The notes under the pieces are model-generated. The model did not search any database. It was not told the DNA's origin and worked only from the letters and a program-made list of their open reading frames with translations. A stretch of 47,388 nucleotides of DNA. Source: an uncultured Chlorobiaceae bacterium (GTDB lineage Bacteria; Bacteroidota; Chlorobiia; Chlorobiales; Chlorobiaceae). The position numbers were made by a program, and so were the translations under genes. Positions 1-47,388 of this stretch are shown here, in pieces (the first letter of the stretch is position 1; each line of letters begins with the position of its first letter). The stretch is taken from positions 1 to 47,388 of the forward strand of contig CAIXLG010000128.1 in assembly GCA_903920215.1 (NCBI GenBank). Direction: 5' to 3'.

Positions 1-888
1 CTGGAAAATGCGTTGGCAGCACTCTACGAGCGGGAGTCCGCCATGGTTTTCAATAGCGGCTATCATGCCAACATCGGGATTCTTCCAGCACTTTGCAACC
101 GTCATGATCTTGTGCTGAGCGACAGGTTGAACCATGCCAGCATTATTGACGGGATGAAGATTGCTGAAGCTCCCTATCAGCGCTTCCGTCACTGTGACTA
201 TGATCATCTTGAAGAGCTGCTTGAGGTGGCTCGAGGCCGCTACCGCCAGATTTTTATTGTTACTGAATCGGTGTTCAGTATGGATGGTGATCTGGCAGAC
301 CTCTCCAGGCTTGTTTCCTTGAAAGATAAATATGAGGCATTTCTTATTGTTGATGAGGCGCACGGTGTCGGGGTGTTCGGAGAGCGTGGACTGGGGTTGT
401 GTGAAACAGCGGGGATGGTGCAAAAGATCGATATTATTACCGGAACATTCGGTAAGGCTCTCGCCTCTACAGGGGCTTATGCCGTGATGAGTTCACTTGT
501 ACGGGAGTACCTGCTGAATACCATGCGCTCATTTATTTTTACTACGGCCCTGCCGGCGGTTATTCTTGGCTGGAGCCTGCTCACTCTTGAGAGGCAGGTT
601 TCAATGTTTTCAGAGAGAGCGTCGCTTCTCCAGCTCGCTGCCAGACTTCGAAATGAACTGATCGGACGCGGTTTTGATGTGCCGGGCGAAAGTCATATTG
701 TACCGGTCATTACAGGTGGTAATGACCTTGCTGTAGCACTCGCCGCAAGGTTGAGAACTGCCGGATTTCTCTGTATGCCGGTTCGTCCTCCTACGGTTCC
801 GGAAAAAGGTGCCCGTATCCGTATCTCTCTACGCTCGACCCTGGGCTGGGAAGATATTGCGCGAATACCTGAAATTATCGGAGGATAA
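1..888 (+). CDS. bioF: 8-amino-7-oxononanoate synthase (BioF), 5'-truncated by the window edge
   Basis: Frame 1 is open from base 1; PLP alpha-oxoamine synthase motifs SVFSMDGDLADL, IVDEAHGVGVFGERG, TGTFGKALASTGAY; followed by other bio genes. Confidence 0.93.
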   Translation: MENALAALYERESAMVFNSGYHANIGILPALCNRHDLVLSDRLNHASIIDGMKIAEAPYQRFRHCDYDHLEELLEVARGRYRQIFIVTESVFSMDGDLADLSRLVSLKDKYEAFLIVDEAHGVGVFGERGLGLCETAGMVQKIDIITGTFGKALASTGAYAVMSSLVREYLLNTMRSFIFTTALPAVILGWSLLTLERQVSMFSERASLLQLAARLRNELIGRGFDVPGESHIVPVITGGNDLAVALAARLRTAGFLCMPVRPPTVPEKGARIRISLRSTLGWEDIARIPEIIGG

Positions 889-895
889 CAATATC

Positions 896-1588
896 ATGAA
901 AACAGCATGGCTTAGAAAAAAGGGAGCCGAAGAGCTTCTCGTTTTCTTCAACGGCTGGGGAATGGACCACCGGATTGCCGCCTGGCTTTTGCATGAATCG
1001 CTTTCCGCAGGTTTTTCCGGGGATATGCTGGCCTGTTACGATTACCATACGCTTGAGACAGAAGAGGGGTTTATGAACGGAATCAGCCGTTATTCCCGTA
1101 TCACAGTTGTCGCATGGTCTTTCGGGGTTTGGGCGGCGCAGCATACTGAACTGCCACCTATAGGGCGGGCTATTGCCATCAACGGGACCCTGCATCCGGT
1201 AGACGCCGGGATGGGGATTCCGCCAGAGGTCTTTCAGGCAACGCTTTCAACCTATTCCGACGAAAATCGCCTCCGTTTCAATCGCAGGATGTGCGGGACC
1301 CGTGAAGCTCTTGAGCTTTTTTCCTGCATTGCGCCGGAACGTGAAACTTCGGATCAGCTTACAGAGCTTAAGCGACTGCAGGAACATCTGCTGAACAGGA
1401 CTATAACAAGAAGTGCTGCGTGGCACTACAATCATGCTGTTATCGGGGGCAGAGATTGTGTGTTTCCACCACAGCATCAGTTACATGCATGGGAAGGTGT
1501 TCCTCAAACAGTAATTGCCGATATGCCTCATTTTCCTTTTTATTATTTCAGAAATCTGCAGGAGGTTCTCGCATGCTGCAGCAGATAA
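896..1588 (+). CDS. bioG: BioG-type (DUF452) pimeloyl-ACP methyl ester esterase
   Basis: MKTAWLRKKGAEELLVFFNGWGMDH..., AWSFGVWAA nucleophile elbow; lies between bioF and bioC; ATG at 896 fits better than the ORF-track start at 809, which overlaps bioF. Confidence 0.85.
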   Translation: MKTAWLRKKGAEELLVFFNGWGMDHRIAAWLLHESLSAGFSGDMLACYDYHTLETEEGFMNGISRYSRITVVAWSFGVWAAQHTELPPIGRAIAINGTLHPVDAGMGIPPEVFQATLSTYSDENRLRFNRRMCGTREALELFSCIAPERETSDQLTELKRLQEHLLNRTITRSAAWHYNHAVIGGRDCVFPPQHQLHAWEGVPQTVIADMPHFPFYYFRNLQEVLACCSR

Positions 1589-2361
1589 AAATAGACAAGG
1601 AACTTGTCCGGGAAAGGTTCTGCAGGACACTGGGAAGCTACGGCCGCAATGCTGCGGTACAGAAAGTGATGGCTGCAGTGCTTGCTGAATTGGTCTGCAG
1701 GGAGGAGCCAGCCTGCACATTTGACAGGGTGCTTGAAGTAGGGTCAGGATCAGGGTTGCTTATGGCTGAGCTGCTGAGGCGATGCTCCGTCAGGAGCTAT
1801 TATGCCAATGATCTGGTTGAAGAGAGCATCCACTGCCTTCAGAATGTGCTAGATCGCTTTCCGGTCGAAGAGTTTCACTTTATTGCCGGGGATATTGAGT
1901 CCACGCTCGAGCTGCCTTCAGGGCTGGATCTCGTGGTTTCAAACGCCACTGTGCAATGGCTTGATGATCTTGATGAATTTTTCAGAACGATGTCCGCTCA
2001 TCTCCGGCCTGGCGGTATACTTGCATTCAGTACTTTTGGAACCGCAAATATGCAGGAAATCACGAGTATCGAGGATGTCGGACTTAACTACCTCTCTCTA
2101 GGAGAGCTTGAAATTCTTGCAGGACGGTATTTTGATATCAGAGTCAGTCGGGAAGAGGAGCAACGCACTCAGTTCACTTCGCCTGAGGCAGTACTGCATC
2201 ATATACGACAGACAGGCGTCAACGGCCTTCAGCGCCGTTCATGGACAAAAAGCCGATACAGGCATTTTGTTTCTGAGTACAGCCGGTTGTTTTCCTGCGA
2301 AAACGGTGTTTATCTTACCTATCATCCTGTGTATTGCTGTCTGAAAAAGAAGCTGTCATGA
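1573..2361 (+). CDS. bioC: malonyl-ACP O-methyltransferase BioC
   Basis: SAM-methyltransferase motif VLEVGSGSGLL, SNATVQWLDDLDEFF typical of BioC; start MLQQIKIDKELVRERF at 1573. Confidence 0.88.
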   Translation: MLQQIKIDKELVRERFCRTLGSYGRNAAVQKVMAAVLAELVCREEPACTFDRVLEVGSGSGLLMAELLRRCSVRSYYANDLVEESIHCLQNVLDRFPVEEFHFIAGDIESTLELPSGLDLVVSNATVQWLDDLDEFFRTMSAHLRPGGILAFSTFGTANMQEITSIEDVGLNYLSLGELEILAGRYFDIRVSREEEQRTQFTSPEAVLHHIRQTGVNGLQRRSWTKSRYRHFVSEYSRLFSCENGVYLTYHPVYCCLKKKLS

Positions 2362-3032
2362 AAGGATCCGTTATTGCTGTCTCCGGCATTGATACCGGAA
2401 TCGGAAAAACATATGCGACAGGTCTGCTTGCCAAGGCACTGCTTCAGAATGGCAGAAAGGTCATTACCCAGAAAATCGTCCAGACCGGCTGTGAAGGTGT
2501 TGCGGAGGATGTGCTGGAACACCGGCGTATAATGGGTATTGGTCTACAGGATGTTGACAGGGAGGGGTTTACATCGCCTTATGTATTTCGCTATCCGGCA
2601 TCGCCTCACTTTGCGGCTCGTATGGAAGGGGTTGAGATTGATGTTCTGCATATCCGTCGGGCGACCTTTGCACTGCAGAAGCGCTACGATATCGTTCTTA
2701 TGGAAGGGGTTGGCGGATTACTGGTGCCGCTGACCCATGATCTGCTTTTTGCTGACTATATCAGCAATGCGGGATACGAGCTTCTGCTTGTAACCGGTAC
2801 GAGACTTGGCAGTATCAGCCATACCCTTCTCTCGATTGAAGCCTGTGTGCAACGGGGAATCGTTATCAGGGGGGTTATTTACAACCGGTTTCAGAGCACA
2901 GACAGGGTGATGGCTGATGATACGCGTGAGATTATCATGCATTCTCTGAAGAAAGCGGGATCACGGGCTCCGGTAATAGACCTTCGGGATGGTTTGCTGG
3001 AAGAAGATGCTGTCGTCCGTCTCTGTTTATAA
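2358..3032 (+). CDS. bioD: dethiobiotin synthase BioD
   Basis: MKGSVIAVSGIDTGIGKTYATGLL P-loop, MEGVGGLLVPL; ATGA overlap with bioC. Confidence 0.92.
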   Translation: MKGSVIAVSGIDTGIGKTYATGLLAKALLQNGRKVITQKIVQTGCEGVAEDVLEHRRIMGIGLQDVDREGFTSPYVFRYPASPHFAARMEGVEIDVLHIRRATFALQKRYDIVLMEGVGGLLVPLTHDLLFADYISNAGYELLLVTGTRLGSISHTLLSIEACVQRGIVIRGVIYNRFQSTDRVMADDTREIIMHSLKKAGSRAPVIDLRDGLLEEDAVVRLCL

Positions 3033-3052
3033 AAAAGAGGTTATCGTCACGA

Positions 3053-4366
3053 ATGTTTACGCAGTCAAACGCTATGCCCGTACCCTCCCATTCCATTGAT
3101 CTCGATTTTGATCGTTGTCATCTCTGGCACCCCTATACTTCGGTGACCAATCCTTTGCCGGTTTACCCTGTCTCTAGGGCGTATGATGTTTTTCTTGAGC
3201 TTGAGGATGGCCGAAGACTTATTGACGGGATGTCCTCCTGGTGGGCTGCCATTCATGGATACAACCATTCGGTGCTCAATGAGGCTATTGTGTCACAGAT
3301 GCAGCGGATGAGCCATGTCATGTTCGGAGGTCTGACCCATGATCCAGCGGTGGAGCTTGCAAAACAGCTGGTTGCATTAACCCCTCAGTCGCTTCAGAAA
3401 GTTTTTTTCAGTGATTCAGGGTCGGTGTCGGTTGAGGTTGCCATCAAGATGGCCATTCAGTACTGGGCCTCTTTGGGCATAATCTCAAAAAACAGGTTAC
3501 TGACTGTACGCTCCGGGTATCACGGAGATACTTTCGGCGCAATGTCTGTCTGTGATCCGGTAACCGGTATGCACTCTCTGTTTAAAGGCGCGATTCAGGA
3601 GCAGTTTTTTGCTGAAGCTCCGGCGTGCCGGTTTGATGAGCCGTGTACCGATAGTGATCTTGCCGATATTCACGTGATGCTTGAACGGCACCACATGGAG
3701 ATTGCCGCAGTGATTATTGAGCCTGTTGTGCAGGGGGCTGGAGGAATGCGCTTTTATGCTCCACACTATTTAGTCAAACTCAGGGAGCTGTGTGATAGTT
3801 TTGGCGTACTCTTGATTTTTGATGAAATCGCTACCGGTTTTGGACGGACAGGCAGAATGTTTGCGCTTGAGCATGCCGCTGTTGCACCTGATATTCTGTG
3901 TGCAGGTAAAGCGTTGACCGGCGGTTACATGACTCTTGCAGCCACCCTGGCAACAGAGAGGGTTGCTGAAACCATCTGCTCGGGTAATCCGGGAGTTTTC
4001 ATGCATGGTCCAACCTTTATGGCAAACCCTCTTGCTTGCGCAGTAGCATCGGCAAGCATTACTCTGCTTGAGAGCTATGACTGGAAGGCGTCGGTACTTC
4101 GTCTTGAAACAGGACTGCTTAGTGGGCTTGAGTCTTGCAGGGAAATGAGGAGTGTGAAGGATGTTCGTGTCCTTGGTGCGATAGGGGTTGTTGAGCTTCA
4201 CAGTCCGGTTGATATGGCTCTGGTTCAGAAACAACTGGTTGATAAAGGGGTCTGGGTGCGTCCATTTGGCCGATTGGTCTATCTTATGCCTCCTTTTATA
4301 ATGCATGATGAAGAGCTCGGGATATTGACTGCTGCCGTGTGCGATGTTGTTAAAACGATGTGTTAG
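3053..4366 (+). CDS. bioA: adenosylmethionine-8-amino-7-oxononanoate aminotransferase BioA
   Basis: [49 protein letters not shown]; end of bio operon. Confidence 0.95.
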
Positions 4367-4427
4367 TTTTTGTTTCGGAGTATATTAGAGGTTACTATAT
4401 CAAGTTATATCAGATTTATAAGTTCAA

Positions 4428-6131
4428 ATGTCAAACGCCGCAATGAGAGCTAAACCCTGGATCAGCCATTATGACAAAGGGGTTCCCCATTCGCTTCAGC
4501 CATACCCGGAGCAGACATTAGTCGATGTAGTCCGAAAGAGTGCTGAAGAGTGTCCGAAGAATACCATTATGTTTTTCAAGGGCGCATCGCTCTCATATGG
4601 AGAATTTGAACAGCAAAGCAATGCTCTCGCAGCGGCTCTTGTAGCAATCGGTATCGGCAAAGGTGACCGCGTAGCCTTGATTATGCCCAACTCTCCCCAG
4701 ATGGTGATCAGCGAGTTCGGCACCTGGAAAGCCGGAGCTATTGCTGTTCCCATGAATCCGCTGTATACCATCAATGAGTTTGAGCATGCACTCAATGAGT
4801 GCGGTGCCGAAACCGCAATTGTCTTGACTCCCTTTTATGAGAAAATCAAGAGCGTTCAGCCTGATTCACGCTTGAAAAGGGTGATTGCCACTAATATCAA
4901 GGAGTATCTTTCGCCGCTCAACACCCTTCTTTTTACTGTTTTAAAAGAAAAAAAGGATGGTCACAGGGTAACATTGAAGCATGGAGATGTCTGGTTGTGC
5001 GATATTATCAGGGCTCATTCCGGGGTTACATTCTCGCCGGTGATCATCAAACATGATGACCCTGCGATTTTTCTTTTTTCAGGCGGTACAACAGGGAACC
5101 CAAAATGTGTTGTTATTTCGCATCAGGGGCTCGTCATTACAGGAATGCAGATTGCCAGCTGGTTCGGCGTTATTCTCGAAAAAGGAAAAGATGTCATTCT
5201 TCTTAACATGCCGCTCTTTCATGTCTATGCACAGGTTGGTATTATGACTGCGGCCCTGATTGAGCGATACCCTCTTGGCATGGTTCCGAACCCCCGTGAT
5301 ATTGATGATCTGCTGCATACCATCAAAACCCTCAAGCCATCGGTATTGCCGGGTGTTCCGACCCTCTTTACAGCATTGATCAATCATCCGAAAGTCAAGC
5401 GGAACAGCTCAATCCTTAAGTCGCTGAAGCTCAGTGTATCGGGTGCGGCTCCCCTCATGCTTGAAAACAAGAGACGTTTTGAAGAACTTACCGGAGGGAG
5501 GATTATTGATGCATACAGTCTTACCGAATCAGCTCTTGCATCGGTTTTTACTCCGATTTTAGGGACATATAAGCATGGATCGGTAGGTATACCTGTTCCG
5601 GATGTTGAGGTTCGCATTGTTGAGCAGGAGGATGGTTTTGAGATTCTTGCAGCTCTTGAAGTAGGGGAAATCATTATGCGAGCCCCCCAGATGATGAAAG
5701 AGTACTGGCAGAACCCGATGGAAACAGCTCTTGTTCTTCGTGATGGCTGGCTCTATACCGGCGATCTTGGCTATCTTGATGAGGACGGTTATCTCTTTAT
5801 TGTTGATCGTAAAAAGGATGTTATCAAACCCGGTGGCTTCCAGGTATGGCCACGTGATGTAGAAGAGGTCATAGCGTATCATCCTGCCGTGTTTGAAGTT
5901 GGCGTTGCCGGTGTGCCTGATGACTATCAGGGGGAAGCTGTAAAGGCATGGGTCGTTTTGCGCGAAGGCCATCATCTCTCTGTGGAAGAGCTTCGGGAGC
6001 ACTGCCGCAAAGACCTTGCCGCCTATAAAATCCCGAAACATGTTGAATTCACAGCCGCTCTTCCAAAATCAACAATAGGTAAAGTGCTTCGCCGCAAACT
6101 TGTCGAAGCGCATTGCGAAGCCGTGGGATGA
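4428..6131 (+). CDS. long-chain fatty acid--CoA ligase (AMP-forming)
   Basis: AMP-binding motif FLFSGGTTGNPKCVVISHQG, YSLTESALASVF, GWLYTGDLGYLDEDGYLFIVDRKKDVIKPGG. Confidence 0.9.
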   Translation: MSNAAMRAKPWISHYDKGVPHSLQPYPEQTLVDVVRKSAEECPKNTIMFFKGASLSYGEFEQQSNALAAALVAIGIGKGDRVALIMPNSPQMVISEFGTWKAGAIAVPMNPLYTINEFEHALNECGAETAIVLTPFYEKIKSVQPDSRLKRVIATNIKEYLSPLNTLLFTVLKEKKDGHRVTLKHGDVWLCDIIRAHSGVTFSPVIIKHDDPAIFLFSGGTTGNPKCVVISHQGLVITGMQIASWFGVILEKGKDVILLNMPLFHVYAQVGIMTAALIERYPLGMVPNPRDIDDLLHTIKTLKPSVLPGVPTLFTALINHPKVKRNSSILKSLKLSVSGAAPLMLENKRRFEELTGGRIIDAYSLTESALASVFTPILGTYKHGSVGIPVPDVEVRIVEQEDGFEILAALEVGEIIMRAPQMMKEYWQNPMETALVLRDGWLYTGDLGYLDEDGYLFIVDRKKDVIKPGGFQVWPRDVEEVIAYHPAVFEVGVAGVPDDYQGEAVKAWVVLREGHHLSVEELREHCRKDLAAYKIPKHVEFTAALPKSTIGKVLRRKLVEAHCEAVG

Positions 6132-6175
6132 TTATTATACTGTATTTACACTTTTCTTTGTTATCTTGAGGTAAG

Positions 6176-6272
6176 GGACAAAAAGGACTTCAGGGACAGC
6201 AGGGACTTTACCATCCTTGCGGGTATTTATTTTTTTGCTGCGAGTCCTTTAAGACCCTTTGGTCTTTTGTCC
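6176..6272. repeat. Imperfect inverted repeat with 9-nt-phased GGAC arm (possible RNA/DNA hairpin)
   Basis: GGAC at 6176, 6185, 6194 and 6203 (exact 9-nt spacing); opposite arm GTCC 6244, GACC 6253, GTCT 6262, GTCC 6269; outer pairing GGACAAAA (6176-6183) with TTTTGTCC (6265-6272), inner GGACT (6203-6207) with AGTCC (6243-6247). Confidence 0.75.
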
Positions 6273-6310
6273 AGTAATCTGCTTTAATTGCTTCAGTTCC
6301 GGGGAGGTTT

Positions 6311-6883
6311 ATGGTGGCCGATGGTTTTATTCTTGTTCACGGAGGCTACAAAAACTTACTCTCTTACAAAAAGGCGCAGATTATTTATGATGCTACGGTT
6401 TATTTTACCAGGCGTTTTTTCAGAAAAGGCGACCGCACGGTAGATCAGATGGTTCAGGCTGCGCGATCAGGGAAGCAGAATATTATTGAGGGGAGTATGG
6501 CCTCGGGGACTTCAAAAGAAACGGAGGTCAAGCTTACCAATGTTGCGCGAGCCAGTCTTGAGGAGCTTATGGAAGATTACCGTGATTTTTTGAGAGTTAA
6601 TGCTTTTCATGAATGGCCAGTTGAACATCCTTATGTAAAGCGTTTGCGCCAGATTAATCGAGCTACAGTTGCGGATTATGAAGCTTTTCGGAAAGGCATT
6701 GAGCATGAAAATCCTGAAATTTGTGCCAATGTGATTCTCGGCCTGATCAGAGTGTGCAGTTATCTTCTGGAACGGCAGCTTTATCGCCTTGAACAGGAGT
6801 TTATTGAGCATGGAGGCCTTCGTGAGCGAATGATCCAAGCACGCCTGCACCATCGGGGAAAAGGACCTTCCACGATCTTATGA
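6311..6883 (+). CDS. four-helix-bundle 'suffix' domain protein (23S rRNA IVS/S23-like family)
   Basis: FILVHGGYKNLLSYKKAQIIYDATVYFTRRFFRKGDRTVDQMVQAARSGKQNIIEGSMASGTSKETEVKLTNVARASLEELMEDYRDFL pattern; RBS-like GGGGAGG upstream. Confidence 0.82.
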   Translation: MVADGFILVHGGYKNLLSYKKAQIIYDATVYFTRRFFRKGDRTVDQMVQAARSGKQNIIEGSMASGTSKETEVKLTNVARASLEELMEDYRDFLRVNAFHEWPVEHPYVKRLRQINRATVADYEAFRKGIEHENPEICANVILGLIRVCSYLLERQLYRLEQEFIEHGGLRERMIQARLHHRGKGPSTIL

Positions 6884-8136
6884 CTTTCGAAGAACTGCAG
6901 AGACTCTGTGACCCGGAGGTTCAATTGCTGATTGAACTTCACAAATCTGACGATCCGGACGTTTTTGCCATGCGCTTTCATGGACATAAGGAGCTGCCGG
7001 TGAGGGCGATAGCTGAACAGCTTGCCTGCAGCCAGAAAGCCGCTAAAAAATTACCTCATCTTTCACAGTACAACCTGTTGTACACTCCGCTGGCGCTTGA
7101 GCAGGCTTCGGGAAAGCGTACGGCGGAATACAAGAGCTCTCTTTTATCGGGGAAAAGGGTGATTGATTTAAGCGGCGGGGTGGGGGTTGACTCGATGTTT
7201 TTGTCAAGGGTATTTCAGGAGGTGGTATACTGCGAGCGAGATTTATTGCTTTGTGCATTGTTTCAGCATAATTTGAAGCAGTGCGGCATTTCCAATGTGC
7301 AGGTTCAACATTGTGACAGCATTGACTTGCTTTCCTCTTATCCTGATGATTATTTTGACTGGATCTTTGTCGATCCGGCACGTCGTGAAGAGGGCAGGCG
7401 TTCAATAGCGCTTGGCTCGGCGAGTCCGGATGTTGTGGCTTCTCATGATATGATGCTCTGTAAGGTGACACGGGTATGCATTAAGGCATCTCCGGCTCTT
7501 GAGATAAGCGGTCTGAAAAAGCTGTTGCCTGCTTTGCACACAATTATGGTGGTTTCGGTAGATCGTGAATGCAAGGAGATTCTGTTGCTGCTTGATCGGG
7601 AAGCTATCGAGAAACCGGTAACGGTCAAGGCCGTTTGTCTCTCTTCGGATTCGGAGTGTGTGACTGAAATTTTTGGAGATGGTGTGGTTGAGCGGCCTCT
7701 TGCCTCTTCAGTGAGGGAGTATATTTATGAGCCTGATCCGGCTATTATCAAGGCGAAACTTTCGGATGTGCTTGCCAGAGGTTCAAGGCTTGAGTTTGTC
7801 AATAAAAGTGTTGATTATCTCACCTCTGACCGTAAAATAGAGGCTTTTCCCGGCAGGACATTTCGAGTGATTGAGGGTGTTCCTTACAAGCCGAAGAGTT
7901 TCAGGTCTTTTCTGAATCATCATGCTATTACAGGCGCAAGCATCCAGCGACGCGACTTTCCGCTTTCACCGGGAGAGCTGAGAAAGAAGTTTGGGCTCCT
8001 TGAAAGTGAGAGGGTCTTTCTCTTTTTTTCTCGTGACAGGGAGGGGCATCCCATCTGTATTTATGCTCTCAGATGCTTCTCTGAAGACGAAGCAGCTCTT
8101 TCTGGGCAAGACCGAAGCGCAGGCCCTGAATGCTGA
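6880..8136 (+). CDS. class I SAM-dependent methyltransferase with THUMP-like C-terminal domain
   Basis: VIDLSGGVGVDSMFLSRVF (SAM motif I), DYFDWIFVDPARRE (DPAR motif); C-terminal SPGELRKKFGLLE...FLFFSRD; ATGA overlap with the preceding gene. Confidence 0.8.
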   Translation: MTFEELQRLCDPEVQLLIELHKSDDPDVFAMRFHGHKELPVRAIAEQLACSQKAAKKLPHLSQYNLLYTPLALEQASGKRTAEYKSSLLSGKRVIDLSGGVGVDSMFLSRVFQEVVYCERDLLLCALFQHNLKQCGISNVQVQHCDSIDLLSSYPDDYFDWIFVDPARREEGRRSIALGSASPDVVASHDMMLCKVTRVCIKASPALEISGLKKLLPALHTIMVVSVDRECKEILLLLDREAIEKPVTVKAVCLSSDSECVTEIFGDGVVERPLASSVREYIYEPDPAIIKAKLSDVLARGSRLEFVNKSVDYLTSDRKIEAFPGRTFRVIEGVPYKPKSFRSFLNHHAITGASIQRRDFPLSPGELRKKFGLLESERVFLFFSRDREGHPICIYALRCFSEDEAALSGQDRSAGPEC

Positions 8137-9004
8137 CATGGATTGTTTCAATTCCGAGCAGGCGCATGAACTGGTGCAGGATGAGGGTTCCCATGGTGAT
8201 GACGTCAGCCCGCCCTTCAGGGATACCAAGACTGATGATATCCTCAAGATTGCTCTCTTTGAGTTTTTCGAGAAATGCGTGAACGTCGGTGTATCGGAGC
8301 GGAAAGTTATTAACTTTCGGGGCATCGAAATGCTTTAGTCCCTGGGCGACCTGCGCAATTGTAGTCAGGGTTCCTGCAACGCCATAGACATGCTCTCTGG
8401 CGGAGAAAAAGGGCAGAACGCTTGCACTCAGCAGTTTGTTAATGCTGGCTTTTGCAGCTTCAAACTCTTGTGGAGGAGGAGGCAGAGTTGAGAAAAACCG
8501 CTCTGTCAGTCTTACCGATCCAATATCCATACTCACACTTTCAGTGACGGCTCGTACTGAGCCCATTGATATCTCGGTGCTGCCGCCGCCAATATCGATG
8601 ACGGTGAAAAGGTCGGGAATGTTGCTCATGCCGGCAACTGCGCCGGAAAAAGTGAGTTCTGCCTCTTCCTTGCCGGAAATGCATTGGATGGTGATTCCGG
8701 TTTTACGGGCTACCTCATTGATAACTTCGTGATGATTTTTCGCATCCCTCAGGGCGCTTGTTCCTGCGGCAATAATTGTTTCTGTATCATATTCATCGCT
8801 AAGGCGGCGGTAATCGGAGAGGCTGTCGATGAGGCGCTGCAGTGCTTCAGGATCAATAACCTTCTCTGCATCAACATTTTTACCAAGCCTTACAATGGTC
8901 TGTTTGTGGTACACAGGGTTGATGGTGCCACTTTCCGTCTCAAGGTCGGCAATCAGCAGGAGGGCTGTGTTTGTGCCGATATCTATGCATGAAACTCTTT
9001 TCAT
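8069..9004 (-). CDS. Ppx/GppA phosphatase family protein
   Basis: MKRVSCIDIGTNTALLLIAD, TVIDIGGGSTEIS, ITMGTLILHQFM; ATG at 9004 overlaps the prmA stop (ATGA). Confidence 0.9.
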   Translation of the reverse strand: MKRVSCIDIGTNTALLLIADLETESGTINPVYHKQTIVRLGKNVDAEKVIDPEALQRLIDSLSDYRRLSDEYDTETIIAAGTSALRDAKNHHEVINEVARKTGITIQCISGKEEAELTFSGAVAGMSNIPDLFTVIDIGGGSTEISMGSVRAVTESVSMDIGSVRLTERFFSTLPPPPQEFEAAKASINKLLSASVLPFFSAREHVYGVAGTLTTIAQVAQGLKHFDAPKVNNFPLRYTDVHAFLEKLKESNLEDIISLGIPEGRADVITMGTLILHQFMRLLGIETIHVSIQGLRFGLAQKELLRLQRSI

Positions 9005-9867
9005 TTTGGTCTTATAAGGCTTGATAGCCATTCATCTTCATAGATGGTTTGTACAATCTCGTAGCTGAGCCGTTTCAGCAGCTTTTTCAGCCAGGGTTCA
9101 TCATACACAAGGATGCCGGAAAGCAGCACCGTTGCCTGCGGAGTGTATTTGCGGATGACAGGAAGAATCCGGTCGATAACGTTTTTATTGATGTTGGCAA
9201 GAATCAGGTCGTACCCTTGCTGCAGCTTTACAATAAGCTCTTCTTCTGCATCGAGGAGTTCGATAGTGATATCCGGGGCATTATTTTCCTTAATGTTTTC
9301 AATGGCGTTTTCAACCGACCATGCGTTATTGTCAAAAGCGAAAATGGGGTTGTTGTTGCCGAGTTTTCGTGCCGCAATGGCAAGGACACCTGTACCGGTG
9401 CCGATGTCAATTATTTTTTTGTCTTTCAGGTACAGGGCTTCCATTTGTTTCAGCATCAGGCGCGTTGTTGCGTGATAACCGGTGCCGAAAGACATTTTCG
9501 GGTTGATTTCAATGACGATCTGACCTGGTTTTGCAGTGATTTCCTTGTTTTTCTGGACAATCAGAAGCCGATCTGATATCTCTATGGGCTGGAGATGGGC
9601 TTCCCACTCGGCATTCCAATTTCTGTCGGCCATAAAGTTTGCTTTATAAGGGGGGATAGTACCAATCCTTTCCATCAAAAGGGTTCGTATGGATTGTTCT
9701 CTCTCTTCTGTCCATTCAGTTTCAGGCAGATAAGCAAGCAGCATGTTGTCCTCTTCCTGAAAATATTCTATTCCTTCGCCTATAAGGAGAGCAATATAGA
9801 GCTCATGAAGGGATGCGCTCGTTTCAAAGGCCAGTTCGATATAATGATGTGTTCCGGGTTGGGGCAT
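9001..9867 (-). CDS. prmA: ribosomal protein L11 methyltransferase PrmA
   Basis: MSFGTGYHATTRLMLKQME, IIDIGTGTGVLAIAARKLG, DLILANINKNVI. Confidence 0.93.
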   Translation of the reverse strand: MPQPGTHHYIELAFETSASLHELYIALLIGEGIEYFQEEDNMLLAYLPETEWTEEREQSIRTLLMERIGTIPPYKANFMADRNWNAEWEAHLQPIEISDRLLIVQKNKEITAKPGQIVIEINPKMSFGTGYHATTRLMLKQMEALYLKDKKIIDIGTGTGVLAIAARKLGNNNPIFAFDNNAWSVENAIENIKENNAPDITIELLDAEEELIVKLQQGYDLILANINKNVIDRILPVIRKYTPQATVLLSGILVYDEPWLKKLLKRLSYEIVQTIYEDEWLSSLIRPK

Positions 9868-9934
9868 AAGAACTGCTCGGCAGATTAATGGAGATACGCT
9901 TAATGTGAATATAGGATTTTCCCCTTGGAAGGAC

Positions 9935-10561
9935 TCATTCTGTTGTTATCAGATGGGATGCGCAGGCATAGTGAAGGTTATAATACTGGTCCAGAAGTTT
10001 GTTGATTCTGACACCTCCAGTTGAAGCATGAGCAAAACGGTTGTCACCGATAAAGATGCCGACATGGTCAACTCTGCTTCCATCACTGCTGAAAAAAACA
10101 AGGTCGCCTGGATGCAGTTGTTTTTTCGGTACCATACTGCCGAGGAGTGCAAGTTCACCGGAAGTACGAGGCAGGAGCATCCGGAAGTTTTGTTTGTAGA
10201 GATACTGTACAAATCCCGAGCAGTCGAAGCCGTCAGGGGTGGTGCCGCCTGATCGGTAATGGGTGCCGAGGTGGTCGTCAATTGATGAAAAGAGCTGTTC
10301 AAGCGATCGGTCCGTCACCTTTAAGGGGATGTGTCTGGTGACTGGAGAACCGCTTCCTTCCGGTATACAGGAGATATACGATATTCTTTTTTTTAAACTA
10401 TATTTGCTCTCCATATTGTACCCTGAACCTGTTCGCAAACTCTGGCAGCCGGTTACGCTGAACAGAATCCATAGAAGGGTGCCTAAGAGAAGTGATGTAT
10501 TAAAGCCTTTGCTTTGTTTCAAGAGAGTCAGGGGTTTATATAAAGGATACTCAGTGCACAA
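9935..10561 (-). CDS. NlpC/P60 family (C40) peptidase, probable lipoprotein
   Basis: Lipobox-like FSVTGC; catalytic GFDCSGFVQYLY, SRVDHVGIFIGDNRFAHAS. Confidence 0.9.
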   Translation of the reverse strand: MCTEYPLYKPLTLLKQSKGFNTSLLLGTLLWILFSVTGCQSLRTGSGYNMESKYSLKKRISYISCIPEGSGSPVTRHIPLKVTDRSLEQLFSSIDDHLGTHYRSGGTTPDGFDCSGFVQYLYKQNFRMLLPRTSGELALLGSMVPKKQLHPGDLVFFSSDGSRVDHVGIFIGDNRFAHASTGGVRINKLLDQYYNLHYACASHLITTE

Positions 10562-10609
10562 TGGTTCCTTTCAGGAGCAATATAATAGTTAACTCATTCG
10601 TTTGAATAT

Positions 10610-12025
10610 ATGGCGGTGATGAAATTCGGAGGGACCTCGGTAGGAACAGCCAAAGCTATGCAGCAGGCTATTTCTATTGTGGCCAGGGAAAAGGAGAATG
10701 CTGTGCCGCTTGTGGTGCTTAGTGCATGCAGTGGAATTACAAATAAGCTGGTTCGTATTGCCGATGCCGCCGGGCGCAGCAATCTTGATGAGGCCACGGC
10801 TCTTGCCGCGGAAGTAAAACGGCATCATGTCGAGCTGGTCGACGAACTGATCAAAAGTGATGCATTGAAAAAGGACGTTTCTGCCAGGATTGAGCTTCTC
10901 GGCGGACGTCTTGAAATGCTGATAAAAGGTGTTGATATTGTTGGAGAGTTGACCGAGCGCTCAAGGGATATGTTTTGCTCGTTTGGCGAGCTGCTGTCCA
11001 CAACAGTGTTTGCCGCAGCCATGAAGGATCAGGGGTATAAGGTCGAATGGATTGATGTTCGAACGGTCATGATTACCGATGATAATTTCGGGTTTGCCCG
11101 CCCGCTTAACGACCAGTGCGAAGAGAATGTGAAGAGGATTATCAGCCCTCTGCTCCAACAGGGAACTGTTGTGGTTACCCAGGGCTATATCGGAGCAACC
11201 AGAGACGGGCGGACGACCACCCTTGGCAGAGGCGGATCAGACTTTTCTGCCGCTCTGCTCGGCGCATGGCTCAACGATAATGCGATCCAGATATGGACTG
11301 ATGTTGATGGGGTTATGACCTGCGACCCAAGGCTGGTGCCTGAAGCGAGGAGTATCAGAGTGATGACTTTTTCGGAGGCCGCTGAGCTTGCCTATCTCGG
11401 TGCCAAGGTGCTGCATCCCGATACCATTGCTCCTGCAGTGCAGAAAAATATTCCTGTTTATGTTTTGAACTCAGTGCATCCTGATGCCAAAGGCACCATT
11501 ATTACCAATGATCCCGAGAGGCTTTCGGGTATGAGTTATGATGGCCTTGTCAAGTCGATAGCCGTCAAGAAGGGACAGTGTCTTATTAATGTCCGCTCAA
11601 ATCGCATGTTTGGCCGACATGGATTTATGCTTGAATTGTTTGATATTTTTGCCCGTTACAGTGTGTCAGTCGAGATGATTTCGACCAGTGAGGTTTCTGT
11701 GTCGCTGACCGTTGACGAACGAAGTTTCAGCGATGAACTGATTCAGGGTCTGAAGAACTTTGGTGAGGTTGAAATAGAACATGGTGTAGCGACAATAAGC
11801 GTTGTGGGTGATAATCTTCGTATGTCGAGAGGTGTTGCCGGCAGAATTTTCAGCGCATTGAAGGATGTTAATCTCAGGATGATTTCTCAGGGTGCATCAG
11901 AAATAAATGTCGGCTTTGTTGTTGAAGAGCCCGAGGTTGTTACAGCGGTCAATAATCTGCACAGGGAGTTTTTCTCCGGCCCGCAGAACAGGGGCATTTT
12001 TGAAATACCGGCAGGGAGCAGGTAA
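10610..12025 (+). CDS. lysC: aspartate kinase
   Basis: [38 protein letters not shown]-terminal ACT domains. Confidence 0.93.
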
Positions 12026-12070
12026 ATCTGATAACGGTTTTAAATATAAACAGCAAGAGGTACCGAACAC

Positions 12071-13060
12071 ATGGATTATAAAAAAGCCGGAGTTGATATC
12101 GGTGCAGGTGAAGAGTTTGTCCGTATGATCAAACCCCAGGTCCGCAAAACTTTTACTCCAGGCGTCATAACTGATATCGGGGCATTTGGCGGATTTTTTC
12201 AGCCTGACTTTTTACAGTATAAAACGCCGGTGCTTGTCAGCAGCATTGACGGTGTAGGGACAAAACTCAAGATTGCCATTGAGCTCGGTATCTATGACAC
12301 TGTAGGCTCATGCCTTGTCAATCACTGCACGAATGATATTCTCGTCTGCGGCGCAAAGCCGCTTTTCTTTCTCGATTACTATGCCTGTGGAAAGCTGTCG
12401 CCAGCTAATGCTGCAGCTGTGGTTACCGGTATGGTGAATGCCTGCCGCGAAAACGGGTGCGCCCTTATCGGTGGTGAAACGGCAGAGATGCCGGGGCTGT
12501 ATGATGAGAAAGATTTTGATCTTGCCGGCTCTATTGTCGGGGTTGTCGATCATGAAAAAATCATCAACGGCTCATCGATCAAGCCGGGTGATGTGCTCAT
12601 CGGGCTTCCTTCGAGCGGTCTTCACACTAACGGGTATTCGCTTGCAAGGAAAGTATTTGAGGGCAGGATGCACCAGACTTTTTCAGGACTCGAAGGTTCT
12701 GTCGGCGAGGAGCTCCTGAAAGTTCACCGTTCTTACCTTTCTGTGATTGAGCCATTTTTTGGATCGGCTGATATCAGAGGCTTGTCGCACATTACCGGCG
12801 GCGGCCTGATGGGCAATACCATGCGCATCATTCCCGAAGGATTGAAGCTTGATGTCGATTGGAACGCATGGCCGGAGCCAGTGATTTTCGATATTATCCG
12901 CAGTGAAGGTCAGGTGCCTGAGGAGGATATGCGCAGGACTTTCAACCTCGGTATTGGACTGGTTATGATCGTTGAAAAAAATGCAGTTGACAGAGTACTG
13001 TCGGATTTGAAATCAAAGCAGGAAAATGCTTACATTATAGGGCAGGTAAACGAGGTTTGA
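12071..13060 (+). CDS. purM: phosphoribosylformylglycinamidine cyclo-ligase
   Basis: [60 protein letters not shown]. Confidence 0.95.
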
Positions 13061-13108
13061 TACTCATTTCTCTTTTTTGTTGAAATAAAGTAATAATCAG
13101 AAAGGTTT

Positions 13109-13816
13109 ATGCTGACTTTACTGGCCATTTTAGCGGTGAGTTACATCATCGGCTCTATTCCTACCAGCCTGATGGCAGGGAAAATGCTTAAAGGAATTGA
13201 TATCCGTAATTTCGGCAGCGGGAATGCCGGTGGAACCAATGCGTTCAGGGTGCTTGGCTGGAAGCCCGGGCTTATTGTCACGCTTATTGATATTTTCAAG
13301 GGAGTTATTGCAGCTGTAGCCGTTGTCGCCTTTTTCAAAAATCACCCGATAGGCGCGTTTCCTGATATGAATGAGGTTGCTGTGAGGCTTCTGGCGGGAA
13401 TGAGCGCGGTAATCGGTCATGTTTTCACTCTTTTTGCCGGCTTCAAGGGCGGCAAGGGAGTCAGTACCGCTGCCGGTATGCTGATCGGGATCGCTCCAGT
13501 CAGTATGCTGATGGTTGTCGGTATTTTTCTTCTGACAGTTTATGTGTCGCGGCATGTTTCGGTAGCATCCATGCTTGCTGCAATTGCGTTTCCTCTGATT
13601 ATTGCTATCCGCAAATATATTTTCGAACTTGGCGGCGGTCTTGATTATTATATCAGACTTTTCGGCTCACCAGTCTTCTTTCATGACAGCCTCGACTATC
13701 ATCTTATGATTTTCGGGCTTATAGTGGCGCTTGCCATTCTCTACACGCACAGGGCCAATATCAGAAGACTTCTTTCCGGAACGGAAAGTCGGGTGACGTT
13801 TGGAAAGCATTCTTGA
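13109..13816 (+). CDS. plsY: glycerol-3-phosphate acyltransferase PlsY
   Basis: [54 protein letters not shown]. Confidence 0.95.
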
Positions 13817-13830
13817 TTTCCTGACAGTCG

Positions 13831-14832
13831 ATGAATATTGCTGTACTTGGTGCAGGAAGCTGGGGAACCACGCTTGCTGTTCTTCTTGCCAAAAAGGGTC
13901 ATCAGGTGCGCTTATGGGCTCATCGTCCCGAATTTGCCGCACTTCTGGACAGAGAACGCGAAAACACCCGTTATCTCAAGGGTACCCGATTCCCTGAAAA
14001 TCTGCAGGTTGTGGCAGATGTAAGGACTCTTGTCGCCTGGTCGCAAATGATTGTTACTGCGGTGCCTTCACAGGCTCTGCGACAGACCGCTCTCGGGTTC
14101 AGTGATATCCCTCTTGATGGAAAAATTCTGGTCAATGTTGCCAAGGGTATAGAGATCGGCACTGGAAAACGTATGTCGGAAGTGCTGCTTGAGGTGCTTC
14201 CCGGTCTGAAGGTATCACAGATTGCGGCCTTGTATGGCCCGAGTCATGCTGAAGAGGTCTCCAAAGAGCAGCCGACAACTGTTGTCGCCTCCTCGCAATT
14301 GCTCCAGACAGCCGAAAAAGTTCAGGATGCTTTTCATACCAATATGTTTCGCGTTTATGTCAATACCGATATCATTGGTGTTGAAATAGCCGGTTCGGTA
14401 AAGAACATCATCGCCATTGCTGCGGGGATCTCTGATGGCATAGGATTTGGCGATAATGCCAAGGCGGCCATTATTACCCGGGGAATGGCAGAAATATCAA
14501 GGCTCTGTTTAAAGCTTGGCGGTGATCCTCTGACTATTTCAGGCCTTTCAGGAATCGGCGACCTTGTTGTTACCTGTTTAAGCCGTCACAGCAGAAATCG
14601 CTATGTTGGTGAAGAGATCGGGATGGGCCGTTTACTTGACGATGTCATCAGCCAGATGAATATGGTGGCTGAAGGTGTTCACACTTCCAAAGCGGTTTTT
14701 GAGCTGAGCAGGAGTGTCGGAGTGGAAATGCCGATTACACAGGCGGTCTATGAGATGCTTTTTGAAGGCAAGCCTGTTCAGCAGGCGATTTTAGATCTGA
14801 TGACACGTGATCCGAAACAGGAGCGGTACTAA
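13831..14832 (+). CDS. gpsA: NAD(P)H-dependent glycerol-3-phosphate dehydrogenase
   Basis: [73 protein letters not shown]. Confidence 0.96.
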
Positions 14833-14836
14833 ACGC

Positions 14837-15331
14837 TTACTGGTGCTTTTTGGGAAATTCGTACCAGATGAAGTTTCCTGTATCGGGCGTTGCGTCCTTC
14901 CATGACCTGATTTCCATATCAATCCGTACAACGCCGCATGTTACAAGGCTGTCGACGTGGTGTCCGGCAAGCAAATTTGAAAAATCTGTCATTGTCGGGT
15001 TGTGTCCAAAGAGCAGTGCTGTGTTGCAGTTGTCGTTGATCTCTTGAACAATCTTCAGAAGCTGGCTGGTTCCTCCCTCGTATATTTCCATTCGCTGCTG
15101 AATCAGCTCTTTCGGGTAGCCGAGAATTTCGCAAAAGAGCTCTGCTGTCGAGAGAGCCCTGTTTGCCGGACTTGTAATCACCAGTTCAGGGATTACGTGC
15201 TTGTGTTTCAGCAGGGTCGCCATGTATGGGGCAGCTTTCAGACCGCGCTGGTTCAGCGTCCTCTGGAAATCTCCCGTATGGGCATTTCCCCAGTCTGATT
15301 TGGCATGACGTACAAGGTAGAGGGTTTTCAT
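14837..15331 (-). CDS. SixA-like histidine phosphatase family protein
   Basis: MKTLYLVRHAKSDWGN (RHA motif), LLFGHNPTMTDFSNLLAG. Confidence 0.88.
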   Translation of the reverse strand: MKTLYLVRHAKSDWGNAHTGDFQRTLNQRGLKAAPYMATLLKHKHVIPELVITSPANRALSTAELFCEILGYPKELIQQRMEIYEGGTSQLLKIVQEINDNCNTALLFGHNPTMTDFSNLLAGHHVDSLVTCGVVRIDMEIRSWKDATPDTGNFIWYEFPKKHQ

Positions 15332-16515
15332 CTGTTTGCTGAGAGATAACGGTTTTTGAGTTTCATGATTCTCTTGTATGACTGGTCGATGCGCTCTGGA
15401 GAAATGATTTTCTGTTGAACCAGCGAGTTGATGATATCCGTTGCTTTTGATGCGATGGCCTGGTCATAGGATGTGTTATTTCCAAAGAGCAGTATATCGA
15501 CTCCTGCCTCAATTGCAAGACGGATAGCGGTTTCGATACCGTAACGGTCTGCTATGGCTTTCATCTGCATGTCATCGCTCACGATGACGCCCTTAAATCC
15601 GAGTTTGTTGCGCAGCAGATCAGTGAGTGTCGTTTTTGAGAGTGTTGCAGGGTAGAGAGGGTCGAGTTTGCCATTGAAGACATGCGCAGTCATTATGGCA
15701 TCGTTGTAACCCGCAGCAATTAAGAAGCGGTAGGGCTCCAGCTCCTGTTCTGACCAGCTTGCCGTTATGTCTGTGAAATCACGGTGGGTATCGGTTGTTG
15801 AACTGCCGTGGCCGGGGAAATGTTTCAGGGTGGCAATAATGCCTTCGTTATGGAAAGCACTGACAGTCAGTTTAAGGTTGCCGATCACCGTTTCCGGATT
15901 GGACGAAAAGCTTCTTCCGAGTTTACCGATAACAGGATTGTCGGGATTGGCATTCAGATCGGCTACCGGAGCAAGATTAACAGTTATATGCATGGCTTTC
16001 AGCGTTCGGGCTGTCTGCAAGGCAGCAGCAGTTGTGCTGTCGGGATTATTGAGCCTGCCAAGATACTCTGCGGAAAGAGTTGCGGGAAATCCTCTGGATT
16101 GTTTGAGTCGGTTAACCTTTCCTCCTTCCTGGTCTATTGCTATAAAAAGGGGGATCTTTGAAAGCTTCTGTAATGCAAGTGTCAGCCTGGAAAGCTGCTC
16201 AGGAGAAGTGATGTTTCTTGAAGGGGAGCGGTCAGGCACGTCATAGTCAAAGAGTACAACTCCTCCAATCCGGCGCTGTGTGATATCGGCAGCAATTTCT
16301 GGAGCACTCTCAACGCTCATTCCTCTGAAGCCGATCATCAGCATCTGGCCGATTTTAATGGAAAGGCTGTCAGGCTGTTGTGCTGCAGAAGCGGGAAGGG
16401 AAAAGGATAAGAAGAAGAGCAAGCCCGCTGCTATCAGTGAAGTATTCATCATGGTGAAAAACGTTGCGCTGCTCTGGGGAGCAAAGATTGCTCTTACATT
16501 CAATACAGGCAGCAC
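15328..16515 (-). CDS. glycoside hydrolase family 3 (beta-N-acetylhexosaminidase/NagZ-like), exported
   Basis: FIAIDQEGGKVNRLKQ, TLKHFPGHGSSTTDTHRDF, GVIVSDDMQMKAIADRYG; N-terminal signal-peptide-like segment. Confidence 0.88.
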   Translation of the reverse strand: MLPVLNVRAIFAPQSSATFFTMMNTSLIAAGLLFFLSFSLPASAAQQPDSLSIKIGQMLMIGFRGMSVESAPEIAADITQRRIGGVVLFDYDVPDRSPSRNITSPEQLSRLTLALQKLSKIPLFIAIDQEGGKVNRLKQSRGFPATLSAEYLGRLNNPDSTTAAALQTARTLKAMHITVNLAPVADLNANPDNPVIGKLGRSFSSNPETVIGNLKLTVSAFHNEGIIATLKHFPGHGSSTTDTHRDFTDITASWSEQELEPYRFLIAAGYNDAIMTAHVFNGKLDPLYPATLSKTTLTDLLRNKLGFKGVIVSDDMQMKAIADRYGIETAIRLAIEAGVDILLFGNNTSYDQAIASKATDIINSLVQQKIISPERIDQSYKRIMKLKNRYLSANR

Positions 16516-16560
16516 CTCCGGGTCAGGAGCCTGTATTGAAATATACTCATAAGAAAGTGC

Positions 16561-17892
16561 TTATGCAGCACTCTTGACGACAGTGATTTCACCACCACCG
16601 ATATCGATGGAAACAGACTCCCCTTCCTGTACCGCTCCGGAAAGAATGAGCTCCGAAATCCTGTTTGTGATTTTACGCTGCATTACCCGTTTAAGGGGTC
16701 GTGCTCCGAAAGCAGGATCAAAACCAGCGTCAGAGAGCCAGCAAATGGCAGCGTCAGAAATAGTAAGGCTGATACGCTGGCGCATTGCTGTTGCCTTGAT
16801 ATGGTCAAACTGGATCAGTACAATTTTTTTCAGGTCTTCTCTGGTCAGCGGAGTGAAAAGAATGACTTCGTCGATCCTGTTGAGGAACTCAGGTCTGACC
16901 TGCTGCTTCAGGAGCTGGAAAAGTTTTTCCTGAAGACTGGAAAGCATGTTGTCCCGAGTCATTCCATCCATTTTTCCCATTTTTTCCATTTCAGACTGAA
17001 TCATCTGGGCGCCGATGTTGCTGGTCATGATGATGATGGTGTTTTTGAAGTTCACCGTACGGCCTTTGCTGTCGGTCAGGCGGCCGTCATCAAGGATCTG
17101 CAGAAGTATATTGAACACATCAGGGTGAGCTTTTTCGATTTCATCAAGCAATACAACTGAAAAAGGTTTACGCCGTACTGCTTCGGTAAGCTGTCCGCCC
17201 TCTTCATAGCCAACATAGCCTGGAGGTGCACCAACCAGACGACTGACCGTGTGCGCTTCCATGTATTCGCTCATATCGATGCGGATCATGGCGTCTTCGT
17301 CATCAAAAAGATAGTCAGCCAGAGTGCGTGCCAGCTCGGTTTTTCCAACGCCGGTCGGGCCAAGAAAAATAAAAGATCCTATCGGACGTTTGTCGTCACC
17401 CATACCTGCCCGTGATCGTTTAACCGCTTCACTTACTGCAGTTACAGCCTCTTCCTGCCCGATTACCCGTTTGTGCAGTTCATCTTCGATAAACAGAAGC
17501 TTTTGACGTTCTGACTGAAGCATTTTGCTAAGGGGTATGCCGGTCCATTTAGAGACGATATCCGCAATGTCCTCGGCATCAATTTCCTCTTTCATGATTA
17601 AATCGCCCGAAGCTTTTTTCTCCTCGATTTTCAGGCGGTTTTCTTCCAGTTCGCGCTCAATTGCTATGGTTTTTCCATAACGGATTTCAGCTACCTTGCC
17701 ATAGTCGCCCTGGCGTTCAAATTCTTCTGCTTGAACCCGAAGTTCTTCAATCTGTGATTTGAGGCTGCGTGAAGATTGAATCAGCTGTTTTTCGCTGTCC
17801 CATTTGGCTTTGATTACAGTCTGTTCTTCGACCAGATTTGCAAGCTGTTTCTCTATCTCATCCAACCGATGTTTTGTGTCAGCGGTGCTCAT
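16561..17892 (-). CDS. clpB: ClpB-type C-terminal half: partial middle domain + second AAA+ domain (443 aa)
   Basis: [21 protein letters not shown] (Walker A), [42 protein letters not shown]; no N domain and no first AAA+ module upstream of the start. Confidence 0.85.
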
Positions 17893-18013
17893 AGATATTT
17901 AGGGTTTGATTCGGGGTGTGAATAAGAAATATTGTTGTAAATTTAACGCTTATGAAATTAAAAGTCATCATCTGACAAATACCTCACCTCATAAAAGAGT
18001 AACAGATAGCAAC

Positions 18014-18844
18014 GTGCAAAAGTTCTCAATCGGCTCACTATCAGTTCCTGATGACAATAGACCGCTTTTTATTGCCGGGCCATGTGTGATTGAAAGCAGG
18101 GCTATGGCTATAGAGACGGCGGAAGAGCTGCAGCGCATAAGCCGGAGTGAAGGAATTCGATTTATTTTCAAGGGGTCCTACCGCAAAGCTAATCGTTCTT
18201 CAGCATCTTCATTTACCGGTATCGGGGACATTGAGGCCCTTGAAGTACTTGCCGAGATTCGTGAAACCTATGGAATGCCGGTTATTACTGATGTGCATGA
18301 AACAAAGGATGTTACTCTTGCTGCCCGATATGTTGATGTACTGCAGATACCGGCATTTCTCTGTCGTCAGACGGAGCTTCTGGTTGCTGCCGGAGAGAGC
18401 GGCCTTGCTGTTAACATCAAGAAAGGTCAGTTTATGGCTCCTGAAGATATGTCGCTTGCAGCTGCCAAGGTCGCAACGACAGGTAACAAGCGTGTTATGC
18501 TGACTGAAAGGGGATCCAGCTTCGGTTACCACAATCTTGTTGTTGATTTCAGGGGGCTTGCCAAAATGGGGGAATCAGGATATCCTGTACTTTTTGATGC
18601 CACTCACAGCCTTCAGCTTCCTTCGGCTGCAGAGGGTGTTTCCGGTGGTGAGCGACAGTATGTAATGCCCCTCGCCAAAGCAGCGGTTGCGGTGGGAGTG
18701 AATGGTTTATTTTTTGAGATTCATCCTGATCCATCCAAAGCCCTCTCGGATGCGGCCACTCAGGTAGCACTTGCTGATTTCGAGTTAATTGTCAAACAGC
18801 TGCTCCACCTCTACCGGTGTGTGCACACTCTTCATTCACTATAA
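18014..18844 (+). CDS. kdsA: 3-deoxy-8-phosphooctulonate synthase
   Basis: [70 protein letters not shown] at 18014 is a likely start (ORF-track start at 17906). Confidence 0.92.
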
Positions 18845-18880
18845 ACATGTACTCTATTGGCCGGTTATCAATATTTTGGA

Positions 18881-19432
18881 ATGCAGCCTTCGCAGGCAGA
18901 TCCCTCTTCAAGGATAGAACAGGCGCTTAAAGAAGTCAGTGCGCTGATTTTTCCGGTTGACGGTGTGCTGAATGGAGGCCGGATTACGTTTGACAGCAAG
19001 GGTGCTGAAATTTGTTCGCTCTCTGTCAGGGATGCCGTGGCAATAAGGGAGGCTCGTAAACAGGGGTTGCATATCGCCGTTGTTTCCGAGAGGAATACGG
19101 AAGCTTACCGTCCCCTGCTTGAAGAGCTTGGTGTTGAGGATCTTTTCCTCAGTGGGGGTAATCTGCTTGATGCATATGACGCTTTCCGGAATCTTCATGA
19201 TCTTTCTGACAACGAGTGTGCATATATCGGAGACGATATCGGCGATATTGCAGTGCTTGCACAAGCAGGCCTGCCCGTTACTCCTATCGACGGGGCTGAT
19301 TATCTCAGAAACCGGGTCGGTTATATTGCAGGGTATGAAGGCGGAAAGGGTTGTGTGCGGGAAATTGTCGAGATGATTCTTACTCACCAGGATAAGTGGC
19401 CATACATAGAGCGTCCGGACCCGGAGGAATAA
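18881..19432 (+). CDS. kdsC: KdsC-type HAD phosphatase (3-deoxy-manno-octulosonate-8-phosphatase)
   Basis: FPVDGVLNGGRITFDSKGAE (DVDGV-like, with degenerate first Asp), DNECAYIGDDIGDIAVLAQAGLPVTPIDG; adjacent to kdsA. Confidence 0.78.
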   Translation: MQPSQADPSSRIEQALKEVSALIFPVDGVLNGGRITFDSKGAEICSLSVRDAVAIREARKQGLHIAVVSERNTEAYRPLLEELGVEDLFLSGGNLLDAYDAFRNLHDLSDNECAYIGDDIGDIAVLAQAGLPVTPIDGADYLRNRVGYIAGYEGGKGCVREIVEMILTHQDKWPYIERPDPEE

Positions 19433-19456
19433 ATACGGGGGAGTTTCCGCGGGATT

Positions 19457-20938
19457 TTAACCCTCTTCCGGAATTAACTCCGGGTAAAGAAGAGGGTTCA
19501 GGAGCTCCGCTGTTTCTGCAAGTGAAAGCATGCCGACAATATTTGTACCATGGTTCGGTTCAACATGTACATCCCCCCTGTACTCAATACCATGCTCAAG
19601 CGCTTTTTCAAGGGCCTCTATTTTTCCGCGAAGACTGTATGCTGCTGATTGCGGTGTTGAACATGATACAGGCGGATTCTCTTCCCCGTGCAGAAAATAG
19701 CCTTCCGGAAGTTGTTCGCTTTGCGGATAATCATGCCAGTGGGTGATGGAAGCTCCATGCCTGGCAAGATGGGAGGGAAAGGCGGCTTCAGGTCTTATTG
19801 TCATCAGTATACTTGCTGTCAAGGCATTGCCCAGTGCATGTGCCAGAATTGTCAAGGTATCGAAAGATGGTTTGGCAATATTGGCAGATGAGCATCCTTC
19901 AGGGGTCTTCAGGTAGATTCTCCCTTGATCCCGGCCCTGAATAAGCCCTATTTCCACAAGATCTTTTTTCGGATCAAGATTATTTTTTTTGCACCCTGAT
20001 CTTGTTGTGATGACACTGATGTCTGGCACGTGAACGAGGAGAGTTTTTTCATGAACCCTGATCTCGACTATTCTCTCTATCTCCTTATGGTTATGCGCTT
20101 TCGGGATATTACTGCCGGAGTAGAAAGCGGGCTGCACGGCAACCGGAAGCTGGCGGGCAAAGAATCCGTAGCTCATGCCGCTTCGCTGGTCGAGATAGCG
20201 GGCAACAATCCGTTTGTAAAAATCGCTGCGGTACTGAAGTCCGGCTGTCGATGTATGCGTTAAAAGAGAGGAGTTATTGCTCCACAGGGCGCTGCACTTC
20301 AGAAAATCTCGCGAAACAGCTTCAAACTCCGGGGTACCGGTCTGCAGTGTTCCATGTTCTATATCAAGGTCTTCAGGTCGGGGCGGGACAACCTGTGCCG
20401 TGAGTTTTGGCACCAGTGTGCAAAAAACGTCCTCTCTTGAAGGATAAGGCGTGTTAAAGGTCACGACGCCACCATTCATGGTGCAGATTGTCCATGAATG
20501 GTCAGTAACAAATATAAGGATATGAACCATGTCGCGGGCGAGCCTGCCGACAATGGCGTCAAGGCGCTGCTGAGGCAGAGCGCTGGTGTTTATCGGTGAG
20601 GGTTCATCGTAAATACCGACAATGATATTGTTGTAGAGTGTTGCAACCCGGTTGATGGCAAGCAGGTTATCAGGAAAATAACCAGGTGCGAAGATAACGG
20701 TTCCCGGAGCAAATCGTCCGTCGTTTCCGGAAGCCTCTTTTTCTGAAAGAACGGTTATGCCGAGTGATTGCATTGCATCGACAAGGGCATGGCAAAACTG
20801 CTCCAGTCGATCCGATAGAACGGGGGCCGGATAGATGACCGGTTTGAGACGTTTGCACATTTTATCGATACTCAGAGGCGTATCAAGAGGAATGCCAATC
20901 AGTTTGTGGAGTGCGTCGGAAGAGATGCTGTTACTCAT
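19457..20938 (-). CDS. uncharacterised 493-aa protein
   Basis: Long uninterrupted ORF in an operon-like position upstream of kdsC (convergent) and downstream of nadK; no family recognised. Confidence 0.75.
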   Translation of the reverse strand: MSNSISSDALHKLIGIPLDTPLSIDKMCKRLKPVIYPAPVLSDRLEQFCHALVDAMQSLGITVLSEKEASGNDGRFAPGTVIFAPGYFPDNLLAINRVATLYNNIIVGIYDEPSPINTSALPQQRLDAIVGRLARDMVHILIFVTDHSWTICTMNGGVVTFNTPYPSREDVFCTLVPKLTAQVVPPRPEDLDIEHGTLQTGTPEFEAVSRDFLKCSALWSNNSSLLTHTSTAGLQYRSDFYKRIVARYLDQRSGMSYGFFARQLPVAVQPAFYSGSNIPKAHNHKEIERIVEIRVHEKTLLVHVPDISVITTRSGCKKNNLDPKKDLVEIGLIQGRDQGRIYLKTPEGCSSANIAKPSFDTLTILAHALGNALTASILMTIRPEAAFPSHLARHGASITHWHDYPQSEQLPEGYFLHGEENPPVSCSTPQSAAYSLRGKIEALEKALEHGIEYRGDVHVEPNHGTNIVGMLSLAETAELLNPLLYPELIPEEG

Positions 20939-20983
20939 GAAAATGTTCAGCCTGATTGGTTGGGAAAAAATAATCGGCTGGTT

Positions 20984-21841
20984 TTACATGCCGGAATTAT
21001 GCTCGCGACCCCATAACAGTTTTGTTCGCAGAATTTCGCAGTAATTGCGGCTTTCATTTGCGACAAGGTTGATGACTTCGGCAGATTTTTTTACAGTGAC
21101 AATCTCATGGGGGGCAAGAAATTTTCTGAAATGTCCGTCACAGTTAAGTGGAAACTCTCCATCAGGGGCATCGACAGAGATTTCGATAACTTTGTCATCG
21201 CTGATAACGATCGGTCGGACGGTCAGCATATGCGGGCATATCGGGGTGATGACGAAAACGCTTGATTTTGGAGCTATGATTGGACCTCCGGCAGACATGG
21301 AGTAGGCCGTGGAGCCTGTCGACGTGGCAATAATGATACCGTCAGCCCTGTATGAGCTTAGCAGTTCACCATCCAGTTTTATGACAAATGTTGGAATACG
21401 TGGATAGGTGCCTTTTTCAATGACGACATCATTCAGGGCTTTGAACCGCTGCATCTCGTTGTAAACGGGCAGTGATGCTTCAAGCTGCAATCGATTATGA
21501 ATTGAGTAAGTGCCGTTAAGAACATGTTCTATAGCCCCGAACATTTCAGCCTGGGTAAACTCCGTTAAAAAACCGAGGTAGCCGACATTGACTCCTATAA
21601 TCGGCTTTGTTTTGGCGTAATGTGACGTAAAAAGCAGCGTTCCATCTCCGCCAAGCGATATGAATGCGTCACAGAGCTTGCTGAGCTCCTCAACAGGAAG
21701 AGAGTTTTCTGTATCCAGTTTTTCTGCTGATTGTGTTTCAAAGATATACTCTATGCCCCGCTCTTTAAACCACAAAGCAAGCTTCCGGGCAAGATCCAGC
21801 GCTGTTTCCCTTGAAACATTGACAATAATTGCAAATTTCAT
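20984..21841 (-). CDS. nadK: NAD kinase
   Basis: [17 protein letters not shown] (GGDGT), [30 protein letters not shown]. Confidence 0.95.
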
Positions 21842-22707
21842 TGCTGGTTCATCTCTTTGAGGATTTGATAAAGCCGGTTGGCATCACTGAAGCGCGATTC
21901 AAGCCGTTCAAGGTTACCTTCCCTTACCTCTTGTGAGAGTCGGGCAAGCTCTCTGGAAAAATGCTCAAGTTCATCAGCAATGTTATCACTGTTTGTTGCA
22001 ATGATATCCCGCCATATCTGCCATGAACTTCCTGCAAGTCTGGTAATGGTGGCAAATCCCGGTCCTGATGAATGAATGGAGTCTCCACAGTAAGCCATCA
22101 GCAGTGTCGAAAGCAACTGGGGCAGATGACTGACTTTTGCTATGATGCGGTCATGTTCATCAGGGGTCATACAAAGTGTTGAGCAACCTGCAGAGTGAAG
22201 GAGATCGATGAGAAATATCCCTTTTTTGCCGGAAAGCAGGCTTTTGTCATCGCAGAGGATAATGCGCCGTCCCTGCAGCAGTTCCTCATGGCTTTCACGG
22301 TACCCTTGCTGCTCCTTGCCGGCCATAGGGTGCATTCCAATAAAAGGGATGTCCAGCTCAAAGGCTTTTCGGGCGATAAGGGATTTTGTGCTTGATACAT
22401 CGCTGACAAGCGTTGTTGGAGGTGCAAGCAGCTTTATCTCTTCGAGCAGGGCAATATTCGCCTCAACCGGCGCTGAAAGAATAATCAGGTCAGCGCTGTA
22501 AAGTTTCTTTTTGTCATCAATAAACCGCTCAAGACCAAGCTCCTTGACGCGCTGGCAGTCGCTTTCGGTAAAGTTAGGGTCGAACCCCTGCAACAGAATA
22601 TTGCTTTTTACGGCAAGCGGAGAGCGCTTTATTGCTCTCAAGAGTGACATGCCAATCAATCCGAGACCAATAAACGAAATGCTTCTGATAGGTGGATGCT
22701 CAGTCAT
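21838..22707 (-). CDS. tyrA: prephenate dehydrogenase
   Basis: [52 protein letters not shown] overlap with nadK. Confidence 0.9.
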
Positions 22708-22712
22708 GCAGT

Positions 22713-23294
22713 TCAGCTTTGCTTGTTCGCCCGGCTTCCGGGGGCATCAATAGTCACACCATCTTTACAGAGAGGGCACTCTTCGGGAGTATAGTTTATC
22801 ACTTCCATTGAAAGTACTGAAAAATGGTCATCAGCAAGTCTGACGCGTCCGTTGCTGCGGTCAACAACTGAACCGACACCGACAAGCGAAGCTCCGGAAT
22901 GTTTGATGAGTTCAATAACCTCTGCAACCGAACCGCCGGTAGTTATGACATCCTCGATGACAAGTACCCGTTCGTCGGGTTCGAGGCTGAAGCCCCTGCG
23001 GATCGTCATGACTCCGTCCTTGCGTTCAGCAAAAATTGTTTTTACTCCGAGCTGGCGACCTACTTCCGTTCCGACCACTATCCCGCCGATAGCCGGAGAG
23101 ATGACGGTTTCAACATTCTTGCCGGCGAAATGCCGGGCAATTTCGCTGCATACTGCTGTGAGGTGTTCCGGATACTGAAGCACTTTTGCGCACTGAAAGT
23201 AGGTGTTGCTGTGGCGTCCGGACGTCAGCCTGAAATGGCCCTCGAGCAGAGCCCCTGTTGTTTTAAAAACGTCAAGCATTGCGGGAGTACTCAT
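22713..23294 (-). CDS. pyrE: orotate phosphoribosyltransferase
   Basis: [61 protein letters not shown]. Confidence 0.92.
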
Positions 23295-23427
23295 GAAAAA
23301 TATGGGGTGAAAATTTTAAGCGAGGATGTTACAATCAATGAACCTAAAGATAAAGAAGCAGTTCCGAAAAGCTAAAGGAAAAAGTCGTGGCTGCGTCAGC
23401 CGGTTCAATGAGCTTTTCTCTCCTTTC

Positions 23428-23913
23428 TTACTGAGGGGTTTCAAGGTAATCGCTCAGGATGACGCATGCTGCCGCACTGTCGAGCCGCCCTTTTTGCTGC
23501 CGCACCTTTCTGGATGTGCCCGATGCAACCAGGATTCGTTGTGCATCTCGAGATGAGTGGTGTTCATTGACAGTTTCAACCGTTATCAGGGGAAACGCCT
23601 CACAAAGCTCTTCAATAAAGCGGTCAAGCACGCCGGTCATGGCATTTTTTTCGCCTGTATTGCTGAGCGGGTAGCCGACAATGATTTTTTCAACATCATT
23701 GTTGCGAAGCATTGCCTCGAGGTTCTTGAACAATCCAGCCCGGTCAAAGGTGCCGACGGGCTGGGCAAAGAGTCCGAGAGGATCGCTTTGAGCCAATCCC
23801 ATGCGTTTTGTTCCGTAGTCGATCGCAAGGATTCTTTTTTTCAGAGTCAAGCTTATGGCACTCTCCCTGGTGGATTCAATGGTTATGAACATTACTAGAT
23901 GCTTGCAGGCCAA
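23428..23913 (-). CDS. ruvX: Holliday junction resolvase RuvX (YqgF family); start uncertain
   Basis: ILAIDYGTKRMGLAQSDPLG, IIVGYPLSNTGEKNAM, VNEHHSSRDAQRIL, KGRLDSAAACVILSDYLE. Confidence 0.87.
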   Translation of the reverse strand: MACKHLVMFITIESTRESAISLTLKKRILAIDYGTKRMGLAQSDPLGLFAQPVGTFDRAGLFKNLEAMLRNNDVEKIIVGYPLSNTGEKNAMTGVLDRFIEELCEAFPLITVETVNEHHSSRDAQRILVASGTSRKVRQQKGRLDSAAACVILSDYLETPQ

Positions 23914-24041
23914 TTTTTTATGAGTATAAATTAAAGCCGATTTATGACAAATTCAATTTTTAAGCTGGTCATGAGTCATGAAAAACCTTTTCTCTGAAAT
24001 GATTGTTTCCCTAGTATGAGCGTTTTTTATAATTATGATGA

Positions 24042-24677
24042 TTGAGGGGGTTGATTATGGGTGCATGGTCGGTGTTACTGATGACAAGCCTGATGCTTGC
24101 AGGCTGTTCGGTGCTGGGAAAGCGTACGGCAAATGAGCCCCCTTACAAGGTTATTTCACAGGAGGGGGAGATTGAAATCAGGCAATATGGGGAGCTGATT
24201 GTGGCCGAAACTGTTGTGGAAGGGTCATACGGTCAAACAAGCGGTGCGGCTTTCAGCCGCCTTGCCGGGTATATTTTCGGCAAGAACCGGGCAAAACAGA
24301 AAATTGCCATGACTGCTCCGGTGCTGCAGGAGCAGGCCAGTGAAAAAATATCGATGACCGCTCCGGTGATACAGGAAAAAAAAGGCAATGCCTGGGTGAT
24401 GTCGTTTGTAATGCCCGAAGGGTCGACACTTGAAGCGCTTCCCACCCCGCTTGATCCGGCAGTGAAACTGCGGATTGTTCCGGGGAAGAAGGTTGGCGTG
24501 ATCCGTTATTCCGGCCTGCATTCTGAAAATAATCTCCGGAATTATGCCCAAACGCTTACCCTATGGCTTGAGAAGAAAGGAGTCATGATACTCTCCGGAC
24601 CAAGAGCGGCAAGCTATGACCCACCTTGGACTATTCCTTTTTTGAGACGGAACGAGGTGCATATCGATATTGAGTAG
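24042..24677 (+). CDS. SOUL heme-binding family protein, probable lipoprotein
   Basis: Lipobox [74 protein letters not shown]. Confidence 0.87.
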
Positions 24678-24741
24678 ACAGGTTATGCCCAACAGATAAA
24701 GCGTTGTTCAGCTGGTTTTTTTATGGCCTTATGATTACATT

Positions 24742-25005
24742 TTGAAAAGGTATGGCTCACTAAATCAAATTCAGGGTATGAAGCCGCATTATTATTTTAT
24801 TGGAGCATCACTTTCGATACTGCTTTCCATTTACGTCTTTATTTTTGGTACAGGGGTAAACCATGAGCTGATTGCCATTTTTATAGGGTTATGGGCGCCG
24901 ACAATTGTCTGTGTGGGTATTTTCAATACGCTGCTCGGTATTCTCGACGAAATGTGCTGCGCTCACAAGCGGATAGAAGACGGGCAAGGTGGTCATGATC
25001 GATAG
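24742..25005 (+). CDS. small membrane protein of unknown function (start possibly 24778)
   Basis: 87-aa ORF with two hydrophobic segments (YYFIGASLSILLSIYVFIFG, LIAIFIGLWAPTIVCVGIFNTLLGIL); sits upstream of fluC. Confidence 0.55.
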   Translation: MKRYGSLNQIQGMKPHYYFIGASLSILLSIYVFIFGTGVNHELIAIFIGLWAPTIVCVGIFNTLLGILDEMCCAHKRIEDGQGGHDR

Positions 25006-25044
25006 ATCCTTGCTCACGGAGGCAGTGCCTGGGAGGTACTGTTT

Positions 25045-25428
25045 ATGAAACATGCCGGAGCGTTGCTGCTGGTTGGTACAGGTGGTTTTCTTGGCTCCAT
25101 GGCGCGCTATCTGGTTACTCTTCTTTTCTCTCCGCTTGCACCGGGTTTTCCTTTTGCAACATTTGCCGTAAATATTTTCGGCAGTTTTCTGATTGGTCTT
25201 CTCAGCGAGTTGGCCGTATCGACTACTCTTGTATCTCCTGAAGCAAGACTTTTTCTGGTGACTGGTATTTGCGGGGGATTTACCACCTTTTCAGCGTATA
25301 TGTTTGAGTCGACCGCACTCATGAAAGATGGCCAGCTCTTTTATACCAGTATGTATCTTGTCGGCAGTATCGCTGGTGGGCTGATTGCTCTTTATTCAGG
25401 AACACTTCTTGCAAAACTCTGGACATAA
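25045..25428 (+). CDS. crcB: fluoride channel FluC/CrcB
   Basis: GTGGFLGSMARYLVTLLF, FPFATFAVNIFGSFLIGLLSE, LVTGICGGFTTFSAYMFE. Confidence 0.93.
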   Translation: MKHAGALLLVGTGGFLGSMARYLVTLLFSPLAPGFPFATFAVNIFGSFLIGLLSELAVSTTLVSPEARLFLVTGICGGFTTFSAYMFESTALMKDGQLFYTSMYLVGSIAGGLIALYSGTLLAKLWT

Positions 25429-25437
25429 GGGGACATT

Positions 25438-25773
25438 ATGGAACTGAAAAATTTAGAATCGCTGCGGATTTTTGTCGGTGAGCATGTACGCTTTGGTCAT
25501 CACCCTCTTTATGAGGAGATCGTCCGTGAAGCACGGCAACTCGGCATGGCGGGTGCGACAGTAATGAAGGGAGTGCTTTCCTACGGTCATGACCTGCATA
25601 TCAATACCGCTAAAATTGTGGAGTTCGGTCTTAACCTTCCCATGATTGTTGAGCTTGTGGACACTACGGAGAATATTGACGGCTTTCTGCCGCTGCTTCA
25701 GCAGATGGTGAGGGATTCGGCAGAGCGGGTGATGATCACCCGGGAAAATGTTCGTTCAGGGATTATTGAATGA
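25438..25773 (+). CDS. DUF190 domain-containing protein
   Basis: LRIFVGEHVRFGHHPLYEEIVREARQLGMAGATVMKGVLSYG; typical crcB neighbour. Confidence 0.88.
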   Translation: MELKNLESLRIFVGEHVRFGHHPLYEEIVREARQLGMAGATVMKGVLSYGHDLHINTAKIVEFGLNLPMIVELVDTTENIDGFLPLLQQMVRDSAERVMITRENVRSGIIE

Positions 25774-25796
25774 CACAGAATTGCGCATGAAGCGGA

Positions 25797-25817
25797 GGGC
25801 GACCACGAGGGTCGCCC
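25797..25817. repeat. REP-like palindrome GGGCGACC-ACGAG-GGTCGCCC
   Basis: Perfect 8-bp stem 25797-25804/25810-25817, followed by CTACAATTG. Confidence 0.65.
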
Positions 25818-25835
25818 CTACAATTGTATGAAACA

Positions 25836-25863
25836 AAAAGGGAAGCCTTACGGCTTCCCTTTT
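25836..25863. terminator. Bidirectional rho-independent terminator between DUF190 gene and hemL
   Basis: AAAAGGGAAGCC-TTAC-GGCTTCCCTTTT, perfect 12-bp stem between convergent genes. Confidence 0.9.
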
Positions 25864-25885
25864 ACGTTGCAGTGGCACAAGAACG

Positions 25886-27190
25886 TTACTTGCCGGAGGC
25901 AACAAGGGCGTTATAGTTTGCCTTGATGGTTTTTTCGAGATCAGCATCGGTGTGTGCGAAGCTGGTGAACATTGCTTCAAACTGCGATGGAGCAAGATAG
26001 ATTCCCTGATCAAGCATCGAATGGAAGTATTTTCCGTGTTTTTTAACATCCGCAGTGATTGCACTGTCGAAGTTGACAACAGGCGTTTCCGTAAAGAAGA
26101 GGCAGGACATTGAGCCAACGCGGTTCTGCACGTAGTTCAGACCGAGTTTTTTCAAGTTGTCGCTGAAACCCGCTTCAAGAATTGCAGATTTTCTTTCGAG
26201 TTCCGGATACGGATTATCTTCAATAAGGATTTTAAGGGTTTCAAGGCCAGCGGTGAGCGCAAGAGGATTGCCTGAAAGGGTTCCTGCCTGGTAAACATCT
26301 CCAAGTGGTGCAACTCTTTCCATGATTTCGCGTTTACCACCGAAGGCTCCGACAGGAAGTCCGCCGCCGATAATTTTGCCCATGGTGGTCAAGTCAGGTG
26401 TGACGCCGTAGAGGCTCTGGGCACCGCCGAGAGCGACACGGAAACCGCACATCACTTCATCAAAAATCAGGACAATACCTTCTTGGTCGCAGAGCTCGCG
26501 GAGCGCAGCAAGGAACCCTGGCTGTGGAGGGATAACGCCGGTATTGCCTGCGACCGGTTCGATGATGATGGCAGCAACCTTGTCCTTGTTTTCATTGACA
26601 AGGAGTTTTACGGATTCGATATCGTTGTATTTCGCATTGAGCGTATCCATTGCAGTGCCTTTGGTGACGCCGGGGCTGTCTGGAGCGCCGAGTGTGAGTG
26701 CACCTGAACCGGCCTTGATAAGGAAGCTGTCGCCGTGGCCGTGGTAGCAGCCTTCAAATTTAATAATTTTGTCGCGGCCGGTGTAACCTCTTGCGAGTCT
26801 TACTGCCGACATTGTTGCTTCTGTTCCGCTGTTGACCATGCGGACCATTTCGAGAGATGGAACGATTTTACAGAGAAGTTCGGCAATTTCAATTTCCATT
26901 TCGATCGGGGTGCCGAAGCTGGTGCCGATATTTTTCAGGGTATATTCAAGCGCAGCTGTGATTCTTGGGTGCATGCTGCCGAGAATGAACGGTCCCCATG
27001 AGCCGACATAGTCAAGATAGGTGTTGCCATCAACATCGGTCATGTACGCGCCTGACCCTTTAGCCATGTAAATTGGATTTCCGCCAACGGATTTAAATGC
27101 CCGTACTGGAGAGTTCACTCCACCGGGAATAAACTTCTTTGCTTTTTCAAAGAGTTCTGCTGATCTGGTTAGTTGAGGCATGTCGGACAA
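25886..27190 (-). CDS. hemL: glutamate-1-semialdehyde 2,1-aminomutase
   Basis: [93 protein letters not shown]. Confidence 0.96.
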
Positions 27191-27293
27191 TTCTGTTTAG
27201 GATTGAACAAGACGTTATAAGAGTAATAAAATGATTGGTCAAGATAGAAATACTCCTGAAGATATAAAACCCCAAAAAAACCTGATGCCGGGT

Positions 27294-28079
27294 CTATTTC
27301 AAGAGGATTTGCGAGACGATTGCCAGGTTTTTGCCTGGCCTGGCATGTTCCAGATGCAGAGCACAATACTCCTGAAGGAGATTCCAGAGCCGTTCAATGT
27401 CATCGGGATCGGCTTTGATTGCTATTCCGGAAGGAAGGCGCTTTGCCGCAAGGGCGCTTAACAGCATGGCGAGACGCAAGGGAATGAGATGTTTTTTTGC
27501 AAGGCTATCTCCCGCTGCTCCAGGAAGTGCGAGTCCTCCCGGGTTCATGACAAAATAAAGTTCTGTCAGTTTCATGGACTCAACTGCAGGCATGAGCTCT
27601 TTTCCGCTGAAGACACAGAAACGAAGGGAGGGCTGAAAGCCAAGCAGCGAAATAAATCGCAAAAGGAACCATGCATAAAGCTGCTGGTAATTGATGCCAT
27701 CATGGTAGAGTTCTTCGAGGGTTCCTGCAAGGAGGGTGAAGAGTGAGAGGTTTTTTTCATCATGTTCCGTAGTCTGCTTCACAAGATCAATGATCCGGTA
27801 GAGGACAGCGAATCGGTCAAGGTCAGGAGCGGGAACCATAGGGCTCAAAATAAGGTTACCATCACTGACGAGCTGAATATCTCGGCTGTTTTTTTTATAG
27901 AGCACCAGATCGACCACATTACCAGCGCTGAACAGTCCGGAGAGTTTGTTTTTTGGGTTACGGGCACCTTTAATGATCACTGAAATTTTGCCGAATTCGC
28001 GGGTGTAGACCGAGCAGATCTTTGACTGGTCGCGGTATTTTGTTTCTCGCAATATGACAGCCCGGGTTTTGACGATCAC
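27294..28079 (-). CDS. recO: DNA repair protein RecO
   Basis: MIVKTRAVILRETKYRDQSKICSVYTREFGKISVIIKGARNPKNKLSG. Confidence 0.87.
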   Translation of the reverse strand: MIVKTRAVILRETKYRDQSKICSVYTREFGKISVIIKGARNPKNKLSGLFSAGNVVDLVLYKKNSRDIQLVSDGNLILSPMVPAPDLDRFAVLYRIIDLVKQTTEHDEKNLSLFTLLAGTLEELYHDGINYQQLYAWFLLRFISLLGFQPSLRFCVFSGKELMPAVESMKLTELYFVMNPGGLALPGAAGDSLAKKHLIPLRLAMLLSALAAKRLPSGIAIKADPDDIERLWNLLQEYCALHLEHARPGKNLAIVSQILLK

Positions 28080-28132
28080 GGCTTCAGCTTTTTTGTTTCA
28101 GGAAATATAATTATATACGTTAACCCTTCCTG

Positions 28133-28147
28133 CCATAAGGCTTATGG
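28133..28147. promoter_or_regulatory. Operator-like palindrome CCATAAG-G-CTTATGG upstream of the FmdB-type gene
   Basis: Perfect 7-bp arms around one base, in the divergent recO/fmdB intergenic region; a second 12-bp palindrome ATATAATTATAT lies at 28105-28116. Confidence 0.45.
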
Positions 28148-28217
28148 ACTTTTTAAACAATGTACTGACGGTGAACAATAACAGTCAGAAAGAGATTAAT
28201 CAAGGAGAAAAATAGAT

Positions 28218-28484
28218 ATGCCGACCTATCAGTATCGTTGTAAAAACTGCGGGAATGAACTTGAAATTGTTCAGAAAATGTCTGATGATTCTCTGACAAT
28301 ATGCCCGAAATGTGAAAAGGAGACCTTCGAGCGTGTTATCAGTGCTGAAGGGGGATTTGTGCTGAAGGGATCCGGGTTTTATAAAACAGACTATAACCCA
28401 AGCAAAAAAGAGTCAAGCCCGGCAGCTGCAGCATCGTGTTCAACTGGCGCATGTTCAGGTGGAGCCTGTCCGTTAGCCAAGTAG
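28218..28484 (+). CDS. FmdB family zinc-ribbon protein
   Basis: [23 protein letters not shown]...[14 protein letters not shown]. Confidence 0.93.
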
Positions 28485-28522
28485 GGCACTTCGCCCAGGT
28501 TTTGCTTTTTATTTTTTTCAGT

Positions 28523-28552
28523 GAAAAGCCTTCCGATCAGGGGAGGCTTTTC
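28523..28552. terminator. Convergent terminator hairpin between the FmdB-type and OstA-like genes
   Basis: GAAAAGCCT (28523-28531) with AGGCTTTTC (28544-28552); overlaps the stop of the minus-strand gene. Confidence 0.65.
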
Positions 28553-29469
28553 TGCTGTTTAAACGGATTTTCCTTTTCTCTCCATCCAAACTTTGGAAGA
28601 TTAATCTTTTTATCTCCCCTGAAACTTTCCGGGTACTGTTTCCCTTCTACATTTCCGGTAACTTTCACTCGTTTCAGTATCCCGGCAGTAAAAAACATCC
28701 GCATCAGATTTCCACTTGAATAGTTTATGCCTGAAGGTTTTTGCTCATTGTTATAGAGGTGATAGAGGCTTTCCGCCTGGGTGGTAAGGGTAATACCGGT
28801 TATCTTTGATTTTTCGTTGAGCAGTATTATCATTTTTTTTGCGCTGAACTGGTCGTAGACAACCGGAGAAAGGGAAAGAGTGTCCTGTGCGGCGAAAAAC
28901 GCATTACCGAGCACCTGTATTTCATCGATGCTCTTGCGTTTTCCGCCGGCACCGATCTCTTTGAGATGCAGAAGTATACTGTCACCGCTGATCTGTTGAC
29001 GCTCATGCCATGCTATGGCTTCATCGTTGAGCCATATCTGACTTGTTGTTTTATTGACAACAGCTTTTTTCGATTTTGCGACAAGAGAGTTGTCAAGCAT
29101 CCTTCCCCGTACGTTACCGTTTAATTCTCCGAGTTGCCTGTCCGTGTAATAGACTCCATTTTCGCCGAAGATTTCAACGGTATTATCTGTCATGAAGACG
29201 TTGCCGGTGAGTACGATTTTGTTCTCCTGCTCATAACTTGTTGCGCGGTCACATTTCAGTGTCAAGTTGTCGTGGAGAAAAACTACATTGCCGATGACTG
29301 AGCGGTATGATCCTGCTTCACTCTCGCCGCCTTCGATGACATCTGCGTGCTGGAGAATAATTTTCTTTTTTTCCGCGTGGAGTGTATTATGAATCAGAGC
29401 CGGTTGTATGATAATCTGAAGCGTCAGAATAGTGGCTGTCAATAGTGTAATGGAAATGGCTCTTCGCAT
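28537..29469 (-). CDS. OstA/LptA-like LPS-transport-related periplasmic protein
   Basis: MRRAISITLLTATIL signal; ADVIEGG...GNVVFLHDNLTLKCDRATSYEQENKIVLTGNVFMTDNTVEIFGENGVYYTD OstA-type repeats. Confidence 0.75.
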   Translation of the reverse strand: MRRAISITLLTATILTLQIIIQPALIHNTLHAEKKKIILQHADVIEGGESEAGSYRSVIGNVVFLHDNLTLKCDRATSYEQENKIVLTGNVFMTDNTVEIFGENGVYYTDRQLGELNGNVRGRMLDNSLVAKSKKAVVNKTTSQIWLNDEAIAWHERQQISGDSILLHLKEIGAGGKRKSIDEIQVLGNAFFAAQDTLSLSPVVYDQFSAKKMIILLNEKSKITGITLTTQAESLYHLYNNEQKPSGINYSSGNLMRMFFTAGILKRVKVTGNVEGKQYPESFRGDKKINLPKFGWREKENPFKQQKSLP

Positions 29470-29544
29470 TGCGGATAATAGATTGATGTCATCCAGGAAA
29501 GTGGTTATTGTCAAGTTCTAATGTAACAAAGCTTTGTTTTTACT

Positions 29545-30633
29545 GTGAAAAAATTACTCCTCGTTGGCGGCGGCAGGCCTGGAAATCTTTTGCTTGCCCC
29601 TTTATATGATGCCTTGAAAAAAAACAGGGCCTACCTGCCCGTTGCGCTTTTTGTGGCGACTGAAGGGGGCGAGCCGATCAGCGGAGATATTGCTGAATGC
29701 TTCGGTCTTGGCGAAGCCGGGGGTTCTCTTGTCATTTCTCTGCCGCAAGGTTCTCCGGTTGAACAACTTGCAACGGTTATGACCGGTATTGAAAAAGTTC
29801 TTGTCAGTGAAAAACCTGATCTTGTTATGGTGTGCGGCAGCGATAATGTCGCCCTTGGAACTGCACTGACTGCGGCAAAGCTCGGAGTGGCGGTAGCGGC
29901 GGTAGATGCGGGACTTCGGAGCTATGAGCGTTCGGATGCCGAGGAGATCAATCGAATTGCCATTGATGCAATGGCTGAATATCATTTTGTCAGCGAACAC
30001 AGCGGAGAGTATAACCTTATCAATGAAGGGGTAGCCGATGAAAAGGTCTTTTTTGCCGGCAACCTTTCAATAGACAGCCTTGTCAAATTGATGGAGCTGG
30101 CTAATCAACTGCCAGTGTCCAGAGCTCATGGATTTCGTCCGAAATCCTATGCACTTGTAATCTTGAACCCTGAAGGTAACTTTTCCCGGAAAGAACCGCT
30201 TGAAATGATACTTCGGCTTCTGAAGGAGATTGCCTGCAAGACTACTGTTCTTATTCCAAAGTTTAATGGCATGGACGCTGCATTCAGCGATATTGAGAAC
30301 GTGAAAATTGTCGAATCACTTTCTCATGCAGGCCTGCTGATGCTACTCAGAGATTCTTTGATGCTTCTTACTGATACTGAAGAGCTGCAGCCGGAAGCTA
30401 CAGTAATGAATGTGCCCTGTCTTACCATGATGGAGTCGGCTTCGCGTCCTGTTACTATAGAAATCGGCACCAATGTTCTTGTCGGCCTCGATGAGGAAGA
30501 TATCATAAGCCGTGTTAATGATATTCTTCAGCCCGGAAAACACAAGCACGAATCCAGCCGCTCAAAAATTCCTGAAAAATGGGATGGCGCAGCAGCTGCC
30601 CGCATTGTCGCAGTGCTCGATCGGATATTATAG
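29545..30633 (+). CDS. UDP-N-acetylglucosamine 2-epimerase-like (WecB fold) protein with degenerate motifs
   Basis: VCGSDNVALGTALTAAKLGVAVAAVDAGLRSYERSDAEEINRIAIDAMAEYHFVSE and LTDTEELQPEATVMNVPCLTMMESASRPVTIEIGTNVLVG resemble WecB, with altered catalytic-region motifs. Confidence 0.75.
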   Translation: MKKLLLVGGGRPGNLLLAPLYDALKKNRAYLPVALFVATEGGEPISGDIAECFGLGEAGGSLVISLPQGSPVEQLATVMTGIEKVLVSEKPDLVMVCGSDNVALGTALTAAKLGVAVAAVDAGLRSYERSDAEEINRIAIDAMAEYHFVSEHSGEYNLINEGVADEKVFFAGNLSIDSLVKLMELANQLPVSRAHGFRPKSYALVILNPEGNFSRKEPLEMILRLLKEIACKTTVLIPKFNGMDAAFSDIENVKIVESLSHAGLLMLLRDSLMLLTDTEELQPEATVMNVPCLTMMESASRPVTIEIGTNVLVGLDEEDIISRVNDILQPGKHKHESSRSKIPEKWDGAAAARIVAVLDRIL

Positions 30634-30697
30634 ATTGCTTTAAGTTGCATGGTGTCTACCATTCCGGCACTCAGTCCAGCAAAAGTTATAACCAGAT

Positions 30698-30731
30698 GTC
30701 ATTTCGATCCCGATTTATCGGGAGAGAAATC
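30698..30731. repeat. MITE/REP-like palindrome GTCATTTCGATCCCGATTTATCGGGAGAGAAATC
   Basis: TCCCGAT (30708-30714)/ATCGGGA (30717-30723) and ATTTC (30701-30705)/GAAAT (30726-30730) nested pairing. Confidence 0.7.
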
Positions 30732-30877
30732 TACTTCCGCAGTATTAGACTCAAACCGCATTTACATCACACCCTTTGGGATTTTATTCATCGTCAATTT
30801 TACTGTACCTTATCTTTGTGTGTAAGGCATAACAAGGAGAGCATTGTTTTCTAAGCGAATTGTCAGGAGTGCTATCA

Positions 30878-31144
30878 ATGCCAATCATCTCTATGTTTTA
30901 TGGTATTATTATCCGCCTTTATCTTCTCGATAACAGGCAACATCATTTGCCGCATATCCATGCCAGGTATGGTGATTTTGAGGCAACAGTAGGAATCCAG
31001 GATGGCGAGATTCTTTCCGGCGACTTACCTCGAAAACAGTTGCGTTTGGTGCAGGCTTGGATTGAGTTGCGTCGGGATGAGCTGATAGCAGACTGGGAGT
31101 TAGCAGTCAATGGTGAGACTCCTTATAAAATAAACCCATTGTGA
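30878..31144 (+). CDS. DUF4160 domain protein
   Basis: MPIISMFYGIIIRLYLLDNRQHHLPHIHARYGDFEATVGIQDGEILSGDLP; start MPIIS chosen within the ORF-track call at 30860. Confidence 0.85.
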   Translation: MPIISMFYGIIIRLYLLDNRQHHLPHIHARYGDFEATVGIQDGEILSGDLPRKQLRLVQAWIELRRDELIADWELAVNGETPYKINPL

Positions 31145-31151
31145 GGTTATA

Positions 31152-31427
31152 ATGTATTGGGATGTCAAAAGTGTAACGCCACTATCAGGGTTTCGGATTT
31201 ATATCGAGACCGTTAGTGGTCAAAAAGGAATTTTTGATCTCAACCCCTATCTTGATCATGGAGTTTTCAGTGAACTGCGTGATATTAACTATTTCAATCA
31301 GGTTGGCATAGTCTTTGGTGCGGTCACATGGCCACACGATCAGGATATTGCTCCTGAAACACTGCTCGCAGAAATGCATCCCATTGATTCACAGCCCGAA
31401 GAATTGTTTCATTGTGAAAAGGTCTGA
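31152..31427 (+). CDS. DUF2442 domain protein
   Basis: YWDVKSVTPLSGFRIYIETVSGQKGIFDLNPYLDHGVFSELRDINYFNQVGIVFGAVTWPHDQDIAPETLL. Confidence 0.85.
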   Translation: MYWDVKSVTPLSGFRIYIETVSGQKGIFDLNPYLDHGVFSELRDINYFNQVGIVFGAVTWPHDQDIAPETLLAEMHPIDSQPEELFHCEKV

Positions 31428-31448
31428 GGTTAAACAGATAGTCATACT

Positions 31449-31790
31449 ATGGCTGAATACGGCGAGTGGAATCGCAAGGGGGCAACCCTCAGCGAGCTAA
31501 CAGCGAAGAAAGAATATGGTGTTGAGCATGAGTTCATTGTAAAAGGGATACGTGCCGGCAAGCTTGAATACCGGGCGGGTGCCATATGGGGTAACCCATA
31601 TCTCAAGATATTGAGAGGCCAGTTAGAGGATTTTATCACAGAGGAACTTGGTGCGGATTATCTGAATCAGGTAAAAACCAAGAGTGAACTTCTTGCGATC
31701 AAGAAGGAAATAGCTGTATTGAAAAAGAGAGTGAATGAACTTCAAGTTCGAAAAGCACTGATTGAATCAGGCAATGACAAAATGCAATAG
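31449..31790 (+). CDS. uncharacterised 113-aa protein, possible DNA-binding (HTH-like N-terminus, C-terminal coiled coil)
   Basis: MAEYGEWNRKGATLSELTAKKEYGVEHEFIVKGIRAGKLEYR...KEIAVLKKRVNELQVRKALIE; 21 nt downstream of the DUF2442 gene. Confidence 0.65.
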   Translation: MAEYGEWNRKGATLSELTAKKEYGVEHEFIVKGIRAGKLEYRAGAIWGNPYLKILRGQLEDFITEELGADYLNQVKTKSELLAIKKEIAVLKKRVNELQVRKALIESGNDKMQ

Positions 31791-31797
31791 AATCAGA

Positions 31798-32640
31798 TCA
31801 ATGCAGTGCAAGATCGTACATGATCTGATTGTTCTGATTGTGGATCACCATTCGATCGCTTTCAAGTTCCATTGTGCCGCAGGTAAAGGATGGGTGTTCA
31901 AGGCGGTTCACAAATGCCGGCAGCACCACAAAGTGTATTTCATCCTTTAGGGCGTAGCTGCCATAATGATAGTGGCCGCTGAGGCATGCCTTTACCGCGG
32001 TGGAGGATGCAAGAATATCGACTATCTCCTGATGATTCCAGAGCAGACCGTGTTTGGGGTCGGTGGTTTCGGGAAGCAGCGGAAAGTGGCAGATGACGAT
32101 TACCTTTTCTCCAGCTTGTTCTGCCGTGTCAAGTTCCTTTTTCAGCCATACTTTTTGCCGAAGGCCCACTGCCCCGCAGTAGTCGTGCTTTGCCGGGCGG
32201 GCGAGGAAGTAAGCAAGGGTTTGGCGGTCTTCCTCTGTTTCAGGCTCGTTATGTATTGATACATCCATACCGTCAAGCACGATAAAGCGAAATCCCTTTA
32301 CGGTAAATGCATAGTATGGAGCTGGCAGACCAAGAGCATTCAGCAGCTTCTTTCTTGGCATGGCAAGGCAGTGGTTGCCGATGACATGGTGGATGGTGCC
32401 AGGAAATTCTTTGAGTATAGAGCTGGCCTGAAGGAGTTCTTCCCGGTTATGTTCATCACTTCCCTTGATCAGGTCGCCGAGCTGAAACAGAAAATCAACA
32501 TTGCTGTTTTTGCAGTTTTTGAGCCAGCCCTGAAGGTCTGCGGCAGTTGTGATGGCTGCCGCAGGTTCTGATGTTGTCGAGAAGTGAATGTCGGTTATTA
32601 TGCCGAACTTGAGGGCGGAGATGTTTTCAGAGCTGGACAT
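31798..32640 (-). CDS. metallophosphoesterase (calcineurin-like)
   Basis: FGIITDIHF, FLFQLGDLIKGSDE, HVIGNHCL, VIVICHFPLLP, CLSGHYHYGS. Confidence 0.88.
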   Translation of the reverse strand: MSSSENISALKFGIITDIHFSTTSEPAAAITTAADLQGWLKNCKNSNVDFLFQLGDLIKGSDEHNREELLQASSILKEFPGTIHHVIGNHCLAMPRKKLLNALGLPAPYYAFTVKGFRFIVLDGMDVSIHNEPETEEDRQTLAYFLARPAKHDYCGAVGLRQKVWLKKELDTAEQAGEKVIVICHFPLLPETTDPKHGLLWNHQEIVDILASSTAVKACLSGHYHYGSYALKDEIHFVVLPAFVNRLEHPSFTCGTMELESDRMVIHNQNNQIMYDLALH

Positions 32641-33735
32641 CAGTCGCCGAATTCAGAAAGATATTTTTCCATGAAATCATCAAGGTCTCCGTCAAGGACG
32701 TTTTCCACATCGAACCGTTCGTAATTGGTGCGGTGGTCCTTGATTCGACGGTCATCAAGTACATAACTGCGGATCTGGCTTCCCCATTCGATTTTTTTCT
32801 TTTTGCCTTCTATCTCCCGCTTTTTCGCCTCTTCATCGTCCCTCTGGCGCTGGTAGAGCTGAGCCATCAGCATTTTCATGGCGCGCTCCCTGTTCTGGAA
32901 CTGTGAACGCTCTTCCTGGCAGCCAACCACAATCCCCGTCGGGAGATGCTTAATTCGGACGGCAGTCTCCACTTTGTTGACGTTCTGGCCGCCCTTGCCG
33001 CCGCTGCGGAACGTTGAGAGTTCGAGATCCTCCTTGCGGACATCGATTTCAACGTCGGGAGGAGCTTCAGGGTAGGTGAAGACACTGGCAAAGGAGGTGT
33101 GGCGCCTGGCGTTCGAGTCGAAGGGTGATACCCTTACAAGCCGGTGAACGCCGTTTTCGGCTTTCAGGTAGCCATAGGCATAAGGGCCCTCTATTTCGAG
33201 CGTGGCGGTTTTTATGCCGGCACCATCACCTTCCTGGTAGTCGTCGGTATAGATTTTAAAGCCTTTGCGTTCCGCCCACCGCATGTACATCCTATAGAGC
33301 ATTTCCGCCCAGTCCTGTGCTTCGGTGCCGCCTGCTCCTGCATGAATGGTGATGAGGGCATTGCCTGCATCATCCTTGCCTGAGAGCATGTTTTTAAACT
33401 CAATGGCGGCGATGTCGTGCTCGATTGACGCTATTGCGGTGTTAAGCTCATCGGTGAAGGATTCGTCTTCAAGTTCTGCGGCAATGTCGAGTTCATCCTG
33501 ACAGACGGCAGCTTTCGATGCAATCCTTTCGTACCCGTCAGTCCATGATTTATGTTCGTTCAGCTCTTTTAAAACTTTGTGAGCCTCTTTCTGGTCGTTC
33601 CAGAACGTCGGATCGGTTGAAATTTTTTCAAGGTCATAGATTTTTTCTTTGCGCTGATCTACGTCAAAGATACCCCCGTAACTGTTCGAGGCGACGATGA
33701 ATCTCCTGCAGTCTTTCTTTTTGTGGTTCAAACAT
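32640..33735 (-). CDS. prfB: peptide chain release factor 2 with programmed +1 frameshift (slip at 33669-33666)
   Basis: Minus-strand ATG at 33735 gives [23 protein letters not shown]-stop; CGGGGGTAT CTT TGA C; the +1 frame continues [14 protein letters not shown]...[21 protein letters not shown]...[22 protein letters not shown]. Confidence 0.96.
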
Positions 33736-34005
33736 GGTTTTCTCTACTGATTGTTGACAATAAAACGGTATAGCAACTCCAAAGAACAATTTTTTTCAGG
33801 AGAAATCAAAAGCTGTATCAAGGTTTATGATTTAGTGGGGCCATTGAAATTAGAAGAGTATCTGAGTGAAAAAGTAATGGAGTTTTCATATTTTCCTTTC
33901 TGTTAAAAAAAACAGGGAGCCCTATCGGAACTGTTTCCGCATTATTTTGTGCTGGCAGAACTATGGCCGGGATTACCCCGGGCACCAATCAGAGAGATCC
34001 TGAAC

Positions 34006-36018
34006 ATGAATCCTACATTCAGACGGGCTATTCCCCATTATAGTGATCATAAGTTTGATGGCCGCCAACGTGTTGTTATAGAAAATGTCTCTCCTGAACT
34101 CCATGGAGGCAAGTATCCTGCAAAAGCAGTTGAAGGTGAGCGTCTTGTAGTTGACGCTGATATTTTTGTTGACGGTGCCGATGCAGTTTGTGCTGCGCTC
34201 TGTTTCCGGCCTTCCGGTTCAGCTGAGTGGCAGCGTTCGCCAATGGTTTCTCAAGGCAACGATCGATGGCAAGGTTCGTTTACCGCAGGTTTCCCTGGTA
34301 TCTATGAGTATACGATTGAGGCCTGGGTTGACCATTTTCTAACATGGAAAAAAGGACTGACCAAAAAGATCGAAGCTGGTCAGAATGTTTCACTTGATCT
34401 GGAGATCGGGGCGCTTCTGGTTAAAGAGGGAGTTGCAAGGGCTGGAAAAGCAGAAGCCGCAAAGCTCGGTGCATTCGCTTCTCTGCTCTCTTCGGAGGAG
34501 AGGGATAAGGCTGCAGCAGCTGCTCTTGATCGAACTCTTGAACAGCTTATGGAAAGCAATCCCGATAAGGCACGCGCTACTCTCTATGAAAAAGTGCTTG
34601 GATTGACGGTAGAACAGAAGAAGGCTGGATGCAGTGCCTGGTATGAATTTTTTCCCCGGTCATGGAGTACCCTTCCCGGGAAACATGGAACGTTCAACGA
34701 TTGTAACAGGCTGCTGCCTTTTATTGCCGGGATGGGATTCGATGTCGTCTATTTGCCGCCTATTCATCCGATAGGTTACACGAAGCGCAAAGGAAAGAAC
34801 AATGCCCTTGTGGCCGCACCGGATGATCCGGGAAGCTGCTGGGCTATTGGCAACCTGGATGGAGGGCATAAGGCAGTTCACCCTGAACTTGGTACGATCA
34901 AGGATTTTACAGCATTTGTTGCGGCAGCAGAGGAACTGGGGATTTCTGTTGCTCTCGATATTGCCTTTCAGTGTTCACCGGATCACCCCTATGTTAAGGA
35001 TCATCCGCAGTGGTTCAAGTGGCGTCCTGACGGTACGGTGCAGTTTGCGGAAAATCCGCCTAAACGATATGAGGATATTCTGCCAATTGATTTTGAATCG
35101 GCCGACTGGCAGAATCTCTGGATTGAGCTGAAAAGCATTTTTCTGTTCTGGATTGACAAAGGGGTGAAAATTTTTCGCGTTGACAATCCTCATACCAAGG
35201 CTTTTCCTTTCTGGGAGTGGGCTATTGCCTCGATAAGGGAGGAGCATCCAGATACGGTTTTTCTTGCCGAAGCTTTCACCCGGCCGAAATTAATGGCCAG
35301 ACTTGCTGTTGTGGGGTACAGTCAGTCTTACAGCTACTTTACCTGGCGCAATAACAAACATGAATTGCAGCAGTACCTGCTCGAACTGACATCACCGCCC
35401 CTCAAACATTTCATGCGGCCTAACTTCTGGCCGAATACTCCTGATATCCTTCATGAGGAGTTCCAGACGGGCGATCGCAACCGCTTTATTATCCGCATGG
35501 TGCTTGCGTCAACTCTCTCATCGAACTACGGCATGTATGGCCCGGCTTACGAGCTGTGTGAGTATCTCCCTGTTCCCGGAAGCAGGGAGGATTATCTCGA
35601 TTCCGAAAAGTATGAAATCAGGCAGTGGGATATTGACCGCCCAGGCAATATCCGGGCAGAGATAACGCGCATCAACAGGATAAGAAAAGAGAATAGTGCC
35701 CTTCAGCAGACTAGTGATATTACCTTTGTCCGCATTGAAGCTTCACCGGGTCAGGAAAACGACCAGTTAATGGGTTATCTCAAGCGTTCCGATGATGGAC
35801 GTAATAGTATTCTTACTGTTGTCAGTCTCGATTCTTCGAATACTCAGGGGGGATGGCTGCGATTTCCTCTCGAACGTTTCAACATGCCACACGATTCTCA
35901 GTTCAAGGTTGAGGATCTGCTGAGTGGCATCCACTATGACTGGAATGGTGAATGGAACTATGTAGCAGTAAATCCATGGATCATTCCTGCGCATATTTTC
36001 AGGGTAACGTTTCCCTGA
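34006..36018 (+). CDS. glgE: alpha-1,4-glucan:maltose-1-phosphate maltosyltransferase GlgE
   Basis: YEFFPRSWSTLPGKHGTFNDC, VYLPPIHPIGYTKRKGKNNAL, KIFRVDNPHTKAFPFWEW, VFLAEAFTRPKLMARLAVVGYSQSYSYFTWRN. Confidence 0.94.
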   Translation: MNPTFRRAIPHYSDHKFDGRQRVVIENVSPELHGGKYPAKAVEGERLVVDADIFVDGADAVCAALCFRPSGSAEWQRSPMVSQGNDRWQGSFTAGFPGIYEYTIEAWVDHFLTWKKGLTKKIEAGQNVSLDLEIGALLVKEGVARAGKAEAAKLGAFASLLSSEERDKAAAAALDRTLEQLMESNPDKARATLYEKVLGLTVEQKKAGCSAWYEFFPRSWSTLPGKHGTFNDCNRLLPFIAGMGFDVVYLPPIHPIGYTKRKGKNNALVAAPDDPGSCWAIGNLDGGHKAVHPELGTIKDFTAFVAAAEELGISVALDIAFQCSPDHPYVKDHPQWFKWRPDGTVQFAENPPKRYEDILPIDFESADWQNLWIELKSIFLFWIDKGVKIFRVDNPHTKAFPFWEWAIASIREEHPDTVFLAEAFTRPKLMARLAVVGYSQSYSYFTWRNNKHELQQYLLELTSPPLKHFMRPNFWPNTPDILHEEFQTGDRNRFIIRMVLASTLSSNYGMYGPAYELCEYLPVPGSREDYLDSEKYEIRQWDIDRPGNIRAEITRINRIRKENSALQQTSDITFVRIEASPGQENDQLMGYLKRSDDGRNSILTVVSLDSSNTQGGWLRFPLERFNMPHDSQFKVEDLLSGIHYDWNGEWNYVAVNPWIIPAHIFRVTFP

Positions 36019-36072
36019 CGGATTTTGTTATCGAATCATATTAATCACTCTATCCCTAACTGACCATATATC

Positions 36073-39000
36073 ATGTATCAACCCGAAAAGCTCTGGTACA
36101 AGGACGCAATTATTTACGAAGCGCATGTCAAGACGTTTTTTGACAGCAACAATGACGGTATTGGAGATTTTCAAGGATTGCGCCAGAAGCTGGGTTATCT
36201 GGAAAGCCTTGGTATTACCGCTATCTGGCTGCTTCCCTTTTATCCTTCACCGCTTCGTGACGATGGCTACGATATAGCTGACTATATGACTGTTAATCCC
36301 GATTACGGGACAATGGAAGATTTTAAAGAGTTTCTTGATGAAGCACACAGTCGTGGGTTGAAAGTTATTACCGAGTTAGTAGTTAACCATACCTCTGATC
36401 AGCATGCATGGTTTCAGCGTGCAAGAAAAGCCCCTGCCGGATCGCCAGAGCGGAATTTTTATGTATGGAACGACAATCCGAACAAATACTCTGAAACCCG
36501 CATTATTTTTCAGGACTTCGAGGCATCAAACTGGTCGTGGGATCCAGTTGCGGGCCAGTATTACTGGCATCGGTTTTTCCATCATCAGCCCGATCTCAAT
36601 TTTGAAAATCCCGAAGTTCACCAGGCACTTTTTGATGTGCTCGACTTCTGGCTTGGCATGGGCGTTGACGGGCTCAGGCTTGATGCTGTTCCGTACCTCT
36701 ATGAGGCTGAAGGGACCAATTGTGAAAACCTTCCCCAGACATACGAGTACCTGAAGAAGCTGCGCTCTTACGTAGACGAGAACTACCCTAATCGAATGCT
36801 GCTTGCTGAGGCCAATCAGTGGCCAGAAGATTCCGCGGCCTATTTTGGCAAAGGCGACCTATGCCACATGAATTTCCATTTTCCCTTGATGCCGAGAATG
36901 TACATGGCCCTAGCCACAGAGGATCGCTTTCCCATTATTGATATTCTCGATCAGACACCTGAAATCCCTGAAGGGTGCCAATGGGCATCGTTTCTGCGAA
37001 ATCATGATGAGTTGACGCTTGAGATGGTGACTGATGAGGAGCGAGACTACATGCGCAGGGTCTATGCCAACGATCCAAAGGCCCGCATTAACCTTGGTAT
37101 CAGACGCAGGCTTGCGCCACTGATGACCAACGATCGCCGAAAGATTGAACTGATGAATATCATGCTGCTCTCATTGCCGGGAACACCTGTGCTCTACTAC
37201 GGTGACGAGATCGGTATGGGTGATAACTACTACCTTGGTGACCGTGATGGTGTGCGCACGCCGATGCAGTGGAACTCTGACCGTAATGCCGGTTTTTCGC
37301 GCTCTAATCCGCAGCAGCTGCTCTTACCGGTTATTATCGATCCGGAATATCATTATGAGGCCGTTAACGTTGAGGTGCAGGAAAGCAATGTCAACTCACT
37401 GCTCTGGTGGACTCGCCATACGATTGCAACGGCTCGCCGATATAGGTCGCTCAGCCGCGGGAGCATCGAGTTCCTGCAGGTGAGCAACCCCAAGGTACTT
37501 ATCTTTATCCGCAGGTTTGAGGATGAAACCATGCTTACGGTGATCAATCTTTCCAGAAATGCCCAGGCGGTGATGATTGATCTTTCACGTTTTGAAGGGT
37601 TTATTCCTGAAGAGGTGTTCAGCATGAACCGCTTTCCGAGAATCAGGAAAGCTCCTTATATGGTTGCCCTCGGCTCTTTTGGTTATTTCTGGCTGAATCT
37701 TGTCAAGGATAGTGATGATGTTGATGATCGATCTTATCTGGAGAAGCCTTTTGCTAAAGTTAATAGCTGGCCGAGCCTTTTTTCCAGCAAGAGTCGTCAG
37801 CTTCTGGAAACGGAGATTCTGCCTGATTATTATAAAGCCAGTCGATGGTTTGGAGGCAAGGCTCGCAACATCATGCGCATCACCATTGCCGATACCATTC
37901 CGGTTGTGGGGATGGAACTGGCAAAACTGCTGATGACCGAGGTGCGCTATTCGAGTGGTGAAAACGATCTCTATCAGTTACCGGTGTGCTTTGAGCCGCT
38001 TTCAGCAGTGAACAGGTCTGACGATAATTTTTGCAAAAAGGTTATTGCAAGAGTTATTGTGGGCGATGAAGAGGGGTATCTCTGCGATGCAACCTTTGAT
38101 AATCGCTTTCTGAACCAGCTGTTTTACCTGGTGACGGGTAAAGAGAGGTGGCAGGGAAAGAGTGGTCTGGTGTCAGGCTTGAAAGGCAGGCAGGTTGATG
38201 ATTTCGATAAAAAGATCGGCCATGTTGAGCCTGAACCTGCTCTGATAGCTGTCGAGCAGACGAATACCTCAATCAGGTTTCATGACAACCTTCTGCTGAA
38301 GCTCTATCGACGTATAGAAAACGGAGTTTCTCCAGAGGTTGAAATGTGCAGCGCGCTCAGTGAACGGACCACATTTAATAATCTGCCAGCCTATCTCGGT
38401 TCAATGAATTATGAGCAGAACCGAACGCGTACATACTCTATCGGTATTTTGCAGAATTATGTGCCGAATGAAGGGGATGCCTGGCAGCTTTCACTCGGGC
38501 AGGTAAAGCGGTATTATGACGAGGTTCTTACGAAAATCAATACTGGCATTGCTTTGCCCCAGCTCCCAGCTCTAAGCGGTGACCCAGTCCAGATTCCTTC
38601 TGTCATGCACGAACTTATTGGCGAAGCCTATCTCGGTATGATTGAAAAGCTGGCCGAACGGACTGCTGACATGCATCTTGCTCTAGCCTCTCTCGATAAC
38701 GAACCAGCATTTGCACCGGAACAATTTACCACGCTTTACCAACGTTCTATTTATCAGGCGATGTGCGAGCAGGTCAAACGCACCGTTATTCTTATACGTG
38801 AAGTCATGCCAACGCTCCCTGTCGAACAGCAGAAGCTTTGTGCTCTTTTCCTGCAGAATCAGAAAGCAATCCTCCAGCAGTTCACTCCAATCAGAATGGA
38901 GAAAATCGATACGTTGAAAATCAGGATTCACGGGGATTATCATCTTGGCCAGGTACTGTTTACCGGGAAAGACTTTGTGATCATCGATTTTGAGGGAGAA

Positions 39001-39375
39001 CCGGCTCGACCAATTTCTGAACGCAAAATCAAACGCTCGGTTTTTCGAGATATTTCAGGGATGCTCCGTTCATTTAATTACGCAGCGTTCAATCTTCTTA
39101 AGCAAAATCAGTCGGTGTTCCGTAATGAAGAGTGTCTTGCCCTTGAACCATGGGGCGACCTCTGGAGCTTTTATGTAGGGCAGCATTTTCTCGATACCTA
39201 CTTCGAAAAAACCAGAGGCAGTAACATTGTGCCTGAAGAGCCTAATCAGAGAGAGCATCTGATGCGCGCGTATCTTATGAACAAGGCGGTTTATGAGCTG
39301 AATTACGAGCTAAACAACCGACCAGAATGGGCAGGTATTCCTCTCAGGGGGATATTGAAACTTCTGGAAATGTAA
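36073..39375 (+). CDS. treS: trehalose synthase/maltokinase fusion (TreS-Pep2/Mak)
   Basis: N-terminal TreS (WYKDAIIYEAHVKTFFDSNNDGIGDF, GLRLDAVPYLYEAEGTNCENLP); C-terminal maltokinase (LLLKLYRRIENGVSPEVEM, RIHGDYHLGQVLFTGKDFVIIDFEGEP). Confidence 0.94.
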   Translation: MYQPEKLWYKDAIIYEAHVKTFFDSNNDGIGDFQGLRQKLGYLESLGITAIWLLPFYPSPLRDDGYDIADYMTVNPDYGTMEDFKEFLDEAHSRGLKVITELVVNHTSDQHAWFQRARKAPAGSPERNFYVWNDNPNKYSETRIIFQDFEASNWSWDPVAGQYYWHRFFHHQPDLNFENPEVHQALFDVLDFWLGMGVDGLRLDAVPYLYEAEGTNCENLPQTYEYLKKLRSYVDENYPNRMLLAEANQWPEDSAAYFGKGDLCHMNFHFPLMPRMYMALATEDRFPIIDILDQTPEIPEGCQWASFLRNHDELTLEMVTDEERDYMRRVYANDPKARINLGIRRRLAPLMTNDRRKIELMNIMLLSLPGTPVLYYGDEIGMGDNYYLGDRDGVRTPMQWNSDRNAGFSRSNPQQLLLPVIIDPEYHYEAVNVEVQESNVNSLLWWTRHTIATARRYRSLSRGSIEFLQVSNPKVLIFIRRFEDETMLTVINLSRNAQAVMIDLSRFEGFIPEEVFSMNRFPRIRKAPYMVALGSFGYFWLNLVKDSDDVDDRSYLEKPFAKVNSWPSLFSSKSRQLLETEILPDYYKASRWFGGKARNIMRITIADTIPVVGMELAKLLMTEVRYSSGENDLYQLPVCFEPLSAVNRSDDNFCKKVIARVIVGDEEGYLCDATFDNRFLNQLFYLVTGKERWQGKSGLVSGLKGRQVDDFDKKIGHVEPEPALIAVEQTNTSIRFHDNLLLKLYRRIENGVSPEVEMCSALSERTTFNNLPAYLGSMNYEQNRTRTYSIGILQNYVPNEGDAWQLSLGQVKRYYDEVLTKINTGIALPQLPALSGDPVQIPSVMHELIGEAYLGMIEKLAERTADMHLALASLDNEPAFAPEQFTTLYQRSIYQAMCEQVKRTVILIREVMPTLPVEQQKLCALFLQNQKAILQQFTPIRMEKIDTLKIRIHGDYHLGQVLFTGKDFVIIDFEGEPARPISERKIKRSVFRDISGMLRSFNYAAFNLLKQNQSVFRNEECLALEPWGDLWSFYVGQHFLDTYFEKTRGSNIVPEEPNQREHLMRAYLMNKAVYELNYELNNRPEWAGIPLRGILKLLEM

Positions 39376-39378
39376 TTT

Positions 39379-40095
39379 GTGCCTGATGGCAGGGCTGGCT
39401 TCAGCATGGCAGGCTCTGTCTCGTTCAATGCATCCGCAAACAATGATATGTCGAGTACTCAGGAATATGCCATTCAGACTTCGGTGAGCGGCAGGTATCT
39501 TCTTCAGCTGTCATCACACTCAGGTACGGCACCCCTTTTTGTTGGGTTTCATGGTTACGGCCAGACAGCGGAAGATGAGCTTGCCCTGCTTAGAGGCATT
39601 CCTGGTTCGGAGCAATGTCTCTGTTGTTCCATTGAGGCCCTTCATCCTTTTTATACTCCAAGAGGGGAACCTGGTGCAAGCTGGATGACCAGTCGCCAGA
39701 GAGAGCTGCGAATTACCGAAAATGTGCACTATGTTGATGCAGTTATCAAGCGTGTCCGAGAGTCAGGATTTGTCGGTGACACTCTCTGTTTTCATGGATT
39801 TTCGCAGGGGTGCGCAATGGCCTGTCGAGCGGCCCTGCTTGGCAGTTATCGGGCAAGCGGCCTTATGCTTCTCGGAGGTGATATACCGCCTGAGCTATCA
39901 GTGAATGAAGGTGTCGGCAGGGTTCATCTTGCTCGAGGCAATGGAGACAGGTTCTACAGTCAGGAAAAGTTTGAGCACGATTGCGCGCGCATCAGAGACA
40001 GTGGTTTACCTGTTGCAGCAACTCTTTTCAGGGGTGATCATAGGGCAAATGAAGAGTACTTTAATGCTGCCGGCAAGTTTCTGGCGACGGTATAA
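39379..40095 (+). CDS. alpha/beta hydrolase (phospholipase/carboxylesterase-like); start possibly 39448
   Basis: FVGFHGYGQTAEDEL, LCFHGFSQGCAMACRAAL (GFSQG nucleophile elbow), FRGDHRANEEYF. Confidence 0.75.
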   Translation: MPDGRAGFSMAGSVSFNASANNDMSSTQEYAIQTSVSGRYLLQLSSHSGTAPLFVGFHGYGQTAEDELALLRGIPGSEQCLCCSIEALHPFYTPRGEPGASWMTSRQRELRITENVHYVDAVIKRVRESGFVGDTLCFHGFSQGCAMACRAALLGSYRASGLMLLGGDIPPELSVNEGVGRVHLARGNGDRFYSQEKFEHDCARIRDSGLPVAATLFRGDHRANEEYFNAAGKFLATV

Positions 40096-40114
40096 ATAGT
40101 GCAGAGCCTCCGCG

Positions 40115-40924
40115 CTATCGTTGTTTGGCCAGTTTCCAAAGTCCGTCGAGCTCTTGGGCGGTGTAATCCTGCCAGTTGCGACCTGAGCCCTGAACGTTCA
40201 CTTCAATTTTTTTAAACCGTTCTATAAACTTGTTGGTTGCTTTCCGGAGGGAGTCTTCAGGGTTAGCGCCGAGAAAACGACTGTAGTTGACGATGGTGAA
40301 GAGCAGGTCGCCAAACTCTTCTTCCTTTTCTTCTTTGCTTGTTGCGCTTTTCAACTCTCCGATCTCTTCGGCAAGTTTATCGAGGACGCCCTCATCGCTC
40401 GGCCAGTCGAAACCGACACCGGCAACTTTTTTCTGAACACGGTAAGCGCGAAGAAGTTCCGACATGGAGTTCGGAACCCCATCGAGGATACTCTGGCGAC
40501 CTTCCTTAAGCTTCAAGGTTTCCCAGTTATTAAGTACATCCTGCTCGGTTTCAGCAATAGTATCGCTGAAGACATGCGGGTGGCGGCTGATAAGCTTGTG
40601 AGAGAGGGCTTCGAAAACATCTGCAAAGGAGAATGATCCTCTCTCTTCGCTGAGCAGAACCTGAAAACAGAGATGCAGAAAAAGATCCCCAATCTCTTTT
40701 TTCAGTTCGGTTTCGTCCATCTGGTCAATGGCGTGAACGAGTTCATAGCTCTCTTCGAGAAGCAGGTGGGCCAGCGACTGAGGAGTCTGTTTGCGGTCCC
40801 AGGGGCATTGTTGCCTCAGGACTTTTACAAGGTTCAATACCCGTTCAAATTGTTCCTGAAGAGTTCTCTCTTTATTTGCTGCTATATCGGCTTTTAGCTG
40901 TTCTATTGCTGTTATTTCAGGCAT
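40115..40924 (-). CDS. mazG: nucleoside triphosphate pyrophosphohydrolase MazG
   Basis: LRQQCPWDRKQTPQSLAHLLLEESYELVHAIDQMDETELKKEIGDLFLHLCFQ, EEEFGDLLFTIVNYSRFLG. Confidence 0.95.
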   Translation of the reverse strand: MPEITAIEQLKADIAANKERTLQEQFERVLNLVKVLRQQCPWDRKQTPQSLAHLLLEESYELVHAIDQMDETELKKEIGDLFLHLCFQVLLSEERGSFSFADVFEALSHKLISRHPHVFSDTIAETEQDVLNNWETLKLKEGRQSILDGVPNSMSELLRAYRVQKKVAGVGFDWPSDEGVLDKLAEEIGELKSATSKEEKEEEFGDLLFTIVNYSRFLGANPEDSLRKATNKFIERFKKIEVNVQGSGRNWQDYTAQELDGLWKLAKQR

Positions 40925-41036
40925 TGAAAATTATTTTTATGTTCCCCTTTCCACTCTTGATGAAGTTACTATTTCTTGATGGTATTCCTTATACTTGCTA
41001 CTTGACGCGGTAGGATTCAGTAATAAGCATCTCATT

Positions 41037-42458
41037 ATGACCACTCCATATCCACAACCCGAACAGGATGAAGTAATTGCGGCCCTCGCAACACCGTTGG
41101 GTGTTGGTGCCCTGGCGGTGATTCGAATGAGCGGCAAAGGTGTTTTCGATATCGCCCAGCGGGTGTTTCGTAAAAAGAACAACCCGGAGTTCCTTTTTTC
41201 GGCATCGAAGGGCTTCAGGGCTCATTTTGGTACTGTTTATGACGCTGAAGGCCTTGTTGATGAAGTTATTGCTTTAACCTTTCGCTCACCGAATTCGTTT
41301 ACTATGGAGGATATGGTTGAGCTCAGCTGTCATGGCGGGCCGGTTGTGGTCAAACATATTCTGCAGGTGCTGCTTGACGAAGGATGCCGTTTGGCCGAAC
41401 CGGGAGAGTTTACCCGGCGAGCTTTTCTCAACGGGCGTATTGATCTTCTGCAGGCTGAGGCTATCGGTGAGATGATTCATGCTCGCACCGAATCGGCGTT
41501 TCGGACTGCTGTGAATCAGATGCAGGGCACTCTTTCCCAGCGACTCGATCGCATGAGGGAGGAGCTGTTACGTTCCTGTGCCCTTTTAGAGCTTGAGCTT
41601 GATTTCAGTGAAGAGGATGTTGAGTTTTTAAGTCGCCCTCAACTCAGTCAAGAGCTTGCTGTTTTGCAGGAGGAACTTCGTCGTCTTGTGGATTCCTATC
41701 AGCATGGCCGGCTTCTCAAGGAAGGGGTTGCTACGGTGATTGCAGGAAGGCCGAATGCCGGCAAGTCGACGCTGCTGAATGTACTGCTTGATGAAGAGCG
41801 CTCTATTGTCAGCCATATGCCGGGGACGACGCGTGATTATATCGAAGAGTGTTTTTTCTATGAAAAAACAATGTTTCGGCTGACCGATACGGCGGGACTG
41901 CGAGAAGGAAGTGAGGAGATCGAGCACGAAGGAATACGCCGCAGTTACAAGAAAATATCCGAGGCCGATCTGATTCTTTATCTCCTTGATATAAGCAAGG
42001 AGGAGTATCTCGATGAAGTTCCACAGATCCTGGGATTTTTAGAGCGTTACAGCAATGCCCGCATGATTGTGGTTGCCAATAAAATTGATCTTACGGGAGA
42101 AAGCATTACACGAGTGCAGCAGGTACGAGAACTAACCAGTTGCGATGTCTGCGGTATATCGGCGGCAAATGGTATTGGAATAGATGAACTGAAGCACCTT
42201 ATGAGCAGTATGGTTGAGGGGCTTGACAAACTTCATGAAGCAAGTGTGCTCGTAACCAGCCTGCGTCACTATGAAGCACTTCGCAATGCCTCGGATGCCC
42301 TTGAGAATGCCCGGGAGCTGATTGAAAGCAGTTCCGCCACCGAGCTTATAGCATTCGAACTGCGCTCCTCGCTCGAGTATGTAGGAGAAATCACCGGCAA
42401 GGTGGTTAACGAAGAGATATTACACGTCGTCTTTGATAGGTTCTGTATCGGAAAGTGA
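41037..42458 (+). CDS. mnmE: tRNA uridine-5-carboxymethylaminomethyl modification GTPase MnmE
   Basis: VIAALATPLGVGALAVIRMSG, GRPNAGKSTLLNVLLDEERSIVSHMPGTTRDYIEE, DTAGLREGSEEIEHEGI, C-terminal FDRFCIGK. Confidence 0.97.
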   Translation: MTTPYPQPEQDEVIAALATPLGVGALAVIRMSGKGVFDIAQRVFRKKNNPEFLFSASKGFRAHFGTVYDAEGLVDEVIALTFRSPNSFTMEDMVELSCHGGPVVVKHILQVLLDEGCRLAEPGEFTRRAFLNGRIDLLQAEAIGEMIHARTESAFRTAVNQMQGTLSQRLDRMREELLRSCALLELELDFSEEDVEFLSRPQLSQELAVLQEELRRLVDSYQHGRLLKEGVATVIAGRPNAGKSTLLNVLLDEERSIVSHMPGTTRDYIEECFFYEKTMFRLTDTAGLREGSEEIEHEGIRRSYKKISEADLILYLLDISKEEYLDEVPQILGFLERYSNARMIVVANKIDLTGESITRVQQVRELTSCDVCGISAANGIGIDELKHLMSSMVEGLDKLHEASVLVTSLRHYEALRNASDALENARELIESSSATELIAFELRSSLEYVGEITGKVVNEEILHVVFDRFCIGK

Positions 42459-42487
42459 TGTAAACGAGCCAAAGGGATATTATTCTA

Positions 42488-43345
42488 TCAGTGCAGAAAG
42501 TGATCGATAATCAGTACGGTCACTGATGCGCATAGACAGTAGTAGCCAAAGAAGTGCCACCGGCCGTGCTCGAGCCATTGAGAAAGCCATTTTAGAGCAA
42601 CCAGTCCTGCCACAAAGCTGAAAACCATTCCTAACAAGCTTGGCCAGGCGATACTGACAAGGTTGTTTGCTACCAATAGAGAACTTTCCTGCGACTTGAT
42701 TATCCTCAAAACCTCTTTCACGATGACAGCCGGAGTCAATACGACGGCCAATGCGAAGCTGAACTCTTCCGCACGGATCTTGTCAATGCCAAGAAGCAGG
42801 CCTGTTGAAATCGTAGAACCAGAGCGTGAAAACCCCCTGAACGGGAGACAAATTCCCTGTACAATTCCAATCCAGGCCGATTCACGCACGCCGAGATCCT
42901 GTGATGTATTGATACTCTGCTGTTTTGCTGAAATTATGATCATCACACCGACAATTGCAAGGCTGGTTGCAATCACATAAGCGTTTCCGAACAGATGTTC
43001 AATTTCAGCATGCGCAGATCCGTGTAAAAGGACTTTCTCAATGAGCGTCATCAGCGAGAGACCTATAATCCCTGTACATGCCGTTGCCACGATCACCAGT
43101 TTAGCGAACTGCCAAAAGATTTTAGAAGAGGCAAAGTAACGTTCTTTCCACGACTTCCAGAAGTACACAATGACAGCAAACATTGTCCCGGTATGAAGCA
43201 TGACAAGCAACAATGTCATTTCGGGTGAAGTCGGGTCGAGCCCCATGAGTTTTTCAGCCATAATAACATGTGCAGAGCTCGATATTGGAAGGAGCTCGCA
43301 GACTCCCTGAACGATTGCGAGAACAAGAATGGTGAAGAAGTTCAT
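42488..43345 (-). CDS. uppP: undecaprenyl-diphosphatase UppP
   Basis: MNFFTILVLAIVQGVCELLPISSSAHVIM, GICLPFRGFSRSGSTISTGLLLGI; start at 43345 preferred over 43468. Confidence 0.94.
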   Translation of the reverse strand: MNFFTILVLAIVQGVCELLPISSSAHVIMAEKLMGLDPTSPEMTLLLVMLHTGTMFAVIVYFWKSWKERYFASSKIFWQFAKLVIVATACTGIIGLSLMTLIEKVLLHGSAHAEIEHLFGNAYVIATSLAIVGVMIIISAKQQSINTSQDLGVRESAWIGIVQGICLPFRGFSRSGSTISTGLLLGIDKIRAEEFSFALAVVLTPAVIVKEVLRIIKSQESSLLVANNLVSIAWPSLLGMVFSFVAGLVALKWLSQWLEHGRWHFFGYYCLCASVTVLIIDHFLH

Positions 43346-43415
43346 CGGACAGTTCCTCTGAAGTTTGATAAAGGGATTATAGAAGCCGTTGACAAAGAGT
43401 TGTCTGTGATAGAGG

Positions 43416-43910
43416 TCAGGACTTTTTAAAGCGTAAGAAAACTGCCCACCAGATAATGAACAGTTCAAGGACGAATGCCCAATGGGTGAAATAATTCAGT
43501 TCCCATGAGTTATACTCCAAATCCAACGAAACCAAAGAAAATGGTGTGTTTAAAAATGGCGCTAACCAAAATATATTGCCGGTAAATGTATCTAACAACA
43601 TATGAATTAAGCCGTTTATAGCAAAAATAAAGGCAAATGCAGGATTTTGGCTATGGTTATCACCAAGACGTAACCATACCATAGAAATCAGTAAAAGTAT
43701 CAGCCAAAATAATGGGAAATGGGTAAAATAGGTGTGGTGGGAGTTTTTATAAACATCAATCAGGTAATAATAAAACAAGTCTATATCAGGAGCTATAGCG
43801 CCAAACATTCCCCAGAACATAAATGCTTTATAAAAAGACGTGCGGGTTGCAAATTTTTTGAATAATAACTTTGAAGTAATATAGCCTGCAGGTAAATGTC
43901 CAAAGATCAT
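43416..43910 (-). CDS. membrane-bound metal-dependent hydrolase-like (DUF457/YdjM-like) protein
   Basis: MIFGHLPAGYITSKLL, FGAIAPDIDLFYYYL, HHTYFTHFPLFW, INGLIHMLLDTFTGNIFWLAPF; start at 43910 likely. Confidence 0.7.
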   Translation of the reverse strand: MIFGHLPAGYITSKLLFKKFATRTSFYKAFMFWGMFGAIAPDIDLFYYYLIDVYKNSHHTYFTHFPLFWLILLLISMVWLRLGDNHSQNPAFAFIFAINGLIHMLLDTFTGNIFWLAPFLNTPFSLVSLDLEYNSWELNYFTHWAFVLELFIIWWAVFLRFKKS

Positions 43911-43938
43911 TGATGTTCCTGAAGAGGGCCTATGTTGA

Positions 43939-43959
43939 GGGAGCTCTGTTAGAGCTCCC
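43939..43959. repeat. Inverted repeat GGGAGCTC-TGTTA-GAGCTCCC
   Basis: Perfect 8-bp stem, 5-nt loop, just upstream of the DUF457-like start. Confidence 0.6.
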
Positions 43960-44102
43960 ATGCTTCTTTTGGTTATAGCGCTTCTTATCTGCATGGAGAT
44001 GGTTTCCATGAGTGCAACTTGCTTATATCTGATCGGTTAAACCAGTCCCCAATGACTTTTTCAATATACTCTTTCAACAAGGTGGACAGTGTAACGGTTT
44101 TG

Positions 44103-44900
44103 TCAACTTTGCGTATAGGTGTGGACACTGTTCTGTGCTGATGGAAGGTAGTTTACTCCGAACCAGCAGACCAGAAGCACAACAAAAGCAAGAGCCAGGT
44201 ACCACTGCAGCTTACTCTGGCTAATTTTGTAGCGGAATGCATGAAGATAGCCCAGATAGGCCAGCCAGGATAGAAATGCCCATGTTTCCTTTGGATCCCA
44301 TGTCCAGTAATGGCCCCATGCTTCTTTTGCCCAAAGAGCACCAAATATCAAGCCAAAGCTTAAAAAAACAAAACCAAGCAGAGCAAGAAAGTGTGAGACT
44401 GATTCCCCGGTACTGGTTCTTTTTTTTCTCACCTGGAGATAGACATTGTGCAGAGCTGTAACAGAGGATGCCGCCAGCAAAACATAGCCGACAAGATAGA
44501 CAACGACATGCGGAATAAACCATGGACTTTGCAGGGCAGGCATAAGAGTTTTGTCGAAGACCTCTGGATGCAGCATGTTTATGCTGAGAAAAAATGTAGC
44601 AAGCGCCATACAGTAGTATTTCAGCCATCCGATTTTCCAACGGTACTCAACAAGGAAACCCACGAGTGGGATGAGCGCTGCATACCACAGGCGGGTCTCT
44701 CCAAGTGTTCTGAGAGGTGGCCGGTCGAGAGCTGACCAGTAAAAAGCAATAAATCCGGCCATAACCAGAGAGCCGGCAATGGAAAGAAGAAACGCTGGAA
44801 GTTTAAGTGCCGGAGTTCGATTTGCCAAAAGGCTCAGCAAGGAGCCAATTGTCCAAAACACAATAGCCAGTTCTGCTGCAGTGTTAAAATTCATTATCAT
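44103..44900 (-). CDS. ccsA: cytochrome c biogenesis protein CcsA/ResC (WWD domain)
   Basis: WAKEAWGHYWTWDPKETWAFLSWLAYLGYLHAFR; multiple TM segments. Confidence 0.92.
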   Translation of the reverse strand: MIMNFNTAAELAIVFWTIGSLLSLLANRTPALKLPAFLLSIAGSLVMAGFIAFYWSALDRPPLRTLGETRLWYAALIPLVGFLVEYRWKIGWLKYYCMALATFFLSINMLHPEVFDKTLMPALQSPWFIPHVVVYLVGYVLLAASSVTALHNVYLQVRKKRTSTGESVSHFLALLGFVFLSFGLIFGALWAKEAWGHYWTWDPKETWAFLSWLAYLGYLHAFRYKISQSKLQWYLALAFVVLLVCWFGVNYLPSAQNSVHTYTQS

Positions 44901-46195
44901 TTTACAACCTCTCTGCGTTTAATGCCATTCCAGAAAAACAGAATGTTTCCTGCCATTATCATAAAAAATCCAAGATAAACAGCTGGTAACCATGGATCAT
45001 GAATCACTTCAATCAGGCTTAACTTGGACCAGCGTCCGGCTTTTTCATCATAACCCATCTGGTAAAGTTTCCAGCCCATAAAGCTGACAGGATGGTTAAC
45101 TTCAAGATTTGCCATTATTTCATGCCCCTTTTCGTCCTGAACCGTTACTGCCGAACGGAAGGATTTTGGTGTGCCAGGCATCATGATGAGATAGAGTCCG
45201 TCAAGTTGAGCAGCATCAGGTTTAAGTAAGGGGCTTCCGGTACTGATCCATGCCTCGCGCTGTGCGGAGGCTGTGATGATTCTAACTTTTGCAAATGGGA
45301 TCCCGGTTTTGCGGTCTGCGGGTTGAGGCACTCCATCTTTCCCGGGAAGTGCATAGGGCAGATAGTCGAGCACAAGAACCTCAATTCCCTGCCATGTTGC
45401 CGTAGTTCCCTTTCGAACCTCTAAAATGGCTTGTGCCTTGTTCATCAGGAGCTTATCGTTATGCGGGTCATAGAGCAGCAACTGTGGAGGATACTCTTCA
45501 AGGGAAAAGTCATGAAGAAAAATAGACAACGGAAGATGCTGCGGAGTATCGCTTTCCATGGTATAACCAAGGTTGTTTGCTTTTCCAATGTTAATAGGTA
45601 CAACAAGTCGTTGAAGGTCGGAACTGCCAACAATGGCGCATGAAAGCGCAATCCAGAATCCTGCATGAAAAAGGATAAACTGAAGATTCTGCAGCTTAAA
45701 CGGAATGAGCTTCCACGAAAGGGAAATACCGAGGTTGGCAAGGAAGAGGAGAACAGTGACTGCAAAAGGCCAACTCGAAAAAATCTGGTTCAATCCCAGC
45801 AATGTTGGCAGTGATCCTTGAGCAACCGGTTGCTGAGGTATTATACCGCCTATAAGTGAAAGAACAGCTATCGCAAAAATAAGGCAAAGACCAAGAGGAA
45901 TGCCTCCAAACCATTTAACGGCAGGAGTGTTTTTGAAAGCAAGGCCAGAGCTTAACACCACAACACCAAAAAGCGAAAGCGCTATAGCGTTGAAAGGCAG
46001 ATGAGGTATTGCTATACCACTTCCTGAAGCAGCAAATTGAATCAAAAAGCCTGCTATAACAGCAATGGCTGTAAAAAAAGCAGATTCCCTGAATTCCCAG
46101 GGAGCCTGAAACCATCGACGACGGACAACCACCATAATAAAAATCTGACTTATTATAATAATAAAATGAAAATGGGGTAGGCATGCTTGCTGCAT
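44897..46195 (-). CDS. resB: cytochrome c biogenesis protein ResB/Ccs1-like
   Basis: TM-rich N-terminus, LQFILFHAGFWIALSCAIVGSSDLQRL, VNHPVSFMGWKLYQMGYD; ATGA overlap with ccsA. Confidence 0.85.
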   Translation of the reverse strand: MQQACLPHFHFIIIISQIFIMVVVRRRWFQAPWEFRESAFFTAIAVIAGFLIQFAASGSGIAIPHLPFNAIALSLFGVVVLSSGLAFKNTPAVKWFGGIPLGLCLIFAIAVLSLIGGIIPQQPVAQGSLPTLLGLNQIFSSWPFAVTVLLFLANLGISLSWKLIPFKLQNLQFILFHAGFWIALSCAIVGSSDLQRLVVPINIGKANNLGYTMESDTPQHLPLSIFLHDFSLEEYPPQLLLYDPHNDKLLMNKAQAILEVRKGTTATWQGIEVLVLDYLPYALPGKDGVPQPADRKTGIPFAKVRIITASAQREAWISTGSPLLKPDAAQLDGLYLIMMPGTPKSFRSAVTVQDEKGHEIMANLEVNHPVSFMGWKLYQMGYDEKAGRWSKLSLIEVIHDPWLPAVYLGFFMIMAGNILFFWNGIKRREVVK

Positions 46196-46710
46196 GACTA
46201 AGCATCAATAACCCACAGAAACCTTTAAGCGAAGAAAAATCAGTTAATACAAAACAACGGGTTACTATAGCCGTTAAGAGTAAACCTGAAATCTTGGCTA
46301 TTAGTTGATTCGCGACTCATTATTTACGGGCACAACAAATATAAAAGGTAATTGTCTCAAACAACTTCCACCAATTGCCTGCCGATTAAGTGAATTGCGT
46401 ACGTTTGTCCTCTAGATCTTTTTGAAGCGCACAAATATAATAGCGGAAAAGAAGTTAAACAAAAAACCAACTATCCTTTTTATTAATCCAACTTTATGGA
46501 GTATATGCGAATATCTAGAATGGTATGTATTGAAAGTATATTATGTATATTTTTTTCTGAATTAATCGCTCATCATCAAGCGTTAATGGATGTTATTTTT
46601 GTTCAATGAGTTGTTCAGCCCCTAAAACGGGGAAAAAGGTTTGCTCGTCAGAGTGATTTATTTAGTTAAAAAATTTTAATAATTATTTAATAATTATTAT
46701 ACTGACCTAG

Positions 46711-46738
46711 GGTTAAGCTAGATTTCTACGGTTAAGCT
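46711..46738. repeat. Direct repeat GGTTAAGCT x2
   Basis: GGTTAAGCT at 46711-46719 and 46730-46738 (19-nt centre spacing) in non-coding DNA. Confidence 0.5.
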
Positions 46739-47326
46739 TTTTTCCTGAAAAGCGGGTAATGCAGTTTTTTTGAAGAAAAAAATCATATTCGCGTTATCCT
46801 TGATCGATACTTACTGATTTGTTAGTTAGGCGTTAGTGTTGTTTTGTTGATACGTTGTGCAAATTTCTACGTGGTTGTTATCGATGTTCCGGGGCGAATT
46901 TGGTGGATGAAAACGTTTTAATGTCTTTCATTTCACATCTCCTCATATAATACGTTTTGTCATTTCACACCTTCCAGTTTGGCGGCATGTCATCTGGTTG
47001 TTGCTCAATCAAAGATATGATGCACTGATTGCGGGTGCAATATTTGATATTTTTGTATGCAACTTTCGGGGGATTTTGCGTCTCATTTGGTTCAAAGCGG
47101 AAATCGATATTTGTATCAAGTCCATCGCCAGGTATGCTTCTGGTTCTGTTCTGGAGTCAGTACAGTTCTGCTGTGCCGGCATTTGCCGGAAAGTATCAGA
47201 TTACTTGAATCATTACAGGGTTGTAAGGTATCAGATTTTTGTGTGATAGCATGCCTTTCTTATGCTGCGTAAAAGCGAGAAAGTGTTTTGATTTATCGTA
47301 GAGGTATCAGTTCAGAGAAGGTTTTA

Positions 47327-47388
47327 TTGAAAGCAAAAAAAAAGCTGCTATGCAGGATGACAGAGAGCTCGCAAGAGAGCACCAGGAA
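47327..47388 (+). other. Possible start of a CDS truncated by the window edge (frame ambiguous)
   Basis: AGAGAAGG (47313-47320) spaced 6 nt before TTG 47327 (MKAKKKLLCRMTESSQESTR..., open to the end); alternative ATG at 47350 (MQDDRELAREHQE...) is also open. Confidence 0.3.

Follow-up and report, generated by a model that had tools for sequence, protein, structure and literature searches.

The window, that is, the whole 47,388-nucleotide stretch of Chlorobiaceae DNA that was analysed, carries a four-helix-bundle gene with a suffix domain (positions 6311 to 6883, forward strand). It lies between an acyl-CoA ligase gene resembling fadD (4428 to 6131, forward strand) and a THUMP-like methyltransferase gene (6880 to 8136, forward strand), the start of which overlaps its stop. 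Both neighbours lie outside an element of approximate extent, 6132 to 6867 on the forward strand, delimited by its absence from three related genomes (G073, G033 and G071) and with ends that are not base-exact. The encoded protein of 190 amino acids, the proposed cognate protein of the repeats described below, matches TIGR04258 at 69.7 bits (cut-off 40) and TIGR02436, the model of the N-terminal bundle, at 26.5 bits (cut-off 24); it thus shows both marks of a TIGR04258 suffix protein, a score above the curated cut-off and an N-terminal TIGR02436 bundle. A sequence-only reading of this DNA had placed the gene in the four-helix-bundle family, and these scores bear it out, with the similarity to the intervening-sequence (IVS) proteins being distant: the score against Pfam PF05635, the IVS-protein model, falls under its cut-off. 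Profile searches of the protein matched four-helix-bundle models alone, with no nuclease or transposase domain, and the defence and phage family libraries gave no match. A single-sequence AlphaFold model was unusable (pLDDT 45), and a search of solved structures by sequence had two results, 2GSC at E = 0.36 and an unrelated chain. 2GSC is a distant relative from Xanthomonas campestris that was solved with five chains.

Upstream of the gene, a forward phased array (6176 to 6206, forward strand) presents four GGAC cores at exactly 6176, 6185, 6194 and 6203, a 9-nt phase with the core A[AG]GGAC of what is called clade A here. It is followed by a degenerate inverted arm (6244 to 6272, reverse strand) in which GTCC (6244), GACC (6253) and GTCT (6262) keep the 9-nt phase and a further GTCC stands at 6269. 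The outer 8 bp of the inverted repeat are GGACAAAA/TTTTGTCC, and the second arm holds a hairpin of its own, AAGACC-CTTT-GGTCTT. The phased cores and complementary arm, the outer pairing and the inner hairpin had all been pointed out beforehand, and all are present at these positions. The window has two instances of three GGACs in phase, both within the 6176-6206 array, against an expectation of 0.01 from dinucleotide shuffles, and four in phase were not seen once in 60 simulated windows. These shuffle and simulation statistics contradict an origin by chance or codon-driven periodicity, as does the association with homologues described below, where the signal is at lag 9 and not at lag 6, 12 or 15. 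Such an origin could draw on the 3-nt multiples of coding DNA and on the count of the bare GGAC 9-nt pattern in the whole genome from which the window comes (G000), where its 6 matches equal the 6 of the reversed pattern. That count carries no information, since its control is contaminated: the reversed pattern, CAGG at 9-nt spacing, is found in such arrays too. The informative test of association is array enrichment across homologous loci, and a chance origin is barely credible.

As RNA, the array region folds with ordinary stability (z = -1.28, with 20 of 200 shuffles equally stable), and a search of it against Rfam matched no family; a known RNA or riboswitch was rejected on these two grounds. 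The earlier suggestion of a 23S rRNA IVS also found no support. Distant similarity to the 23S-rRNA intervening-sequence proteins, and thereby to Avd (PMC10053308), would speak for an IVS-like insertion or for an accessory locus of a diversity-generating retroelement. The location and the neighbours contradict both: the site is the gap between fadD and the methyltransferase gene, no rRNA was found in the window, the Rfam search was negative and none of the 12 neighbouring proteins scanned is a reverse transcriptase. Either origin is very improbable.

Genes of the TIGR04258 type were found in 40 of 86 genomes of the family and in 40 of 298 Bacteroidota genomes (a sample enriched for Chlorobiaceae). 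A single family genome can have as many as nine matched stretches, several of them truncated or with stop codons. Intact copies are under purifying selection, as indicated by dN/dS values of 0.05-0.21 across twelve homologue pairs. A phage search for homologues gave no match; an IMG/VR contig (IMGVR_UViG_3300014039_000053, L288) encodes a relative with 44% identity, and GTCGGAC-type repeats of mixed 9- and 10-nt spacing lie ahead of it. The enrichment of arrays beside homologues had been set beforehand as the test that could refute a link between array and gene, and it did not: lag-9 arrays were found in the flanks of 33 of 67 homologous loci, as opposed to 3 of 67 control segments. The score was the best 27-position self-match within 250 nt of the gene, with a threshold of 18, controls being segments 650 nt further out, and the loci were chosen by similarity score rather than randomly, many of the genomes being drafts. 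At every lag other than 9, no more than 4 of the 67 loci reach the threshold. Arrays usually have three to four units and are oriented forward upstream and inverted downstream of the gene; some loci have additional forward-inverted modules, either to one side of the gene or to both.

The paired arms have the core in common and mostly not the three spacer bases, so conservation tracks the motif and not RNA pairing. Another possible role is one in which the protein would bind the array as RNA or DNA and control its own operon, with dispersed arrays as its regulon. TRAP, a ring-shaped protein, binds evenly spaced (G/U)AG repeats in leaders, and the array in the 5' region of the gene, its even spacing and a ring-shaped relative all recall TRAP leaders. 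Such autoregulation is nevertheless quite unlikely, given arrays inverted on both sides of the gene, between convergent genes and inside coding sequence, their presence or absence between close relatives and the unexceptional RNA fold. An RNA hairpin or autoregulatory leader as the main role, as had been proposed earlier, is likewise not supported, with RNA stability being ordinary, spacers unshared between arms, and arrays lying also downstream, dispersed without a gene and in frame inside some gene copies. The sequence-only reading, with its view of the 5' flank, had covered one part of a system that extends to the 3' flank in most relatives, to solo copies and to a heptad version.

The core differs from one protein clade to another. 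Besides A[AG]GGAC in the window clade, the cores are TGGGAC, TAGGAC (ATAGGAC/TAAGAC), GTGGAC, ATGGAC and TCNGAC (GATCNGAC), and one protein branch has a CACNGAC core (CACNGACNNN or GATGGACNNN) at 10-nt spacing. When label changes were counted on a single protein tree, core type required 7 changes, where the minimum for 7 states is 6, against 15-19 in 200 shuffles. A topoisomerase-type zinc ribbon, which suggests DNA binding, forms the C-terminus of the proteins in the GATCNGAC clade, and their genes contain in-frame 9-nt arrays of their own core inside the coding sequence. In this zinc-ribbon clade (L032-L035, L107, L113 and L127) the in-frame units encode a DRSDQSD/LTD-rich linker from the bundle to the suffix domain. 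In Prevotella nigrescens (NZ_CP082843.1, L137), a TAGGAANNN-like array of 9-nt units, the core of which is without GAC, lies downstream of a suffix-domain gene.

Arrays without a gene are scattered genome-wide, mostly as single arrays and in some cases as inverted pairs, and these solo arrays are far commoner than the genes. The GTGGAC pattern gave 56 matches in G001, 53 in G008, 52 in G015 and 37 in G009, against none for the reversed pattern in these four genomes, and the TGGGAC pattern gave up to 22, in G021; matches overlap within one array, so these counts exceed the number of sites. Within the three genera tested, array type and the matching gene clade co-occur (p = 0.0007, 0.00025 and 0.02, from gene-clade lists compiled by hand from fetched loci). 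GTGGAC arrays are also cross-associated with clades A and B, and three genomes (G003, G013 and G014) hold many arrays and no matching intact gene. An array list combined with GC skew revealed no replication-strand bias of arrays in G001.

Occupied and empty sites can be compared between relatives, as had been proposed for defining the element. In G073, G033 and G071, fadD and the methyltransferase gene are separated by about 37 nt that contain no array and no gene, so that element-free versions of the window locus exist, from which the ends can be placed approximately. In G010 and G017 the element is oriented opposite to the neighbouring methyltransferase gene. At an orthologous site elsewhere, about 126 nt with arrays in G001 have no counterpart in G002, G004, G016 or G020; gain and loss cannot be told apart from presence or absence alone, and here the element-free state, being common to several genomes, favours gain in G001. 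In other intergenic slots the array type differs between genomes. Inverted arrays are terminal in many copies, and five aligned sites gave no clear target-site duplication. There is strong support overall for array and gene being parts of a single genetic element: the arrays accompany homologues, match their clade and lie in inverted orientation to either side of the gene, and some sites are free of the element. The 3' end of the window gene (6856 to 6883) differs from that in the sister genome G061: G000 lacks the downstream inverted array of G061 and the gene's stop overlaps the methyltransferase start, which would fit a loss of the element's right end.

In the main rival explanation the arrays would be landing sites: a small gene cassette would insert into, or recombine between, phased repeats already in place, which would themselves spread by slippage, template switching or the action of some other enzyme, and the protein would not be the mover. 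Solo arrays far outnumber genes, the protein is without a catalytic domain and long uniform arrays exist, all as this rival would have it. Changes by a 9-nt unit resemble slippage as well; in aligned upstream sequences (L007/L008), the inverted arm of G061 is one such unit longer than that of G000. A passive site does not predict that core and period should track the protein clade, and cores are kept while spacers vary. Lag-9 arrays are also rare in random intergenic DNA (3 per 400 kb of G001), yet the genes nearly always have one. Landing sites are an unlikely explanation.

Relatives without the suffix domain served as a negative control in the lag-9 test. Their TIGR02436 genes gave no lag-9 signal and had lag-7 arrays instead, found at 29 of 30 Chlorobiaceae loci as opposed to 2 of 30 distant segments. 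Across the phylum the count was 11 of the 30 best-scoring TIGR02436 loci against 3 of 30 controls, and on named plasmids from seven phyla it was 15 of 18 against 0 of 18. The heptad arrays enclose the gene in inverted orientation, as in Nostoc flagelliforme, with AATTCGT units on the 5' side and ACGAATT units on the 3' side. The genome of the window has a second four-helix-bundle gene (L309, G000:C98:221-532), which is suffix-less and flanked by heptad GGCAGTT arrays. Several other suffix-less genes (among them L375, L383, L370 and L379) that have heptads or similar arrays occupy operon gaps, such as cas10/cmr3, hsdS/hsdR and sufA-like/sufB in a suf cluster, or lie between cas2 and cas1. Possible 8-nt units were seen by two four-helix-bundle genes, one on a Gemmatirosa plasmid (L382, 24 of 27 at lag 8) and the other L383 (23 of 27 at lag 16).

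The reading preferred here, with a probability of roughly 0.55, is that array and gene in the window are one copy of a mobile repeat system in two parts, which resembles REPIN/RAYT and in which a four-helix-bundle protein takes the place of the transposase. The first part would be a short tandem array, usually of three to four units, with a core in fixed phase (9 nt here) and in opposite orientations at either end of the element; the second would be the suffix protein, encoded between or beside the arrays. Core and spacing would be specific to each protein subfamily, which would read them probably as DNA and probably as a multimer whose protomers contact successive units. The protein may cause the copying or insertion of arrays and array pairs into intergenic sites, a spread analogous to that of REPINs, which is thought to be brought about by the RAYT protein. 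This reading draws on the enrichment beside homologues, the agreement of core with clade, the inverted flanks, the dispersed copies, presence and absence between relatives and the co-occurrence of gene and array, and further on the dN/dS values, the zinc ribbon in one clade, the heptads across seven phyla and the five-chain 2GSC. Against it stand the lack of a nuclease or transposase domain, of a clear target duplication and of strand bias in G001, as well as the three genomes having arrays without a matching intact gene and the cross-association of GTGGAC arrays with clades A and B. Should the protein be the mover of the arrays, the system would be a mobile element with no recognised nuclease; should the protein only bind them, it would still be a new sequence-periodic binder of nucleic acid, in which motif and spacing vary naturally.

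REPIN/RAYT systems (see PMC3116915 and PMC8266576) have short inverted repeats flanking a gene of single or low copy number, many intergenic copies without a gene, and a repeat type that tracks the protein family. The window system is alike in its inverted pairs around a gene, its dispersed gene-less copies and its repeat types by protein family. It differs in having phased units of 7-10 nt where REPIN/RAYT has a GTAG-tagged palindrome, and a four-helix bundle in place of a protein with an HUH or Y1 transposase domain; lacking that domain and the REP palindrome, it is REPIN/RAYT-like without being a member. It differs from a classical insertion sequence or MITE, for which a known transposase would be expected, in that no transposase model matches the protein. 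With TRAP it shares short, evenly spaced motifs beside a gene and a ring-shaped relative, and it is set apart by inverted copies on both sides, by solo copies throughout the genome and by the absence of evidence for RNA binding. The broad four-helix-bundle family is common to the window protein, the S23/IVP proteins and Avd, the pentamer of diversity-generating retroelements that is linked through the 23S-rRNA IVS protein family (PMC10053308); both 2GSC and Avd are pentameric relatives. Unlike S23/IVP elements, the window locus lies outside rRNA and its protein carries the TIGR04258 suffix domain, and unlike diversity-generating retroelements it has no template or variable repeat and no adjacent reverse transcriptase.

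The heptads beside TIGR02436 genes match in anatomy the heptamer arrays long known from cyanobacteria, Beggiatoaceae, Xanthomonas and Bacteroidetes, for which "no mechanism is evident" (PMC4679880; see also PMC4692102). The STRR, TAACTGA and Xanthomonas GGGAATC repeats are intergenic, often of about four units, found as convergent pairs without strand preference and altered by 7-nt indels (PMC4679880, PMC4692102); those of Xanthomonas mostly have four units, form 70 convergent pairs in Xcc and show no replication-strand preference (PMC4679880/PMC4692102). A text search of these two papers found no mention of the four-helix-bundle protein family and no cognate gene named. In a search of open-access literature, which takes in few subscription journals, no paper with TIGR04258 turned up; as judged on that literature, what is new is the pairing of gene and phased array as a system, with the repeats and the protein family each being known separately. 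The 9-nt units of the window array distinguish it from STRR-type heptamers, and it is the heptads beside TIGR02436 genes that look to be of their kind. The chances are about even that S23/IVP-type genes with phased arrays make up a widespread mobile class without a known transposase, in which the subfamily sets core and period (7, 8, 9 or 10 nt) and which is the source of the STRR, TAACTGA and Xanthomonas heptamers. A protein family that sits between the arrays, with its subfamily setting unit length and core, would offer these heptamer repeats a candidate cause and a testable function.
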